Below are positions 1-64,000 of a DNA stretch of 64,000 nucleotides, piece after piece. How positions within the stretch are numbered: the stretch's first letter is position 1; the number at the start of each line of letters is the position of its first letter. The notes below the pieces were generated by a model. That model was not told where the DNA came from. It made no database searches and was given only the letters and a program-made list of their open reading frames with translations. Origin of the DNA: Isosphaeraceae bacterium EP7 (GTDB lineage: Bacteria; Planctomycetota; Planctomycetia; Isosphaerales; Isosphaeraceae); the NCBI GenBank assembly GCA_038400315.1, contig CP151667.1:5901174-5965173 (forward strand), given 5' to 3'. Position numbers and translations under genes: made by a program.

Positions 1-187
1 TCACCGCCGTCGTCAGGTCATCCTTCAGCACGAGTGCCCTGGCGTAGAGGCGGTCGTTGATCGGCCCGGCGACGGTGCTCGTGATATCCACCTTCGCAAC
101 GCCAGCCCTGATCCCGGCCGCGGTGGCGACGCCCGGCTGAGAGCAGAACGCAGCACACATCACGAGAAGTCTCAGCAGAAACCTCAC
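1..187 (-). CDS. Neutral ceramidase-like secreted protein, N-terminus only (cut by window edge)
   Basis: Only the first about 62 codons are in the window; the gene continues past the left edge. The GTG start at 187 has a G-rich Shine-Dalgarno-like run about 9 bases upstream and opens a signal peptide (basic RFLLR, then a hydrophobic stretch ending near Ala-Thr-Ala-Ala). The mature part begins AGVAKVDITSTVAGP and continues DRLYARALVLKDD. That matches the AG-x-x-x-VDIT...DPLYARALVL pattern at the start of neutral/alkaline non-lysosomal ceramidase domains common in planctomycetes. The catalytic region is not visible, so the enzyme assignment rests on this N-terminal pattern alone. Confidence 0.6.
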   Translation of the reverse strand, partial: MRFLLRLLVMCAAFCSQPGVATAAGIRAGVAKVDITSTVAGPINDRLYARALVLKDDLTTAV

Positions 188-806
188 GGAACGAGATCCC
201 CCGCCCTTGATGCGAGACTTTTCCATGGATCCGAGATTCTGGCGAATGGTTGCGGTCATCATGGTTGGCACCTTGTCGCGGCGGTCTGCCCGATCGTTTC
301 CGGACCGGAGAGTGTCGCAGCGGAACGGGCTCGTCGCTTCGTCGCCGAGCGCGGCGAGGAATGGAGACGAAGAGTTTAGAACGTGTGCGAGGCGAGATCG
401 ACCTTCAGGCTTGGCGGCGGCCCGGATCGACCATGACCGGACTTTGCCGAGAGAATGGTGCCGCTTGGGGATTCAAAGGAGAAGTGCAATCGCTCGATTG
501 CTCGTCCCTCTCCTCAGACCACCGGCCCGGGTCGGATCTGCGGGAAAGATTCACCGACCGAGCTCTTCGATGGCTAGAATACGGCCGGCTCGGCCCGGTC
601 ATCGTGCTCAGCCTGACAGGAACGGAGCAAGAAAGCGACCGACCTTCATTTCAGTGGTTCTGAACGGGTGATGCAGGCTTGACCACTCCTATCGCATTTA
701 GACTTGCGAATTCGTCCTTCTTCAAGACCGCGACGTGTTTGCAGTAGAGAGGATTCGCCCGCCGGTATTGACCGTGCGATGGAGCCGCCGACCCTGGAGA
801 TCTTTT
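188..806. other. Intergenic region between divergent genes, no gene seen
   Basis: About 620 bases separate the leftward ceramidase-like gene from the rightward sulfatase gene. Open frames here encode Arg/Ser/Pro-rich sequence with no recognisable motif and no good ribosome-binding site, so I treat it as non-coding. A TTGACC hexamer at 678-683 is a possible -35 box but has no convincing -10 partner at normal spacing. Confidence 0.5.
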
Positions 807-2558
807 ATGTCCCGGACATACCGAATGACGCAGGCCTTCGCCCTGGTGGCGATCGGCTCCCTGTTAACACTCTCGACCCTCGAGGCCGCCCCCGGGGAAG
901 GTCGGGGTTTGCCCTCGGCGGAATTGGCCGCAAGCGAGGGCACGCCGAAGCGTCATGGCGAGTTGCCCGATGCGCCGTTGCTGGCCTTGGCTCGACGGAA
1001 CGAAGCCGCCGCCTCCAAGGCCTCCCAGGCGGGCAAGAAGCCGAACATCCTGGTTATCTTCGGCGATGATATTGGCCAGGCGAATATCAGCGCCTACACG
1101 ATGGGCCTCATGGGCTACCGAACGCCAAACATCGACCGGATCGCCAGGGAAGGGATGATCTTCACCGATTACTACGCAGAGCAGAGCTGCACCGCAGGCC
1201 GATCGTCGTTCCTCACAGGCCAATGTACCTTCCGGACCGGCCTGAGCAAGGTCGGGGTCCCTGGGTCGCCCGTCGGGTTGAAAAAGGAGGACCCGACGAT
1301 CGCCGAGTTACTCAAGCCGCTCGGTTACGCAACGGGGCAATTCGGCAAGAATCACCTGGGAGACCTCAATGAGTATCTTCCCACGGTGCACGGATTCGAT
1401 GAATTCTTCGGCAACCTGTACCACCTGAATGCCGAGGAGGAGCCTGAGCAGCGGACCTACCCGCGCGACCCGAAGTTCAAGGAGATGTTCGGGCCCCGAG
1501 GCGTGCTGAAGTGCAAGGCCACCGACGTGGACGACCCGACCGATCAGCCTCGATGGGGCAGGGTCGGCAAGCAGACGATCGAGGACACCGGCGCGCTGAC
1601 GAAGAAGCGGATGGAGACGATCGACGACGAGACATCGGACGCGGCGGTTGACTACCTCAAGCGGCAAACTTCGGCGGGCAAGCCGTTCTTCTGCTGGTTC
1701 AACAGCACCCGGATGCACTTCCGCACCCACGTCGCGGCCGACCGCCGCAGCCCCCCAGGCCTGACCGCGCGGACCGAGTATGCCGACGGCATGGTCGAGC
1801 ACGACGGACATGTCGGCAAGCTCCTCAAGGCCCTGGACGACCTGGGCATCGCGGACGATACGATCGTTCTCTACACGACCGACAACGGCCCGCATATGAA
1901 CTCATGGCCCGACGCGGCGATGACCCCGTTCCGCAACGAGAAGAATTCCAATTGGGAGGGGGCGTTCCGGGTCCCGTGCGTGATTCGCTGGCCTGGCAAG
2001 ATCAAAGCTGGGTCGGTCTCAAACGAGATCGTCAGCGGTCACGACTGGCTGCCGACGTTGCTCGCCGCGGCCGGAGAGCCTGACATCAAGGAAAAGCTCA
2101 AGAATGGCCACGAAGCGTCAGGCACGACCTACAAGGTTCATATCGACGGCTACGACCAGTCGGCCTATCTGAGCGGGCAGGCCGAGAAGAGCACGAGGCG
2201 CGGATTCTTCTACTTCAATGACGACGGAGATCTCGTCTCCCTGCGCGTCGAGAACTGGAAAGTCGTGTTCATGGAGCAGAGGGCAACCGGGACCTTGCGC
2301 GTCTGGGCCGAGCCCTTCACTCCTCTGCGTCTTCCTAAGCTGTTCGACCTGCGAGCCGACCCCTATGAGCGGGCCGACGTCACGTCAAACACCTACTACG
2401 ACTGGCTGCTCTCGCAGCCCTATCTGATCTTGGCCGCTCAGACGGCCACGGTCAGGTTCCTGGAGACGTTCAAGGATTTCCCTCCACGACAGAGGGCACC
2501 AAGTTTCAGCGTAGACCAAGCGGTGCAGAAGATGAAGCAGCACCTCGGCAGCGACTGA
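807..2558 (+). CDS. Arylsulfatase-family sulfatase, exported
   Basis: A 583-residue sulfatase that should hydrolyse sulfate esters, in planctomycetes usually on sulfated polysaccharides. The ATG at 807 is preceded by GGAG at 8-11 bases and starts a signal peptide (hydrophobic residues about 9-25). The sulfatase fold starts near residue 79 with PNILVIFGDDIG, whose paired Asp residues (87, 88) bind the metal. The formylglycine motif C-T-A-G-R lies at 128-132; its Cys must be converted by a formylglycine-generating enzyme, not seen in this window. YTTDNGPH near residue 355 is a further family motif. Length is normal. The neighbours do not form a degradation cluster, so the substrate cannot be inferred. 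In-frame ATG-less extension upstream to 735 was rejected because it lacks a ribosome site. Confidence 0.92.
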   Translation: MSRTYRMTQAFALVAIGSLLTLSTLEAAPGEGRGLPSAELAASEGTPKRHGELPDAPLLALARRNEAAASKASQAGKKPNILVIFGDDIGQANISAYTMGLMGYRTPNIDRIAREGMIFTDYYAEQSCTAGRSSFLTGQCTFRTGLSKVGVPGSPVGLKKEDPTIAELLKPLGYATGQFGKNHLGDLNEYLPTVHGFDEFFGNLYHLNAEEEPEQRTYPRDPKFKEMFGPRGVLKCKATDVDDPTDQPRWGRVGKQTIEDTGALTKKRMETIDDETSDAAVDYLKRQTSAGKPFFCWFNSTRMHFRTHVAADRRSPPGLTARTEYADGMVEHDGHVGKLLKALDDLGIADDTIVLYTTDNGPHMNSWPDAAMTPFRNEKNSNWEGAFRVPCVIRWPGKIKAGSVSNEIVSGHDWLPTLLAAAGEPDIKEKLKNGHEASGTTYKVHIDGYDQSAYLSGQAEKSTRRGFFYFNDDGDLVSLRVENWKVVFMEQRATGTLRVWAEPFTPLRLPKLFDLRADPYERADVTSNTYYDWLLSQPYLILAAQTATVRFLETFKDFPPRQRAPSFSVDQAVQKMKQHLGSD

Positions 2559-2607
2559 AAAACGCCCCTCCGGAAAATGAGGTCCGCCGGCACCGATCGA
2601 ATCGGAG

Positions 2608-2646
2608 GGCCGCGATCGCCGCACGACTGGGTGCTGCATCGCGGCC
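2608..2646 (+). terminator. Hairpin downstream of the sulfatase gene
   Basis: GGCCGCGAT (2608-2616) pairs with ATCGCGGCC (2638-2646); inner GCAC/GTGC can also pair. There is no strong T-tract, so it is a possible factor-independent or RNA-stabilising hairpin. Confidence 0.4.
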
Positions 2647-2834
2647 TTCGCCGGGCCAAGAATCGAGCGTCGCCGAACTTCAGGGTTCGCCGTTGATCTA
2701 AAAGTGGAACGGAACTGCGTCTTCGCTTTCGAGCGATGATTCCCGATGCTCCCTGGGCGAGACCGTCGAGCCCCGATTGACACCAGACGAAGCGATCTCC
2801 TGCCTGTTTGACCAAGAATGAAGACGAGGCCGTG

Positions 2835-3818
2835 ATGACCGACAGCGTGAAATCGAGGGATACAAGTGCCGGCGGGTTCGTGGACCGTTCGGCTCGGGGC
2901 AGGGTGAATATCGGCGGGCCCGATCGCCTGAAATTCCTGCATAACCTGACGACCAACGAGGTCAAAAAACTTGGAGCAGGCAAGGGGCAGGAAAGCTTCG
3001 TGACGAGCCCCCAGGGCAAGACGCTTGGGTACGTCACGCTGCTCGCCCTGGAGGATCGGATCGTGCTGCGCACAGCGGTCGAGGGGCTCCCCCCTGTGCT
3101 CGCCCATCTGAGGAAATACGGGGTGTTCGACGACGTCTCCATCGACGATGTCAGCGGCTCGACGTGCGAGTTCCACCTGTTCGGCGATGACCTGGGCGAG
3201 TCCGGCCAGTTCCTCGGGATCGAGTCTTCCGGCGTGGGGGAATACGACCACGTCGCCAGCCAGACGTTCCCGGGATTCCTCGTCGTCCGCGAGTCGCCGA
3301 CCGGCCTCCCGGGGCTGACCCTGATCGGGCCGGCCGAGTCTCGTGACGAGTTGATGGCCCGAATGGAGAAGTCGGGCCTTGCACGGGTCGATCCCGACGT
3401 GTTCGAGGCTCTGCGGATCGAGGCGGGGACACCCGAGGTGGGGCGAGAGGTGAAGCCGGAGAACCTGCCCCAGGAGCTGGATCGCGACGACCGGGCGATC
3501 AGCTTCGTGAAGGGGTGCTACCTGGGACAGGAGACCGTCGCCAGACTCGACGCCATGGGGCACGTCAACAAAATCCTCCGGGGCGGCCTGGTCAGCGGGG
3601 AGCTTCCGGTCGCAGGCACCCCGCTGACGCTCGACGGCAAGCCCGTGGGCACAGTCACGTCGTCGGCCTACTCCCCGCGGCTGGGCCGAGGGGTGCTGCT
3701 GGCCTACGTACGGACCGCAAACGCCAGCCCCGGGACCCTGCTGACCGCGGAGTCTCCTACCGGCGGCCCCGCGCCGACCGTCGAGATCTCGGCGCTGCCG
3801 ATGAACGAATCCCGATAA
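2835..3818 (+). CDS. ygfZ: YgfZ/GcvT-like folate-binding protein
   Basis: A 327-residue protein of the YgfZ (COG0354) family, folate-binding relatives of the glycine-cleavage T protein that help maintain or repair Fe-S enzymes. The signature K-G-C-Y-x-G-Q-E is present at residues 226-233, with the conserved Cys. An early HNLTTNEVK segment (about 36-44) matches the usual FLHGQLTNDV-type region. The ATG at 2835 was chosen because GAGG lies 5-8 bases upstream; a TTG at 2808 and a GTG at 2832 are in frame but poorer. It ends a few bases from the convergent MBL-fold gene, with no terminator between them. No Fe-S biogenesis genes lie nearby, so its client cannot be inferred. Confidence 0.88.
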   Translation: MTDSVKSRDTSAGGFVDRSARGRVNIGGPDRLKFLHNLTTNEVKKLGAGKGQESFVTSPQGKTLGYVTLLALEDRIVLRTAVEGLPPVLAHLRKYGVFDDVSIDDVSGSTCEFHLFGDDLGESGQFLGIESSGVGEYDHVASQTFPGFLVVRESPTGLPGLTLIGPAESRDELMARMEKSGLARVDPDVFEALRIEAGTPEVGREVKPENLPQELDRDDRAISFVKGCYLGQETVARLDAMGHVNKILRGGLVSGELPVAGTPLTLDGKPVGTVTSSAYSPRLGRGVLLAYVRTANASPGTLLTAESPTGGPAPTVEISALPMNESR

Positions 3819-3822
3819 GGCG

Positions 3823-4485
3823 TTAGCGAACGTGGCGCAGTGAGACGATCCGGCAGGTTGGCGGGATTGTCTCGCTGCGGACTTCGTACGAGTCGGCCTC
3901 AATACGATCGACCGGCAAGTGCGGCAATGCCTCGTAGAACCGCTCGACGGGCTGGATTTTGAGGTTGATGAGCGGGGTGAGGTAGTGCATCGGGATGACG
4001 ATGCACGGGCCGATCGCGGCGATCAAGGCGGGGATCTCGGGGAAGTCGATCGTCGGCGGTCCCCCCGCCGCGACGATCAGGATGTCAGCCCCGCGAATCG
4101 GCTCAAGCTCGTCCTCGGTCAGCGCGTGGCCCAAGTCACCGAGAAAGGCGACGTGCAACCCCTCGGCCCGAAAGTGGACGATCGTCACCTCGTCTTCGGG
4201 CTTTCGTTCGGGGGTCTCGAAGACGTGCACAGCCCGGAACCGGATGCCTCGAAATTCGCGGCCCTCGGGTGGGAGTTCCAGGGCCCTGACGACCTCGAAC
4301 GGGGCCTGGATCTGGCCGAGATGGCTGTGATAGCGGTCGTTCTCATGGCTGACGACCACAACGTCGGCCGGGTCATTGATCGGGGCGTACCCGCCGGAAT
4401 CGGGTGAGCGGTAGGGGTCGAGGATCAGGGCGACCCCTTGGGTTTCGATGCGGAAGGCGGCGTGGCCGTACCAGGTGATTTTCAT
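3823..4485 (-). CDS. MBL-fold metal-dependent hydrolase, UlaG-like, with altered metal motif
   Basis: A 220-residue protein of the metallo-beta-lactamase fold, UlaG/Lactamase_B_3 branch. It starts MKITWYGHAAF, the usual first strand with the conserved GHA. The ATG at 4485 has GGA about 9 bases upstream; longer in-frame starts run into the divergent neighbour. The central motif reads SHENDRYHSH, where the family normally has H-x-H-x-D-H: the first His and the Asp are kept, but the second His is Asn. Later metal ligands look intact: FLGDLGH (Asp, His) and IPMHY (His). The enzyme may bind one metal or use a different ligand set. Substrate unknown. Confidence 0.8.
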   Translation of the reverse strand: MKITWYGHAAFRIETQGVALILDPYRSPDSGGYAPINDPADVVVVSHENDRYHSHLGQIQAPFEVVRALELPPEGREFRGIRFRAVHVFETPERKPEDEVTIVHFRAEGLHVAFLGDLGHALTEDELEPIRGADILIVAAGGPPTIDFPEIPALIAAIGPCIVIPMHYLTPLINLKIQPVERFYEALPHLPVDRIEADSYEVRSETIPPTCRIVSLRHVR

Positions 4486-4624
4486 GGGAGCAATTCCGTG
4501 CGGCCAGCCACGGTTTGAGTCGCGGCGTCGTTTCATTGGACGGGGCAAGTCGCCCAGGTTAGTGTCGGGGCATCGCGGTCGCCACCGCAAGCTCTCCCCA
4601 TGATTCTTCCACCGGGGTTCGCCG

Positions 4625-5521
4625 ATGCTCAGCCGCAGGAAGTTCCACGCGTTGACGATCGGGACGCTGGGCCTCGGCCCGGCCGCAGTCGCGTCGGCCC
4701 ATGCGCAGGCCGGATCGAAGGCCACGACAACGTGGCTGACGTATGCGGTGAATGTCGAGATGTTCTGGACGAACCTGCCATTCCCGGATCGTCTGCGAGA
4801 GGTCGCCAAGGCCGGGTTCACGCATTACGAGTTCTGGCCCTGGCGGAACAAGGACATCGCCCTGATCGCCGACCTGAACCGCGAGCTCGGGCTGACACCC
4901 GTGCAGTTCACGGCATCGCCGCGGTCGTTCGATCGGGGCATTGCCGACCCGAAGCGCAGGGGGGAGTTCCTGGATGACGTGCGGGCGGCAATCCCGATCG
5001 CCAAATCCCTGGGCGTCAAATTGCTGACCGTGGTGGCCGGCGAGGAGCCCGCGGGGGTCGGTCGCCCAGCGCAGACGGCGGCCGTCATCGAGTCCTTGAA
5101 GGAGGCGGCACCGATCGCGGAGGCGGCGGGCGTCACCTTGATCCTGGAACCCCTGAACGTGCTGGTCGACCACCCGAAGCAGCATGTGGTCACCTCGGAA
5201 CATGCCGCGGCGATTATGCACGCCGTCGGCTCGCCCGCGGTGAAGATCCTGTTCGACGTCTACCATCAGCAGATCAGCGAGGGGAACCTGATCGGCAACA
5301 TCCGCAAGTACAAGGATGTGATCGGCTATTACCAGATCGCCGACCACCCCGGCCGGCACGAGCCCGGCACCGGCGAGATCCACTACGCCAACGTCCTGCG
5401 TGCGATCCACGAGACCGGCTACCGAGGACCGATCGGGTTGGAACTGAGCCCCAAGAGCGACCCGGCAGAGGCTTTGCGTGCGGTCCGTGAAATGGATGCG
5501 GCGGCCCGAGATTCAGGCTGA
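4625..5521 (+). CDS. Exported hydroxypyruvate isomerase-like TIM-barrel protein
   Basis: A 298-residue xylose-isomerase-like TIM barrel closest to hydroxypyruvate isomerase (Hyi). It has a Tat-type signal (S-R-R-K-F at 3-7, hydrophobic to about 28). The metal site residues are visible in order: Glu175 (LILEPLN), Asp211 and His214 (LFDVYHQQI), Gln237 and His241 (YYQIADHPG), and Glu273 (GLELSP). The GTGEIHY motif at 248-254 is also typical of Hyi. Such exported Hyi-like barrels are common in planctomycetes, often near Gfo/Idh oxidoreductases, as here (convergent at 5632-6753). This suggests sugar or polyol catabolism in the periplasm; the actual substrate is not known. Confidence 0.88.
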   Translation: MLSRRKFHALTIGTLGLGPAAVASAHAQAGSKATTTWLTYAVNVEMFWTNLPFPDRLREVAKAGFTHYEFWPWRNKDIALIADLNRELGLTPVQFTASPRSFDRGIADPKRRGEFLDDVRAAIPIAKSLGVKLLTVVAGEEPAGVGRPAQTAAVIESLKEAAPIAEAAGVTLILEPLNVLVDHPKQHVVTSEHAAAIMHAVGSPAVKILFDVYHQQISEGNLIGNIRKYKDVIGYYQIADHPGRHEPGTGEIHYANVLRAIHETGYRGPIGLELSPKSDPAEALRAVREMDAAARDSG

Positions 5522-5577
5522 GCCACTTCGGTTCCGTCCGAGCTCGCCAGGCATTCGACTCTTCCCATATTCCGTCG

Positions 5578-5615
5578 AGCGCATGCCACCCGGAGCCCAG
5601 TGGGTGGCATGCGCT
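5578..5615. terminator. Bidirectional terminator between convergent genes
   Basis: A perfect 14-bp stem, AGCGCATGCCACCC with its reverse complement, closes a 10-base loop. It lies midway between the ends of the rightward isomerase-like gene and the leftward oxidoreductase gene, so it can serve both. Confidence 0.7.
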
Positions 5616-5631
5616 GAATCGATCGGGCGGA

Positions 5632-6753
5632 TTAGAACGTGGGGATGGCGATCTTCTCGCCATTCTTCATCGCGGACTCGTGGGCGAGGATGCCGACCAT
5701 GGTCCAGTTGGCCGAGGTCTCGGCGTCGGGCAGGGCCGGGCGGTCGCCCTTGATGGCGCTGAGCCAGGCGTGGACGAGGTGGGGGTGCGAGCCGCCGTGG
5801 CCTCCGCCCTGGGTGAAGGAAAGGTGCTGCTCGTCGTCGGAGGAGTAGACCCCTTTGGTCGTGAACTTCTGGATGGGTCCGGGGAGCAAGTCGGCGAAGT
5901 CGGGGACGGGGACGCGTGTGGGAATCTCGGGCTCGGGCAGGCTCCGGGTATGGATGACGGGCTCCTCGCCCTCAACCTGTTGCCACTCGAACGACTTGGT
6001 GTCGCCGTAGGCGTCGAAGCTCTCGCGGTACTGCCTCGCGACATTGAAGAGGCTTCGGGTAACCTCGGCGCAGAGGTCGGAGTCGCGGAACTTGAAGGTG
6101 GCGGTCTCGATCGCGAACGGGCTGCCGTACTTGGGGATGAGCTTCTCGTCGATGCGTCCCGAGCCGTGGCAGACGACGTGCTCGGCGTGCTTGCCGACGA
6201 TGGCCAGGCAGGGGCTGACGCAATGGGTGGCGTAGTGCATCGGCGGCAGGCCTTCCCAGTAGCCGGGCCAGCCTTCCATGTCTTGCTGGTGAGAGCCGCG
6301 GAGGAACTGGAGCCTGCCCAACTCGCCGCCGTCGTACAGCTTCTTGACGAAGAGATATTCGCGGCTGTAGACGACAGTCTCCATCATCATGTAGACCTTG
6401 CCGCTGGCCCGCTGGGCCTCGACGACCTGGCGGCATTCCTCGACCGACGTGCCCATCGGCACGGTGCAGGCGACGTGCTTGCCGGCCTTCAAGGCGGCGA
6501 CGCTCTGGGCGGCGTGGTCCTTGATGGGGGAGTTGATGTGGACGGCATCGATCTCGGGGTCGGCCAGCACGTCCTCGAAGCGGGTGAACCGCTTGGCGAT
6601 CTTCCAGCGGTCGCCACATTCATCGAGATCGGCCTGCGAGCGGCGGCAGATGGCGGACATCTCGGCGCCGGGGTAGTTCTGATAGATCGGGATGAACTCG
6701 GCCCCGAACCCAAGGCCGATGATCGCGACGCGGACGGGCTTCTCAGTGGCCAT
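5632..6753 (-). CDS. Gfo/Idh/MocA-family oxidoreductase (variant lacking EKP lysine)
   Basis: A 373-residue cytoplasmic NAD(P)-dependent oxidoreductase. The Rossmann motif GLGFGAEF lies at 13-20, without a signal peptide. Where the family normally has E-K-P, with the Lys contacting cofactor and substrate, this protein reads C-T-V-P-M (96-100). A conserved YWEGLPPMHYATH segment near 190-202 and GGGHGGSHPHLVHAW near 325-339 carry the candidate catalytic His residues. The ATG at 6753 follows a GAGGAG ribosome site. A promoter is visible at 6793-6821. The isomerase-like gene converges from the left, which fits a sugar-related role, but the substrate is unknown. Confidence 0.88.
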   Translation of the reverse strand: MATEKPVRVAIIGLGFGAEFIPIYQNYPGAEMSAICRRSQADLDECGDRWKIAKRFTRFEDVLADPEIDAVHINSPIKDHAAQSVAALKAGKHVACTVPMGTSVEECRQVVEAQRASGKVYMMMETVVYSREYLFVKKLYDGGELGRLQFLRGSHQQDMEGWPGYWEGLPPMHYATHCVSPCLAIVGKHAEHVVCHGSGRIDEKLIPKYGSPFAIETATFKFRDSDLCAEVTRSLFNVARQYRESFDAYGDTKSFEWQQVEGEEPVIHTRSLPEPEIPTRVPVPDFADLLPGPIQKFTTKGVYSSDDEQHLSFTQGGGHGGSHPHLVHAWLSAIKGDRPALPDAETSANWTMVGILAHESAMKNGEKIAIPTF

Positions 6754-6792
6754 CGGGCAGGCTCCTCGGCGGTTAACTCGAAGCGGGACTGG

Positions 6793-6821
6793 AGCATAGT
6801 CACCGCGCGAGGGCCGGGCAA
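6793..6821 (-). promoter_or_regulatory. Promoter of the Gfo/Idh gene
   Basis: Reading leftward: TTGCCC (6821-6816), a 17-bp spacer, then TATGCT (6798-6793), 4/6 matches to each sigma-70 hexamer. The predicted start of transcription lies about 35 bases before the ATG. Confidence 0.5.
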
Positions 6822-6865
6822 GCGAGCATCGGGGGCGTCGACCGGGCGAACTGACGGCGAGGCGT

Positions 6866-8095
6866 TCAGGCCGCCGGCTTGTTCCGAGAATCGGCGTGCT
6901 TCGCTTCGACGGGCCGGGTGAGGCGATAGAGCCCCTTCTGGGCGACGTCGTCGAGGGGGTCGCGGGCGATGGCCAGGCGATACCAGGCGCGGGCCTCGGC
7001 GGTACGGCCCGCGGCTTCGCAGGCGACGGCCAGGCGGGCGGCGAGTTTGGGATCCTTCGCCCACGCCTCGGCCGAGGCCCCCGCGATCAGCGGAGTCAGG
7101 GCGTCGTGGCGCCTGGCGGCCTCCTGATATCGCTTCGCACGCTCCGCATCGCCCGAGGAACGAAGGGCCGTCGCCAGGGCGAAGAGGGTGGCGCGGTCGT
7201 CGGGTTCCGAGGCGAGCGCGATCCGGAGCGAGCGGGCTGCCTCGGCTGGTTTCCCCTCGGCCAGGGCTAGCTTGCCTCGAACCCGGGCCAGGTCCGGCTG
7301 GTCATCGGGGCCGCCCGCGAGGAGACGCTTGGTCCGCTCGCGGTCACCACGCTCCAGCGCCACCTGCGCTCGCAGCGCCAGGACATCGAGGTCGGAGTCG
7401 GGCAATGGGGCGAGGGTCTCGTCGGCCAGATCGAGCTGGCCCATCTGGCGATAGCCGTCGGCCAGCGTCATCCTCGACTGCCGATCGTCGGGGTCGGCCG
7501 CGAGGAACCGCTTCAGGGCCTCGTTGTCGTCCTTCGGATTCCAGACCGCATTTCGGGTCTTCCCCCAGTGGAGCAGGTGCTCGAAGGACAGGGCGTTCAG
7601 CCCCGAGAGGGTCTCCATCGCGCGGTCGAACTCGGCCCGGCGATGCTGAACGTTGTAAACATAGGCCAGCTCGCGATGGGCCTGAATCTCACCCGGGGCG
7701 ACCGCCAGGGCGGCGAGGAACTGGGATTCCGCAGCCCGGACGCGGCCGCGTTTCAGCTCAATCCGGCCGGCCATCGTCCGGGCGATCGGGGCGAGGCCGT
7801 CGCCTCCGGGAATGCGGGCAAGATCGGCCAGGGCCTCGTCGGGATGACCCGATCCCTGGGCCACCTCGGCCCGCGCCAGGCGGTCCATCGGGGTCGGCTC
7901 GCGGAGGAGGGCGAGCCGATCGAGCGCGAGCTTGGCGGATGCGAACCGTCCGGCCTGGAAGTCGGCCTGGGCCCTCGCGAGCAGCTCGGTTGGACCTTCG
8001 CGATTTCGAGCAAGCCAGGCGAAGCTCGAGGAAACCGCGAGACAGAGCGAGGCAAGGACGCCACCAATCAGCCATTTCCGCCGGATGGAGTGCAT
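6866..8095 (-). CDS. Membrane-anchored tetratricopeptide-repeat protein
   Basis: A 409-residue protein with one N-terminal transmembrane segment (about residues 9-27, after a basic MHSIRRKW) and an otherwise helical, repeat-rich body. Repeats with the TPR spacing (A at position 8, alternating small residues at 20 and 27) run from about residue 40 to the end, for example LAYVYNVQHRRAEFDRA and LATALRSSGDAERAKRYQE. It probably faces the periplasm or paryphoplasm and acts as a protein-interaction scaffold. No catalytic motif is present. The gene stands alone, with an unrelated oxidoreductase downstream. Confidence 0.8.
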   Translation of the reverse strand: MHSIRRKWLIGGVLASLCLAVSSSFAWLARNREGPTELLARAQADFQAGRFASAKLALDRLALLREPTPMDRLARAEVAQGSGHPDEALADLARIPGGDGLAPIARTMAGRIELKRGRVRAAESQFLAALAVAPGEIQAHRELAYVYNVQHRRAEFDRAMETLSGLNALSFEHLLHWGKTRNAVWNPKDDNEALKRFLAADPDDRQSRMTLADGYRQMGQLDLADETLAPLPDSDLDVLALRAQVALERGDRERTKRLLAGGPDDQPDLARVRGKLALAEGKPAEAARSLRIALASEPDDRATLFALATALRSSGDAERAKRYQEAARRHDALTPLIAGASAEAWAKDPKLAARLAVACEAAGRTAEARAWYRLAIARDPLDDVAQKGLYRLTRPVEAKHADSRNKPAA

Positions 8096-8182
8096 GCGTG
8101 GCTGCCTTGCCTCGTTAACCTCGATTGAGATCGTGCTGTTCGGGTCCGTCGAGATACGGGCGGGCGACTCTCGTCCCGCACT

Positions 8183-8392
8183 TTATCTCCGGCTGCCTTT
8201 TGCCGCAGTTGGCGAGGGGGCCTTTTTGGAGGCCTTCGAGATGCCTCCCCTCATCGCAGCCCACTGATCTTCCGTGGGGGCGTAAGGAGATTTCGGAATC
8301 GGAGACGTGTCGGCAACACCGCTGGAGCCCCCGCAGCCGATGACGAAGCTGCACAGAAATGCCCCGATGACGGCTAGGCGAGTCTTCCTCAT
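8183..8392 (-). CDS. Small lipoprotein
   Basis: A 69-residue protein: MRKTRLAVIGAFLCSFVIGC, a signal peptide ending in a lipobox-like V-I-G-C, followed by GGSSG and a short hydrophilic tail rich in Ser, Pro and Lys. The ATG at 8392 has GAGGAGAT about 10 bases upstream. It lies downstream of a DUF1559 pseudopilin gene on the same strand. A second DUF1559-lipoprotein pair occurs at 59169-60915, although that lipoprotein is larger. This kind of pairing is common in planctomycetes. Function unknown. Confidence 0.75.
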   Translation of the reverse strand: MRKTRLAVIGAFLCSFVIGCGGSSGVADTSPIPKSPYAPTEDQWAAMRGGISKASKKAPSPTAAKGSRR

Positions 8393-8513
8393 CGCTCGTG
8401 ATCTCCTCTCGTAATCCTTGATCACACCACCCGCCCGGCGTGACCTGGCCAGGGCATGGCGGAGCGTGGCAGGAAAGGTCGGGTTGAAGGCTGGGGAAAC
8501 CGAGAGACGCCCA

Positions 8514-8552
8514 TCGGGGAGGGATGCACGCGGACGTGGCATCCCTCCCCGA
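8514..8552 (-). terminator. Hairpin between DUF1559 gene and lipoprotein gene
   Basis: A perfect 14-bp stem (TCGGGGAGGGATGC and its complement) around an 11-base loop, just past the stop of the DUF1559 gene. It may end most transcripts and so limit expression of the lipoprotein downstream. Confidence 0.6.
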
Positions 8553-8581
8553 GTCTTGACGGCCTCGACAACGCTTCCGGA

Positions 8582-9718
8582 TCAGTAAGAGTCGGAGCTG
8601 AGAATCTCGCCGCCGGCGCGGGTGCCCAGGGCCCACCACGTCGGGACGCTCACGGTGTCCTTGATGAACTTGACCGAGCCGTCGGCCATGGCCATGTTCA
8701 CGCCACCGGGATGGTTGCTGCTCGGGGGCTGGGCGTCATTGATGTTGCCCCACTGCTCGGTGTTCCCGTCGGCCGCGTTGTAGCATCCGGCGGAGTTCGG
8801 GGGCATCCAGTGGTTGTATGCGTCCCACATGAGTCCCGAGTTGGCGTTTCCGGAGATCCAGACATTACCCGACGCGGGGGCCAGTCCACCGCCGGACGCC
8901 TTGGCGGGGGTCGTCCCGGGCAAATTCTTGCAAGTGTTCACGAACAGCAAGGCCGCGGCGCTTCCGTTGATCCCCTGGTCGACGGCCTGGTTCAGCCCAC
9001 TGACGAAGAGGTAGGTCGACTTCCGCTTGGTCGTGCCGAGCGTGACGCTACCCGCCGGGGGTCCCGAGCCCATCAGGGTCTCGCTGAAGAGCGCCGTGTT
9101 CGAGGTGCCATCGGCAATTCCCTCGACGCCGAACGACGAGTTGTTGCTGTTGTTCTGGCCCGCGGTCGTGCTGCCGAAGCCTTGCGGGTCGCTCTTGAAG
9201 CAGACCATCGTGCCGGACCACATATTCATGGGCGAGGGGCCGCCGATGTTCCCGCGATAGTTCTTCCAGCCGGCCTGGATCGTCGGGACTTTCTGATCCT
9301 CGGACGGACACATCATGGTGCCGAGCTTGGTGAAGAGAACTGTCGTGTTCATCCCATACGTCAGGCTGCCGTTGCCGCCGTGGACGGACCAATTCAAGGA
9401 ATTGGCCATGACCGTCTGCTCCATCTGCGAGAGCAGCGACGCCGTCCAGTCGAGCGGCCAGGGGTCTCCGCTGGAGGTGGCCGCGTTATAGGCGTTTGAC
9501 ATGTTCTGGATGAGCGGGGGGAGGCAATTCTGCTGGGAGAGGTAATTGTGGGTGGCCAGGCCCAACTGCTTGAGATTGTTGGTGCACTGGGCACGCCTGG
9601 CCGCCTCCCGGGCGCTCTGCACGGCGGGCAGCAGCAGGGCGATCAGGACTGCGATGATGGAGATGACGACGAGAAGTTCGATCAGCGTGAATGCTCTGCG
9701 AGGTCGCACGGATGACAT
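8582..9718 (-). CDS. DUF1559 prepilin-like protein
   Basis: A 378-residue planctomycete pseudopilin. The N-terminus carries a type III (prepilin) signal: basic residues, then [17 protein letters not shown], with cleavage expected before Phe and Glu at +5. The region [20 protein letters not shown] that follows is typical of DUF1559. Near the C-terminus, [16 protein letters not shown] carries the H-X9-DG prepilin-associated motif. The substrate is processed by a prepilin peptidase not seen here. Its assembly machinery could include the PilM-N/PilO-like operon at 15.5-22 kb, but that link is inference. Confidence 0.93.
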
Positions 9719-10334
9719 CCTTGCGTTTTCGAGGCGACGTCCTGAACAGGAGTGACATCGAGCACACGCCTACGCAGCGGTACCGAGCCGTCCCTAGGGC
9801 GTTGCAGACAAGTGGTCGTTAAGGGGGGAGGCCGACATGGTGGGAACCTGGGGAACGAAAGGTGGGGCTAATGCGGTCCGGCGATTCAACAGTTTCACCT
9901 AAACCTTTAGTCTTCCTCTTCTTAAGTCAGGCTTAATTCTCCATAGGCGCATCGAAAGCAAGGCGATGGCACATTTCTGCACGCCTTACTCGATCATTCG
10001 TATATCTTTGGGAACTTTTCACCCAATCGGATGCCTAGTCCGGAAGGGGTCGCTCTTTTAGATTAGCGTCACCGGCACCATTCGGACACCGGATTTTTGT
10101 CCAAAATATTTAGACGTCCTTTTCTCAACAGATCCGACGCCGAACGCGGCCGAATCCGAATATGTCCCGCAAGGCGACCTCCGCCGTCGTTTCGAATCCT
10201 ACTGTCGGCCGGGTGGGAGAACGGTCGGAGAATCGGTTCGGCTCGCGGGGTTGCCCGTCGGGGTCCGAGCCATTAGCCTGTGGTGCGGCGCGTCGCTCGC
10301 CCATCGCCCTCCTCCGCTGCCCGGAGCCACTCCG
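9719..10334. other. Long divergent intergenic region, AT-richer core
   Basis: About 615 bases between two divergent genes. The part from about 9880 to 10130 is clearly less GC-rich than the rest of the window, with runs such as TTTAGTCTTCC and CAAAATATTTAG. No coding potential was seen. It must hold the promoter and a long leader for the leftward DUF1559 gene; only the promoter of the rightward gene (10251-10279) could be read with any confidence. Confidence 0.6.
10251..10279 (+). promoter_or_regulatory. Promoter of the Tat-exported Gfo/Idh gene
   Basis: TTGCCC (10251-10256), 17-bp spacer, TAGCCT (10274-10279). The -35 box and spacer match those in front of the other Gfo/Idh gene (6793-6821). 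The -10 box is weak. Confidence 0.4.
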
Positions 10335-11666
10335 ATGACCGATCCGAGCTCGACCTCTCGACGCACGTTCCTCGCCACCGCGGGCGCCGCGGCCTTGCTG
10401 CCGGCACGCGGTTTCACCGCCGGGGCGGGTGCCAATGAACGCATCAGGATCGGGCTGATCGGCGTCGGGACGCGGGGGGCTCAGTTGCTCAAGCCCCTGG
10501 CCGAGTGGAGCAAGACGGGGGAGAACAATGTCGAGGTGAGTCGGATCGGAGAGATCTACACCAAGAGGCTCGACCGGGGGCTCGACCTTGTCGCCCAGCA
10601 TGGCGGAAAGGCCAGGGGGGCCCGGGATTACCGCGAGATTCTCGACGACAAGGACGTTGACGTCGTGGTCGTGGCCACGCCAGATCACTGGCACCACAAG
10701 ATCGCCAGCGAGGCGCTGCTGGCGGGCAAGCACGTCTACCTCGAGAAGCCGATGTGCCACACGATCGACCAGGCGAAAGACCTGGTCAAGGTCGTGAAAT
10801 CCACCGGCAAGAAGCTGCAAGTCGGCGTGCAGGGGACCAGTCTGGAAGTGGCCGACAAGATCCGCGAGTGCATCAAGGCTAACGGGATCGGCAAGCTGGT
10901 GCTGGCACAGTCGAGCCTGACGCGGAACAATGTCGCCGGCCAGTGGCGGGATTACGGCGAGTACGACGTCGATGCAAAGCCTGGCCCCGACCTGGATTGG
11001 GACCAGTTCCTGGGCCACAAGTTTGGGCTCGCCCCCAAGCGAGATTGGTACGCGCCCCGGTACTTCCAGTTCCGCTGCTATTGGGACTACTCCGGGGGCG
11101 TGGCCACCGACCTCTTCTTCCACCAGCTCGCCTTCCTGGTCAAGGCGATGGGCGTGGACATCCCCAAGCAGGTGACGGCCGCGGGGGGGATTTACGTCTT
11201 CGGCAAGGACTCGACCACGCCGCAGGGGCTGCCCGACGACCGCGAAAACCCCGACCTGTTCCACATGTTCGCCGACTACGACGGGGGCCCGACCGTGACC
11301 CTCCTGGGCTCGCAGGTTAATGACACCGCGCTGACGGAGCTGATCGGCGGGCACGACGCGACCATCTACGTCGACCGCAAGACAGACACGGCCAAGGTCG
11401 TGCCGCAAGCGGGCATGGGGCGGAACAAGGAGACGATCACGCTGAAGGGCGGAGGCGCGATGAATGAGCGCGTCCACCTCGCCAATCTCTTCGGGGCGAT
11501 CCGCGAAGGGACTCCGCTGAACTGCCCCGTCGAGCTGGGATACAAGGTGAACGTGGCCATCGCCATGAGCGTGATGGCCTATCGTCAGAAGGCGGTCATC
11601 GCCTGGGACCCGAAGACGGAGACCGCGAGCCCGGCCGGTGGAGCGGCGGCCTGTTCCGCCGGGTGA
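10335..11666 (+). CDS. Tat-exported Gfo/Idh/MocA-family oxidoreductase
   Basis: A 443-residue secreted member of the Gfo/Idh/MocA family. The Tat signal S-R-R-T-F-L-A-T-A-G-A-A is followed by the Rossmann strand RIGLIGVGTRG. The cofactor-contact motif EKPM (in HVYLEKPMCHT) is intact, unlike in the homologue at 5632-6753. The sequence YWDYSGGVATDLFFHQL near 250 is characteristic of the planctomycete/verrucomicrobial secreted subfamily. The ATG at 10335 has GGAG 9-12 bases before it. The secreted subfamily is thought to act on glycosides with bound NAD(P); substrate unknown. The gene ends only 9 bases from the convergent DUF2135 gene. Confidence 0.9.
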   Translation: MTDPSSTSRRTFLATAGAAALLPARGFTAGAGANERIRIGLIGVGTRGAQLLKPLAEWSKTGENNVEVSRIGEIYTKRLDRGLDLVAQHGGKARGARDYREILDDKDVDVVVVATPDHWHHKIASEALLAGKHVYLEKPMCHTIDQAKDLVKVVKSTGKKLQVGVQGTSLEVADKIRECIKANGIGKLVLAQSSLTRNNVAGQWRDYGEYDVDAKPGPDLDWDQFLGHKFGLAPKRDWYAPRYFQFRCYWDYSGGVATDLFFHQLAFLVKAMGVDIPKQVTAAGGIYVFGKDSTTPQGLPDDRENPDLFHMFADYDGGPTVTLLGSQVNDTALTELIGGHDATIYVDRKTDTAKVVPQAGMGRNKETITLKGGGAMNERVHLANLFGAIREGTPLNCPVELGYKVNVAIAMSVMAYRQKAVIAWDPKTETASPAGGAAACSAG

Positions 11667-11675
11667 CCGGCGGGC

Positions 11676-12734
11676 TCACTTATCGCGGTCGAACTTGTCC
11701 TTGCCGAAGTCGTCCGCGGCCCGCTCGGACCCGGTGGCCTCGTCGACTCCCTTGAGGAGTTCGGAGAGAATACCTCCCCTTGGCGAGACCTTGAGGCTGT
11801 AGACCCGGCTGCGCTGGCCGACATTCGCGAGTCGGCCACGGAAGATCTCGACCTTCCCCTCGTGCTTGACGCGGACCTTCCAGTTGGTCGGCTTGGCGAT
11901 GCCACCGAAGCCTCCGTAGTAGTGGACAAACCACTGATACTCGCCGGAAGGCCCCTGCCCCTTGACCTTGCTGCCGTCAGAGCTGTCGGTCATCCAGTAG
12001 ACGTTCTCGGGGCCGAAGCCGTCGACGTCGTCGACGTCGAGTTCCCCGCCACGCTTGCCGTGGCGGACCTCCCAGAAGATCTCGGCGCCCCCAGGCTCCA
12101 GGACGTGCAGGTCGATGTCAGCCTCGGTGTCCCAGATGAGTGTGAACTGGGGATCACCGACCTTGACCTGGACCCCCTTGATGTTCTCGCCACCATTGCC
12201 GAAGCGGGCGATGCCGAACCCTTCGCCACTGCCCGCACCCAGGCTCCCCTGCCCGCCTCCTCCGCCGCCCGCGTCGGGCGTGGGCCTGGGCAGGCTTTCA
12301 AAGGCCTTGGACGAGATTTCGGGGCTGTCGAGTTCGGACTTCAAGACCGTGATGGGCTGATCGATGGGCGAGGCGAGCTGCCCCTCGGATGGGCCGAGCG
12401 GGGTATCGAAGCCACCGAGCAGCTCGGTCCCGTCCGCCAGCCCGAATTCCGATCCGGCGAGCCTCGACTCGATGGTCGTGCCGTTGTTGGAAGGGGCGTT
12501 GAAATACCAGAGCCCGAGAGCGAGGAGCAGCAAGCCGTGCGCGACCAGCGAGACGGCATAGCTGCGGATCGCCTCGGGGGTGAGCCTGAGCGACTCGGCC
12601 TCGGCGGCAACCTCGGGCGCGGTCTCCACCTTCAGGGCCGCATTCGCGGGCCTTGCGACCTGGATGCGCAACTTTGGGTCGGCCGTCTTCCTCGGGTTCG
12701 ACTCCGACGCGAGCATGGGGTTTGCCTCGGACAT
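11676..12734 (-). CDS. Membrane-anchored DUF2135 (YfaP-like) protein
   Basis: A 352-residue bitopic protein. The first 60 residues are cytoplasmic, a single membrane helix lies at about 61-80 (SLVAHGLLLLALGLWYF), then a Gly-rich linker near 170-185 (GGGGGGQG). A domain near 205-330 contains W-D-T-E-A-D-I-D-L-H-V, an acidic DVDDVDGFGPEN stretch and FVHYYGGFGG. This is the DUF2135/YfaP pattern, in which the acidic loop probably binds calcium. The ATG at 12734 gives the whole topology; a longer in-frame extension upstream would overlap the divergent promoter. A good promoter is present at 12819-12847. Function unknown; an envelope-binding role is likely. Confidence 0.78.
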   Translation of the reverse strand: MSEANPMLASESNPRKTADPKLRIQVARPANAALKVETAPEVAAEAESLRLTPEAIRSYAVSLVAHGLLLLALGLWYFNAPSNNGTTIESRLAGSEFGLADGTELLGGFDTPLGPSEGQLASPIDQPITVLKSELDSPEISSKAFESLPRPTPDAGGGGGGQGSLGAGSGEGFGIARFGNGGENIKGVQVKVGDPQFTLIWDTEADIDLHVLEPGGAEIFWEVRHGKRGGELDVDDVDGFGPENVYWMTDSSDGSKVKGQGPSGEYQWFVHYYGGFGGIAKPTNWKVRVKHEGKVEIFRGRLANVGQRSRVYSLKVSPRGGILSELLKGVDEATGSERAADDFGKDKFDRDK

Positions 12735-12818
12735 TCCCAAGAACCCTCTGACGCAGACCGGCGTCGGGCCGTCGCCTTGCAGACGAAGCGTCGGGCAAGA
12801 GGCGAACTCGACCTGCAA

Positions 12819-12847
12819 ATTGTATTCCCGGACGGAGCTCACGGGAA
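12819..12847 (-). promoter_or_regulatory. Promoter of the DUF2135 gene
   Basis: Reading leftward: TTCCCG (12847-12842), 17-bp spacer, TACAAT (12824-12819; 5/6 match). The same pair of hexamers precedes the PP2C gene at 30604-30631. Confidence 0.5.
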
Positions 12848-12859
12848 TGGGCCATGCGG

Positions 12860-12889
12860 TTGCGATCCGATGGCCCGGGCGGTTAGGCT
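12860..12889 (+). promoter_or_regulatory. Possible promoter of larB
   Basis: TTGCGA (12860-12865), 18-bp spacer, TAGGCT (12884-12889). Both boxes are imperfect; position about 100 bases before the ATG is reasonable. Confidence 0.35.
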
Positions 12890-12987
12890 TATCTCCCGGA
12901 CGATCGAAGAGGCGCGCCCTCCGGGCTGGTAGGCGTTCCTCCCGCCTCGCCCCTACGGGCGCGGGAACCAGGCAAGGCAGGCCCGCG

Positions 12988-13773
12988 ATGGACGCCCAGG
13001 AACTCAGGACACTGCTCGACGCGGTCCGTCGCGGCGAGGTCGCCCCCGCCGAGGCGGTCGACAGGATCAAGACCGCACCGCTGGCCGAGGCGGGCGCTTA
13101 CGCCACGGTCGACCTCCAACGCAAAATGCGTTGCGGCTCGCCCGAGGTCATCTTTGGCCAGGGGAAGACGCCAGAGCAGATCGTCGGCATTCTCAAGACG
13201 CTCGTCCGCCACGGGAGCGGCGGCCTGGTGACGCGGCTCGCCCCCGAGGCCGCCGCGCTCCTCGTGCGCGAATTTCCTGAGGGCGAATACAACGAACTCG
13301 GCCGGACGTTCCGCGTCCTCAGCCCGGAACATCCCGGACCGAAGCTCGGGCGGGTTTGCGTGGTGACGGCCGGGACGGCCGACCTGCCGGTGGCCGAAGA
13401 GGCACGAGTCGCGGCCGAAACCTGGAACTGCGACGTGCAACTGATCGCCGATATCGGCGTGGCGGGCATCCACCGGCTGTTCAACCGCCTGAAAGATTTC
13501 TCGGGGGCCGACGCCCTCGTGGTGGTCGCGGGCATGGAAGGGGCACTGCCCAGCGTGGTCGGGGGCCTGGTCGACTGCCCGGTCATCGCGGTCCCGACCA
13601 GCGTGGGTTACGGAGCCCACTTCCAGGGATTGGCGGCCCTGCTGGGGATGCTCAACAGCTGCTCCTCCAACGTGGTCGTCACCAATATCGACGGCGGATT
13701 CAACGGAGGCCACGTCGCCGGCCTGATCGCCCGACGTGCGGGCCAGGCCAGGGCGGGCTTCGACGCCACCTGA
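12988..13773 (+). CDS. larB: LarB, NaAD pyridinium carboxylase of nickel-pincer cofactor synthesis
   Basis: A 261-residue LarB homologue. LarB carboxylates and hydrolyses nicotinic acid adenine dinucleotide to pyridinium-3,5-biscarboxylic acid mononucleotide, the first step of the nickel-pincer nucleotide cofactor of lactate racemase-type enzymes. The N-terminal part has DLQRKMRCGSPEVIFGQGKT; the C-terminal half is PurE-like, with VVVAGMEGALPSVVGGL near 178-194 and PTSVGYG near 206-212. The ATG at 12988 follows AAGGCAGG. No larC, larE or larA lies in the window. The next gene downstream handles damaged NAD(P)H, a shared nicotinamide theme. Confidence 0.9.
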   Translation: MDAQELRTLLDAVRRGEVAPAEAVDRIKTAPLAEAGAYATVDLQRKMRCGSPEVIFGQGKTPEQIVGILKTLVRHGSGGLVTRLAPEAAALLVREFPEGEYNELGRTFRVLSPEHPGPKLGRVCVVTAGTADLPVAEEARVAAETWNCDVQLIADIGVAGIHRLFNRLKDFSGADALVVVAGMEGALPSVVGGLVDCPVIAVPTSVGYGAHFQGLAALLGMLNSCSSNVVVTNIDGGFNGGHVAGLIARRAGQARAGFDAT

Positions 13774-13881
13774 ACGGGAAGCCCCCGTTCCCACGAATTT
13801 CATGGTTGTTGCCGTCGCGCGGGGCGCGTTGTCCCGATCGCGGCGGTTTTTGCATCGTTGAATCGACAAAAGGAACCTGCA

Positions 13882-14754
13882 ATGTCCCTGGAGCGGATCC
13901 ACAATTCCCCGACCCTTCCCGAGCGCAAGACCGACGGCCACAAGGGCCTCTATGGCTCAATCCTGGTGGTCGCCGGCGGCCGAGGGATGGCGGGGGCCGC
14001 AGCCCTCGTCGGCGCCGCAGCCTTGCGGTCGGGGGCGGGCCTGGTCCGCGTCGCCTGCCCGGTCGAGGTCCAGCCGACCGTCGCCAGCTTCGAGCCGTCG
14101 TACATGACCTATCCCCTCGAGAACGACGCCGAGGGACTCACACGCGACGCGCCGGCCCGCCTGGCATTGGCCAAGCTGCTCGCCAAGGCCGACGTCCTGG
14201 CGATGGGCCCGGGCCTGGGGGACTCGGCCGACATCAAGTCGCTCACCCGCTGGGTCCTGGAGACGGTGACCCTGCCGACGGTCCTCGACGCCGACGCGCT
14301 GAATGCCGTGGCAGGCGACCAGGACGCGTTCAAATCGCTGAAGCGTCCCGTGGTCATCACACCGCATCCGGGCGAATTCGCCAGGCTCACCGGCAAGACC
14401 ACCGCCGAGGTGCAGGCGAACCGCGAGGCCCTGGCCGTCGAGTTCGCCGGTCCCGAGAACCTGGTCGTGGTCCTGAAAGGGGCCGCGACGATCGTCACCG
14501 ACGGCCGACGCATCTACGTCAACGGATCGGGCAACCCGGGCATGGCCACCGGCGGGGCCGGCGACACGCTCACCGGGGTGATCGCCGCGTTGATCGGCCA
14601 GAAGCTCCCCGCCTTCGAGGCGGCCGTGCTGGGGGTCTACGCCCACGGCCTCGCCGGCGACATCGCCCGCGACGGAAATGGGGTGGTGGGGATGATCGCG
14701 GGCGACCTCGTCGACTCGCTCGCGGATGCATTCTCGCACCTGGCCCCGGCCTGA
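13882..14754 (+). CDS. nnrD: ADP-dependent (S)-NAD(P)H-hydrate dehydratase
   Basis: A 290-residue stand-alone dehydratase of the ribokinase-like fold (YjeF C-terminal domain). It uses ADP to dehydrate the S form of hydrated NADH or NADPH and so repairs damaged cofactors. Motifs: HKGLYGSILVVAGG near the start, GPGLG at about 109-113, DADALN near 140, ITPHPGEFARL near 160, and the catalytic NPGMATGGAGDTLTG near 218-232 with its conserved Asp. The epimerase partner (YjeF N-terminal domain) is not fused and not nearby. The ATG at 13882 has AAGGA eight bases upstream; an upstream TTG at 13858 was rejected. It lies 108 bases downstream of larB on the same strand. Confidence 0.9.
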   Translation: MSLERIHNSPTLPERKTDGHKGLYGSILVVAGGRGMAGAAALVGAAALRSGAGLVRVACPVEVQPTVASFEPSYMTYPLENDAEGLTRDAPARLALAKLLAKADVLAMGPGLGDSADIKSLTRWVLETVTLPTVLDADALNAVAGDQDAFKSLKRPVVITPHPGEFARLTGKTTAEVQANREALAVEFAGPENLVVVLKGAATIVTDGRRIYVNGSGNPGMATGGAGDTLTGVIAALIGQKLPAFEAAVLGVYAHGLAGDIARDGNGVVGMIAGDLVDSLADAFSHLAPA

Positions 14755-14925
14755 GTCGCGCGGATCTGCCGGCCACGCAGGGGGGCGGGACGCAATGTTC
14801 CGCCCGCTTGCCCTGTCCCGGGTTGACGCCGTCGCGTATATTTCCTCAGTGGCCATGAACCTCGACGCCGAGGTGCGGCAGCGAGTTTCGGCTTGGTCGC
14901 CCCGCGAGGGCGTAAGGGGGCCCGG

Positions 14926-15426
14926 TTGTCGTCTCGCGAAAATCCTCAGTCTGAACTCTGGACCTATCGGATGGAAGTCTCTCCGACCGGCCAGAACGGG
15001 GTCGTCGGCAATCCGAATGATCCGGTCACTCTCCTGCACATGATGCTCAACCTCCAGTCGCAGTCGCTGGAACTCCAGCGGCAGGGCCTGGAGATGCAAC
15101 GTCAGCAGCTCGACCTCGCCCGCGAAGCCGCCCAGGTCGCCCGCGACCAGCGCACCCGCCAGGTCGCCGAACTCGAGAAGTGGCAGACCGCCCACGACTC
15201 GACGATCGACTCGTGTCGCGACGCCCTGGGCAAGCTCGAGCAGGTCCACTCCTCCCTGATGGGCGACCTGGCAGAGTTCGTCGACGAGAACCACGAAAAC
15301 CTCGTCGACGGCGATTTCGCCCTCTCCGACTTCGTCGACCGCTTCGGCCCCCGGCTCGCCCACCTCAACACGATGCTGGCGGTCCTCCGGCCCCTGGCCG
15401 TGAACATGAAGCGGTCCGAGAGCTGA
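14926..15426 (+). CDS. Coiled-coil protein of unknown function
   Basis: A 166-residue acidic protein dominated by a Gln/Leu-rich coiled coil (about residues 40-110, heptads such as LQSQSLELQRQGLEM) and a helical C-terminal domain. No catalytic motif, signal or membrane segment. The TTG at 14926 is preferred because AAGGGG lies 7 bases before it; an ATG at 14971 is a possible shorter start with a weaker site. I recognise no family name. A strong bidirectional terminator follows. Confidence 0.65.
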   Translation: MSSRENPQSELWTYRMEVSPTGQNGVVGNPNDPVTLLHMMLNLQSQSLELQRQGLEMQRQQLDLAREAAQVARDQRTRQVAELEKWQTAHDSTIDSCRDALGKLEQVHSSLMGDLAEFVDENHENLVDGDFALSDFVDRFGPRLAHLNTMLAVLRPLAVNMKRSES

Positions 15427-15483
15427 GCAGGTTCGGGACTATTTGCGACGCGCGAAAGCGTACGTTGCAAATCTCCAACTCCC

Positions 15484-15529
15484 AATGAGAACGGCCCCCG
15501 GTGGATATCCACCGGGGGCCGTTCTCATT
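15484..15529. terminator. Bidirectional terminator, 22-bp perfect stem
   Basis: The arms at 15484-15505 and 15508-15529 are exact reverse complements around a two-base centre, with T-rich sequence at the right edge and A-rich at the left. It separates the convergent coiled-coil gene and the secretion-platform operon. Confidence 0.85.
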
Positions 15530-15552
15530 TGTCTAGAGTTCATCACGACTCA

Positions 15553-17550
15553 TCAACGCATGCCGCCAGGTCCGCCCATCATTCCCATTCCACCTGGCTG
15601 CCGCTTTTTCTTGGAATCGTTGATGGCCCGACGATAGTTCCGAGTCATTTCCTCGCGGACGGGATCGGGCTCGTCGATCGCCTGGTTCCGGAGGATGACC
15701 GAGCCGTCGGACATGACGACCAGCGAGGTCGATGGGACGTTCATCATGCCGGGCGGGGTGCCGATTTGCGGGATCGGCTGCTGACCGCCGAGGGAGTCGA
15801 GCACGAGCATGTGACTTGTGAAGTCGATCGGCTTGGACTGCGCCCCCTTGCCCTCGTGGTCGGGGACGGCTGCGGCCCGATAGTCGCCGATCACCTCGCC
15901 GGGCCCGGCCTCGAAGTTCGAGATGACCGTCTGGCCATCCTCGGGGTTCCAGCGAACCACCTCATAGATGACCCGGTCGGGCCTGAGCCCGGCCTTGACC
16001 TTGGTCGTGGCGAAGGAGACGACGTCGGCGGGCACATGAACTTCGTCGCTCGGCTCGCTCCACGGTCCGAGGAGTTCCTCGGCCTGGGTGTCGACACCGG
16101 GTGTGACATCCTCATGCTTGAAGTTGGGGTTGTTCACCACGATCCGGATGCGGAAGCGATAGCTTTCGTCGGGGTCAACGGTGAAGTCGAGCGAGCGGAC
16201 CATGATTTCAGGCTGTTCCGACTTCTGGAACGCCGTGTAATCTCCGCCTCCACCCATGCCCATACCGCCCATCATCCCGCCCATCCCCATCCCGCCCATC
16301 GCCATACCGCCACGCATACCACCCATACCACCGCCGGGCATGCCGCCCATCTCACCATCGTCTCCACCACCCATGGCCATCCCGCCACGCATGCCGCCCA
16401 TGCCACGCATCCCCATCATTCCGCCCATCATCCCGCCCATTCCCATGCCGACGTTCTGCTCCTTGGGAAGCTCACGCTTCTCCTTGGGTACCAGGCGGGC
16501 GACGTGGACCTTCTCCCAGTAGCCCGCGTTGAGGAACGGCAGGGGATCGACGAGAGCTTCCATCCGAGCGTCATCGGGAACCCACTCCTCGTCGACTTCG
16601 GGCAGGTTGTCGATGACGAGCAGATTCTTGTCCATGTCCACGGCCTGCCAGTCGCTCCAGGTCCCGTCGGGCTTCAAGGCCTGCCGCTCGGAATCGACCC
16701 GCTTGTAGTTGGGATAGGCGAGGGCCGGGTCCTTCAAGGCGGCGAGATAGTTGCTTTTCAGCTTCTTGTTGTCGAGCACGGCGGTCAGCGAGACCCAGCG
16801 AAGACCTCGGGTCTGCTCCTTGGCCGGGGGCTCGATCTCGGCCGGTGCCCCTCCGGCAAGCGCTTCCTTCTCCTTGGCCTTGGCCTTTTCCGCTTCGGGA
16901 TCGACCTCGCCGGCCAGGACGCGGGCGATCTTGGCTTCTTCATCCTTTCGACGCTGCTTGGCCTCGTCGATCTGCTTCTGAGTCATGGCACCGCCGCCCA
17001 TGCCGGCCATCATCCCTCCGCCGGCGCCGCCCGCGCCTTGCCTGCGGCGAACACGACCAGGACGCGGCTCCTTGCGTTCGGCGGGGTCGTTCTCGTCAAT
17101 CGGGATCCGGTTGCCCTTCTCATCGAGTTCATAGATGAGGGCACCACCCCGGCCTGCGTGCGCGATCAGCTCGGTGGGCGCGATCAGGATGGGAGTGTCT
17201 CGGATCAGGCCGGCGCCAGGCTCGGTGCTGACCCAGAGCTTCTCGACCCGGTAGAGATCCGGATTGATCTGAGCGCCTGCGGCGGCGTCGACCATCTTCT
17301 CGAAGCCGGGGAGGGTGATGTTCTCCTCCTTCAGCTTCTCCTGAATCTGCTCGGGATCCTGGCGTCGTGCCAGGTTGGAATTGGCCGCCTCGGCCGCCTT
17401 GCTGACCTCGTCCGGGGTCAGCGGGATGGTCGGCTTCATGACGGCCAGTGCGACGAGCAGGACGAAGGTCGTCGCCGCCAGGGCGATGGCGGCTTTCTCG
17501 CCGTGGCGGATGCCGACGGCCTTCAGCTTCTCGACCATCGGGTGGGCCAT
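15553..17550 (-). CDS. Third protein of pilus/secretion-platform operon, Met/Gly-rich
   Basis: A 665-residue bitopic protein. A short cytoplasmic N-terminus precedes one membrane helix at about 21-38; the remainder should be outside the cytoplasm. It has two Met/Gly-rich tracts (about 170-190 and 365-433) and ends in GGMGMMGGPGGMR. A central charged stretch (about 190-235, KAKAKEKEALAGG) looks helical. No known domain was recognised; position and topology suggest a PilP-like or GspC-like partner, which is inference. The ATG at 17550 follows TTGGAG; the TTG in that site is itself an in-frame but less likely start. Last gene of the operon, ending at the strong terminator. Confidence 0.75.
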   Translation of the reverse strand: MAHPMVEKLKAVGIRHGEKAAIALAATTFVLLVALAVMKPTIPLTPDEVSKAAEAANSNLARRQDPEQIQEKLKEENITLPGFEKMVDAAAGAQINPDLYRVEKLWVSTEPGAGLIRDTPILIAPTELIAHAGRGGALIYELDEKGNRIPIDENDPAERKEPRPGRVRRRQGAGGAGGGMMAGMGGGAMTQKQIDEAKQRRKDEEAKIARVLAGEVDPEAEKAKAKEKEALAGGAPAEIEPPAKEQTRGLRWVSLTAVLDNKKLKSNYLAALKDPALAYPNYKRVDSERQALKPDGTWSDWQAVDMDKNLLVIDNLPEVDEEWVPDDARMEALVDPLPFLNAGYWEKVHVARLVPKEKRELPKEQNVGMGMGGMMGGMMGMRGMGGMRGGMAMGGGDDGEMGGMPGGGMGGMRGGMAMGGMGMGGMMGGMGMGGGGDYTAFQKSEQPEIMVRSLDFTVDPDESYRFRIRIVVNNPNFKHEDVTPGVDTQAEELLGPWSEPSDEVHVPADVVSFATTKVKAGLRPDRVIYEVVRWNPEDGQTVISNFEAGPGEVIGDYRAAAVPDHEGKGAQSKPIDFTSHMLVLDSLGGQQPIPQIGTPPGMMNVPSTSLVVMSDGSVILRNQAIDEPDPVREEMTRNYRRAINDSKKKRQPGGMGMMGGPGGMR
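16250..16455. repeat. Met/Gly-rich coding repeat tract, operon gene 3
   Basis: On the + strand this reads as imperfect CCCATNCC/CCGCCCAT units; on the coding strand it encodes strings such as GMGGMMGGMMGM and GGMRGGMAMGG. Similar tracts lie in the two preceding operon genes and in the sigma factor at 39048-41039. Confidence 0.85.
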
Positions 17551-17633
17551 GGTGGGCTCCAAGGGGTCGTGAGTCTTGGGGGAGGGGAAGTCGCCGCGAG
17601 TCGATCGCGGCTCCGAGGCTGGATCAGGTCAAG

Positions 17634-19355
17634 TTACTTGGGCGCCGGCTCGGCCTTGGGCTCATCGCCCTTGGCCGGCTCGGTGGGGGTGACGGCGGGG
17701 GTCTCGGCTTTCGGCTCTTCCGCCGGGATGGCCGCAGGCGTTTCGGCCTTCGGCTCTTCCGTCGGAGCCGGGGTCTCGGCCTTGGGCTCCTCGGCGGGCT
17801 TGGCCGGGTCGGTCACGGCCGGGGCCGGATCCACGGCGGGTGCGCCCGGGTCGATCACGGCAGGCGCCGCGGCCTCACCCTCCGCGGGGGTTTCGGCGGC
17901 CGAATCGGAGGGAGCCGCCTCGGGCTTGGTGGGCGGGTTGTAGAAACGTGCCTGACCGTAGACGACCACCTCGACGATGTTGTAGTAGGGGTCGTGGATC
18001 GTCCGGACCGTCACCTTGGCGAGTGCCTTTTCCTCGGTCTCACGCTTCGTCTTGCGATTCTCGCTGCGCTTGTCGACCCCCTTATTGACGGGGCCACCCA
18101 TCCCCATGCCCATGCCCATTCCTTCTCGGCCCATCATCCCCATGCCGCCGGGCATCCCCATGCCCTGCTGCCCCCTCATGCTCATCCCCATGCCGCCGGG
18201 CATCCCCATCCCTTCTCGGCCCATCATCCCCATGCCCATCATGCCTTCCATGCCCCCCATGTAGCCGCCACCGAAGCCGAAGCTTCCCATGACGCCCTTG
18301 ACGGGCTTCTCGACGCGAGTGGAGGGCTTGGACATCTCGAAGTCGCGGACTTCGATGGCCATCGGGGAGTTTTCCAGGGCGATCAGGAATTCGGGGATAC
18401 GGGTCTGGTCGATCAGGACCGAGATCTTGACGGGCATCACCTTGAACTGAGTGCTCTCGGTCGTGATGTAATAGACCGACTCGGTGGGGGCGCCGAACCC
18501 GCCCATCCCGCCACCCATCATCATCTCTTGCATGCCGCGCCCACCCATGGTGGGTTCCTCGACGACCTCCTCGGCGGCGACTTCCTCACCGCCGGCACTG
18601 ACCGGCTTCAGCTCTGGGGCTTCGGCGAGGACCTGTCCGTCGGCGATGGAGATCTGGTCCTGGGAGAGCTGGTCGCCGACGTCGACGAGGTTGATCTGCT
18701 TGATGATCGCGCCGTCCCAGTCCTTGGCCTGGGCATCATCATTGACCTTGCGGACGACGTCGAGCAGGGCTCGCTGGATCCAGAGGCGTTCCTGGGCACC
18801 CCAGACCTTGCCGAGTTCGGGGAGCTTGTTGACGTCGAACGGGGCGGGGCGCAACAGCGTCTCCTTGGGAGGCGCCGAGACGATTCCCTCGCCCGACTCG
18901 GGGTCGAATGGCTTGAAGGTGGAATAGATGCTGGTGACCTGGTCGGGATAGGCGATCACATAATCATTGATGGCCTGCTGGACCGACTGGGCATCGACGC
19001 CTTCTGGCCACTTGTTGCCCCACTCGTGGAACCTGGACTCGACGACCTCGGGCCAGGTCAGCAGCGACTTCTGGCGTTCGTAAAGCTTCTCCCAGCTCTT
19101 GGTGACGTCGCCGCTGAGGGCTTCGGTCTTCTCCTCGAGCAAGGGCGTGTACTGCGCATTGATGACGGACCCGGAAGCATAGGGCTTGACGCCTTCGCTG
19201 GCCGACTTGATCAGGGATTCCTTGTCGGAGGCGGCCTTCTTGACGGGCCCCGAGCCGACGAAGTAGGCGATCATCGGCAGGATCGCCGCGATCCCCATGG
19301 TGATCCAGAATCGATATTTGACCGCAAGGTTGAGGTAGACCTTGATCTGGTCCAT
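17634..19355 (-). CDS. PilO-like assembly-platform protein, Met/Gly- and Pro-rich
   Basis: A 573-residue bitopic protein. The membrane helix is at about 16-36 (FWITMGIAAILPMIAYFVG), after a short cytoplasmic MDQIKVYLNLAVKYR. The section near 295-345 (VMPVKISVLIDQTRIPEFLIALENSP) has the strand-helix pattern of the PilO C-terminal ferredoxin-like domain, in which a motif-poor core follows a membrane helix. Two Met/Gly tracts occur (about 268-285 and 360-423). The tail (about 515-573) repeats EEPKAETPA. The ATG at 19355 has GGGGGA 8 bases upstream. Second in the operon after the PilM-PilN fusion. The PilO assignment rests on order, topology and weak pattern only. Confidence 0.75.
   Translation of the reverse strand: MDQIKVYLNLAVKYRFWITMGIAAILPMIAYFVGSGPVKKAASDKESLIKSASEGVKPYASGSVINAQYTPLLEEKTEALSGDVTKSWEKLYERQKSLLTWPEVVESRFHEWGNKWPEGVDAQSVQQAINDYVIAYPDQVTSIYSTFKPFDPESGEGIVSAPPKETLLRPAPFDVNKLPELGKVWGAQERLWIQRALLDVVRKVNDDAQAKDWDGAIIKQINLVDVGDQLSQDQISIADGQVLAEAPELKPVSAGGEEVAAEEVVEEPTMGGRGMQEMMMGGGMGGFGAPTESVYYITTESTQFKVMPVKISVLIDQTRIPEFLIALENSPMAIEVRDFEMSKPSTRVEKPVKGVMGSFGFGGGYMGGMEGMMGMGMMGREGMGMPGGMGMSMRGQQGMGMPGGMGMMGREGMGMGMGMGGPVNKGVDKRSENRKTKRETEEKALAKVTVRTIHDPYYNIVEVVVYGQARFYNPPTKPEAAPSDSAAETPAEGEAAAPAVIDPGAPAVDPAPAVTDPAKPAEEPKAETPAPTEEPKAETPAAIPAEEPKAETPAVTPTEPAKGDEPKAEPAPK
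17637..17815. repeat. EEPKAETPA tandem coding repeats
   Basis: The last about 60 codons of the PilO-like gene contain three copies of EEPKAETPA and related PKAE units, seen on the + strand as recurring TTCGGCTCTTCC and TTGGGCTC words. It is probably a flexible wall-spanning or binding tail. Confidence 0.8.
18085..18270. repeat. Met/Gly-rich coding repeat tract, operon gene 2
   Basis: Encodes near-repeats of GREGMGMPGGMGM and MGREGMGMGMGMGG. Two close copies of a block of about 40 bases containing TTCTCGGCCCATCATCCCCA occur at about 18121 and 18211. Confidence 0.85.
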
Positions 19356-19448
19356 GGGATCATCCCCCGAACGTAAGGCTCGTGAGCATGGGTGTGGGAC
19401 CGATCCGGCGCGGACCGGCCCGTGGGTTCTGGCGTTGGGCGACGACTC

Positions 19449-19483
19449 CGTCACGCCGGCGATTGGGTCAAGCCGGCGTGACG
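19449..19483 (-). terminator. Hairpin inside the secretion-platform operon
   Basis: A perfect 12-bp stem (CGTCACGCCGGC and complement) with an 11-base loop sits in the 143-base gap between the first and second genes. Without a T-tract it may be an attenuator or a processing/stability element that sets the ratio of PilM-N to the later proteins. Confidence 0.55.
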
Positions 19484-19498
19484 GGTCGGTTAAGCGAG

Positions 19499-21961
19499 TT
19501 ACTTCGGCGTCGCAGGGGCTTCGGGCGTCGCGGGGACGGCCGGAGTCGCCGCGGGGGTCGTGCCGTCCACCGCGGCCGGGGCGGCCCCCGGATCGGCGAC
19601 GGCGGCTGCGTCTCCGCCCTCGGCCTTGGCCACGGCGGCCTCGACCTTCTGGAGGGTCTTCTTGAAGTCCTCAATCGCCTTGTTCGTTGCCTTCGATGAG
19701 CTGGCGGCCAGGGCCTCGTCGCTGGGGGGCCTGCTAACCCCCTTGTTCTTGGTGGCAGCCTCGGTCATCGCGGCCTGAATCTCGGCGATGGACTTGGAGG
19801 GTGCTTCGGGCGTCGGGGGCTGCCAGACCATCTGGATCATGAAGTCGGTGCGAGGGCGGGTGGTCAGATTCTTGGTGGCGGCAGTGCCCATACCCCCCAT
19901 CATCCCACCCTGTCGTCCCATCATCATGCCCATCATTCCCTCGCGGCCGCCCATGCCGCCGGGCATTCCCATGCCACCGCCGGGCATTCCGCCGCCCTGC
20001 TGGCGGCCCATCATGCCCATCATTTCCCGCATCCCGCCTCCGGGCATGCCTCCACCTTCACCACCCTCGCCGGCTTCAGCGACGGGCGGCGAGGCGCGGG
20101 CGAGGATGGGGACGCCGGCGGCCAGGCCATTGCCGCCCGCGGTCTTCTCGGTGGTCCAGGTCGGGTCGATCTTGATCCAGGCGAGGGCGACATGGTTGAC
20201 GCCGAAGGCCCGGAAAGACGCGGCCTGGAGCGTGGGAATCACGATGTTCTGGAGATAGTTGCGCGGACCGAGCTTCCAGGGGGCCGACTTGGCCTTCAGC
20301 TCGGCATTGGTGGGCGTCGGGTTGTAGTGGTGACCGATGACCTGGATGACCCAACCCTTCCCCTCGGGCGGGGTGTCGCGGTCGAGCGGATGCATGAAAT
20401 ACTTGAATTCCTCGGGGAACTCAGCGAACCACTCGGCGTTGAGGTCGTTCCGCCAGACGGGTTTGATCGCGTCGATGTGAACCCGCAGATCGTCGATGAT
20501 CGCCTGATCGGTCGGCTTCTCCTGGGGATTCAGGTTGAACCGAGCCACGGGGTCGGGCAGGTAGAGCGAGAACATCTTGAGGAACTGGGGCCAGGCGGCG
20601 CGGTTGGACGCGCCCGAGGTGAGCAGCTTGCCCTCGCCGAGTTTGGCCTCGAAGACCCCCTTGGCCGCGTCGTAGTCGGCCTTGAACTTGGCCCCCTTCG
20701 CGCTGGCGCTCTTCGCGGCGTCGACGGCGGTGGTGAAGGCGGGCTGGTTGACCTTCGCCAGGGCCTTGTAGTCGCCCAGGAAGAGGGCCGCGAAGCCGCC
20801 AATCAGCAGGGCCGCGGCGGCGAGGACCCAGGGCTTCTTGCGGCGGATCATCCGGACTTGCTCGATCTCCGGAGGCAGCAAGTTGGTCCGCATCGCGGCC
20901 TTGCCCAGGCCTTGCAGGGCCAGGCCGTAGACGCCCGGGAACGACGCCAGATTCTCCTGGAACTGCGGGGCGTTCTTGACCTCGTCGCCGGTCATCTGGG
21001 CGAACGAATCGAGCCGCTCGACCTCGTTGGAGAGGTTCTGCTGGAGGAACTTCTGCAACCCGGGCAGCTTGAACCCGTTGCCCATGCCCACGATCTTGGT
21101 GATCTTGGCGGCGCGGTTGACGCTGGAGTAGAAGCCGATCGAGCGGGTGATCTCGCTCGAATAGTCATTGAAGACCCCGCGCATCGCCTGGAAGATCTGG
21201 CGAGGGTCGGGGGCCTTGGTGGCGTTGCGCTTCAGGTGCTCGGCCTTGGCGAAGGTCTGCTTCAGCTCCTTCGTCAACGCACGCGTGAAGTGATTGCCGC
21301 CGATGGGCACGTTGCGCTGCCAGATGCGCACGCCGTCGGTGATGACCAGGTCGGTCTTGTCCGCGCCCATGTCGAGCAGGACGACCGCCTCGTTCTTCTC
21401 CATCCCCTTCTTCAACTGGTCGAAGACGATGAAGTTGTACAGGGCGATCGGGTTCATCTGGACGACGTCGACCTCGATGCCGGCGACCCTCAAGGGGAGG
21501 ATCGCTCGGTTGATCTGGTCGCGCTTCATGGCGAAGAGGCCGACCTCGGCCATCGTGAAGTCATCGTCGCCGTCGCCCGCATCGCCGCCGATCTGCTGGT
21601 AGTCCCAAACGACCTCCTCCAGCGCGAACGGGATTTGCTGGCGGGCTTCGAACTTGACGATGTCGGGGATGCGCTTCTTCTCGACCGGCGGCAGCTTGAT
21701 GAACTTGACGAGGCCGGCCTGGCCGGGGACGCCGATGGCGACCTTGCAGCCCTTCAGCTCGTTGCGGTCCATGAACGTCGCCAGCGCCTCGCGGACCAGG
21801 GCCTCCGGGTCGGCGTCGGGCTGGGAGAGGATCTTGGGGTATTCAATGAAGTCGAACGCCTCGGCGAGGACCGTGTCGGGGGTCTCGCCCGGGACGAGCT
21901 TCAACGCTTTAAGGGCAGCTTGCCCGATATCGAGCGCCCAAACGGCCTGGATCTTCGCCAT
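19499..21961 (-). CDS. pilM: PilM-PilN fusion protein with Met/Gly-rich insert
   Basis: An 820-residue fusion. Residues 1 to about 345 are a PilM actin-like ATPase domain: VWALDIGQAALKALKL, the middle VVLLDMGADKTDLVI and a late IVGMGNGFKLPGLQKFL are its nucleotide-site segments. Then RTNLLPPEI, the hallmark N-terminus of PilN, leads into a membrane helix (about 374-394) and a periplasmic part with GWVIQVIGHHYNP, PilN-like. A Met/Gly tract lies at about 634-692, and the tail is Ala/Pro-rich. In type IV pilus and type II secretion systems the PilM-PilN (GspL-like) pair links the cytoplasmic motor to PilO. The ATG at 21961 has AGGAG upstream; promoter at 22171-22200. First gene of the operon. 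Confidence 0.88.
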   Translation of the reverse strand: MAKIQAVWALDIGQAALKALKLVPGETPDTVLAEAFDFIEYPKILSQPDADPEALVREALATFMDRNELKGCKVAIGVPGQAGLVKFIKLPPVEKKRIPDIVKFEARQQIPFALEEVVWDYQQIGGDAGDGDDDFTMAEVGLFAMKRDQINRAILPLRVAGIEVDVVQMNPIALYNFIVFDQLKKGMEKNEAVVLLDMGADKTDLVITDGVRIWQRNVPIGGNHFTRALTKELKQTFAKAEHLKRNATKAPDPRQIFQAMRGVFNDYSSEITRSIGFYSSVNRAAKITKIVGMGNGFKLPGLQKFLQQNLSNEVERLDSFAQMTGDEVKNAPQFQENLASFPGVYGLALQGLGKAAMRTNLLPPEIEQVRMIRRKKPWVLAAAALLIGGFAALFLGDYKALAKVNQPAFTTAVDAAKSASAKGAKFKADYDAAKGVFEAKLGEGKLLTSGASNRAAWPQFLKMFSLYLPDPVARFNLNPQEKPTDQAIIDDLRVHIDAIKPVWRNDLNAEWFAEFPEEFKYFMHPLDRDTPPEGKGWVIQVIGHHYNPTPTNAELKAKSAPWKLGPRNYLQNIVIPTLQAASFRAFGVNHVALAWIKIDPTWTTEKTAGGNGLAAGVPILARASPPVAEAGEGGEGGGMPGGGMREMMGMMGRQQGGGMPGGGMGMPGGMGGREGMMGMMMGRQGGMMGGMGTAATKNLTTRPRTDFMIQMVWQPPTPEAPSKSIAEIQAAMTEAATKNKGVSRPPSDEALAASSSKATNKAIEDFKKTLQKVEAAVAKAEGGDAAAVADPGAAPAAVDGTTPAATPAVPATPEAPATPK
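19885..20060. repeat. Met/Gly-rich coding repeat tract, operon gene 1
   Basis: Encodes GGGMPGGGMREMMGMMGRQQ-type units, with MPGGGM and MMGRQ each repeated. Same composition as the tracts in the next two genes. Confidence 0.85.
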
Positions 21962-22170
21962 GCGAGGAGTCTCCTGACGGCTGACTGATGCGCGGTCGCC
22001 CGGCGCTTGCGGCCGTCCGCGGGATTGGCTCGGATTTGCGGTCGGAACGTTGCGGATTGGATCGGGGTCGGATCCGGGCGATGGCCATTGCACGGGCCGC
22101 TGAGACGCGAACCATGCGTGCCGAAAGAGATCCGGCGAGGCGAGACGCCCGGACGCTGCGAAGAGCGGAC

Positions 22171-22200
22171 AACCTAGCACGCGCGATCGAGGGGCGTCAA
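22171..22200 (-). promoter_or_regulatory. Promoter of the PilM-N operon
   Basis: Reading leftward: TTGACG (22200-22195), 17-18 bp spacer, CTAGGTT (-10 region, 22177-22171). The -35 box is 5/6 consensus. Confidence 0.55.
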
Positions 22201-22447
22201 CGCGTCGGCACTTCACCCCCGCGGACGGGGCTCGACCCCCATTTGAACATGAGGAGGCGAGGCCGGAGGAAGACGTCGTCGGGCCTGATCTTGCGTGCTG
22301 GTTCACCCTTTTCGACGACGGCGCGGACCTAAAAGTTCCCCGGTATCCCGAAGTTCATCGTAAGCCGACAAACGCGGAGAGCCCGCAGACCGTCCATTCT
22401 ACCATACGGGAGGACCATCGACTCGCCTCGGAGAGCGTCCCGGTCTG

Positions 22448-22476
22448 TTGACCGAGCCTCCCGGGGGCGGCACAAT
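22448..22476 (+). promoter_or_regulatory. Promoter of the DUF1080 gene
   Basis: TTGACC (22448-22453), 17-bp spacer, CACAAT (22471-22476). Predicted transcript start is about 70 bases before the ATG. Confidence 0.6.
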
Positions 22477-22554
22477 CGGCCGCAACCTCGCGCCAAGCGA
22501 CCGGGAAGGTCGCGGCGCCCACTCTCCGAACGATCGACACGAGGATCCGACCCG

Positions 22555-23193
22555 ATGAGATTCCCACGCGTAGCCACGGCGATGGCCGTCTTGACCCTGG
22601 CCGTCGCCGCCTCCGGTCTGGCCAGGGCCGCCGACGAGGGCTTCAAGCCCCTCTTCAATGGCAAGGACCTGGCCGGCTGGATCACTCCCTCAGGCCCGAC
22701 CCTGTTCACGGTCGAGAACGGCGAGATCGTCGGCAGGACCACCGACGAGAAGCTCAAGAAGAACGAGTTCCTCGTCACCGACCGCGACTACACCGACTTC
22801 GTCCTGAAGGCCAAGGTCAAGTACCGCAACGGCAACTCCGGCATCCAGTTCCGCAGCAAGCGGGCCGATGACGGCGCGGTGTCGGGCCTTCAGGCCGACA
22901 TCGCCGACGGCTACTGGGGCCTGCTTTATGAAGAGCGCCTGCGAGGGATCCTGGAACGCTACGACGAGAAGAAGGCCGCCGAGCTGATCAAGAAGGGCGA
23001 CTGGAACGACTTCGAGATCACCGCCAAGGGCAACCACATCGTCATCAAGATCAACGGCACGACGGTCATCGACCGGACCGACCCGGAGATCGCCAAGTCG
23101 GGTGTCATCGCGCTGCAACTCCACGTCTGGCCCGATCCCATGGAGGTCCGCTTCAAGGACCTGGAGATCAAGGAGCTGAACGGGGCCAAGTGA
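22555..23193 (+). CDS. Secreted DUF1080 (3-keto-disaccharide hydrolase-like) protein
   Basis: A 212-residue protein with a signal peptide (cleavage near Ala-Arg-Ala-Ala, residue 25) and one DUF1080 domain, a LamG/concanavalin-like beta-sandwich. Typical motifs: GFKPLFNGKDLAGW at the start, YRNGNSGIQFRS in the middle, WNDFEITAKGNHIVIKING, then IALQLH and EVRFKDLEIKEL at the end. Some DUF1080 members hydrolyse 3-keto-glycosides made by Gfo/Idh oxidoreductases; many others are uncharacterised. The ATG at 22555 follows GAGGA. It is transcribed alone, from the promoter at 22448 to the terminator at 23209. Confidence 0.9.
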   Translation: MRFPRVATAMAVLTLAVAASGLARAADEGFKPLFNGKDLAGWITPSGPTLFTVENGEIVGRTTDEKLKKNEFLVTDRDYTDFVLKAKVKYRNGNSGIQFRSKRADDGAVSGLQADIADGYWGLLYEERLRGILERYDEKKAAELIKKGDWNDFEITAKGNHIVIKINGTTVIDRTDPEIAKSGVIALQLHVWPDPMEVRFKDLEIKELNGAK

Positions 23194-23208
23194 GCCCGTC
23201 GAGAACGG

Positions 23209-23258
23209 ACAACGGCCGCCCGGGATCATGTGATCCCGGGCGGCCGTTGTGTTTTGTT
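23209..23258. terminator. Bidirectional terminator, 20-bp perfect stem
   Basis: Arms 23209-23228 and 23231-23250 are exact complements around TG, followed by GTTTTGTT. It sits between the convergent DUF1080 gene and the small gene at 23282. Confidence 0.85.
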
Positions 23259-23281
23259 CGAGCGGATCCGACAGGCCAGAT

Positions 23282-23545
23282 TCAGGCCTTGGGAATGCGC
23301 GGGGGCTTCTCGCGAGTCCCCTTCCAGTCGGCCAGCAATTGCTTGAGCTCTTCGACGGTCACGTCGCCGTGATCGTCGCCCGAGTCCCAGCGCTGCATGA
23401 TCGCGGCGTGGCGGACACGCAGGACGCCCTTGGGCAGGAACCGGCCCTTGAACTTCTTGAGAACCTTGAGCCGAAGGTCGGGCGGGGTCGTCTTGGCGGC
23501 CGGGGTCGCTTCGGCGACCGGGGTCGGGTTGGCGTCAGTCGACAT
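23282..23545 (-). CDS. Small protein of unknown function
   Basis: An 87-residue protein. An Ala/Thr/Pro-rich disordered N-terminus (to about 22) precedes a basic then acidic helical part: DLRLKVLKKFKGRFLPKGV and DVTVEELKQLLADWK. No signal, metal motif or named family recognised. It is supported as a real gene by its own promoter (23612-23641), a shared terminator downstream, and normal codon use. Confidence 0.65.
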   Translation of the reverse strand: MSTDANPTPVAEATPAAKTTPPDLRLKVLKKFKGRFLPKGVLRVRHAAIMQRWDSGDDHGDVTVEELKQLLADWKGTREKPPRIPKA

Positions 23546-23611
23546 GGATCAACCTGTCTCGGATCGAAGAGGCGTGCGTCCACCCCGAGGTCTCACCCGG
23601 GCGAAGCGAAC

Positions 23612-23641
23612 ATCTTAATCATGAAAGGCGGTCGTTGACAA
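23612..23641 (-). promoter_or_regulatory. Promoter of the small gene at 23282-23545
   Basis: Reading leftward: TTGTCA (23641-23636; 5/6), 18-bp spacer, TAAGAT (23617-23612; 4/6), about 65 bases before the ATG. Confidence 0.5.
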
Positions 23642-23705
23642 GCGAAACGCGGCCCAGCCTCCGCCGATCGTCCGCCGGGACCATCCCTGAGGCCGACTCT
23701 CGGTC

Positions 23706-24419
23706 TTACTCGGGGATCGGCCGGCCGAGCTTTGCGGCACGCCTCACCTCGTTCACGTACTCGTGAGCCATCCGGGTCGGAGTTGGGAGCCGCAGCTTGC
23801 CCGTGGTGCCCAGGACCAGGGCGACCGCCTCGTCGAGGTCGCACAGGTGGCCCGGCGAGACGAAGAGCGGGCTGACCCGGTCGCGGGTGCGGACGACGGC
23901 GCCGATCGTTTCCCCCTTGTCGACCAGCGGGCTCCGCTCCCCCCGCCGGGGTCCGGGTTCCACAAAGTCTCCGCAGAGCCGGCTCTTGCCGCAGCCGACC
24001 GTGGGGAGATTCAGCCAGAGCCCGAGATGGCTGGCGATGCCGAGCCGCCGAGGGTGCGCGGTCCCCTGCCCGTCGCAGAGGACCACATCGGGGACCGCCG
24101 AGATCCGCTCGAAGGCCGAGAGTACGCTCGGCGCCTCGCGAAACGAGAGCAAGCCCGGGACGTAAGGGAACGTCAGCGGGGCCGAGACGCCAGTCCGCTC
24201 GACCAGCTCGAACGTCGGCATGCGAACGACGACGACCGCGGCGTAAATCTCGGTCCCCCCGCGATCGAACGAGGCATCGACGGCCGCGATAATGCCCCCT
24301 TCGAGAATCGTCGGGACGTCCAGCGGGCCGTGCGTGATGACCTCGGCGGCGAGCTTGCGTTGCAAGTCGCGGGCTTCGGCCGGGGTCAGGCCCCATTCGT
24401 GTCGCGGGTCGAGCTTCAT
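23706..24419 (-). CDS. nfi: Endonuclease V
   Basis: A 237-residue endonuclease V, which nicks DNA (or RNA) one base 3' of deaminated adenine (inosine). All key residues of the family are visible: Asp48 (AAVDASF), Tyr86 and Glu95 (YVPGLLSFREAP), Asp116 and His122 (DGQGTAHPRRLG), Lys145 (GCGKSRL). Their spacing agrees with Thermotoga EndoV (43, 80, 89, 110, 116, 139). The ATG overlaps the stop of the upstream gene as ATGA, so translation is probably coupled. The pairing with a cyclase-repeat membrane protein has no evident functional logic. Confidence 0.95.
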   Translation of the reverse strand: MKLDPRHEWGLTPAEARDLQRKLAAEVITHGPLDVPTILEGGIIAAVDASFDRGGTEIYAAVVVVRMPTFELVERTGVSAPLTFPYVPGLLSFREAPSVLSAFERISAVPDVVLCDGQGTAHPRRLGIASHLGLWLNLPTVGCGKSRLCGDFVEPGPRRGERSPLVDKGETIGAVVRTRDRVSPLFVSPGHLCDLDEAVALVLGTTGKLRLPTPTRMAHEYVNEVRRAAKLGRPIPE

Positions 24420-26233
24420 TTCGAGCCGGTCACCTCGGCGGCCGGCTTCGCGGCGTCCATGTCCTTCTTGGCGGGTTCGTCCTTCTTGGCCTCGGCGGGC
24501 GCGTCCTTGGCCGTCGCCTTGGCGACCTCGTCGGCCTTGGGATCGTTGACCCGATACAGGGGGAGGTAGCGATAGTAGACTTCCAGGGTCAGCAGCGAGA
24601 GCGCGGTCACATAGAGGCGACCCCCCGCGGCGCCCCAACGATCGGGCTCGGGCTCGCGCGGGTTCCAGCTCCCCCGGTCGCAGCCCCCGCCGCCCATCTG
24701 CATGCTCACCAGGCCGTCGCGCACCCGGGCGTTCCAGACGTCCCAGGCCTTGCCGTGCATGTTGTGCAGGAGCTGAGTGGCGTAGTACCAGTAGTAGATG
24801 TTTCGCTCCTGCGACTCTTCCAGGTCGGCCGAGACCAGGGCCACCCCCTTGAGCAGCGCGGGGAAGTCGCGCGGCCAACCCAGATATTGCCGGGTCAGCA
24901 GGGCCTCGGCGGTCATGACGGGGGTTACGACGCGGCCGGGCATGTAGGCGTAAGTCACCTTGGTCTCGTCGACGGCCGCCAGATCCAGATAGCGTTTGCA
25001 GCGGGCGAGCACATTCTTGTTCAGCTCAAGGCCGGCGAGTCGGGCGCTGCGCAGGGCCATCATCTGCCAGCCGAAGACCGACGTGTCGCCGGGCGAGCCG
25101 GGGAAATAGCGCCAGCCGCCGTCGTCGGGGTTCTGCGACCGGATGATGAAGTTGATCGCCTTCTGCGCGGGCGCCCGCAGGCTCTTGTCCTGGGTCAGGC
25201 CGTACGCTTCGCAGAGGGCCATCGTGGCGATGGCGTGGCTGTAGAACTGGGCGGTCCCTGCGCCGCCGGTGAACAGGTCTCCGTCACGTTTCTGGTTGCT
25301 GATAATCCATTGAAGCCCGCGACGCAGGGCGATCTGGTAGCGTCCCTTGGCCATGTGCGAGTGGCCCGAGCCCAGCATTGGCAGCAGGGCAAGGCCGGTG
25401 GCGGCGGTGTCGGAATCCATCGACGGGGTCTGGGGGCAGCCGGGGGCCACGCATTGCCCCTGATACTGGAGCGACCAGCCGCCATCTCCCCGCTGGTGGC
25501 GGGCCAGCCAGTCCAGGCCGCTCTCGACGGCCTTCTCCGACTGGACGGTCCCCCCCTCGCGCCGGACCAACTCGGCCCGCGCCGGGCCTTGCCGGCCGGA
25601 GAAGGGGGCCGAGATCGCCTCGGCGGTCATCGCCCCCATCGAGATTCCGTCGGAGAGCCGACCGGGCTGGATCGAGAGGTTGGTGACCGAAAGCCGACCT
25701 GTCTTCATCGCCCCCGGGGCCAGCATCGGCCCGGCCAGGTTGGCCGCGATCCGGGTCTCGGGGGGTAGGTCGGGCTGGTTCGAGTCGCGGACCTCCGACG
25801 CATTCTCGATCGAGAGCGAGGGCGCATCGGGCGTCATGGCGTCGTTGAACGGGTCGCCGGCGATATCGGCCGGCAGCAGCGAGTCGAGCGAGTCGGTGAG
25901 CGTCCCAGGGAAGCCCAGCTCCATCGCGGGTTCTCGGCGCCCGCCGTCGTTTTGCAGGACGATCAGGGCCAGGGCCATGAGGACCACGGCGTGCAGGGCC
26001 AGGCTGGTGCCCCAGCTCGGGATCCCGTGCAGCCAGCGGCGATCGAGGTGATTGAGGCGTCTGGCCAGCAGCCAGCCCCGTGCCCGGACGAGACGCCAGG
26101 TCCTGCTTCGCTGTCGCCGCATGGTGGGCATCCCGGGGCCGAGACGATCCGTCCAAGGCATCCGTCGCGAGAGTGCGCGAACGCCTTCCCAGGGGTCGAC
26201 GTCCTTGGTAGACGGCCAGGGGGAGGCCCGCAT
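24416..26233 (-). CDS. Membrane protein with prenyltransferase/squalene-cyclase repeats
   Basis: Up to 605 residues. A basic cytoplasmic N-terminus precedes one membrane helix at about 75-93 (LALHAVVLMALALIVL). After a linker of some 130 residues comes an alpha-toroid of the prenyltransferase/squalene-oxidase repeat type, from about 225: LDWLARHQRGDGGWSL, IIRSQNPDDGGWRYFPGS, with repeated QxxxGGW-like units. The DXDD acid motif of squalene-hopene cyclases was not seen, so cyclase activity is doubtful; such planctomycete proteins may be complement C3-like or structural toroids. No ribosome site marks any of the candidate ATGs (26233, 26161, 26131), so the start is uncertain. Coupled to the endonuclease V gene. 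Confidence 0.8.
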   Translation of the reverse strand: MRASPWPSTKDVDPWEGVRALSRRMPWTDRLGPGMPTMRRQRSRTWRLVRARGWLLARRLNHLDRRWLHGIPSWGTSLALHAVVLMALALIVLQNDGGRREPAMELGFPGTLTDSLDSLLPADIAGDPFNDAMTPDAPSLSIENASEVRDSNQPDLPPETRIAANLAGPMLAPGAMKTGRLSVTNLSIQPGRLSDGISMGAMTAEAISAPFSGRQGPARAELVRREGGTVQSEKAVESGLDWLARHQRGDGGWSLQYQGQCVAPGCPQTPSMDSDTAATGLALLPMLGSGHSHMAKGRYQIALRRGLQWIISNQKRDGDLFTGGAGTAQFYSHAIATMALCEAYGLTQDKSLRAPAQKAINFIIRSQNPDDGGWRYFPGSPGDTSVFGWQMMALRSARLAGLELNKNVLARCKRYLDLAAVDETKVTYAYMPGRVVTPVMTAEALLTRQYLGWPRDFPALLKGVALVSADLEESQERNIYYWYYATQLLHNMHGKAWDVWNARVRDGLVSMQMGGGGCDRGSWNPREPEPDRWGAAGGRLYVTALSLLTLEVYYRYLPLYRVNDPKADEVAKATAKDAPAEAKKDEPAKKDMDAAKPAAEVTGSK

Positions 26234-26290
26234 TCGATCGTACCACGAGGATCAACGCCGCGGGCGCCCCCATTGAAGCAGCGTTTGTGG

Positions 26291-26319
26291 TTGACCGATG
26301 TCAACACTTGGGCTAAGAC
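26291..26319 (+). promoter_or_regulatory. Promoter of the methyltransferase gene, with inverted repeat
   Basis: TTGACC (26291-26296), 17-bp spacer, TAAGAC (26314-26319). The -35 box is part of a perfect short inverted repeat TTGAC-CGAT-GTCAA, which could be an operator half-site pair. Confidence 0.5.
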
Positions 26320-26407
26320 ACCCGGATCACTCAAGGTCGGGGTCCATTGGCGCGGACGAGTCGCCGGGCCGTCCGACGTACACGGGCACGCAGGGAGGCG
26401 GGCCGCG

Positions 26408-27637
26408 ATGGAGCTGGCGGAACTTCAGAAACACTGGAACGCGTTCGGCGAGACCGATCCGCTCTGGGCCATTCTCACCTCACCCTCGAAGCGCGGGGGC
26501 AAGTGGGACCTGAAGGAATTCTTCGGGTCGGGCCAGGGCGAGATCGACTGGGCCGTCAAGCACGTCCGCTCCTTCGGGGTGACGATCGACCGATCCAGCG
26601 CCCTGGACTTCGGCTGCGGAGTCGGCCGGCTGACCCAGGCCCTCTGCGACCACTTCGAGCACTGCGTCGGCATCGACATCGCCCCGTCGATGATCGAGCA
26701 CGCCCGCCGGCTCAACCAGTTCGGCGCCCGCTGCGAATACGTGGTCAACGACCGGAGCGACCTGGGCGTCTTCCCCGACGCCACGTTCAGCTTCATCTAC
26801 AGCAACATCGTGCTCCAGCACATCAACCCCGAGTTCAGCCGCAAGTACATCCAGGAATTCGTGCGGATCCTGAAGCCGGGCGGCATCGCCCTGTTCCAGA
26901 TTCCCAGCGAATGGCTGCCCAACGTCGAGGACACTGCGGCGACGGCCCTCCGGCTCTCGCTGAGCGACGCCGACTTCCGCGCCAGGATCATGCCGCGACG
27001 CCCCTTGCGTCAGATCCGCCCAGGCGAGAAGGCGGTCATCAACGTCAAGGTCAAGAACACCGGGGTCTCGACCTGGCCGGCCCCCGATGACTGCAACGGC
27101 TGCGAGGTCCGGCTGGGCAACCACTGGCTCGACGCCGAGGGCGCGATGCTCGTCGCCGACGACGCGCGGGCCAGCCTCACCAAGGCCGTCCCGCCCGGCG
27201 GTACCGTCAATTTGCAGCTCGAGGTGAAGGCCCCCAAGGCCGTCGGCAAGTACCGGCTGGAGCTGGACTTGGTGCGCGAGAGCATCAGCTGGTTCAACAA
27301 CCGGGGATCGGCGACCGTCGTCCTCGACGTCGAAGTCTCCGAGACGGCCAGGCGCAGCTCCGACGGCCTGGTCTGGAAGCTCGGCCAGGGAATCCAGCAG
27401 GCCTCTGCACGGCTGGTCGGCCCCAAGGGCCGGACCCCAGGGCGGCTCGACGTCGCCCCGACCGCCTCATCGGTCGAAGCCGACTTCGAGCCCGTCATGG
27501 AGACCCACGGCATCCCCAAACCCGAGGTCATCGCCTTGGTCGAGGGCGCCGGCGGCACGATCGTCGGCATCACCCCCAACCAGCGGACCGGCCACAACTG
27601 GTCGAGCTTCGACTACTGCGTCACCAAGAAAGCCTGA
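26408..27637 (+). CDS. SAM-dependent methyltransferase with C-terminal Ig-like domain
   Basis: A 409-residue cytoplasmic protein. Residues about 40-200 are a class I methyltransferase: LDFGCGVGRLTQ (SAM-binding motif I, about 67-78), GIDIAPSMIEHAR (motif II), FIYSNIVLQHINPE and RILKPGGIALFQIP. Residues about 205-325 form an Ig-like sandwich with NVKVKNTGVSTWPAP, LGNHWLDAEG and KYRLELDLVRESISWF, a module also attached to glycan-related methyl- and glycosyltransferases. The last about 80 residues are unassigned. GGAGG lies about 10 bases before the ATG. Glycan or lipid methylation at the cell surface is a fair guess; the substrate is unknown. Confidence 0.87.
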   Translation: MELAELQKHWNAFGETDPLWAILTSPSKRGGKWDLKEFFGSGQGEIDWAVKHVRSFGVTIDRSSALDFGCGVGRLTQALCDHFEHCVGIDIAPSMIEHARRLNQFGARCEYVVNDRSDLGVFPDATFSFIYSNIVLQHINPEFSRKYIQEFVRILKPGGIALFQIPSEWLPNVEDTAATALRLSLSDADFRARIMPRRPLRQIRPGEKAVINVKVKNTGVSTWPAPDDCNGCEVRLGNHWLDAEGAMLVADDARASLTKAVPPGGTVNLQLEVKAPKAVGKYRLELDLVRESISWFNNRGSATVVLDVEVSETARRSSDGLVWKLGQGIQQASARLVGPKGRTPGRLDVAPTASSVEADFEPVMETHGIPKPEVIALVEGAGGTIVGITPNQRTGHNWSSFDYCVTKKA

Positions 27638-27668
27638 GCACGGGCTTAAGCAGATGCACGCACTCGAC

Positions 27669-27699
27669 GGGGCGGGTCCGACAGGTTCGGGCCCGCCCC
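27669..27699. terminator. Bidirectional terminator between methyltransferase and M16 genes
   Basis: A 12-bp stem with one G-T pair (GGGGCGGGTCCG against its complement) and a 7-base loop, followed rightward by TTCCTCGTTTC. Confidence 0.75.
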
Positions 27700-27708
27700 T
27701 TCCTCGTT

Positions 27709-30378
27709 TCAGGCCACGCCCAGATCGTTCACTCGCTCGACCTCGCCCCAGCCCAACGCGTCAAGCTGCGGGGCAGTCGTCTCGGCGTCGCCGATGACGA
27801 CCACGACGAACGAGTCGGGATGGATCTGGCGTCGGCCCGCCTCCTTCATCGAGTCGAGCGTGACGGCCTCGAGCCTCGCGTTGAAGTCGACGAAGTAGGT
27901 GGATGGCAGGTCGTGGATCTTAAGGCCGGCGTACCTGGAGACCAGGGCCGAGGGGGTCTCGAAGTGGCGGGCCTGGCCTTCGATCAGGGCCCTGCGGGCA
28001 TCGTCCAGCTCGGCGATCGTCGGCGGCCGGTCGCCGAGCAGGGCCTCGACCTCGCCCAGGACGTCGGCAAGCGCCTCGCCGATCTTATCGGCCTGTAACG
28101 ACGCCGAGATCGCGAACGGGCCGGCCGAGCGGCGAGCGTCGAACCCGCTGCGAATCCCGTAGGTGAACCCCTTCTCTTCGCGCAGCTTGGCGTTGAGCCT
28201 CGACGTGAACTGCCCGCCCAGGACCTGGTTGAAGACAAGGGCATCGACGTACCCCTCGTCCAGCCTGGTCAGCCCGACATGACCGAACTTGGCCACCGAC
28301 TGCGGGGCCCCCGGCCGATCGAGCAGCAAGATGCGCCGCCCTCGCGGTCGGTCGATCGTCGGTACCGGCTCGGTCGGCGTGTTCCGCCTGGGGTCGGCCT
28401 CGATCAGGCGGTCGAGCATCTCGACCATCCGGTCGGGGTCGATGTCCCCGGCGAAGACCCAGGTCGCCTCCGAGGTGGCGTGCCGACGTCGATGGTAGTC
28501 GACCAGGTCGTCGCGAGTGATCGCCTCGACGCTGGAATACTCGCCATCGGAGGGGGTTCGATACGGATGGGTTGGCCCGTAGATCGCCTTGAGAAGCGCG
28601 CGATGGGCCCGGTTCTCGGCGCTGTCGCGTTCGGCCTTTAAGGAGGTGAGGACCTGCCCCCGGACCCGGTCGAAGTCGGCCTCGGGGAAGGCGGGCCGGG
28701 TCGCGACGTCGACGACCAGGTCGAGGCTCGCTTCCAGGTACGGGACCAGACTCAGCATGTTGACGTAAGACCCGTCCCAGCCCGCCGAGGACGTCAGGCT
28801 CGTCCCCATGCGTTCGGCCTCCTCGGCAATCTGGCCGGCCGAGCGTCGGGTCGTCCCCTCGTCCATCAGGCTCGCCGTCAGGCTCGCCAGCCCGGCCTGG
28901 GCCGACGGATGCCGCCCCGCGCCGCCGTCGAGAACCACCGTGCCGGCCACGATCGGCAACTCGCGTCGGGGCAAGACCCAAAGCGTGGCGCCACTCTTGA
29001 GGGTCCGAATCTCGGGGGTCGGGGCCCGGAAAGTCATGGCGGGCGCCGGCGTCGGCACGACCGTGCGATCCAGGGCGGGCCCGGAGACCGTGGCCGCCCT
29101 TCGTCCCTCGACGGTCAGGATCACCCCGGGGCGGCCGATCAGGTACCGCGAGGCGACGGCCTGCACCTCTTCGGCGGTGACCGATCGGAATCGCTCGAAG
29201 TCCGACGTGATCCGCGACGGATCGCCAAGATAGGTGTTGTACGCGTTCAGGCGGTCGGCCACGCCACCGAAGCCGCCCACGTTATCAAGCGCGTAGATGA
29301 ACCCGGCCAGCCGGCCATTCTTGACCCGATCCAGCTCGGCGGCCTCGACCCCATCCCGGGCGATCGCCTCCAGGTGGCGGTCGACGACGGCCCTCGCCTC
29401 GGCCTGCGTCTTGCCAGGTCGCAAGCTCACCGTGATGCCGAATGAGCCGGCCAGCTCACGGCCGGTCTGCGACGCCGAGACGTTCTGGGCGATGCGCGAC
29501 TCCATGACGAGGTCGCGATAGAGCCGACCCGACTTGCCGCGGGTGAGCACGTCGGCCAGCAAGGTCAGCGGGGCGTCGTCGGCGGCGAAGTTGCGGACGG
29601 TGTGCCAGGTCCGGTAGATCCGGTCCAGCTCCACCGGCTCGCGCACCGACAGCTCGACGTCGGCCTCGAGCCCGACCGGCGGCGCCCAGGGGAGCAGGGC
29701 TTTGGTGCCGCCGGGGAGCGAGCCGAAATAGCGTTCGGCCAGGTCGAAGGCGCGCGACTCGTCGAGGTCGCCCACCATGCAGAGACTGGCGTTGGCGGGG
29801 ACGTAGTACCGGCGGAAGAAGGCCTCGACATCATCGCGGCTGGCGGCCTCGACGTCTTCCATCACGCCGATCGTCAGCCAGCTGTAGGGGTGCTGCGGCG
29901 GGTACATCGCCTCGGACAACATCCGCGAGACATAGCCATACGGCCGGTTGGCGTAGTTCTGGCGGTACTCGTTCTTGACCACGTCCTTCTGCACGCGGAG
30001 CTTGTGGTCGTCTAGGGCCGGGAGCAGGAAGCCCATCCGGTCGGACTCCATGGCCAAAGCCAGCTCCAGGTGCGCCGCCGGCACGTCCTCGAAGTAATTC
30101 GTCCGGTCGGCGGACGTGGACCCGTTGATGCTGCCGCCCAGGCGCTGGAGCGGCTTGAAGAAGTCGCCCGGGTAGTGCTCGGAGCCCTCGAACATCAGGT
30201 GCTCGAAGAGATGTGCGAAGCCCCGCTGGCTGCGTTCTTCGTTCTTCGAGCCGACGTGATACCAGAGGTTGGAGGCCACGATGGGCAAATTGGCCTGCCG
30301 GCGGACGATGACGTCGAGCCCGTTGGCCAGGGTAGTCTTGGTGTAAGGGACCGGGGGGAGGGCGAGGGTGGCGGTCAT
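27709..30378 (-). CDS. M16 zinc metallopeptidase, two-domain (PqqL/pitrilysin type)
   Basis: An 889-residue fusion of two M16 halves. The N-terminal half has the inverted zinc motif H-L-F-E-H (56-60) and the third ligand Glu137 (NEYRQ), at the usual 76-residue distance. The R/Y pair of the substrate-binding half is expected near 790 (GFTYGIRSGF) in the second half, which begins near 445 and lacks its own HxxEH. No signal peptide was seen, so it should be cytoplasmic. In many bacteria two separate genes form this heterodimer; here they are one chain. Role: degradation of small peptides or processing of a peptide product. No peptide-precursor gene was found nearby. Confidence 0.92.
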   Translation of the reverse strand: MTATLALPPVPYTKTTLANGLDVIVRRQANLPIVASNLWYHVGSKNEERSQRGFAHLFEHLMFEGSEHYPGDFFKPLQRLGGSINGSTSADRTNYFEDVPAAHLELALAMESDRMGFLLPALDDHKLRVQKDVVKNEYRQNYANRPYGYVSRMLSEAMYPPQHPYSWLTIGVMEDVEAASRDDVEAFFRRYYVPANASLCMVGDLDESRAFDLAERYFGSLPGGTKALLPWAPPVGLEADVELSVREPVELDRIYRTWHTVRNFAADDAPLTLLADVLTRGKSGRLYRDLVMESRIAQNVSASQTGRELAGSFGITVSLRPGKTQAEARAVVDRHLEAIARDGVEAAELDRVKNGRLAGFIYALDNVGGFGGVADRLNAYNTYLGDPSRITSDFERFRSVTAEEVQAVASRYLIGRPGVILTVEGRRAATVSGPALDRTVVPTPAPAMTFRAPTPEIRTLKSGATLWVLPRRELPIVAGTVVLDGGAGRHPSAQAGLASLTASLMDEGTTRRSAGQIAEEAERMGTSLTSSAGWDGSYVNMLSLVPYLEASLDLVVDVATRPAFPEADFDRVRGQVLTSLKAERDSAENRAHRALLKAIYGPTHPYRTPSDGEYSSVEAITRDDLVDYHRRRHATSEATWVFAGDIDPDRMVEMLDRLIEADPRRNTPTEPVPTIDRPRGRRILLLDRPGAPQSVAKFGHVGLTRLDEGYVDALVFNQVLGGQFTSRLNAKLREEKGFTYGIRSGFDARRSAGPFAISASLQADKIGEALADVLGEVEALLGDRPPTIAELDDARRALIEGQARHFETPSALVSRYAGLKIHDLPSTYFVDFNARLEAVTLDSMKEAGRRQIHPDSFVVVVIGDAETTAPQLDALGWGEVERVNDLGVA

Positions 30379-30818
30379 GCGCGAGAGGTCCGGAAGGGCG
30401 GTGCGAGGCGAGATTACCTCGTCGGATGGTCATCGGCGCGAATTCGGCCGCCCCGGGCGGGCCATTCCGGTGGATTTCAGGTCTCGGTCGGTCACACGAG
30501 CACGATAGCGTAAGTAGAAGGAGATGCCTATCCCCGGGATCGACCGTGGGGCCATGGTGGCCCCTCCTGTTCATTGACCAGCACGCACGCACTGAGAATT
30601 CTCTTCCCGAGCGAGATTGGTGCGATACAATGCCTGGGAACGTTCCTCATCGAGTCTCGCCCCGCGACATGCCCCCACAACCGGCGGCGGCCGACCTCGG
30701 TGAATCCCCGGATCGCGCGGTACGAGACACACCGACGAGCCGACGGCCCGCCGACGGCCTCCAGGTCGCCGGCAATCGGCCGAAGGCCCGCTCCCCACAC
30801 CTCGGACAAGGCCAGGTC
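30379..30818. other. Intergenic leader region before the PP2C gene
   Basis: About 440 bases between the M16 gene and the favoured PP2C start. An in-frame open extension of the PP2C frame reaches back to 30426 but encodes Pro/Arg-rich sequence unlike any domain, and a promoter (30604-30631) lies within it. No other gene seen. Confidence 0.5.
30604..30631 (+). promoter_or_regulatory. Possible promoter of the PP2C gene
   Basis: TTCCCG (30604-30609), 16-bp spacer, TACAAT (30626-30631; 5/6). Same hexamers as before the DUF2135 gene. The -10 box overlaps the ATG at 30630, which argues against that ATG as the start. Confidence 0.4.
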
Positions 30819-31979
30819 GTGAACTGGGACGACTATCTCGTCGGGGCGGCAACAGACACAGGGCTGCGCCGCTCGAACAACCAGGACTCTCACGCCGTGG
30901 TCCCGGCCCCCAGCGAGGGGGTCTGGACGCAGCGAGGCCACCTCTTCATGGTGGCCGACGGCATGGGTGCGCACGCCGTGGGCGAGCTGGCCAGCAAGCT
31001 CGCCTGCGACAACATCCCGCACCACTACGCCAAGTCCAAGAAGGACACCCCGGTCGAGGCCATCACCAAGGCCTTCCGCCAGGTAGGTGCCCTGATCCAC
31101 GGCAAGGCCACCGCCAATAAAGATTTCGCGGGCATGGGCACCACCTGCTCCAGCCTGATCCTCCTGCCGCAGGGCGCCCTGATCGCCCACGTCGGAGACT
31201 CCCGCGTCTACCGCATCCGCGGCCCCTTGATCGAGCAATTCTCCTTCGACCACAGCCTGGTCTGGGAGCTGATCCGGCGCAACCACCTGTCGTCGGAGAA
31301 CGAGTCGCGGGCCATCCCCAAGAACGTCATCACCCGCAGCCTCGGCCCCGACCCGTCCGTCGAGGTCGACATTGAGGGGCCCTTCGCCGTCCAGACCGGG
31401 GACACCTTCCTGATCTGTTCCGACGGCCTCTCGGGCCCCGTCACCGACCCCGAGCTGGGCGCACTGGCCTCGAGCTTCGCCCCCGAGGACGCCTGCCGCT
31501 ACAGCGTGCAGCTGGCCAACCTGAGGGGCGGGCACGATAACATCACCGTCGTGATCGTCCGGATCGGGCCCTGGGTTGATCCCGACCACCCCGACGCCGC
31601 CGGTTCGCCCGGATCCGACGCCCCGGCCACCGCCAGGCGTGGGCTGATGTCCCGGCTCGGCGGGATGATCCTCGGCGGCAAGGCCCGCAAAGAGGACGAC
31701 GCGGTCGAGGAGAAGCCTTACCGCACGGCCTCGGCGGAGATCAATCCCGAGCTGCTCGACAACCTCGAAGACCTGGTCCGAAGGGCCCAGGCGGCGGCCG
31801 TCGAGCAGGCCTGGTCGGTCGACTGGATCGAACTGTCCGTCTACCGCAGGCAGATCGCCGAGGCCCGCAAGGCGGGCAACCTGCGTGCAAGCCTGCGAGG
31901 CATTTGCGAGTCGATCGTGGTGCTCGGCCAGGCCGCCCGGGTCCACCGCAAGGCGGGCGGCCCGGCCATCGTGATCTGA
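30819..31979 (+). CDS. PP2C-type Ser/Thr protein phosphatase
   Basis: A 386-residue PPM/PP2C phosphatase if it starts at GTG 30819 (VNWDDYLVGAATDTG), which has AAGG eight bases upstream and begins right at the domain, as planctomycete homologues do. Longer starts at ATG 30630 or 30669 are possible. Metal-binding Asp residues are present: RRSNNQDS, MVADGMGAHAVGE, ICSDGLSG and GGHDNITVV; GDSRVYR is also typical. Residues about 250-386 follow the catalytic domain: a linker rich in Pro/Ala, then a helical tail. It dephosphorylates targets of Hanks-type kinases, which planctomycetes have in large number; none is encoded here, so its partner is unknown. Confidence 0.9.
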   Translation: MNWDDYLVGAATDTGLRRSNNQDSHAVVPAPSEGVWTQRGHLFMVADGMGAHAVGELASKLACDNIPHHYAKSKKDTPVEAITKAFRQVGALIHGKATANKDFAGMGTTCSSLILLPQGALIAHVGDSRVYRIRGPLIEQFSFDHSLVWELIRRNHLSSENESRAIPKNVITRSLGPDPSVEVDIEGPFAVQTGDTFLICSDGLSGPVTDPELGALASSFAPEDACRYSVQLANLRGGHDNITVVIVRIGPWVDPDHPDAAGSPGSDAPATARRGLMSRLGGMILGGKARKEDDAVEEKPYRTASAEINPELLDNLEDLVRRAQAAAVEQAWSVDWIELSVYRRQIAEARKAGNLRASLRGICESIVVLGQAARVHRKAGGPAIVI

Positions 31980-32091
31980 TCCGCGTCGACGCCCGGCGGT
32001 TGCGGCCGTAAGCCGGATCGGCGATGCTCCTCGGTCGAAGCCCCGCCCATTCCCGTCGGGCGGGCCGTCACGACCCGAGGCGCCCGCCATC

Positions 32092-33453
32092 ATGAATTCG
32101 GCGACCACCAGACGCAGTTTCCTCGGTGCCGCGGGCCTCGCCGTCGGCCTGGCCGAGACCCAGGCCCTCGCCCAGGATGCCGCCGGCCAGGGGCCCAACA
32201 CGGCCCCGTCACCCAGGCCCGCCCCCGGCACCGGCCCGAGGCCGAAGATCGCCGTACTGGCGTCGGTCTACCACTACCTGTCGCACGCCTACCACATCGC
32301 CGGCCGGTTCCTGGACGGGTTCGAGGTCTACGACGGCCAGGGCTTGCACCACCCGCACGCCGAGATCGTCAGCCTCTTCATCGAGCAGCTTCCGGCCAAC
32401 GACCTGGGCCGGGGCGTGGCCGAGCGGAACAAGGTCAGGCTGAGCCCGACCATCGCCGACGCCCTGACCCTGGGCACCGGCAAGCTGGCCGTCGACGGCA
32501 TCCTGCTCATCGGCGAGCACGGCGATTACCCGTTCAACGCCAAGATGCAGAAGCTCTACCCGCGAGGCAAGTTCTTCCGCGAGGCCGCCGCCGTCCTGGA
32601 GCAGTCGGGCCGAGGCGTGCCGATCTTCGTCGACAAGCACCTGTCCTACGACCGGGCCGAGGCCCAGTCGATGGTCGACACCGCTCGCCGCCTGAAGGCC
32701 CCGTTGATGGCCGGCTCTAGCCTACCTGTCACCTGGCGGCTCCCCGCCTTCGAGCCGCCACTGGGCGTCCCCATCGCAAGTGCGCTGGTCGTCTCGCGCG
32801 GCGAGATCGAGATCTTCGGGTTCCACGCGTTGGAGTCGCTCCAGTGCATGGTCGAGCGCCGCGACCGAAAGGGTAAGCCGCAGGGGGTGGTCGCGGTCAC
32901 CTGCCTGCAAGGGGAAGACGTCTGGAAGGCGGGCGACGAAGGGCGCTGGGACAAGTCCCTGCTTCCCACCGCGATCGGCCGCAGCCACACCCTGAACCCA
33001 GGCGACATCCGCCGGACCACAAAGGACTTCACGCCCCCCGCGGGCCGTCCGTCCTACCTGAACGAGCCCCTGGCCTTCCTGGTCGAGTACACCGACGGGC
33101 TGAAGGCGTCGGTGGTCATCGCCAACGGCCATGTGGACGACACCACGGTGGCCCTGCGCACGCCGGACGGCAAGCTCGGCTCGACACTCTTCTACCTGCC
33201 AGCCCCGCCTGGTGCCTGCTTCTTCACGCCGCTCTGCCTGCGGATCGAGGACTTCTTCCGCAGCGGCAAGCCCCCCTACCCGGCCGAGCGCACCCTGCTG
33301 ACCGGGGGCATCCTCGACGCCGCGCTCGAGAGCCGCGTCCGGGGCTCGGTCCGGATCGAGACGCCCGACCTGGCCGCGATCGACTACGCGGCCCCGGCCA
33401 ACTCGGGCTTCATCCGGACCCCGATCGCCGACCCCACGCCGAACGCGATCTGA
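32092..33453 (+). CDS. Tat-exported protein of unknown function
   Basis: A 453-residue protein with a clear Tat signal (T-R-R-S-F-L-G-A-A-G at 6-15). After a Pro/Gly-rich linker (to about 50), the body starts KIAVLASVYHYLSHAYHIAGRFLDGF, a Rossmann-like strand-helix start, and later has GILLIGEHGDYPFNAK, FVDKHLSYDRAEAQ and a C-terminal half rich in strands. I do not recognise a named family, though the shape recalls the Gfo/Idh style of planctomycete exported proteins without its GxGxxG motif. It has several conserved-looking His residues (HYLSHAYH, GLHHPHAE) that could bind metal. No ribosome site stronger than the GAGGCG about 10 bases before the ATG. Confidence 0.8.
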   Translation: MNSATTRRSFLGAAGLAVGLAETQALAQDAAGQGPNTAPSPRPAPGTGPRPKIAVLASVYHYLSHAYHIAGRFLDGFEVYDGQGLHHPHAEIVSLFIEQLPANDLGRGVAERNKVRLSPTIADALTLGTGKLAVDGILLIGEHGDYPFNAKMQKLYPRGKFFREAAAVLEQSGRGVPIFVDKHLSYDRAEAQSMVDTARRLKAPLMAGSSLPVTWRLPAFEPPLGVPIASALVVSRGEIEIFGFHALESLQCMVERRDRKGKPQGVVAVTCLQGEDVWKAGDEGRWDKSLLPTAIGRSHTLNPGDIRRTTKDFTPPAGRPSYLNEPLAFLVEYTDGLKASVVIANGHVDDTTVALRTPDGKLGSTLFYLPAPPGACFFTPLCLRIEDFFRSGKPPYPAERTLLTGGILDAALESRVRGSVRIETPDLAAIDYAAPANSGFIRTPIADPTPNAI

Positions 33454-33469
33454 ACCGGCGCCTCGCCGA

Positions 33470-34450
33470 TCAATCTGCCGAGCGGTCGGTCTTGGCCGAC
33501 TGCTCGGCGACGACGTCGGCGAGGATCTGGTCGAGATTTCGCGTGGGCTTGTAGCCGGTCAGGCGGCGGATCTTCGAGAGGTCTGGCACGCGTCGTTGCA
33601 TGTCCTCGAAGCCGGCGGTGTACGCCTCTCGGTAGGGGACATACTTGATCGGCGCGGCCGAGCCCGTCACCCTGCGGACGCGCTCGGCGAGCTGGGTGAT
33701 GGTCACCTCTTCATCATTGCCGACGTTGAAGACCTGGCCGTGGGCGGCCGGGTTGGAGAGGAGCTGCACCAGGGCAGTCACCACGTCGGAGACGTGGGCG
33801 AAGCAGCGAGTCTGCTGGCCGTCGCCGAAGACGGTGATCGGCTCACCCGCGAGCGCCTGCTGGACGAACCTGGGGACGACCATGCCGTAGCGGCCGGTCT
33901 GGCGCGGGCCGACGGTGTTGAACAGGCGGGCGACGACCACCGGCAGCCTGGCCTCGTGCCAGTGGGCCAAGGCCAGGAACTCGTCAACCATCTTGGCGCT
34001 GGCGTAGGCCCAGCGGCGGGTGGTGGTCGGTCCGATGACGCAGTCGTCACCCTCGGCGAACGGGATCCGTTCGCTCTTTCCGTAGACCTCGCTGGTCGAG
34101 GTCAGCAGCACCGGGCGTCGATAACGGGAGCAGGCCTTCAGCACGACGTCGGTGCCGGTGACGATCGTCTCGATCGTCTTGACCGGCTGGTCGACGACGA
34201 GCCGGACGCCGACGGCGCTGGCCAGGTGATAGACGGCCTGGCAGGCGACGACGCAGTCCTCGACCACGCGGGGCTCGGTGACGCTGGCCACCCGCATCTC
34301 GAATCCGGGGCGCCCCTCCAGGTGGGCGAGGTTCCCATACCGGCCGGTGCTCAGGTCGTCGAGCACCAGCACCGAGTGCCCCTCGTCGAGGAGGCGCTCG
34401 GAGAGGTGTCCGCCGATGAATCCGGAGCCGCCGGTGATGAGATAACGCAT
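33470..34450 (-). CDS. NAD-dependent nucleotide-sugar epimerase/dehydratase
   Basis: A 326-residue extended short-chain dehydrogenase. The NAD motif GGSGFIGG is at 7-14, the catalytic triad includes Ser/Thr in LTSTSEVYG (about 117-120), Tyr149 and Lys153 (RWAYASAKM). It most resembles UDP-glucuronate decarboxylase/UDP-glucose 4-epimerase-type proteins, with the substrate-side motifs ARLFNTVGPRQTGRYG and TRCFAHVSDVV. The ATG at 34450 starts the Rossmann strand at once. It lies 53 bases downstream of the HNH gene on the same strand and may be co-transcribed; it converges with the Tat-exported gene. Product: a precursor for surface glycans, exact sugar unknown. Confidence 0.9.
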   Translation of the reverse strand: MRYLITGGSGFIGGHLSERLLDEGHSVLVLDDLSTGRYGNLAHLEGRPGFEMRVASVTEPRVVEDCVVACQAVYHLASAVGVRLVVDQPVKTIETIVTGTDVVLKACSRYRRPVLLTSTSEVYGKSERIPFAEGDDCVIGPTTTRRWAYASAKMVDEFLALAHWHEARLPVVVARLFNTVGPRQTGRYGMVVPRFVQQALAGEPITVFGDGQQTRCFAHVSDVVTALVQLLSNPAAHGQVFNVGNDEEVTITQLAERVRRVTGSAAPIKYVPYREAYTAGFEDMQRRVPDLSKIRRLTGYKPTRNLDQILADVVAEQSAKTDRSAD

Positions 34451-34503
34451 CGCTTATTCCGATTCCGATCCGACTCTGTTTTCCGGGGAACCCGCGGCCC
34501 GTC

Positions 34504-35112
34504 TCAGGCCGAGGGGGGATCGTCGATGGGGACGTTCCAGTAGGCTTCGCTGAGGAACCGCGACCAGCTGGCGATCCGGATGTTGGGGGCGTCGTAGAAG
34601 GGCTTCCAGGCGGGCCGAACCGGCAACTTCCGCAGCTTCATCCCGGCGCGTTCGACGGTCCTGTTCGACTTCCTGGCGTTGCACGAGACGCAGGCCAGGA
34701 CGCAGTTCTCCCAGGTCGTGGCCCCGCCGAGGGACCTGGGGTGGACGTGGTCGATGGTCAGCTCCTCGCTGCCCGGCTGGCAGCCGCAATACTGGCAGGT
34801 CGAGTGGTCCCGCTTGAAGAGGTTGCGGCGGCTGAAGGTGACCGGGTTCTGCCGGGGCCGGTCGTGCCGGGTGAGGGTCAACACCTCGGGCACGCGCAGC
34901 CTCGACGAGACGGTGCGGATGAAGGGCTCGCCCTCCTTGGGGGCAAGGCGGATCCAGTCGGCCCAGTCATAGAGGCGGAAGTCGTCGGGGTCGACGATCC
35001 TGGCCGCCTCGTTCCAGACGAGGGTCAGCGACCGTGCCACGGTGGCCACGTTCACCGGCTGCCAGTTGCGATTGAGGACCAGGGTCGGGCGTTCCAAGAC
35101 GGCGCAGACCAT
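34504..35112 (-). CDS. HNH-family endonuclease-like protein
   Basis: A 202-residue protein of the HNH_5 type common in planctomycetes and cyanobacteria. Zinc ligands Cys106 and Cys109 (CQYCG), then the catalytic core Asp121-His122 plus His124 (DHVHPRSLGG), Asn136 (WENCVLAC), and the second zinc pair Cys141 and Cys144 (CVSCNARK). The N-terminal LVLNRNWQPVNV segment is a conserved family feature. Stand-alone members have no established biological role; DNA cleavage is expected. Its promoter is at 35205-35234. It is not linked to a methylase or phage gene, so I do not call it a restriction enzyme. Confidence 0.9.
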   Translation of the reverse strand: MVCAVLERPTLVLNRNWQPVNVATVARSLTLVWNEAARIVDPDDFRLYDWADWIRLAPKEGEPFIRTVSSRLRVPEVLTLTRHDRPRQNPVTFSRRNLFKRDHSTCQYCGCQPGSEELTIDHVHPRSLGGATTWENCVLACVSCNARKSNRTVERAGMKLRKLPVRPAWKPFYDAPNIRIASWSRFLSEAYWNVPIDDPPSA

Positions 35113-35204
35113 GCAAAGCCTCCCGGAATGCCGCGGAAGCGGCGGGTCGACTCGATTCGGCTCGGCGCGCTCGATGCGGCCCGGGGAGGGGCCTCGGCAT
35201 AAGC

Positions 35205-35234
35205 ATTACACCATAAACGAGGGAGGCGCGTCAG
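35205..35234 (-). promoter_or_regulatory. Promoter of the HNH gene
   Basis: Reading leftward: CTGACG (35234-35229), 18-bp spacer, TGTAAT (35210-35205; 5/6), about 90 bases before the ATG. Confidence 0.5.
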
Positions 35235-35369
35235 ATTTTCCCGACCCTCCCCCGTTCCTCGCCGCCCCTTCATGACCCCCGCACGCCGGGTTGGGTTCGC
35301 CGGGCCGAGGATGGCCTGTTACATTGGTGGATCCAGAGCACCCGCCAGGCCAATGACGAGCACCCATTC

Positions 35370-36644
35370 ATGAGCGCCGAAGTCCTGTCCATCGGCAGCG
35401 AGCTGGTCAGCGGCCAGAACCTTGACACCAACAGCCAGTGGATCAGCCGCAGGCTCGGCTCGCTGGGCATCACCGTCCGGTTCCACACCACGCTGGGCGA
35501 CGACCTGGCCGAGAACGTCGACGCCTTCGGGATCGCGGCGCGTCGATGCGACCTGGTCATCGCCACTGGCGGGCTCGGGCCGACCCAGGACGACCTGACC
35601 CGCGAGGCCCTTGCCGCGCTGGGGGGCGTGGGGCTCGTCGAGGACCCCGCGTCGCTCGCCGCCATCTCCGACATGTTCACGTCCAGGGGCCTGGTCATGG
35701 CCGACCGGAACCGGGGACAGGCCCTCTTCCCGGCCGGGTCCGAGCCCCTGCCCAACCGTGCGGGCACCGCGCCGGGCATCTGGATGGCGGTCGGCAAGTC
35801 GGTGGTCACCTGCCTGCCGGGCGTGCCGGCCGAGATGAAGATCATGTTCGACGAGCAGGTCGTCCCCAGGCTGAAGGCCGCGGGCCTGGTCTGCCGGTCG
35901 ATCGTGCATCACAAGATCAACATGTTTGGCAAGGGTGAGTCGGACATCGAGGCCCAGGCGCTCGACCTGACCGTGCGGGGGCACGTCCCGGAGGTCGGCA
36001 TCACGGCATCCAAGGCCACCATCTCGTTCAGGGTCCGCGGCGAGGGGGCCGACGAGGCCGAGGCGCTTGCCTCGATCGCCGACACCCTGGCCCAGATCCG
36101 CGAGCGGTTCGCCCCGTTGATCGTCGGCGAAGGGGATGAGGACGTCGTCGACGGCCTCGTCTCCCAGCTCAAGCGTCGAGGCGCGACCCTCGCGCTGGCC
36201 GAGTCGTGCACCGGCGGCCTCATCGCCAGCCAGCTCACCGAGGTCCCGGGCGTCAGCGAGTGCTTCCTCGGCGGGGTGGTCTCCTACTCGAACAAGGCGA
36301 AGACCGACCTGCTGGGCGTGCCGGCCGACCTCATCGAGCGTCACGGCGCGGTGAGCGAGGAGGTGGCCCGCGCGATGGCCGTCGGCGCGTTGGAGCGGTT
36401 CGGTGCCGACCTGGCGTTGTCGGTCACGGGCATCGCGGGGCCGGGCGGCGGGACGCCCGAGAAGCCGGTGGGCCTGATCTACATCGGCCTGGCCATGGCC
36501 GGCGAGTCGGCCGTGCGGCGGCTCCTGATGCCATCGACCCACACCCGCGACCTGATCCAGGCCAGGACCGCCAAGCACGCCATGAACTGGGCGCGCCTGG
36601 CCCTGGTGGAGCGGGCCGCGGGCCGGCCGATCCCGTCATCTTGA
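35370..36644 (+). CDS. cinA: CinA, competence/damage-inducible protein with nicotinamide-nucleotide amidase
   Basis: A 424-residue two-domain protein of full length. The N-terminal MoaB/MogA-like domain (about 1-170) has GSELVSGQNLDTNSQW, ATGGLGPTQDDLTRE and PGVPAEM. The C-terminal CinA domain (about 260-415) has LALAESCTGGLIASQLTEV, with the active-site Ser, and SVTGIAGPGGGTPEKPVG. The amidase converts nicotinamide mononucleotide to the acid form, recycling NAD breakdown products; the N-terminal half is an ADP-ribose pyrophosphatase in characterised cases. It converges with the secreted gene at 36659, with only 14 bases between stops. Confidence 0.95.
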   Translation: MSAEVLSIGSELVSGQNLDTNSQWISRRLGSLGITVRFHTTLGDDLAENVDAFGIAARRCDLVIATGGLGPTQDDLTREALAALGGVGLVEDPASLAAISDMFTSRGLVMADRNRGQALFPAGSEPLPNRAGTAPGIWMAVGKSVVTCLPGVPAEMKIMFDEQVVPRLKAAGLVCRSIVHHKINMFGKGESDIEAQALDLTVRGHVPEVGITASKATISFRVRGEGADEAEALASIADTLAQIRERFAPLIVGEGDEDVVDGLVSQLKRRGATLALAESCTGGLIASQLTEVPGVSECFLGGVVSYSNKAKTDLLGVPADLIERHGAVSEEVARAMAVGALERFGADLALSVTGIAGPGGGTPEKPVGLIYIGLAMAGESAVRRLLMPSTHTRDLIQARTAKHAMNWARLALVERAAGRPIPSS

Positions 36645-36658
36645 GATGGGACCTCGGC

Positions 36659-37363
36659 TCACTTGGGGATCGGGGCACGGACGGGCTTGGTGGCGTCTTC
36701 CTTGGCGGCGTCGGCCGCGGTGTCGGGGCCGCCGATGGGCCTCAGCACCACCAGACTGGCGGCCAGATTCTTCGAGGCCGACGCCCGGCGGTAGTCGACC
36801 TCGACGAAGAGGCCGTCCTTCAGGTCGGCGGGCTTCAAGGTCAGCGGCTTCTTATCCTTGTCGGTCGCTTGATCCTTGGCGGCCGGGTCGACGGAGCCCT
36901 CCCTGGCGCCGGCCGGGGTGGCGCTCCCCTTGGTGGTCTCGTCGGTGGAGGCGCGGAAGCGGGTCTCGATCTTGGAGTCGGGTCCGAGCTCGATGACGAT
37001 CAGGTTGTCCTTGTCCTTGGGCTGCCCCTCGGTGGCCACCGACTTGGCCCCGGCGCGGGCCGCCTTGTCGGTGGTCTTCACGGTCCCGAGCGTCGCCTGG
37101 TCGCGAGCCCAGTCACTCCAGATCACATCCGCGTTGACCGTGACGACGACTGGCAGCTTGTCCTTCGGGCCGTCGCCGGGCCTCCGATCGACCTTGACGA
37201 TCACGCCGGAGACCCGCTCCGAGGCGGCGCCGTCCTTGCGCTGGGCCTTGGGGGGATCGGGGACTTCCTTGCCCTGCACGTCCTGGGCGTCGGCGGTCAT
37301 CGGGGCCAGGGCCCCGGAGATCAGGGCGAAGAGTGCGATTCGTCGGCTCGTTCGGTTCCACAT
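36659..37363 (-). CDS. Secreted protein of unknown function
   Basis: A 234-residue exported protein: signal peptide MWNRTSRRIALFALISGALAPMTADA (quoted in part: basic start, hydrophobic core, Ala-x-Ala end at about 26). The mature part has a beta-rich core near 50-85 (VSGVIVKVDRRPGDG, LPVVVTVNADVIWSDW) and a charged Lys/Asp/Ala-rich middle. No family recognised. It lies 37 bases downstream of the bitopic gene at 37401 on the same strand, so the two probably form an operon with an envelope role. Confidence 0.72.
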   Translation of the reverse strand: MWNRTSRRIALFALISGALAPMTADAQDVQGKEVPDPPKAQRKDGAASERVSGVIVKVDRRPGDGPKDKLPVVVTVNADVIWSDWARDQATLGTVKTTDKAARAGAKSVATEGQPKDKDNLIVIELGPDSKIETRFRASTDETTKGSATPAGAREGSVDPAAKDQATDKDKKPLTLKPADLKDGLFVEVDYRRASASKNLAASLVVLRPIGGPDTAADAAKEDATKPVRAPIPK

Positions 37364-37400
37364 GGATCGGCTGCTCCGTCGGAGGGGCGCGACGGCCGGG

Positions 37401-38267
37401 TCAGCCCTGCGGCCGACCCGCGGTCGTCTCTGGCCCTTCCGGCTGCAACTCCCGGGCCGGTTTGACTTCCGAGCCCGACCAGACGGCGACCGCGCCGGGG
37501 TGGTGCCCCCGGACCCAGGCCGTCGCATCGGCAAGCTTGGACCTCCGCCCCGCGTTGTCCGAGGCCTCCAGCGCCCCGAGCAGGAACCCCGCCAGCTCGC
37601 GATTCGGCGTCTCGGCCGCGGCATCCCGCCTCAGCCTGGCGACGGCCTCGGGCTTCGGGTCGAGCCCCGCGGCGCGAGCGTAGTCGGCCCAGAGGCCAAT
37701 CACCGGGTCGGCGTTGTCCGCCAGGGTCTTCAGAGGCTCGGGCGGCACCCTCGGCCTGCGATCGGCCGCCAGCGCCAGGGGCCTGAGCAGGAGTAGCCTG
37801 AGCCAGTCGGGCCAACCTTCGCTGAGTGCCACCGACAGGACATAACCTCGCGGATCGCCGGAGACGGCGTCGGCCGTCAGCCCCTCGGCCAGCAGGTATC
37901 GGCCCCGGGCCGGCACCTCTCGATCCAGGGCAATGTCCCACTTCTGGCGATCATTGACCGTCGGGTTGACCGCCAGCCGCCCGGCCGCCGCCACCCGATC
38001 GACCTCGGTCCGCCCGGGATCGTTCAGCACATAGACGTCCTGCCAGACCTCCCGCGTGGTCCAGATCCGGTAGCCGAACCACCCCAGCAGGGCGACCATC
38101 ACCGCCAGCCCGCCGATCCCCAGATAGAACAGCCCGCCATATTTCTCGGCCTGCGTCAGCTTCTTCGGGGGCAGATCCCCCGGCCCGAGCGTGATGATCG
38201 GCAGCGAAGGAAACAGCGGCTTGAAGGGCTCGTGCCCCCCCTGCCCCGATGATTTTTGATCGGCCAT
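37401..38267 (-). CDS. Bitopic membrane protein of unknown function
   Basis: A 288-residue protein with a cytoplasmic N-terminus of about 43 residues (PPKKLTQAEKYGG), one membrane helix at about 46-67 (FYLGIGGLAVMVALLGWFGY), and an alpha-helical exterior domain rich in Arg, Ala and Leu that could form TPR-like hairpins. No catalytic motif. First gene of a two-gene operon with the secreted protein at 36659. Confidence 0.72.
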   Translation of the reverse strand: MADQKSSGQGGHEPFKPLFPSLPIITLGPGDLPPKKLTQAEKYGGLFYLGIGGLAVMVALLGWFGYRIWTTREVWQDVYVLNDPGRTEVDRVAAAGRLAVNPTVNDRQKWDIALDREVPARGRYLLAEGLTADAVSGDPRGYVLSVALSEGWPDWLRLLLLRPLALAADRRPRVPPEPLKTLADNADPVIGLWADYARAAGLDPKPEAVARLRRDAAAETPNRELAGFLLGALEASDNAGRRSKLADATAWVRGHHPGAVAVWSGSEVKPARELQPEGPETTAGRPQG

Positions 38268-38309
38268 GCTCGGTTCAACTCTCGGTTAGCCAGCGCGACG
38301 CCTTCCGCC

Positions 38310-38339
38310 ACTCTAGCGAACCCAGCCTATCCACGTCAT
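38310..38339 (-). promoter_or_regulatory. Possible promoter of the bitopic-protein operon
   Basis: Reading leftward: ATGACG (38339-38334), 18-bp spacer, TAGAGT (38315-38310; 4/6), about 45 bases before the ATG. Confidence 0.35.
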
Positions 38340-38718
38340 CCAGAGCCAAGGCTCGGGTCGCCCCCCTCAGGCCCACACCCATCGGCTCTACCCCCTTGAC
38401 TTTCAGCATTCCGAGAGAGGATTTGCTGGCCAAAATTGTTGAATTCTCGGGTTCGTTTCGTAATCTTAATTTTCAGCCCACTAATCCACCCGCACACGAA
38501 TCACACCATTAATTGAATCTAATCTTTGATTTAGAAGAACTTACGTCAGTTTTTCAGGGACGTCTCGACATCGAACGAGTGGAGATCGTGGGTCCGATAA
38601 TCAGCGACCCCCACCAAGTTCGGACACTCGTGTTCGTGGGACAAGTGCCGAAGTAGAGACGGAGTTCGGACTTTCGAGGGAAGCGTCCGGTCGTTCGAAT
38701 TGCCAAAGAGTTCGACGG

Positions 38719-38753
38719 GGCCTCACAGACCATCGAGGATCGATGGTAAGGCC
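38719..38753. other. Composite hairpin in non-coding region
   Basis: Outer stem GGCCT/AGGCC (38719-38723 and 38749-38753) and perfect inner stem ACCATCGA/TCGATGGT (38729-38736 and 38740-38747) with a GGA loop, separated by an asymmetric internal loop (CACAG opposite A). It could be part of a small RNA or a terminator, but no T-tract follows. Confidence 0.4.
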
Positions 38754-39047
38754 TTCCCATGAAATAGTCTGAATTGTCGGGGGATTCGTTCTGCCTATTT
38801 TCAAAATCGACCGAATCCCTCGAATTCGGGTCGAGACGTTGCCCGAATGCAACGTTTCGACCGCGATCACTCGCCCTGTCACCGAGTTCTCCGAGGCCGT
38901 TGCGGGCGGGCTGTTGGACTGAATCGGTGGGCGAGGCATGGCCCGACTTTCGAAAATTGACGGTGCTGGGGAGAAAGCTGGATTGGCCGGGCGACTTGGT
39001 GCACTCCTTGAAGTATCGAAGCTTCAAAGGGCGATCGGGGCGACGGC

Positions 39048-41039
39048 ATGGCCAGCTTGGGTGGCGGATCGGTCTTAGGCCGGGTCCAACGACTGTTCGG
39101 GCACGGGACCGTGGCCGGATTGGGCGAGCGCGAGCTGCTGGATCGGTTCGTGGCGGCCCGGGACGAGGGGGCGTTCGAGGCGCTCCTGGATCGATTCGGG
39201 CCGATGGTGATGGGGGTCTGTCGGCGTGCGCTCGACGACCCGCACGACGTGGACGACGCGTTCCAGGCGACGTTCCTGGTCCTGGTTGTCCGCGCCCGAA
39301 CGATCCGCGACGGCGACCGGCTCGGCCCCTGGCTGCACGGGGTTGCGACCAAGGTAGCGTCCCGTGCCCGGATTCAGGGGCGACAGCGACGGCGGCGCGA
39401 GGCCGGCGACGCGGAGGGCCTGATGGGCGAGGTGCCCGTTGAGGTCGAGCGGAGCGAGCTTCGGGCGGTGCTCGACGAAGAACTGGAGCGGCTCCCCGAG
39501 TCGTACCGCCAGCCGATTATTCTCTGCTACCTGCAAGGCCAGACCCACGACGAGGCCGCCGCCCGCCTGCGCTGGCCGGTCGGCACCGTCCGCAGCCGGA
39601 TGGCCCGGGGCCGCGACCTGCTGCGGGGCCGCCTGGAACGGCGAGGGATGGCCCTGTCGACGGCCGCCCTGTTCCTGGAAACCGAGGTCGGCCCGGCGAC
39701 GGCCTCGGCCGCCCTGATCCGAGCCACGCTGGAGGCCGCGATGCGCGTCGCGGCCGGCAAGACGATCGCCGCCGGGATGGTCTCGGCGGCCGTGCTAACC
39801 CTTGCGCAAGGAGTGACGACGACCATGACCATGAGCACATTCACATGGACCGCCGGAATCGTGCTGGCCCTGGGCCTCGCCGGCGGCGGGATCGGCGTGG
39901 CGGCCTTGCAGGATAACGCCGGTGCGCAGGTCCCGGGCGACGAGCCTTCGGTCGAGGAGTTAAAGACGCAGCTCCACGAGGCCAGGCAAGAGCTGGCCGA
40001 CTCGCATCGACGCGAGGCGGAACTGGCCCGCTCGGTCGAGACGCTTCAAGGTCGGCTCGATACCGCGTCCACGCGAACAAGGACGCAACCGAAAGCCGGC
40101 GCAGCGACGGGAAAGACGCGAGGGTTGGCGACTGCTCCCGGAGGCGAGCAGAACGATCAGGACCTTGAAACGGCGCAGGCTTCCAGGGGCACGCCCAAGG
40201 ATGAGGCCAAGCCGGGAAGAGGCCAGGCCAGGAACTCGCGTGAGGGCATGCCCGGCATGGGAATGCAGGCGATGATGCGCATGACGGGCCGTCAACAGGG
40301 GATTCCTGGGGGCGAGCAGAACAACCAGGACCTTGAGAGTGAGCAGGTCTCGGAGGACACGCCCAAGGATGAGGCCAAGGCTGGGAGTGGAATGAGGGGG
40401 ATGATGATGGGCCGTCAGCCGGGGATGACCATGGGCGGCGCCATGAGAGGAATGCCGGGCGGCATGGGGATGATGGGTGGCGAAGGCATGAGCATGCCCG
40501 GAATGGGAATGATGGGCATGATGGGCGGCGGAGGCATGAGCATGAGTGGGAAGCCACCCGGCTACGTGTCCGGTGGCTCAATCTTCACGATGGTGAAGCC
40601 GCGTGACGGAAAGTTCTGGGCTTACAGCCTGGAGTCGGGCGTTTGGGACGCCTACACGCTTCCTCCGGGTGTCAGCAAGGTCGTGCCTGTCGTCGACGGC
40701 AAGGTCGCGATGCTGATGATGGAAGGGCCCAGGATCACGCAGGTTGCCGCATTCTCCGGCCAATCAGGGAAATGGATTCCTCAAGACTTGCGCGAGCCCG
40801 CGACGAAGGTCACGCCGATCGTCGTAGGTGGCTTGAATGCGGTCTACATCGTGGGCCGGTTCGTCTACGCCTTCGGCGTCGAGGCGTCGGCCTGGGGGGT
40901 GCTCGAGCTGGAAGAGGGGGCCAAGCCGGGCCCGATGATCGGCCGTGACTCGGTGACGCTCGAACACGGCGGGAAGTTGCACATCTTCAGCGGCAAGCTC
41001 GCCAAGTGGTCGAGCATCGAGATCAAGGCGCCCGATTGA
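39048..41039 (+). CDS. ECF sigma factor with membrane-anchored sensor-like C-terminus
   Basis: A 663-residue protein. The sigma-70 region 2 is at about 28-118 (RELLDRFVAARDEGAFEALL, DDAFQATFLVL, WLHGVATKVA) and region 4 at about 137-200 (LPESYRQPIILCYLQGQTHDEAA, GTVRSRMARGRDLLRGRL), the planctomycete ECF type. A membrane helix follows at about 268-286, then a coiled coil (about 300-335), a linker with an internal duplication, a Met/Gly tract (about 447-504) and a beta-rich C-terminus (about 510-663) with Kelch-like units such as KFWAYSLESGVWDAY. The sigma part would be cytoplasmic and the tail outside. No anti-sigma factor gene adjoins it. Confidence 0.9.
   Translation: MASLGGGSVLGRVQRLFGHGTVAGLGERELLDRFVAARDEGAFEALLDRFGPMVMGVCRRALDDPHDVDDAFQATFLVLVVRARTIRDGDRLGPWLHGVATKVASRARIQGRQRRRREAGDAEGLMGEVPVEVERSELRAVLDEELERLPESYRQPIILCYLQGQTHDEAAARLRWPVGTVRSRMARGRDLLRGRLERRGMALSTAALFLETEVGPATASAALIRATLEAAMRVAAGKTIAAGMVSAAVLTLAQGVTTTMTMSTFTWTAGIVLALGLAGGGIGVAALQDNAGAQVPGDEPSVEELKTQLHEARQELADSHRREAELARSVETLQGRLDTASTRTRTQPKAGAATGKTRGLATAPGGEQNDQDLETAQASRGTPKDEAKPGRGQARNSREGMPGMGMQAMMRMTGRQQGIPGGEQNNQDLESEQVSEDTPKDEAKAGSGMRGMMMGRQPGMTMGGAMRGMPGGMGMMGGEGMSMPGMGMMGMMGGGGMSMSGKPPGYVSGGSIFTMVKPRDGKFWAYSLESGVWDAYTLPPGVSKVVPVVDGKVAMLMMEGPRITQVAAFSGQSGKWIPQDLREPATKVTPIVVGGLNAVYIVGRFVYAFGVEASAWGVLELEEGAKPGPMIGRDSVTLEHGGKLHIFSGKLAKWSSIEIKAPD
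40142..40387. repeat. Imperfect direct duplication in the sigma-factor linker
   Basis: Two copies about 75 bases long, at 40142-40215 and 40310-40387, offset by 168 bases (56 codons). They encode GGEQNDQDLETAQAS...TPKDEAK and GGEQNNQDLESEQVS...TPKDEAK. The unit between them contains GMPGMGMQAMMRM. Confidence 0.8.
40390..40560. repeat. Met/Gly-rich coding repeat tract, sigma factor
   Basis: Encodes strings such as GMRGMMMGRQPGMTMGG, GGMGMMGGEGMSM and GMMGMMGGGGMSMSG, matching in style the tracts of the three secretion-platform genes 20 kb away on the other strand. Confidence 0.85.
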
Positions 41040-41087
41040 GGCGTTGCCAGCTGTGCAGTTCCTCGCGTTAAGCGAGGCGCGGCCGGC

Positions 41088-42215
41088 TCAATCCTTCGCG
41101 TGCGAGGCGGCCGCGTCGCCCAGTCGGGACGAGAATTCACCCAGATCCGTCATGTTGGTGTTGCTCAGCAAGATCACGGTGATGTCCGCGTCCATCCGAT
41201 GGGAAAGGAGGCTATTCGCACCCTGGATGCTGCCATATCGCTCGAAGACCTTGTCCGGCTTCCCGCCGACGTCCAGGCCCCTGACCCAAGCCCCGTATCC
41301 ATAATTGTCCAGGCCCGGCTTCAGCATCCGGTCGAGTGAGTCGGGCTTCAGGAGTATTCCGCCGAAGAGGGCATCGGCGAACTTCTTGAGGTCGGTCGCT
41401 GTCGAATACATGGCGCCGGCGGCGTACCAATTCTCGGGATACATCGGCCAGTCGTTCGTCAGTTCCTCAGACCCCTTCGGCCGCCAGTAGGTCCTCGCGA
41501 GCTTCTTGGTGATCTTGCCGTGATGGATCATCCCCGAATCGGACATCCCGAGCGGGGTCAGGATCCGATCCGCGAGCACGACTTCGTAGGGCCTGCCATC
41601 GAGGGCCTCGATCACCTTGCCCAGGATCACATAGTCGGCATTGTTATAGTCGAATTTCTTCCCGGGTTCGTTGACGGGCTTGCCCCGGGCGAGTTCGTCG
41701 AGGAGCTGTTCGGTCGTGTGGGGCAACTGGTAGAGTTCCAGGCCTTTCTTCCCGGCCTCCTCGTCCGTCAACAAGGTGTCATAATTCGCCAGGCCCGATG
41801 TGTGGTTCAGGAGATGGTGGATCGTGATCGCGCCGGCCCCCGGGCCAGAATGGCGCGGGAGGTAGGTGCCGAAGGGGGCATTCAGGTCGAGCTTCCCCTG
41901 CTCATTGAGCTGGAGGATCAGCACCGACGTGAAGGCCTTGGTGATCGACGCGATACGGAATTTCGTGTCGTCCTGGACGGGGATGTCGAACTCGCGGTCG
42001 GCGAGCCCGAAGCTCCGGTGGAAGAGCGTCACTCCCCGACGCTCGACCAGGATCGTCCCGTGAAAGTTGTGACTCGTCGCATAGTCACGCGCGACTTCTT
42101 CGAGCGCCACGCCCTCTCCCGAAGCGTGTGAGGTGACGACGAAGAGGAGGGCCGCGACGAGCGCAAACGAAGCGAGTCCGCGACACGACGGGGTTGCGAC
42201 AGCGCGTGAATTCAT
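41088..42215 (-). CDS. Exported serine beta-lactamase-like hydrolase (class C/AmpH fold)
   Basis: A 375-residue serine hydrolase of the beta-lactamase/D-Ala-D-Ala carboxypeptidase clan (PF00144). The ATG at 42215 has GGAG nine bases upstream and opens a signal peptide with a hydrophobic core at about 14-28 and an end near Ala31-Ser-Gly. Catalytic Ser90 and Lys93 (S-I-T-K), and Tyr190-x-Asn192 (YNNADYV), are present; HTSGL at 138-142 and GAMYSTATDLKKF near 280 are family features. Such proteins are esterases, peptidases or peptidoglycan-linked enzymes, rarely real beta-lactamases. Substrate unknown. Confidence 0.9.
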   Translation of the reverse strand: MNSRAVATPSCRGLASFALVAALLFVVTSHASGEGVALEEVARDYATSHNFHGTILVERRGVTLFHRSFGLADREFDIPVQDDTKFRIASITKAFTSVLILQLNEQGKLDLNAPFGTYLPRHSGPGAGAITIHHLLNHTSGLANYDTLLTDEEAGKKGLELYQLPHTTEQLLDELARGKPVNEPGKKFDYNNADYVILGKVIEALDGRPYEVVLADRILTPLGMSDSGMIHHGKITKKLARTYWRPKGSEELTNDWPMYPENWYAAGAMYSTATDLKKFADALFGGILLKPDSLDRMLKPGLDNYGYGAWVRGLDVGGKPDKVFERYGSIQGANSLLSHRMDADITVILLSNTNMTDLGEFSSRLGDAAASHAKD

Positions 42216-42690
42216 CTGGCGGGCTCCGTTGGAAGGCCTGGCCGTCGCGACAGAGATCTGTGCCGCGGCGCGGCCGGTCCTCGATTTCGCGAATCGTCCG
42301 ACGTTCTCCCCCTTCCACAATCGGGGGGCTGCACGTTGAATCGCGTTCTGTCGAAACGGCTGCCATCATTAGGCGTATTCATCATCGCGACCACGCATCC
42401 GATCCCAAAGGGTCGCGTTCTCGGGCAGTTGTTCCTTCGAGTCTTCGAGAAGGACGCCGCGAAGATTGGAGTACGAGCGGGGTGGGTCGAATGGTTTCGA
42501 GGGATGGTGCGGGAGAGGACGGGGCCTGGGCAGGAGTCGGGCGAATTGGGTCCTAGGTCGGTGGAAGTCGGGTTGGCGAAACGCCGAGTTGGTGTTAGAA
42601 GGTCGAGCAACCCGACCCCCGGATGGCGTTTACGCTGGGATGGGGGGCATGGAGGCTCAAGGGTTTCCCCGTCTTGGGCGCTGGCCAATC
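42216..42690. other. Divergent intergenic region, promoter of ABC gene only
   Basis: About 475 bases with no gene that I can support. It contains the ABC transporter promoter at 42573-42601. The open frames crossing it are Arg/Gly-rich without motifs. Confidence 0.5.
42573..42601 (+). promoter_or_regulatory. Promoter of the ABC transporter gene
   Basis: TTGGCG (42573-42578), 17-bp spacer, TAGAAG (42596-42601), 4/6 matches in each box. Confidence 0.45.
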
Positions 42691-44934
42691 ATGAAGAATT
42701 TCGCCCGCCTCGTGCGGTTCTCCTGGCCCTACCGAGTCAGGTTCGCTCTCTCGCTCTTTTGCGCGATGCTGGTGGGTCTGCTCTGGGGGGCGAATCTCAG
42801 CGTGGCCCTGCCGCTGATGAAGATTCTCTTCTACAACCAGAATTGCCAGATCTGGATCAACGACCAGATCGACTCCAGCGAGCTGGAGCGCGCCCGGCTG
42901 AGTGGACGCCTGGAAGAGCTGGACAACATCACGCGTCTGTCGGCGGCAAACCGCCGGGACGAGTTGTCGGATCACTTCCAGACGGTCAGGGCCGAGCACG
43001 AAGCCCTCTCTGATGGGCTTCGCGACGACGTGAGCGGCATCGACCTGATCGGCCCGCAGCCGCCGGCGCTGGTCGAAGCAACGGTGGGCGAGATCGCGCA
43101 GCTGAACGCCAGGAAGCGCGCGTTCGCCGTGATCGAGGCCCGACTCGACGAGCTGAAGCGGTCGGCGAAGAAGACCGAGGACGGCGACCATTCGGACATC
43201 GAGACCCGTCGGGACAAGCTCAATCACGACAAGGCCGATGCCGAGACCTGGCTGAGGCGCTATCAGTGGTGCCAGCCATTCATCCAGCGCTACCTGCCGG
43301 ATGACGCCTTCCGGACGCTTCTTCTGATCATCGGCGTGGTGATGGCCAGCGTCGCGCTGAAGGGGCTCTTCCTCTTCTTCCAGGAAGTTCTGGTTGCCGA
43401 CATCGTGCAGCTCTGCCTGTTCGATATCCGCAACAAATTCTACCGACGGACGATGGCGCTCGACCTGGCCCACTTCTCGAAGCAGAACTCGGCCGACCTG
43501 ATCGCCAGGTTCACCAACGACATGGAGTCGGTGGGCCAGGGCTTGAGCACGGTCCTGGGCCGGGTGATCCGCGAGCCCTTGCGGGCGCTCAACTGCCTGG
43601 GGATCGCGCTCTGGCTGAACTGGCGGCTGACGCTACTGGCCCTGGTCGTGCTGCCGATCTCGGTGGCGACGGCCAATCGCGCCGGGCGGGTGATGAAGCG
43701 TGCCGTCCGGAAGTCTCTGGAGAGCATGTCCAACATCTACAAGATCCTCCAGGAGACCTTCCAGGGGATCAGCGTGGTGAAGGCGTACACCACCGAACGA
43801 CGCGAGCGGCGGCGGTTCTTCCTGGAGACGAAGGCGCTCTACAAGAAGGCCGTGCGGGTGGCGACGATCGACGCGATGTCCGACCCGGTCCTCGAACAGC
43901 TCGCCCTGACGACGGTGAGCATCGCGCTGCTGGCGGGCTCCTACCTGGTGCTCCGGCGGACGACGTTCCTGGACCTGGGGTTCATCAAGCTCCAACTCGC
44001 CAACAAGCCGCCCGCGATCGAGGACCTGCTCTACTTCTACGTGACGCTGGCGGGCATCTCCGACCCGGTGCGGAAGATGGCCAACGTGCACTCGAAGATC
44101 CAGCGTGCCGCGGCGGCCGCCGACCGGATTTGCGTCCTGATGGACCGCGAGCCCGAGGTGAAGACCAGGCCGGGCTCGGTTCGGATGGGCAGGCACCTGC
44201 GGGGCATCGAGTTCGAAGACGTCGCGTTCCGGTATGACCAGGGCGAGCCGGTCCTGAGGGGCCTCAGCCTGAACGTCAAGCACGGCGAGACGATCGCGCT
44301 GGTGGGTCCCAACGGCTGCGGCAAGTCCACCCTGATGAACCTGATCCCACGGTTCTACGACGTCACCGGCGGCTCGATCCGGATCGACGGCCACGACGTC
44401 CGGGACATCCACCCGAGGAGCCTGCGAGGCCAGGTGGCCGTGGTGCTCCAGGAGACGATCCTGTTCGAGGATACGGTGGCGAACAACATCGCCTACGGGC
44501 GGCGTGACGCGACCCGCGACGAGATCATCGACGCGGCCAAAAGGTCGTACGCCCACCAGTTCATCTCGGCGATGCCCGAGGGGTACGAGACGATGGTCGG
44601 GGCCCGAGGGGCCGGGCTGTCGGGCGGCCAGAGGCAGCGGATCGCGCTGGCCAGGGCGATGCTGCGTGACCCCGCGATCCTGATCCTGGACGAGGCCACC
44701 AGCGCCGTGGATATCCAGGACGAGGCCCTGATCCGCAAGGCGATCGAGGAATTCTCCCGGGGCCGCACGACGTTCCTGATCACCCACAGCCTGAGCTCGC
44801 TCCAGTTCGCCGACCGGATCGTGCTGATGAACGGCGGGAAGATCGACGCGGTGGGCACCGAGGCCGAGCTGCGACGGACCTCCCCCTTGTTCCGCAAGCT
44901 GCACGAGATCCACTTTCAGCGCGAGAGCGCCTGA
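42691..44934 (+). CDS. MsbA-like ABC exporter with coiled-coil insertion
   Basis: A 747-residue half-transporter with fused membrane and ATPase domains. The first helix (about 17-37, SLFCAMLVGLLWGANLSVA) is followed not by a short loop but by about 150 mostly charged, helical residues (about 45-200) before the next helix near 212-232. Walker A GPNGCGKST is at about 537-545, the signature LSGGQRQR at about 643-650, Walker B ILILDEATSA just after, and a His loop ITHSLSS near 695. It probably exports a lipid or lipid-linked molecule as a homodimer. An alternative start at ATG 42649 has a better purine run (GGGATGGGGGGC) and would add 14 residues. The terminator is at 44961-44995. Confidence 0.9.
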   Translation: MKNFARLVRFSWPYRVRFALSLFCAMLVGLLWGANLSVALPLMKILFYNQNCQIWINDQIDSSELERARLSGRLEELDNITRLSAANRRDELSDHFQTVRAEHEALSDGLRDDVSGIDLIGPQPPALVEATVGEIAQLNARKRAFAVIEARLDELKRSAKKTEDGDHSDIETRRDKLNHDKADAETWLRRYQWCQPFIQRYLPDDAFRTLLLIIGVVMASVALKGLFLFFQEVLVADIVQLCLFDIRNKFYRRTMALDLAHFSKQNSADLIARFTNDMESVGQGLSTVLGRVIREPLRALNCLGIALWLNWRLTLLALVVLPISVATANRAGRVMKRAVRKSLESMSNIYKILQETFQGISVVKAYTTERRERRRFFLETKALYKKAVRVATIDAMSDPVLEQLALTTVSIALLAGSYLVLRRTTFLDLGFIKLQLANKPPAIEDLLYFYVTLAGISDPVRKMANVHSKIQRAAAAADRICVLMDREPEVKTRPGSVRMGRHLRGIEFEDVAFRYDQGEPVLRGLSLNVKHGETIALVGPNGCGKSTLMNLIPRFYDVTGGSIRIDGHDVRDIHPRSLRGQVAVVLQETILFEDTVANNIAYGRRDATRDEIIDAAKRSYAHQFISAMPEGYETMVGARGAGLSGGQRQRIALARAMLRDPAILILDEATSAVDIQDEALIRKAIEEFSRGRTTFLITHSLSSLQFADRIVLMNGGKIDAVGTEAELRRTSPLFRKLHEIHFQRESA

Positions 44935-44960
44935 CGCAACGACACCGACAATCGACCTTT

Positions 44961-44995
44961 AAGGGCCGGCCGGGTCATTCACCCGGCCGGCCCTT
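44961..44995 (+). terminator. Terminator of the ABC transporter gene
   Basis: A perfect 15-bp stem, AAGGGCCGGCCGGGT with its complement, and a 5-base loop. It starts 26 bases after the stop codon. Confidence 0.7.
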
Positions 44996-45059
44996 GGTCG
45001 TTCCATGAGGTGCCGACGCACCGGCCGGGCACATCCATGGATGGCCGGTGGCATTTTCA

Positions 45060-45089
45060 TTGACCGGAAGATGATCGGCAGCGTACATT
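45060..45089 (+). promoter_or_regulatory. Promoter of the DUF1549-DUF1501 operon
   Basis: TTGACC (45060-45065), 18-bp spacer, TACATT (45084-45089; 4/6). The predicted leader is about 70 bases. Confidence 0.55.
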
Positions 45090-45168
45090 TCTAGGACGAG
45101 GGTCCGCGAGCCAGGCCGGCGCCCTCGCACGTCCGTTCCGGCCTCAGCCGCGAGTCAGGAGCCCGTCA

Positions 45169-46827
45169 ATGCGACCGAGTCGTCACCCTCGTTGGTTGCT
45201 GGGGCTGGCCGGATTCGCGCTCGCCTGGGGCGTGGTCTGTCCCGAAGCCGATGCGCAGTCGGGCCGCGGCCGTGCCCGGGCCAAGCCGCCCGCGTCTGCG
45301 AAGGCAAAAGAGGCGGGGCCCGAGGACGAGATCGACCGGATGATCCGGGAGGCCTGGGATGAGTCCAAGATCAAGCCGTCCAGGGTGGCGCCCGACTCCG
45401 AGTTCATGCGCCGGGCCTATCTCGACCTGTTGGGCCGGATCCCCAATATCCGCGAGGCCACGGCGTTCCTGGAATCGAAGGAACCGGCCAAGCGGGCCAA
45501 ATTAGTCGATTATCTGCTTGAGCACCCCGACTACGCCCAGAACTTCGCCAACCAGTGGTCGGTGCTGCTGATCGGTCGCAACCGACAGGAGCGGACGGTG
45601 GACCGGGTCGCCTTGAAGACCTGGCTGCGAAGGCAGTTCGCCGAGAACAAGCCCTGGAACGAGGTGGCCCGCGAGTTGATCGTGGCCAAGGGGTCGAACA
45701 AGCAGAACGGGGCGGTCAACTTCACGCTGGCGCATCTCGAATTCGAGAAGGTGCCGCTGACGTCGATCACCACCCGGGTCTTCCTCGGCCAGCAGATCCA
45801 GTGCACCCAGTGCCACGACCACCCGTCGAACGACTGGAAGCAGGCCGATTTCTGGGGGATCAACGCCTTCTTCAAGGGCCTGAAGCCACCGAAACCGATC
45901 CCCAGGACCGACGAGAATGGCGCCACAGTCGAGGACGAGTACGAGTTGATCGAGGAGCGGACCGACGCTTACTCGACCTTCGAGCGCCGGAACGCCGAGA
46001 TCCGGATCGTCTTCCCGACGTTCCTCGACGGAAAGAAGATCAGCCAGGACGCGGACGTCGACCGTCGCGAGTCGCTGGGCAACTTCATCACCGACAAGTC
46101 GAACCGCGACTTCTCCAAGGCGTTCGTCAACCGGATCTGGGGCCACCTGATGGGCCGCGGATTCGTGCATCCCCTGGACGACTTCGGGCCGCACAATCCG
46201 CCCAGCCACCCCGAGCTGCTGGACAAGCTGGGCGACGAGTTCATCGCGGGGGGCTACGACATCAAGGCCCTGATCCGGCGGATCGCATCGACCCAGACGT
46301 ACAACCTGACCAGCGCCACGATCCCCAACAATGAGAAGGACGAGACCCTCTTCTCGCACATGACGCTGAAGCCGATGAACCCCGAGCAACTGTTCGACTC
46401 GCTTTTGATGGCCACCTCGGCGCAGAAAGCGGGGGGGACCGGCGACAACGACAGGCTGCGAGCCGACTGGTATCGCCAGTTCGAGTTCGCCTTCTCGACC
46501 GACGAGGGGGACGAAGGGTCGAGCTTCCAGGGGACGATTCCGCAAGCCCTGATGATGATGAACGGCGACCTGATGGCGAAGGCCGTCGGCGGTAAGTCGG
46601 GGAGCTTCCTGGGCGACCTGAAGGAACGTGCGGCCTTGCAGAACGAGGCGTCCGCGGACGCATATATCGTCAACCAGCTCTATCTGGCCGCGCTGGGCCG
46701 GACGCCGACGCCCAAGGAGATGTCGATGGGCCGCGGATTCCTGGGGAACTTCCCCGACACGATCGCGGTCATGGAAGACATGTTCTGGGCCTTGCTCAAC
46801 TCGAACGAGTTCATCCTGAATCGCTGA
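45169..46827 (+). CDS. DUF1549/DUF1553 protein without the cytochrome domain
   Basis: A 552-residue exported protein (hydrophobic signal at about 9-26, Ala-Asp-Ala end). DUF1549 runs from about 45 to 260 with the haem-like motif C-T-Q-C-H-D-H (about 212-218), EFMRRAYLDLLGRIP and KRAKLVDYLLEHPDY. DUF1553 covers about 290-545, with FVNRIWGHLMGRGFVHPLDDFGPHNPPSHPELLD (quoted only in outline: its GRGFV and NPPSHPELL parts) and a short C-terminal LYLAALGRTPT segment. It lacks the N-terminal PSCyt1 domain present in the homologue at 56388. Always found paired with DUF1501 in planctomycetes; the biochemical role is unproved. Operon with the DUF1501 gene 30 bases downstream. Confidence 0.92.
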   Translation: MRPSRHPRWLLGLAGFALAWGVVCPEADAQSGRGRARAKPPASAKAKEAGPEDEIDRMIREAWDESKIKPSRVAPDSEFMRRAYLDLLGRIPNIREATAFLESKEPAKRAKLVDYLLEHPDYAQNFANQWSVLLIGRNRQERTVDRVALKTWLRRQFAENKPWNEVARELIVAKGSNKQNGAVNFTLAHLEFEKVPLTSITTRVFLGQQIQCTQCHDHPSNDWKQADFWGINAFFKGLKPPKPIPRTDENGATVEDEYELIEERTDAYSTFERRNAEIRIVFPTFLDGKKISQDADVDRRESLGNFITDKSNRDFSKAFVNRIWGHLMGRGFVHPLDDFGPHNPPSHPELLDKLGDEFIAGGYDIKALIRRIASTQTYNLTSATIPNNEKDETLFSHMTLKPMNPEQLFDSLLMATSAQKAGGTGDNDRLRADWYRQFEFAFSTDEGDEGSSFQGTIPQALMMMNGDLMAKAVGGKSGSFLGDLKERAALQNEASADAYIVNQLYLAALGRTPTPKEMSMGRGFLGNFPDTIAVMEDMFWALLNSNEFILNR

Positions 46828-46857
46828 CAGGACGCGACGCCGAAAGGGGCATGGGGC

Positions 46858-48150
46858 ATGGGCGGATCGGACCGACTGATCGTACCGAGCGGCATGAGCC
46901 GGCGGCACTTCATGGGCCACCTGGCGACCTCCGCGATGGCCTTGCCGGCCATCCAGTTCGCCGGCGCGCTCCAGACCAACGCGCAGCAGGCGGCGCGCAA
47001 CCAGAAACACTGCATCGTCTTATGGATGAGCGGCGGCCCCAGCCACCTGGACCTCTGGGACCTGAAGCCCGACAGCCCGAAAGGCAATGGCGGGCCGTTC
47101 AAGCCGATCGCGACCTCGGCGCAAGGGGTGCAAATCAGCGAGCACCTGCCCACGGTCGCCAAGCAGATGAAGCACCTGAGCATCATCCGGTCGCTGGACT
47201 CGAAGGAAGGCAACCACGACCGAGGCACGTACATGATGCATACCGGCTGGGCGCCCAACCCGACGGTGGTGCACGCGGGCTTCGGCTCCGTCTGCTCGTA
47301 TGAGCTCGGCTCGAAGCTCGACAAGTTCGACCTGCCGCACTGCATCTCGATCAACTCGCCGGGCCAGAGCGCGGGCTTCCTGGGGATGGGCCACTCGCCA
47401 TTCATGGTCCAGAACCCGACCGCACCCGTGGCCAATCTGAGACCCCCGGCCGGGGTCGACGCCGACCGGATGGGCCGACGGTTCGAGATGCTCAAGCTGG
47501 TGGAGAACAACTTCGCCAGCCAGCGCAGGGGTCAGGCGGCGATCGACCACAGGTCGGTCTACGACAAGACCTTCCGGATGATGAGCTCCCGCCACACCAA
47601 GTCGCTGAGCCTGGACAGCGAGACCGACGCGGTGAAGGAGCGGTACGGCAAGAATTCGTTCGGCGCCGGCTGCCTGATGGCCCGCAAGCTGGTCGAGACG
47701 GGCGTCACCTACGTCGAGGTCTCCCTGGGCGGCTGGGACACCCACCAGAATGCCTTCGAGACCCTTTCCGAGCGTCTGATGCCCGAGCTGGACAAGGGGA
47801 TGGGCGCGCTGGTCGAGGACCTTGCGGCGTCGGGGATGCTGGAGAACACGATGGTCGTCTGGATGGGCGAGTTCGGCCGGACGCCCAGGATCAACCAGGA
47901 CGGCGGCCGGGACCACTGGTCGCGCTCGTGGTCGATGGTGATGGGCGGCGGCGGCCTCAAGGGAGGCCAGGTCATCGGCTCCACCGACGCCGACGGCGTG
48001 GACGTGACCGACCGCCCCGTGGGCGTCATGGACGTCATCGCCACGATGACCAAGACCATGGGCATCAACCTGGCCACCGAGTACACCACCCCGCGCGGCC
48101 GGCCGATGAAGGTGGTCGACGGCGGGGCGCCGATCAAGGAACTAATCTGA
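46858..48150 (+). CDS. Tat-exported DUF1501 protein
   Basis: A 430-residue protein of the DUF1501 family, a sulfatase/alkaline-phosphatase-like fold. The Tat signal S-R-R-H-F-M-G-H-L lies at about 14-22, so the effective start may be the ATG at 46894. Family motifs: IVLWMSGGPSHLDLWDLKP, EGNHDRGTYMMHTG, WDTHQNAFETL near 300 and VWMGEFGRTPRINQDGGRDHW near 340, which carry the presumed metal ligands. Partner of the DUF1549 protein encoded just upstream. The paralogue at 54866 has the same fold but only moderate similarity. Confidence 0.92.
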   Translation: MGGSDRLIVPSGMSRRHFMGHLATSAMALPAIQFAGALQTNAQQAARNQKHCIVLWMSGGPSHLDLWDLKPDSPKGNGGPFKPIATSAQGVQISEHLPTVAKQMKHLSIIRSLDSKEGNHDRGTYMMHTGWAPNPTVVHAGFGSVCSYELGSKLDKFDLPHCISINSPGQSAGFLGMGHSPFMVQNPTAPVANLRPPAGVDADRMGRRFEMLKLVENNFASQRRGQAAIDHRSVYDKTFRMMSSRHTKSLSLDSETDAVKERYGKNSFGAGCLMARKLVETGVTYVEVSLGGWDTHQNAFETLSERLMPELDKGMGALVEDLAASGMLENTMVVWMGEFGRTPRINQDGGRDHWSRSWSMVMGGGGLKGGQVIGSTDADGVDVTDRPVGVMDVIATMTKTMGINLATEYTTPRGRPMKVVDGGAPIKELI

Positions 48151-48216
48151 ATCCGATCGACTCGGTCGTTGCCCGCAGCCCCGCGCCGGACCACCACGGC
48201 GGGGGGACGCGGGCAA

Positions 48217-48248
48217 TTTACGCGCTCGGCCACGGCTTCGGGCATAAT
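48217..48248 (+). promoter_or_regulatory. Weak promoter candidate of glgB
   Basis: A good -10 box CATAAT (48243-48248; 5/6), but the best upstream box, TTTACG (48217-48222), is 20 bases away, longer than usual. It may need an activator. Confidence 0.3.
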
Positions 48249-48319
48249 AGTTTCTAGAGAGAACCTGACTCTCCCGAAATTGGCAGGCCCGGTGGTCCGA
48301 TCAAGCGAGTGCCTACACG

Positions 48320-50554
48320 ATGTCATTGATGACCCCTCCCGGACCTGCAACCTCCCCCGAAGAGATCGACCTCATCGTGCACGCGGCGCACTGGGATCCG
48401 TTCTCAGTGCTGGGACAGCACGAGGTCGGCGGCAAGTCGGGCAAGACGGTCGTCACTCGTGCGTTCCTGCCCGAGGCCTCCAAGGCCTGGCTGGTCGACC
48501 TGCGCGATGGCGAGCCGGGCATTCGCCGGCCGATGCAACGGCTCCACCCCGACGGCTTTTTCGTTGACGTGGCGGTCGATGACTCGGCCCGATTCCCCTA
48601 CCGCCTGGCGGTCGAGAATCACGACGGCCACACCTGGGAGTTTGTCGACCCCTACCAGTTCGGCCCCGTGATGGGCGACCTGGACGTGCACTTGCTCGGC
48701 GAGGGTACGCACTATCGCAACTTTGAGCGATTGGGTGCGCACCTGATTTCCCACGAAGGGTTCCGCGGGGTCCACTTCGCCGTCTGGGCGCCCAACGCCG
48801 AGCGGGTCAGCATCATCGGCGACTTCAATCACTGGGACGGCCGCCGCCACACCATGAGGAGCCGGGGCGCTGCGGGGCTCTGGGAGCTCTTCATCCCCGA
48901 CTTGGTCGAGGGCGAGGTCTACAAGTTCGAGATCAAGAGCCGGGTCAACGGCTACCTCGTCCAGAAGGCCGACCCTTACGGATTCTACGCCGAGATGCGG
49001 CCCAAGACGGCGTCGAGGGTCTGGGACCTCAACCATTACACCTGGCGTGATGAAACCTGGATGGAGGAGCGCCTCGTCCGCCAGGGTCTCGACGCGCCGA
49101 TCTCCATCTACGAGATCCACCTCGGGTCCTGGAAGCGCGTCGCCGAGGAAGGGGATCGCTTCCTCACCTATCTCGAGATGGCCGACCACCTGATCGAGTA
49201 TCTGGGGCATACCGGGTTCACTCACGTCGAGCTGATGCCGATCACCGAGTACCCGTTCGACGGGAGCTGGGGCTATCAGCCGGTCGGTTACTTCGCCCCC
49301 ACGGCGCGCTACGGAACGCCCGACGAGTTTCGCGAGTTCGTCGATCGCCTGCACCAGGCGGGCTACGGCGTGATCCTCGACTGGGTTCCCGCGCACTTCC
49401 CGCGCGATATCCACGGGCTCGGCTTCTTCGACGGCACGCACCTGTACGAGCACGAAGACCCCAGGCTCGGCGAGCATCGCGACTGGGGGACGAAGATCTT
49501 CAATTACGGCCGGGCCGAGGTGCGCAATTACCTCTTCGGCAACGCCCTCTTCTGGATGGAGAAGTACCACATCGACGGCATCCGCGTGGACGCGGTCGCC
49601 TCGATGCTCTACCTCGACTATTCGCGCGAGCCCGGCGATTGGGTGCCGAACAAATTCGGCGGCCGAGAGAACCTGGAGGCGATCGACTTCCTGCGCAAGC
49701 TCAACGAGGTCTGCCACCTGGAGCACCCGGGGGTCCTGACCATCGCCGAGGAGTCGACGAGCTGGCCGGGCGTGTCGCGCCCCGTGTATCTCGACGGGCT
49801 GGGCTTCAGCCTGAAATGGAACATGGGCTGGATGAACGACACCCTCTCCTACTTCGAGCACGACCCGATCCACCGCAAGTTCCATCACTCGATGCTGACG
49901 TTCAGCATGATCTACGCGTTCAATGAGAACTTCATGCTGCCGATGTCGCACGACGAGGTCGTGCACGGCAAGTCGTCGCTCGTCTCCAAGATGCCGGGCG
50001 ACGACTGGCAGAAGTTCGCCAACCTCCGCCTGTTGTATGGGTATATGTTCGCCCACCCCGGCAAGAAGCTCCTCTTCATGGGCGACGAGTTCGCCCAGCG
50101 CGAGGAGTGGTCACATCAAAAAAGCCTGGACTGGCACCTGCTCCAGTGGGACGACCACCAGGGGATCTTGCGCCTGATCTGCGACCTGAACGCGATCTAC
50201 AAGCGCGAGCCGTCGCTGCACGAGGTGGACTTCAACTGGAACGGGTTCGAGTGGCTGGAGCTGCACGACTCGGAGAACAGCGTGATGGCCTTCCTCCGGA
50301 GGGCCAAGGACACGCAGGACTTCGTTGTCGTCGTCTGCAACTTCACGCCGGTCGTGCGGGTCGGTTATCGCGTGGGCGTGCCCAGGGCGGGGACTTACAG
50401 GGAGTTACTCAACACCGACTCGGGGTTCTACAGCGGGTCGAACGTGGGCAACCAGGGCGGGGTCGACGCCGTGGAAGGTGAGGTTGCCGGTCGGCCCTAT
50501 CACCTCCCCCTGACGCTGCCGCCGCTGGGCGTGCTCATCCTGAAGCCGGAATGA
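48320..50554 (+). CDS. glgB: 1,4-alpha-glucan branching enzyme
   Basis: A 744-residue glycogen branching enzyme of full length, making alpha-1,6 branches from alpha-1,4 glucan. The N-terminal module (about 15-110) and the CBM48 (GVHFAVWAPNAERVSIIGDF, about 153-172) are followed by the GH13 barrel. Catalytic residues: the nucleophile Asp in GIRVDAVASM (about 420), the acid Glu in TIAEESTSWPG (about 477) and the third carboxylate in MSHDEVVHGK (about 543). C-terminal sandwich about 630-744. No other glycogen gene is adjacent. The ATG has no strong ribosome site but fits the alignment of the family. A hairpin terminator follows. Confidence 0.96.
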   Translation: MSLMTPPGPATSPEEIDLIVHAAHWDPFSVLGQHEVGGKSGKTVVTRAFLPEASKAWLVDLRDGEPGIRRPMQRLHPDGFFVDVAVDDSARFPYRLAVENHDGHTWEFVDPYQFGPVMGDLDVHLLGEGTHYRNFERLGAHLISHEGFRGVHFAVWAPNAERVSIIGDFNHWDGRRHTMRSRGAAGLWELFIPDLVEGEVYKFEIKSRVNGYLVQKADPYGFYAEMRPKTASRVWDLNHYTWRDETWMEERLVRQGLDAPISIYEIHLGSWKRVAEEGDRFLTYLEMADHLIEYLGHTGFTHVELMPITEYPFDGSWGYQPVGYFAPTARYGTPDEFREFVDRLHQAGYGVILDWVPAHFPRDIHGLGFFDGTHLYEHEDPRLGEHRDWGTKIFNYGRAEVRNYLFGNALFWMEKYHIDGIRVDAVASMLYLDYSREPGDWVPNKFGGRENLEAIDFLRKLNEVCHLEHPGVLTIAEESTSWPGVSRPVYLDGLGFSLKWNMGWMNDTLSYFEHDPIHRKFHHSMLTFSMIYAFNENFMLPMSHDEVVHGKSSLVSKMPGDDWQKFANLRLLYGYMFAHPGKKLLFMGDEFAQREEWSHQKSLDWHLLQWDDHQGILRLICDLNAIYKREPSLHEVDFNWNGFEWLELHDSENSVMAFLRRAKDTQDFVVVVCNFTPVVRVGYRVGVPRAGTYRELLNTDSGFYSGSNVGNQGGVDAVEGEVAGRPYHLPLTLPPLGVLILKPE

Positions 50555-50580
50555 CGCCTGTCTGACACATCCACCGGATC

Positions 50581-50616
50581 GAGAATCGGCCGAGGCGATC
50601 ACCTCGGCCGGTTCTC
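50581..50616 (+). terminator. Terminator of glgB
   Basis: A 15-bp stem with one G-T pair (GAGAATCGGCCGAGG against its near-complement) around a 6-base loop. Confidence 0.7.
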
Positions 50617-50860
50617 GTCATTGAGGGTTGCGAGCCCCAGCTGTGGGCGGTGCCAACTCCACGGGAAGTGCTCACCTTGACAGTCGTCTGGCGCGATCTT
50701 GGCTCAATCGCATAATCGCTCGTTCTGTGAAATCGCAGGTTTGACAGAGCCGCTGAATGTTGGCGGCTCGATCACGGTCACATGTAGACCTTGCTGACAT
50801 GCCCCCGATTGCCATGTTCGTGGGGTCGGTCTAACTTCGGCGGTCTGCACGAACGCTCGC
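50617..50860. other. Intergenic region between glgB and ilvA ends, no gene seen
   Basis: About 245 bases, less GC-rich than its surroundings. A perfect TTGACA at about 50739 has no -10 partner. No tRNA or hairpin was found. Confidence 0.45.
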
Positions 50861-52381
50861 TCATCGAAGGAAGATGCGATAGACGGGGTTCTCCGTTTCC
50901 TCGACGTAGGGATAGGCCAGGGTCTCTAGAAACGCTCGGAAGTCGGCGTTCTCGTCGGATGAGACCTGGATTCCGACCAGGATGCGTCCGTAATCCGCGC
51001 CTTGGTTGCGATAGTGGAACAGGCTGATGTTCCAATCCGGGTGCATGCTCGACAAGAACCGCATCAGGGCGCCCGGCCGTTCCGGGAACTGGAAGCGGTA
51101 GAGCCGCTCGTCATGGGCGAGACGGCTTCGTCCGCCGACCATGTATCGGATATGCTCCTTCGAGAGTTCGTCGCCGACGAGGTCTATCGCGGCGAAACGG
51201 TGCTCGGCGAACGCGCGGAGGATTTCGGTGGCTTCCGATCGGTTACTCGTCGCGAGGCCGACGAACACGTGTGCCTCCCGCTCGTCCGAGATCCGGTAGC
51301 TGAACTCCGTCAGATTGCGACCGCCGATGATCTCGCAAAGCCGCCGGAAGCTCCCCCGCTCCTCGGGAATTGTGACCGCGAACAGGGCCTCGCGCTCCTC
51401 GCCGACCTCGGCACGCTCGGCGACGAAGCGGAGCCGATCGAAGTTCATGTTGGCACCGCAGGTGATCGCCACCAGCGATTCGTCTCTCAGCCCGTTCGCC
51501 GCGACGTACTGCTTCATTGCCGCGACACCCATCGCCCCTGCCGGTTCGAGGATGCTCCTCGTGTCCTCGAAGACGTCCTTGATCGCGGCGCAAACCGCAT
51601 CGGTGTCGACGACGATGAACTCATCGACCAGGGCGCGAGTCAGGCGGAACGTCTCCTCGCCCACCTGCTTCACGGCCGTCCCGTCGGAGAACAGGCCGAC
51701 ATCCTGGAGCGTGATGCGTTCTCCGGCCTTCACGGAGCGGATCATCGCGTCCGAATCGGTCATCTGCACCCCGATGACCTTGATCTCCGGCCTCACGGCC
51801 TTGATGTAAGCGGCGACGCCCGAGATGAGGCCTCCGCCGCCGATGGCAACGAATACGGCGTGGATCGGTCGCTGGTGCTGGCGTAGGACCTCCATGCCGA
51901 CGGTCCCCTGGCCGGCGATGACGTCCGGGTCGTCGAACGGATGCACGAATGTATATCCGTGCCGCTCCTGTAGCTGCCGGGCGTGGAGATAGGCGTCCGA
52001 GTAGCTGTCGCCGTGCAGCACCACCTCGCCCCCGAGCGAGCGCACGGCGTCGGACTTCAACCGGGGCGTCGTCTGGGGCATGACAATGACGGCACGGCAT
52101 CCGAGCCGTTTTGCGCTGAGGGCGACGCCCTGGGCGTGATTGCCCGCCGATGCGCAGATGACCCCACAGTCCAGTTCCGCGGGCGAGAGGCGGGCCATCT
52201 TGTTGTAGGCCCCGCGGAGCTTGAAGCTGAAGACCGGCTGGGTATCCTCGCGCTTCAGCCACGCCCGATTCCCGAGCCGGTCCGAGAGCTTTCTCGCAAG
52301 CTCAAGGGGTGTTTCCACCGCGACATCGTAAACGCGAGCGGTCAGGATCCTCTGGAGATAGTCCAGCAGCCAGGTTTCCAT
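50861..52381 (-). CDS. ilvA: Threonine ammonia-lyase, biosynthetic type with two ACT-like domains
   Basis: A 506-residue PLP enzyme that turns threonine into 2-oxobutanoate and ammonia, the first step to isoleucine. PLP lysine at about 54 (FSFKLRGAYNKM), the SAGNHAQGVA loop near 80, the phosphate-binding GGGGLISG near 180 and CGANMNFDRLR near 320 are all present. Two ACT-like regulatory domains follow (about 330-410 and 425-506), as in E. coli IlvA, so feedback control by isoleucine is expected. The ATG at 52381 begins at the usual place; the in-frame extension upstream looks unrelated. Base composition is somewhat less GC-rich than neighbours, and it is not next to other ilv genes. Confidence 0.95.
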   Translation of the reverse strand: METWLLDYLQRILTARVYDVAVETPLELARKLSDRLGNRAWLKREDTQPVFSFKLRGAYNKMARLSPAELDCGVICASAGNHAQGVALSAKRLGCRAVIVMPQTTPRLKSDAVRSLGGEVVLHGDSYSDAYLHARQLQERHGYTFVHPFDDPDVIAGQGTVGMEVLRQHQRPIHAVFVAIGGGGLISGVAAYIKAVRPEIKVIGVQMTDSDAMIRSVKAGERITLQDVGLFSDGTAVKQVGEETFRLTRALVDEFIVVDTDAVCAAIKDVFEDTRSILEPAGAMGVAAMKQYVAANGLRDESLVAITCGANMNFDRLRFVAERAEVGEEREALFAVTIPEERGSFRRLCEIIGGRNLTEFSYRISDEREAHVFVGLATSNRSEATEILRAFAEHRFAAIDLVGDELSKEHIRYMVGGRSRLAHDERLYRFQFPERPGALMRFLSSMHPDWNISLFHYRNQGADYGRILVGIQVSSDENADFRAFLETLAYPYVEETENPVYRIFLR

Positions 52382-52684
52382 CGATGCGATTCGCCCCGGT
52401 GACTTCTTCAGGCCGGGCAGTGCCGGCGTTCCGCAAACGACCCATGATCTTAACGGATCATTGGGCCGGTTCACCTGACAGGCCCTGGCAAGACCCAGGC
52501 AGCCTCCCATTTTTCCGGGCTTCACCGGAGGTCTTGTCGGAGTTTGTGAATGACGCGGTTCCGTATGATCGGCTGCCACCTATCCCCTATGCGTATCCAA
52601 ACCATCGGATCCGGGGGTGGACCAGGGCAGTAACGACGACTTCCAGGTTGATCCGCGGGCGAAAATTTGCAGATAGCCGCCGAT

Positions 52685-52713
52685 TTGACGCCGTGAGCAG
52701 GGCCGGTGACAAT
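52685..52713 (+). promoter_or_regulatory. Promoter of the DUF1080-DUF952 gene
   Basis: TTGACG (52685-52690; 5/6), 17-bp spacer, GACAAT (52708-52713; 4/6). The predicted leader of about 45 bases supports the ATG at 52766. Confidence 0.6.
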
Positions 52714-52765
52714 CGGTGAAAACCTGCCCAGACCGATGGCCCGCCCCTGGAAGGTGCTCCCAACC

Positions 52766-53788
52766 ATGACGAAGCGCCTGCGTCTCCTCTCGCTCCTCGC
52801 CATCGCCCTCATCACGCCGGCGCCCGGACACGGAGCGGCCGCCGATGGAGAGGGCTGGGTGTCGCTCTTCGACGGCAAGACGCTCGACTCCTGGACGGTC
52901 AATGGCGGCAAGGCGGATTATCAGGTCGAGGACGGTTCGATCGTCGGCACGACCGTGGAGGGGAGCCCGAACACATTTCTCTGCAAGGGCGACTTCAAGG
53001 ATTTCGTGCTGGAGTTGGAGGTCAAGTGCGACCCCCGGCTGAACTCCGGCATCCAGGTTCGCAGCCACGTCTACGGCAAGGATGCCCCCGATCCCGAGGA
53101 GCGGCGGAAGGCGGGGGTGGTCTTCGGCCCGCAATGCGAGGTCGCCCGCAAAGAAACCGGCACGGCGGCTCGGTTCTACGACGAGGGTCGTCGGGGGAAG
53201 TGGTTGGCTGAGATCAAGCCCGAGGCGAAGGACGCCTTCGCCGACGACGGCTGGAACCGATACCGCATCGTCGTCCAGGGCAACCGCTACCGTTCCTGGA
53301 TCAACGGGGAGCCCGCCTCCGACTTCACCGATGATCTGGATCAGTCCGGCTTCGTCGGCCTCCAGGTCCACGGCATCCCGAAGGGCGAGGGGCCGTACCA
53401 GGTCCGCTGGCGGAACATTCGCATCCGGGAGTTGAAGCCGGGGGAGCAGGTGCAGACGCCCGGCGAGGTCCTGCGCATCACGACTCGACCGGAGTGGGAT
53501 AAAGCCCGGGCCGAGGGCGGGTACAGGGGCGATACGCTGGCGACCGAGGGATTCATTCACCTCGCGACACCGAAGCAATTGTCTTGGGTCGTCGAGACGT
53601 TCTACAAGGGGCGGACCGGGCTCATCGTCCTACGAGTCGACCCGGCGAAGCTGACCTCGCCGCTGAAGTGGGAGAGCCCCCCCGACTCCGAGGAAAAGTA
53701 CCCGCACCTCCACGGCCCGCTCAACCTGAACGCGGTGGTCGAGGTTGCGCCGCTCAAGGACCTCCTGTCCGAGGGCAACCGAGATTGA
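52766..53788 (+). CDS. Secreted DUF1080-DUF952 fusion protein
   Basis: A 340-residue exported protein. Signal peptide: MTKRLRLLSLLAIALITPAP, ending near Gly-Ala-Ala-Ala (about 26). DUF1080 sandwich at about 30-225: GWVSLFDGKTLDSWTV, VKCDPRLNSGIQVRS, WNRYRIVVQGNRYRSWING, GFVGLQVHG and VRWRNIRIREL. A second domain at about 235-335 has the DUF952 pattern: ITTRPEWDKA, GDTLATEGFIHLATPKQL, LIVLRVDPAKL and YPHLHGPLNLNAVVEV. DUF952 proteins are normally short, stand-alone and cytoplasmic, so this exported fusion is unusual. Starts at 52706 and 52736 are in frame, but the first lies before the predicted transcript start. Confidence 0.88.
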   Translation: MTKRLRLLSLLAIALITPAPGHGAAADGEGWVSLFDGKTLDSWTVNGGKADYQVEDGSIVGTTVEGSPNTFLCKGDFKDFVLELEVKCDPRLNSGIQVRSHVYGKDAPDPEERRKAGVVFGPQCEVARKETGTAARFYDEGRRGKWLAEIKPEAKDAFADDGWNRYRIVVQGNRYRSWINGEPASDFTDDLDQSGFVGLQVHGIPKGEGPYQVRWRNIRIRELKPGEQVQTPGEVLRITTRPEWDKARAEGGYRGDTLATEGFIHLATPKQLSWVVETFYKGRTGLIVLRVDPAKLTSPLKWESPPDSEEKYPHLHGPLNLNAVVEVAPLKDLLSEGNRD

Positions 53789-54114
53789 GACGGTGTTGGT
53801 CCGCTCGAATCGGGAACCGATGCCGATGAGTTGTCGGCCACGGGTGCCCATTCGATCCGGGGATTTCGCGATCTGAAAAGACAGACCGAGCCGTCCATCC
53901 AGACGGTCAGTTTCGCTTCCTTCCGCAGGCAGATCACGTCGGGGACGGGGATGTTGGTCGGGCTCTTCGGCTCGGAGGGGTCAATCTCTGGTCGTATGAC
54001 GCGAAGGATGGATCTCGGCGAGCTGATGGCCGAACGAGTGCAGATCGCCTCGATTCTGGCCATGCCGTACAATCGTTGAATCCTTCGATTTGCGAACCCA
54101 TGGAGAGTCGGTTG
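53789..54114. other. Intergenic region with possible promoter of the DUF417 gene
   Basis: About 325 bases without a supported gene. TACAAT at 54068-54073 (5/6) is a likely -10 box for the next gene, but no good -35 box lies 16-18 bases upstream. A leftward open frame crosses the region but has no motif and no start signal. Confidence 0.45.
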
Positions 54115-54735
54115 ATGAGCATCGTCGAGAGGCTGTTGGAGACGGCTGCGCGGGCGGACCGGGCGGGCATCACGGTCACACGGATCGGGCTCGTGGTGGT
54201 ACTGGTCTGGATCGGCGGCCTCAAGATCTTCAACTACGAGGGCGAGGGGATCGTGCCGTTCGTGGCCAATAGCCCGTTCATGAGCTTCTTCTATCGGCAG
54301 CCCGCCGGGGAATACAAGTCGCACATGAACCGCGAGGGCGCCCTGGTGCCCGCCAACCAGGCCTGGCATCAGCAAAACGGGACCTACCTCTTCGCCTATG
54401 GGCTCGGGTCCGTGATCGTCGCTTATGGGATCATGATCGCGGTGCACCCGTGGCTCCCGGGGGTGTCGGCCCTGGGGAGCTTCCTTGTGGCGGTCATGTC
54501 GGTCGTGACCCTGTCGTTCCTTATCACGACGCCTGAGTGCTGGGTTCCCGACCTCGGCACCTCCGAGCACGGCTTCCCGCTGCTCACGGGCGCGGGCCGG
54601 CTCGTGGTCAAGGACGCGATCATGATGGGGGCGGCGCTGGTCACCATGGCCGATTCGGCCAAGGCCGCCTTGCGCAAGCGGGCCGCCTCGCGTCCGGCGA
54701 GTCCTTCCCAGGATCTGGGCTACGTCGGCGTCTGA
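54115..54735 (+). CDS. DUF417 membrane protein (YkgB/RclC-like)
   Basis: A 206-residue inner-membrane protein with about four helices, at about 18-36 (VTRIGLVVVLVWIGGLKIF), 96-115, 120-145 and 165-180. The family motif is GGLKIFNYEGEGIVPFVANSPFMSFFY (keep to its parts: LKIFNYE and GIVPFVANSPF). In E. coli the relative RclC takes part in resistance to reactive chlorine; a longer loop near 60-95 (AGEYKSHMNREGALVPANQ) is a feature of this homologue. The ATG at 54115 has GGAG nine bases upstream; ATGs at 54076 and 54100 are possible. No rclA, rclB or AraC-type regulator is adjacent. Confidence 0.88.
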   Translation: MSIVERLLETAARADRAGITVTRIGLVVVLVWIGGLKIFNYEGEGIVPFVANSPFMSFFYRQPAGEYKSHMNREGALVPANQAWHQQNGTYLFAYGLGSVIVAYGIMIAVHPWLPGVSALGSFLVAVMSVVTLSFLITTPECWVPDLGTSEHGFPLLTGAGRLVVKDAIMMGAALVTMADSAKAALRKRAASRPASPSQDLGYVGV

Positions 54736-54780
54736 TCGCGAGAGACTTGAAGGCCGATGCGTTCGAAGGCCGGATGAACG

Positions 54781-54821
54781 AAGGCCGCCCGACATCCCAC
54801 GGAGGGACGTCGGGCGGCCTT
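54781..54821. terminator. Bidirectional terminator between convergent genes
   Basis: A 13-bp outer stem (AAGGCCGCCCGAC and complement), one A-C mismatch, then 4 more pairs and a short loop. It lies between the DUF417 gene and the leftward DUF1501 gene. Confidence 0.7.
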
Positions 54822-54865
54822 GTGCTCGGGTGCTTCCCCTCGCGATGGAGACGAGGCTCGGCGGA

Positions 54866-56284
54866 TCAGGCGAAGATCTCACTGACGACCTGGCCGGCGA
54901 CGTCGGTGAGGCGGAAGTCTCGACCAGCGTAGCGGTAGGTCAGGCGTTCGTGATCGAGGCCCATCAGCGCGAGCAGAGTCGCGTGCAGGTCGTTCATGTG
55001 CATGCGGCCCTCGACGGCGGCCTGGCCATATTCGTCGGTGGCCCCGTAGGAGAAGCCCTTCTTGACGCCGGCGCCGGCGAGGATCATCGGGTAGCCGGTG
55101 ATGTTGTGGTCGCGGCCGTCGGGCCCCTGCGCGGTGGGGAGGCGGCCGAACTCGCTGCCGAAGATGACGAGCGTGTCGTCGAGCATCCCGCGCTGGTCGA
55201 GGTCGGCCAGCAGCGCGGCGGTCGGCTGGTCGGTGGCGGCGCAGTTGCGGATGAGCCCTTGGTGCAGGTTGGTGTGCTGGTCCCAGCCCGGGTGGCAGAT
55301 CTCGACGAACCGGACGCCGGCCTCGCTGAGCCTGCGGGCCATGAGGCACTGGCGGGCGAAGCTACCGGCGGGGCCATCCTTCACGCCGTAGGCCTCGCGG
55401 ACGTGCTCGGGTTCCTTGGAGATGTCGAGCAGCTCGGGCACCTTGCCCTGCATCTTGAAGGCGAGCTCATACGACTCGATGATGCCGTCGAGCTGGTCGG
55501 GGGCGCCGGGGGTGGCGCCCAGCTCGCGGTTCATCGCCTGGACGAGGTCGATCTGCTTGCGCTGGATCCGGTTAGCCGAGGTGGCCCTGAGATTGGGCAC
55601 ATAGCCCGAATCGCTGATGCGCGTGCCCTGGAAATGGGCGGGCAGGAACGCGGAGCCGTAATTCGTCGCGCCGCCGAAGTTGGGCGACGGGTTGATGGTG
55701 ATGTAGCCGGGCAGGTCCTGGTTCTCGGAACCCAGCCCGTACATCAGCCAGGAGCCCATCGACGGCCGCGTCAGCGAGGCGAGCGCGGCGCCGGTGTGAA
55801 GCTGGATGACGGCCTCGGGGTGGGCCGGGGTGTCGGTGTGCAGGCCGCGGACGAAGCAGAACTTGTCGACCTGGGTGGCCAGGTTGGGATACAGCTCGGA
55901 CATCCAGGTGCCGGTCTGGCCGTGCTGCTTGAACTTGAACTTGGAGCCGGTGAGCGTGCCGCCGCCGGGCCCGACCTTGCCGTCGTCCTTCTGGAGCTGC
56001 GCCTTGTACTCGAACGTGTCCATCTGGCTGACGGCGCCCTGCATGAACAGGAAGATCACCCGCTTGGCCTTCGCCGGGAAGTGGGGGATGCGAGGGGCGA
56101 GCGGCCCGAGGTGCGGCGAGGTCGAGACGGTCGAGGCGACCTCGGCGGCTCTCGCCATCTTCGGGGCCGACTGGCCGAGGATGTCAGCCAGGGCCAAATA
56201 GCCGAATCCGGCGCTGACGCTGCGGAGTGCCTGCCTGCGGGTGATCGGGCCGCCGATCGGGCCTGGATTGGACGGCTGGGACAT
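54866..56284 (-). CDS. Tat-exported DUF1501 protein
   Basis: A 472-residue DUF1501 family protein. The signal has T-R-R-Q-A-L at about 16-21 and a hydrophobic stretch after it. Motifs: RVIFLFMQGAVSQMDTFEYK, HTDTPAHPEAVIQLHTG, FVEICHPGWDQHTNLHQGL near 330 and VIFGSEFGRLPTAQGPDGRDHN near 385. The ATG at 56284 has GAGG nine bases upstream. It is the last gene of a leftward cluster, 103 bases after the PSCyt1/DUF1549 gene. This is the L-type partner of the cytochrome-like protein, parallel to the pair at 45169-48150 but more divergent. Confidence 0.93.
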   Translation of the reverse strand: MSQPSNPGPIGGPITRRQALRSVSAGFGYLALADILGQSAPKMARAAEVASTVSTSPHLGPLAPRIPHFPAKAKRVIFLFMQGAVSQMDTFEYKAQLQKDDGKVGPGGGTLTGSKFKFKQHGQTGTWMSELYPNLATQVDKFCFVRGLHTDTPAHPEAVIQLHTGAALASLTRPSMGSWLMYGLGSENQDLPGYITINPSPNFGGATNYGSAFLPAHFQGTRISDSGYVPNLRATSANRIQRKQIDLVQAMNRELGATPGAPDQLDGIIESYELAFKMQGKVPELLDISKEPEHVREAYGVKDGPAGSFARQCLMARRLSEAGVRFVEICHPGWDQHTNLHQGLIRNCAATDQPTAALLADLDQRGMLDDTLVIFGSEFGRLPTAQGPDGRDHNITGYPMILAGAGVKKGFSYGATDEYGQAAVEGRMHMNDLHATLLALMGLDHERLTYRYAGRDFRLTDVAGQVVSEIFA

Positions 56285-56387
56285 GACGTTTGCCTCGCTG
56301 CTGGCGTGTGGATGTGTGGGAAAGATGCGATGGGCGGCATGACCAGACCTGTCGGGCATGCCGCCCTGAATCATCGGGGCAATTCGA

Positions 56388-59057
56388 TTACTTGATGTAG
56401 CGGAACTCGGCCGAGCCGAAGAGGGCCTGGCAGAAGCTTGCCAGAGCGGCGGCCTTGGGGGACTTGGCCTTGATGATCTCCTCGACGACGGGTGCCTCCT
56501 CGGGCACGAGCTGGTCGGGGTCGATGATCGGAGTCGGCTTGGCCTTGGCCCCGGCGGCATCCTCCGCCTTGGCGACGACGACAGGCTTGGCCGGCTTCAC
56601 CTCGGGGGTGGGCTGGGGCTGAGGTTCGGGCTCGGCCGCGGCGGCCTGTTCGAACTCGGCGAGGTACCCCTTGGCCCGGTCGGACTCGGCGGCGGACGGG
56701 GCCCGGCCGAGCGTCTTCAGGTAGACGTCGCGGATCCTGGCGTCGTCGTCGAGGTCGGCCCTGGCCAGCAGGGTCTCGGCGAAGGCGACCGAGTTTTTAC
56801 GCACGAATGGGTCGTTGAGCAGGTAGAGCGCCTGGGGAGCGACGGTGGTGGTCGACCGGCTGCCGGTGACCATCCCCTGCTCGGCGAAGTCGAAGACGTC
56901 CAGCGAGGTCGGCGTCAGGCCACGGAGCAAAGGAAGGTAGACGCTGCGGTGCAGGCTGCCGCGAGCCTGGTCCTGGAGCTTGCGGGCCTCGGGGCCGTTG
57001 TTACGCAGCTCGGAGACCTTGAAGGTCGCGCCAAACGAGCCGTCGGGCCGGCTGGCCGCGAGTGCACCGGAGGCGGCCAGGGTCGCGTCGCGAATCTCCT
57101 CGGCGTCGAGCCGCCGGGGGGCGTGCCGCCAGACGAGCCGGTTGGCGGGGTCAATCGCCTCGTTGGTCGAACTGGCCTCGGCGCTGAGCCGATAGGTGCG
57201 AGTCAGGACGACGGTGCGGACGAGTGACTTGACCGACCATTTCCCCTGGATGAAGCGATCGGCCAGGTGGTCGAGCAGCTCGGGGTGGGTGGGGACGTCG
57301 CCCTTCACGCCGAAGTTATCGACGCTGGAGACGATCCCTCGGCCGATCAGGTGCTGCCAGACGCGGTTGGCCATGACCCTGGACGTGAGCGGGTTGGCGG
57401 GCGAGGCGAGCCAGTTGGCCAGCTCCAGCCGGCCGCTCTGGGCGGGGTTCACGGGGGCCTGGTCGGGCAGCTCGAGCAGGGTGAGGAAGCCTCGGGGGAC
57501 GGCCGGGCCGAGCTTCTCGGCCTCGCCGCGAATACGCAGCTCGGTGTCGCCGACGGCCTTGGCGTCGCGGACGCCCTGGATGACCTTGGCACCGGTGGCG
57601 ACTGGGTCGCTCAGGGCGACGATGGCGGCCTGGGCCCGGTTCATCTTCTGGCGGGCGACCTGCCGCTTGGGCCGGCCATCGGGGCCGGGCTCGGCACCCT
57701 TGGGATCATCGCGGAGGATCTCGAAGGCCTTCTTGGCCTCAGCGTGCGCCTTCTTGGCCTCGACGACCTTCTTTTCGAGTGCGACGGTATCAACCTTGAC
57801 CCCGCCCTTCTGGTCGACGATGAGCATGGCGGTGTCGTAGTAGTCGAGCCCACCGCCGCCCATCTTGTTACGCAGCCCGGCGCAGAGGTCGGTGCTCTTG
57901 AAGATGCCGGCCAGTGCGTAGTAGTCCTTTTGCGGGACGGGGTCGAACTTGTGGTCGTGGCAGCGGGCGCAGCTGGCGGTGACGCCCAGCACGGCGCGGG
58001 TGACGGTGTCGATCTGCTCGTCGATGTTGTCCATCACGTAGCGGACCTTGAAGCGCTGGTTGACGTCCTTCACCCCCAGGGCGAGGAAGCCGGTTGCCAC
58101 CAGGTTCTCAGATCGCTCCGCGTCGTTGTTCGCCGGGAGGAGGTCGCCGGCAACCTGCTCGCGGAGGAAGCGGTCGTAGGGCTTGTCCTTGTTCAGGGCG
58201 TCGATCACGTAGTCTCGATAGCGCCAGGCGTGCGGGAACGGCAGGTTCCGCGAGGCGCCCGATGACTCGGCATAGCGTGCGACGTCAAGCCAGTGCCGGC
58301 CCCAGCGCTCGCCGAAGGCGGGCGAGGCGAGCAGCCGATCGACGGCCTTCTCATAGGCGTTGGGCGACGCATCGGCGACGAACGCGGCGAGCTCGTCGGG
58401 GGTCGGCGGCAGGCCACCGAGGTCGAAGCTGAGCCGACGGAGGAGAGTCGCCTTGTCGGCGTCGCCCACCGGTGCCAGACCGTCCTTCTCGAGCCTGGCG
58501 AGGATGAACCTGTCGATGGTATCGACGGGCCACGAGCCGTCGACCACGGCAGGTGCCTGCGCCGGAGGTTTCAAGGGCTGCCAGGCCCAGTGGTTCTTCT
58601 TCAGTTCGTTATACTTTTCATTGGGCTTGGATATGGTCGCCGAGACGGCGGCGACGGGAACTTCGGGCCAGGCAGCTCCGTCCTTGATCCACTGGGTCAG
58701 GTCGGCAAGCTCCTGTTCGGTCAGCTTGCTCTTGGGCGGCATCTTGGGGGCGCCGTCCTCGTGCAGGACGGCCTGGAGCAGCAGGCTTTCCTCGGGGTTG
58801 CCGGGGAGGACGGCCGGGCCGCTGTTGCCGCCGTCGACCAGGCCGTTGCGGTCGTCGACACGCAGGCCCCCCTTGGAATTGGTGTCGGCCGAGTGGCAGG
58901 TGTAGCAGTTGGAGACGAGGATCGGCCGGATCTTCTTCTCGAAGAACTCGACGGAGGCCGGATCGGGGGCCTTGGCGGGTTCGGCGGCGGTCGCCGCGCA
59001 GGCGCCCAGGGCGAGCCATGCGGGGGCGAGAAGTTTCCATCGCGGGCGGAGTGTCAT
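56388..59057 (-). CDS. PSCyt1-DUF1549-DUF1553 cytochrome-like protein
   Basis: An 889-residue exported protein, signal at about 8-26. The PSCyt1 domain (about 35-130) has a true c-type haem motif C-Y-T-C-H at 51-55 and a distal Met candidate in GAPKMPPKSKLTEQE. DUF1549 (about 165-375) has C-A-R-C-H-D-H near 365. A coiled or charged insert (about 410-480) separates it from DUF1553 (about 540-870), with MANRVWQHLIGRGIV and NNGPEARKL. A Pro/Glu/Lys/Ala-rich linker (about 800-860) interrupts the C-terminal region just before the final SFCQALFGSAEFRYIK. The ATG at 59057 has AAGGA upstream. Located between a lipoprotein gene and its DUF1501 partner. Electron transfer is likely; the redox partner is unknown. 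Confidence 0.93.
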   Translation of the reverse strand: MTLRPRWKLLAPAWLALGACAATAAEPAKAPDPASVEFFEKKIRPILVSNCYTCHSADTNSKGGLRVDDRNGLVDGGNSGPAVLPGNPEESLLLQAVLHEDGAPKMPPKSKLTEQELADLTQWIKDGAAWPEVPVAAVSATISKPNEKYNELKKNHWAWQPLKPPAQAPAVVDGSWPVDTIDRFILARLEKDGLAPVGDADKATLLRRLSFDLGGLPPTPDELAAFVADASPNAYEKAVDRLLASPAFGERWGRHWLDVARYAESSGASRNLPFPHAWRYRDYVIDALNKDKPYDRFLREQVAGDLLPANNDAERSENLVATGFLALGVKDVNQRFKVRYVMDNIDEQIDTVTRAVLGVTASCARCHDHKFDPVPQKDYYALAGIFKSTDLCAGLRNKMGGGGLDYYDTAMLIVDQKGGVKVDTVALEKKVVEAKKAHAEAKKAFEILRDDPKGAEPGPDGRPKRQVARQKMNRAQAAIVALSDPVATGAKVIQGVRDAKAVGDTELRIRGEAEKLGPAVPRGFLTLLELPDQAPVNPAQSGRLELANWLASPANPLTSRVMANRVWQHLIGRGIVSSVDNFGVKGDVPTHPELLDHLADRFIQGKWSVKSLVRTVVLTRTYRLSAEASSTNEAIDPANRLVWRHAPRRLDAEEIRDATLAASGALAASRPDGSFGATFKVSELRNNGPEARKLQDQARGSLHRSVYLPLLRGLTPTSLDVFDFAEQGMVTGSRSTTTVAPQALYLLNDPFVRKNSVAFAETLLARADLDDDARIRDVYLKTLGRAPSAAESDRAKGYLAEFEQAAAAEPEPQPQPTPEVKPAKPVVVAKAEDAAGAKAKPTPIIDPDQLVPEEAPVVEEIIKAKSPKAAALASFCQALFGSAEFRYIK

Positions 59058-59168
59058 GGGCTTTCGTCCTTGGGACTGCACGGGCCGGTGTCCGGCAAAC
59101 GCCGCTCGGGGCGGAGGGGAGGCTCGACGCCCTGCGAGGCGGCGATGCCGGGGAAAGTTCGGGTGAGA

Positions 59169-59636
59169 TCAGCGGGCTGACTTCATGGCGACTTTGGAAC
59201 GGGTCAGGTCGAACTCGAAGTGGTTGGCGTCCCCGGGCTTGACCTCGGCGGCCAGGCGAGACTTGACGTTGTATTGCGGCGGGATGATCTCGCGGGTGAC
59301 GACCATGGGGTTCTCCGGGTCGTTGCGGTCGGGGATCGTCTTGCCGGTCGCCTCTTTCGACCAGATGTCGACCCGGTGTGGGCCGTGCGAGGGGCCCTCG
59401 GCGCGGGGGAGCGTGTACTCGCCGTCGATCACGAGGCCGCTGACGACCAGGTCGGAGCCGCCGGCGGAGGGCGTGAACGTGATCAGGCCCTTCTTCAGCG
59501 GCTGACCGTCGAGGGTCACCTTGCCGGAGATCGCCTCACGAGGGGGGCCTTCCAGCTCTCCTCCGCAGCCGACGAGGGCCAGGAGCGCGACTGCTGCGTA
59601 TCGAGTCGGAAGTGCGTTCTTCAAGATGCGGACCAT
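59169..59636 (-). CDS. Lipoprotein with carboxypeptidase-regulatory-like fold
   Basis: A 155-residue lipoprotein: signal MVRILKNALPTRYAAVALLAL (in part), with the lipobox L-V-G-C at about 21-24 followed by GG. The mature part is a small beta sandwich: ISGKVTLDGQPLKKGLITFTP, a DGEYTLPRAEGPSHGPHRVDI middle and IPPQYNVKSRLAAEVKPGDANHFEFDL (only outline given). This is the transthyretin/carboxypeptidase-regulatory pattern common in planctomycete lipoproteins encoded after DUF1559 genes. AGGGAG lies 6 bases before the ATG at 59636. Confidence 0.88.
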   Translation of the reverse strand: MVRILKNALPTRYAAVALLALVGCGGELEGPPREAISGKVTLDGQPLKKGLITFTPSAGGSDLVVSGLVIDGEYTLPRAEGPSHGPHRVDIWSKEATGKTIPDRNDPENPMVVTREIIPPQYNVKSRLAAEVKPGDANHFEFDLTRSKVAMKSAR

Positions 59637-59742
59637 CGTCGGCTCCCTTGAGCACAGGTCGGTACGACACCCGCGACGGCCCTGCCCCCGGCGTTGCGCT
59701 CGGGGCGGGACGGACGTCGCGGACGCGGGGAAATGGTCCAGC

Positions 59743-60915
59743 TCACCAGGCGTCGGCGGAGACGATCTCGCCGCCGGCGCGAGAGCCGAGTGCCCAGATC
59801 GTGGGGAGGCTGACCGAGTCCTTGAGGAACCGGACCGAGCCGTCGGCCAGCACGATATTGGCCCCGCCTGGGTGGAGGCTGGAAAGGCCAAAGACGCCCG
59901 GGCTCTGAAGCGTGCCCGTGCCATTGACCGAGCAGTTGGGATACTTGGGATTCGGACCCAGAAGGGTATTGCCCATCGAGTAGCCGACGAGGCCCAGCGA
60001 CCAGTTCTGGCCGAGTGTATTGGACTTGCCGTAGGTGCCCGTCTTGTCCTTCGCCGCGGCACCGCACTGCGAGATCCACTGGAGGAACGAGTCCGCGAGC
60101 TTGGGCATGACCAACGTGCCGTCGTTGCGCTTCGTGCCGGCCGGGAAGGTGCCAATGAAGACGATGTCGGTCGGGATGGTGACGATGCTGGAGCTGCCGC
60201 TGCCGGTGCGCCACTCGCCGAACGCGATGGTATTGCTGGTGCCGTCGGTCACCTCGGCGATGCCGTGGGTCCGGCCTTTGTTCCCGACATACTCGAAGAT
60301 GCCATTGGGCGGGCCGCCGCTCTGCTCGCCGGCGAATTCCATCGACGAGCCGAGCGAGGCGAAGTAATTTCCGCCCGGGGCACGCAAGCTGTTCAACAAC
60401 GAGCCGGAGCCCTGGTGATTCCACGACGGCGGGGGCGACGAAGGGCAGAGCATCAGGGCCAGCCGGGTCGTGGTGGTCGTCGAATTGACCCAGTTGCCGT
60501 AGGCGTTGTCGTTGAACGCGGCCAGCGAGAAGTTGGCCGCGTTGTACAAGGCCGTCTGCTCGGAGAAGCCCAGCAGGCGGACGTGGGCCGAGAAGTCGCG
60601 GTTGTTGCCCGTTGTCAGGTCGGCCCTGCGGCCGAACAGGGCACCGGGGGGGAACGTGTCGAATGCACTGTGATAGTTGTGCATCGCCAGCCCGATCTGC
60701 TTCAGGTTGTTCGTGCACTGGGCACGCCTGGCCGCCTCGCGGGCGCTCTGCACGGCGGGGAGCAAGAGGGCAATGAGCACGGCGATGATCGAGATGACCA
60801 CCAAAAGCTCGATGAGCGTGAAGCCGCGTCGGCAGTGGGTGTGAGTCGCAGCCGAGGGTTTGCTGGCGAGGGCGGAGGACAGCATGGGCCGTCCGAGGCG
60901 GGCAGGCGTTTGCAT
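59743..60915 (-). CDS. DUF1559 prepilin-like protein
   Basis: A 390-residue pseudopilin with a longer leader than its homologue at 8582: about 30 residues, then [19 protein letters not shown] with cleavage after Gly31 and Glu at +5. [25 protein letters not shown] follows (part). Near the C-terminus, [21 protein letters not shown] carries H-X9-DG (in part), and it ends SADAW. The ATG at 60915 is upstream of the leader; a later ATG at 60885 is possible. First gene of the cluster DUF1559-lipoprotein-PSCyt1-DUF1501. The DNA encoding the leader helix is closely similar to that at about 9580-9694. Confidence 0.92.
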
Positions 60916-61007
60916 GGGAAATCTCGACTGACACGCCGCGGCCTCCGGAGGTTCCGGTCGGCTGGCGTCGGTGGAGATCGGGCGCCTCTCGTGTTCGAGT
61001 CGGCGGG

Positions 61008-61024
61008 GCGGGCCTTGGGCCCGC
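61008..61024 (-). terminator. Short hairpin after the DUF2292 gene
   Basis: A perfect 7-bp GC stem (GCGGGCC/GGCCCGC) with a TTG loop, just past the stop of the small gene. It may limit read-through into the DUF1559 cluster. Confidence 0.4.
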
Positions 61025-61034
61025 ATCTCACGTC

Positions 61035-61223
61035 TCAGCGAAGACGTTCTTTTTCGATCCGCTCGATCTGGACGACGAGACCGTCCTGAATGATCACGCG
61101 GACCTCGCCGAAGCGGATCCCCTTGACGGCGGCGCGGATCCGATCGATTTCGACGTCGCGGGACGGGCCACGCGACGCAACTCTGGCCTCGTCGCGTCCG
61201 GAGATGGCGAGTTGTTCCGACAT
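61035..61223 (-). CDS. DUF2292 (YezD-family) small protein
   Basis: A 62-residue protein. Its second half, [20 protein letters not shown] followed by [11 protein letters not shown], is the YezD/DUF2292 pattern: one helix, two strands with I-Q-D-G, and a charged end. Length is normal for the family. The ATG at 61223 has GAGG five bases upstream; an ATG at 61238 is possible. In other bacteria these genes are often linked to sulfur assimilation; nothing of that kind is here. Function unknown. Confidence 0.82.
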
Positions 61224-61597
61224 GTTTACCTCGACCATTGACGACGGATGAGGAACGGACCGGCGCATCGCCACGTCATCGAACAGGAAATCAAGGGGCA
61301 ACCGTGGCGATGTCGGATGCATTCTTAACAACCTCGTGCCACGCGTCAAGAGTTTTATCGCCAATCCCGATCAGGATTATCAAGTATTTTCCAAAATTGC
61401 CATAACACCCTTCGCAACAATCCATTAAACCAACGCAGTATTCTTGATTGGTTTAGTAGGCGGGAATAGTCGAGGACGGAACAAGATGGGGAATCGAGCC
61501 CTTTTTGCGAAGGACAGGCGCGAATCTGCAGCCCGGCGCCGAGGGATGGGGCGGGACGTGCGGGACGTTGGACTCAGCGGGAGAGAGGCCGAACGCC
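61224..61597. other. AT-richer intergenic region upstream of the DUF2292 gene
   Basis: About 370 bases without a gene, clearly less GC-rich from 61320 to 61480. It contains the candidate promoter at 61322-61349 and an inverted repeat TAAACCAA/TTGGTTTA at 61426-61433 and 61448-61455 that could be an operator or weak terminator of the leftward gene upstream. Confidence 0.55.
61322..61349 (-). promoter_or_regulatory. Candidate promoter of the DUF2292-DUF1559 cluster
   Basis: Reading leftward: TTGACG (61349-61344; 5/6), 16-bp spacer, TAAGAA (61327-61322). It lies about 95 bases before the DUF2292 ATG. Confidence 0.45.
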
Positions 61598-63991
61598 TCA
61601 GGACGAGCTACGCGTCCGGCCCGAGGCGCGAGGCTGCCGCGATCCCGACGGGTCGTCGCCCTGAGCTGACAGGCTATCTTCGGGCGACGCTTCGAGTGTA
61701 AGTCCGATGGCGGAGAGCGCGGCGTAGAGGGACTCGATCAGCGGCTCGGCGACCTCGACGGCGGTGGGTCCGAGGCGTTCGCCCAGCAGCGGAGCGGTGC
61801 TCGGATGCTGGGCCAGGCCGTCGAGCAGCTCGGACGAGCGTGTCCGCAAGATCAGCGGACGAGAGGTGCTCAGGGCGCCCGGCTCGGGGTTGGCCGCGTG
61901 AAGCAAGAGCCGGATTGAGGCGGGGACCTCGCCGCCGGTGCGATCGGAGAACCAGCGTGCCAGGGCCTGAGGCGTGGCCCCCTGCTCCACGGCGCGGGCG
62001 AGCGATTTTCTGGAGACGACGAACCGACGCCGCAAACCGGTGCCGCTGCCGGGGCTAGGTGGGTCTGCGGGAATCTCGTCGGCGAACCGGGCGAGTTCGG
62101 CGTCGATGAGCAGATCGGATCGGGCCAGGTCGAGCGTGAGCGTCACGCCGTCGCCAGCGACCTCAACGCACGACTCGGGGGGCCTGCGATAGTCGCGGGA
62201 GCCGGCCATCCGGAATCGCTGGAAGGGGATGGTGGTCTCGTCCTCGACGAGAAGCATCCGCTCGGCCACCCGGGCGGGGGCCTTGCGGCCCTCGGCCTCC
62301 CAGAGCCCGAGCGCCGCGTCCAGGTCGTCGACGGTGGCGAACTCGATGAGCGTGGTGGCCGCGTGGTAAGTGACCTTGTCGCGGCGTACCGACCAGGTGC
62401 GGACGGAGTCGGCCACTCCGGGGGGCAGGGCGCGCTGGCTGTGCTCGGCCATCTCGCGGACCATCGAGTCGGGGGCGAGCCCCCCTTCCAGGCCTCGATA
62501 GACGCTCTCGGGCGTGAGCTTCAGCTCCAGGGCCGCGCCGACGCGGGTCCAGAGCAGGAACCGGCTGAGCCGGCCGATCAGGCCCGGGGTCAGCCCCTGG
62601 CGATAGGCGATGATCTCGAAGTTGGGCTGCACGTACAGGAAATGCTCGAACACCGCCCGGCCTTCCGGCGGCGGCCCCAGCGCCAGGACGTAGCGGCCCA
62701 GGGCGGAAAGCTGCACGACCCGCCGGCCCGTTTCCTCTTCCTCCGCGGCGCGGAGCAGGCCGAACTGGTAGGCGGCGCCCAGCAGGACGGCCTCCAGAGT
62801 ACCCACCTCGACGGTCTCGCGCTCGACGGGCGCCGCGACGACGGCGGGCCCGGCGGCCGCCTTGTTGGCCTTGGAGTACTTGCCGGTGACCCGCGCAGGG
62901 GGGAGCGTCAGCAGCGGCGCGGGGGGCTCGACTAGCAGGGCGCGGTCCCAGGTGGGGTAGATGCGCCCGAGCTGCGTGCTCAGATCGTCCAGGGCGACCC
63001 AGTCCCCTTCGGGCACGGTGGCCAACCAGAGCAGGAGAGAGATCCGGAGGTAAGGGCTCGCAGGCTCGAGCGGAGCCTCGTCGGACTTGCGGCCGGCCAG
63101 CTCGCTCCAGTCTCGGAGGGCGAGCCAGCGGGTGGCGACCATCTGGCTGAGGTGGAACGCGTTGTCGTCCCAGAACTCGGGCTTCGCGGCCGAGATCCGC
63201 TCGCCTGCGGCATCGCGCTCGGCCAGGCCCGTGGCCAGGGCCAGCGTCAGCCAGAGCGGGGCCATGTCGGGCAGAGGTTCCAGGGCGTCGGCGATGGGGC
63301 CGGCCAGGGTCGGGTCGTCCTCGACCCGCTCACGGTCGCGCTTGTAAAGCATACCCTGCTGTGTCTGCCGCAGCGGGGCCTCTTCCATGCGCTGCCAGAG
63401 CGCCGCGAGCCGGAGGATCGGTTCCAGGGCGTCGGTTTCTCGAACCTGGCGGACCCGGTTAATTCCGGCGGGCAGGGCGGGCTCGGGCAAGATGGTGCGG
63501 GCCAGTGCCAGCGCCCCGGGATGGGCCCGAAGGCTAAGCGTGGCGGTCGACGTGCCCTCGATCAGGCCGCCGAGGTCGTCGATCGGCGGAGCGTCCTGGC
63601 CCACCATCGCGGCGAGCAGGCCGCGCTCGACCAGCGTCCGGATCGTCTCGCGAGGTTTAACCCCGAGGGCGGCCAGCGCGTGCGAGAGCCCCGCGAAGGG
63701 CCAGCGTGGCTCCTCGCCGAGCGCGATCAGAGACAGAGCCAGTCTGGGCCCGTGGTCGAGCCCGTCGACCAGAGGACGCAGGATCTCGGGGGTGTCGAGC
63801 GACTCGATCAGGAGGTCGAGCTGCGCCACGATGGCGTTGCCCGGCAGGGGCTCCACGCCGATCTTCTGGAGCACGCCGATGAGAAGCCGTGCGGGGTAGC
63901 GGCGCAGGGCCGACCGGAAGGCGATCATCGGCGGCTCGGCCGGAGTCGGGGCGGCCCCAAGGGCCGGTTCGTCGCGCTGGGGTCCGCTCAT
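61598..63991 (-). CDS. Large protein with Helicase_C_3-type domain and no helicase motor
   Basis: A 797-residue protein. Residues about 470-570 match the XPB/Ssl2-like 'helicase conserved C-terminal' domain (Helicase_C_3): LYVQPNFEIIAYRQGLTPGL, then LTPESVYRGLEGGLAPDSMV and HSQRALPPGVADSVRTW. The N-terminal 460 residues are helical, winged-helix-like, for example VERGLLAAMV and LSALGRYVLALGPP. No Walker A or B box was found anywhere, so the chain has no ATPase of its own. Similar motor-less proteins occur in actinobacteria and planctomycetes, sometimes beside an XPB-like helicase gene, which could lie beyond the right edge. AAGG lies 5 bases before the ATG at 63991, so the gene is complete. 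Confidence 0.82.
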   Translation of the reverse strand: MSGPQRDEPALGAAPTPAEPPMIAFRSALRRYPARLLIGVLQKIGVEPLPGNAIVAQLDLLIESLDTPEILRPLVDGLDHGPRLALSLIALGEEPRWPFAGLSHALAALGVKPRETIRTLVERGLLAAMVGQDAPPIDDLGGLIEGTSTATLSLRAHPGALALARTILPEPALPAGINRVRQVRETDALEPILRLAALWQRMEEAPLRQTQQGMLYKRDRERVEDDPTLAGPIADALEPLPDMAPLWLTLALATGLAERDAAGERISAAKPEFWDDNAFHLSQMVATRWLALRDWSELAGRKSDEAPLEPASPYLRISLLLWLATVPEGDWVALDDLSTQLGRIYPTWDRALLVEPPAPLLTLPPARVTGKYSKANKAAAGPAVVAAPVERETVEVGTLEAVLLGAAYQFGLLRAAEEEETGRRVVQLSALGRYVLALGPPPEGRAVFEHFLYVQPNFEIIAYRQGLTPGLIGRLSRFLLWTRVGAALELKLTPESVYRGLEGGLAPDSMVREMAEHSQRALPPGVADSVRTWSVRRDKVTYHAATTLIEFATVDDLDAALGLWEAEGRKAPARVAERMLLVEDETTIPFQRFRMAGSRDYRRPPESCVEVAGDGVTLTLDLARSDLLIDAELARFADEIPADPPSPGSGTGLRRRFVVSRKSLARAVEQGATPQALARWFSDRTGGEVPASIRLLLHAANPEPGALSTSRPLILRTRSSELLDGLAQHPSTAPLLGERLGPTAVEVAEPLIESLYAALSAIGLTLEASPEDSLSAQGDDPSGSRQPRASGRTRSSS

Positions 63992-64000
63992 GTGCCTTGC

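Follow-up and report, generated by a model that had tools for sequence, protein, structure and literature searches.

The three proteins of a candidate pilus-like assembly platform in Isosphaeraceae bacterium EP7 carry Met/Gly-rich tracts, and the motifs in such tracts are matched among the platform proteins of one genome. This sharing of lineage-specific motifs is a protein-level feature, and the key point is that the disordered tracts of the subunits of one platform match each other, not that they are made of Met. Judging from the sequences, we give a probability of about 0.5 to a model in which the loops co-evolve and bind each other in the periplasm as sticker-and-spacer tethers. Tracts of low complexity tend to be written off as neutral; in this machine, three different proteins have retained matching tracts despite sequence turnover, and the system offers a direct and testable argument for adhesion through co-evolving disordered regions in a machine of the bacterial envelope. 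A literature search, with most subscription papers outside its reach, did not turn up any account of these tracts in the pilus proteins of planctomycetes.

The window, i.e., the whole stretch of 64,000 nucleotides that was analyzed, contains an operon of three consecutive genes on the minus strand, coding for proteins of 820, 573, and 665 residues (P0001, P0002, and P0003, respectively). P0001 (19499..21961) is a PilM-N fusion, with a cytoplasmic PilM domain followed by one membrane helix at about residues 378 to 395 and an extracytoplasmic PilN-like region. Profile searches identified a complete PilM domain (PF11104, residues 10 to 350, 7.5e-33, 114 bits versus a cut-off of 27), a score above the cut-off of TIGR01175 (160 versus 133, 8.1e-47), and matches of the N-terminal region to solved PilM structures (PDB 3jc8, 1.5e-40, residues 1 to 357; 2ych, 1.8e-22, residues 9 to 360). 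P0002 (17634..19355) has no sequence family match. Its AlphaFold model, with a core at pLDDT >90, is predicted to adopt the PilO/Amuc_1100 fold, a coiled coil followed by a ferredoxin-like domain. VIA-align ranked Amuc_1100 of Akkermansia (Z 11.4 for 6lad, with 177 aligned residues and an rmsd of 6.5; 10.8 with 166 and 4.0; 10.7 with 170 and 3.7) well ahead of PilO (Z of about 7; 6.9 for 2rjz), followed by unrelated folds. Foldseek by itself put the same entries first, but with an E value of 0.23. P0003 (15553..17550) is a beta-rich bitopic protein that gave no sequence match in Pfam, NCBIfam, or the PDB and a weak, fibronectin-III-like structural match of its AlphaFold model (Z 7.5). By its place in the operon, it is most likely the positional counterpart of Amuc_1099 of Akkermansia. 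An inverted repeat read by eye directly 3′ of its gene (15484..15527, minus strand) is the probable end of the operon.

The best explanation for the operon product is the inner-membrane assembly platform of a type IV pilus/type II secretion-like machine, made of PilM-N, the PilO/Amuc_1100-like protein, and the third bitopic protein. The genome also codes for two secretins and has eight T2SSE matches for extension ATPases, five of them near the full domain; all these genes are located elsewhere and none within this operon. In the neighborhoods of relatives, no conserved gene was found beside the three, neither a syntenic fourth partner nor a pilin neighbor. About 6 kb beyond the operon (8582-9718, minus strand) is the gene for a DUF1559 protein that has a prepilin methylation motif and may be a pseudopilin substrate.

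This organization is reminiscent of the MUL2 locus of Akkermansia muciniphila, which encodes the type IV pilus-like proteins Amuc_1099 to Amuc_1101 and the pilin-like Amuc_1102 (PMC13174399), and in which PilM (Amuc_1101) similarly adjoins the PilO-fold protein Amuc_1100. We compared the two systems by family model, fold, and locus content, and noted the tracts on the planctomycete proteins. P0001 matches the Amuc_1101 family model NF045709 (2.3e-67), but its 228 bits over residues 1 to 420 fall under the curated cut-off of 650, making it a relative of that family rather than a member. The planctomycete operon also differs from MUL2 by its longer proteins and its lack of a conserved pilin neighbor. 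With PilMNOP of the type IVa pili of Pseudomonas, Thermus, and Myxococcus, it shares the PilM domain by sequence, the PilO fold, and the N-in bitopic layout. Unlike in those systems, PilM and PilN are fused, the third protein is no recognized PilP, and the low-complexity loops are long and matched. Pseudomonas PilO has conserved unstructured loops that matter for its function (PMC5805733); those are short hydrophobic segments, unlike the platform tracts.

An earlier note on this DNA had reported five Met/Gly-rich tracts in the three proteins. All five were found, with essentially the same boundaries, together with a sixth. In PilM-N, tract MN (residues 629 to 698, 19868..20077, on the minus strand like all the others) is a loop of the PilN-like region, and its slot is kept in 34/34 aligned family sequences. 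The PilO-like protein has a short tract, Oa (residues 265 to 293, 18477..18563), and a main one, Ob (residues 353 to 428, 18072..18299). In the third protein, we found tracts Ta (residues 170 to 194, 16969..17043) and Tb, the main one (residues 360 to 444, 16219..16473), and the additional C-terminal tail Tc (residues 653 to 665, 15556..15594), which is short in the window, yet conserved across the family. The densest 40-residue Met+Gly segment of each protein was reached in 0/2000 residue shuffles. Using low pLDDT as a proxy for disorder, we inspected AlphaFold models of P0002 and P0003, in which the tracts are stretches of pLDDT <50 (residues 259 to 288, 362 to 421, 167 to 185, 372 to 435, and 652 to 665 for Oa, Ob, Ta, Tb, and Tc, respectively) lying within confidently predicted domains or extending from their ends. 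By this proxy and by their Met/Gly composition, the tracts have the disorder and sticker-spacer make-up of a self-associating low-complexity domain. One membrane helix is predicted in each protein, and every tract lies on its C-terminal side. The charge distribution (positive inside), hydrophobicity, and what is known of PilM-N and PilO topology suggest that the tracts are extracytoplasmic, as had been predicted. A second type of low-complexity sequence, Ala/Pro-rich and Met-free, forms the tails that end PilM-N (19502-19700) and the PilO-like protein (17637-17930).

PilM-N was found in 41 of 45 genomes of the family; restricting the set to genomes with a completeness of ≥90% and a contamination of ≤5% left 26, all of which had it. 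Its closest named relatives, at 54 to 76% identity, include Singulisphaera, Paludisphaera, Tautonia, and Aquisphaera, i.e., Isosphaeraceae. We delimited the slots by their conserved flanks rather than by composition. They are kept in the 35 three-gene family relatives examined (35/35, regions L034 to L068), all of which have Met/Gly tracts in the operon proteins. Across the family, Met makes up 22% of the PilM-N slot, 19% of the main PilO slot, and 23% of the main third-protein slot, versus 1 to 2% of the remainder of the proteins. In family alignments the flanks are well conserved and the tracts themselves are poorly alignable. Throughout the Isosphaeraceae, the tracts retain both their position and their composition, and their absence from relatives, which the earlier note had named as the sign of a neutral expansion, was not observed. 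Among 20 other Planctomycetia genomes, a few nearly lack inserts, and the others have Gly-rich ones in these slots, in which the proportions of Met, Phe, and Tyr vary; the slots are preserved, but Met is just one of several sticker residues. In a PilM tree, high Met content marks the Isosphaeraceae and one separate genome (L103). At the scale of the phylum, Gly-rich tracts in these proteins make use of different stickers (PGMFG, GFDPFG, and GFDGGFG), and most other families of the phylum have no Met/Gly tract.

The tracts of different proteins of one genome are more alike than tracts of different genomes, and more alike than each tract is to its own orthologues. For the PilM-N and PilO tracts, the 4-mer cosine is 0.338 within a genome versus 0.183 between genomes and 0.189 for orthologous tracts. 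Such values were reached in 0/5000 permutations for every pair of proteins, counts that are not exact probabilities because the genomes are related; this effect is lessened by using one genome per genus, and the matching held in that test as well as in the class. It was also reproduced in a set of named genomes. Shared 6-mers numbered 19.7 on average versus 1.25 after within-slot, composition-preserving shuffles, with significance in 31 of 34 genomes, showing that composition by itself is insufficient to account for the matching.

Motif sharing between PilM-N and the third protein extends to distant lineages (0/5000), as exemplified by PGMFGPGMDPG in L144, GFDPFG in L146, GFDGGFG in L150, and MGMPG in L141. 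In the third protein, all four loci have the motif in the main slot, and three have it in the C-terminal tail as well; in PilM-N they are mostly found in a neighboring loop of the PilN region, not in the Isosphaeraceae slot. Among relatives at the phylum level, the PilO protein takes less part in motif sharing, and no matched tract was seen in many families. We scanned four genomes in full for their lineage motif, and all 20 copies fell inside the operon genes (PGMFG, 4/4 in G211; GFDPFG, 5/5 in G223; GFDGGFG, 4/4 in G253; MMPGMMxG, 7/7 in G037), the seven copies of G037 being distributed over all three genes. The motifs had been picked for being shared, but their exclusivity to the operon had not been picked. 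Matched low-complexity motifs between linked genes represent a signature that might help to locate interacting disordered regions in other systems.

Mutual adhesion of the loops would account for these features as follows. Disordered, Gly-rich loops occupy constant positions in the folded cores, and these loops would attach to one another in the periplasm, keeping many platform subunits together with no need for a rigid interface. With contacts made from tract to tract, the sticker would be free to drift if all the partners drift jointly, to Met in the Isosphaeraceae and to Met/Phe, Phe/Asp, or Tyr in other lineages. When residues attract their own kind, none can change alone, which would give rise to a private code in each lineage and to its exclusivity to the operon. 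Of the roles proposed earlier for the tracts, namely, metal binding, a self-associating linker, or a physical spacer, a self- or mutually associating linker appears to fit best, whereas a pure spacer leaves the matching of motifs among the three proteins of each genome unexplained. More tentatively, the periplasmic side of the platform as a whole might be held together, perhaps in a condensate-like state, by mutually adhesive disordered loops whose private code co-evolves in each planctomycete lineage.

The tracts might instead be short linear motifs that all dock onto the same partner, for instance, a secretin, a pilin, or an envelope component, with the motif following the pocket of that partner. 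This possibility, to which we give a minor but real chance, predicts the same within-genome matching and is in keeping with the repeated copies of short motifs in several slots. However, the conserved neighborhood comprises three genes and no syntenic gene for a partner, and in the Isosphaeraceae the tracts are low-complexity sequence and not an invariant motif, a property more in line with weak, multivalent contacts than with a specific pocket.

It is rather unlikely that the resemblance is non-adaptive, that is, that replication slippage and gene conversion between adjacent genes make the tracts alike and that these are merely tolerated spacers. Such processes do operate. DNA repeats within slots exceed those of synonymous shuffles in 16 of 35 genomes, indicating that the tracts grow by local tandem duplication, and DNA sharing between genes is above the synonymous expectation in 7 of 35; DNA exchange therefore contributes in some genomes. 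In four genomes (L045, L058, L059, and L062), tracts of different genes share DNA past this expectation, suggesting recent exchange between adjacent genes. Nevertheless, in matched stretches of at least six residues between genes, the proportion of identical degenerate codons is 0.548, versus 0.489 expected from codon use. The window (0.35 for 0.35 expected) and S. acidiphila are at expectation, and a true excess is found in few genomes (L045, L058, and L059). As synonymous codons are near random in these stretches while the residues are preserved, most of the matching is not accounted for by recent copying of DNA. Recent gene conversion was discarded as the main cause, given that excess DNA sharing is restricted to the 7 genomes. 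The codon data suggest that the matching was kept by selection after an old exchange, or arose by convergence, recent copying being involved in only a minority of cases.

The residues themselves provide further arguments against free drift. Six of the nine codons one step away from ATG code for Ile, Leu, or Val, and an unconstrained tract should hence contain many of these residues. From the first to the last Met, the main slots contain 2003 Met, but 54 Ile, Leu, and Val altogether; Thr occurs 39 times, and Cys is absent. This scarcity of replacements for Met speaks against a neutral expansion. The use of Gly codons is alike inside and outside the tracts, arguing that the DNA is not a simple repeat. 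With the same slots kept across the family and the class, the codon tests and the retention of Met disfavor neutral expansion as the sole cause.

A genome-wide taste for Met/Gly tracts would also favor a non-adaptive origin, and other proteins of the genome do have such tracts in a census made by DNA pattern only; composition by itself is therefore not exclusive to the platform. None was present in the secretins and extension ATPases of the genome at the six loci examined. In six genomes, in a control dominated by one secreted paralogous family, the non-platform tracts are devoid of the genome signature that the platform tracts possess (0.403 within versus 0.386 between genomes). A flavor common to all the Met/Gly tracts of a genome was thus not seen in these six genomes.

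In a redox-tuned variant of the mutual adhesion model, which we regard as improbable, Met stickers would be oxidized and repaired, thereby switching the cohesion of the platform. It would explain why Met, and not other hydrophobic residues, is retained in the Isosphaeraceae, and it has a precedent in yeast, where the association of the Met-rich low-complexity region of Pbp1/ataxin-2 is under redox control (PMC8394241). That region similarly is of low complexity and uses Met as a sticker, but it is eukaryotic, cytoplasmic, and unrelated, whereas the platform tracts are extracytoplasmic and matched among three proteins. The genome encodes an MsrB with a signal-peptide-like N terminus (L267, G000 C1:2114900); this exported-looking enzyme is, however, unlinked to the operon, and sister lineages use Phe or Tyr in the same proteins, which argues that oxidation sensing cannot be the general function.

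Finally, a role of Met in binding copper or another metal, as the earlier note had suggested, is very doubtful: MxM and MxxM spacings are present, and Met-rich periplasmic copper proteins such as CopI exist (PMC13308877), but the main slots contain no Cys and less than 0.1% His (which bears on Met sites completed by His or Cys, not on Met-only ones), sister lineages replace Met with Phe or Tyr, and no other conserved gene adjoins the operon.

Met/Gly repeats resembling the tracts also occur in other proteins. The tails of GroEL contain GGM repeats. Planctomycete secreted proteins have GGGM tracts, but these are regular GGM/GGGM repeats without a genome-specific signature. One family of secreted-looking proteins of about 550 to 620 residues is present throughout the Isosphaeraceae, with two regular GGM/GGGM tracts and several paralogues per genome (L154 and L157 in the genome under study; L246, L250, L251, L252, L253, L255, and L259 in relatives). 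A TPR-like protein with a GGGM-rich tail near its C terminus was found in two genera (L156 and L254). In the window itself, an ECF sigma factor fusion (P0004, 39048-41039, plus strand) has a long C-terminal part with a Met/Gly tract of its own, and a similar fusion with a tract is encoded in L155.
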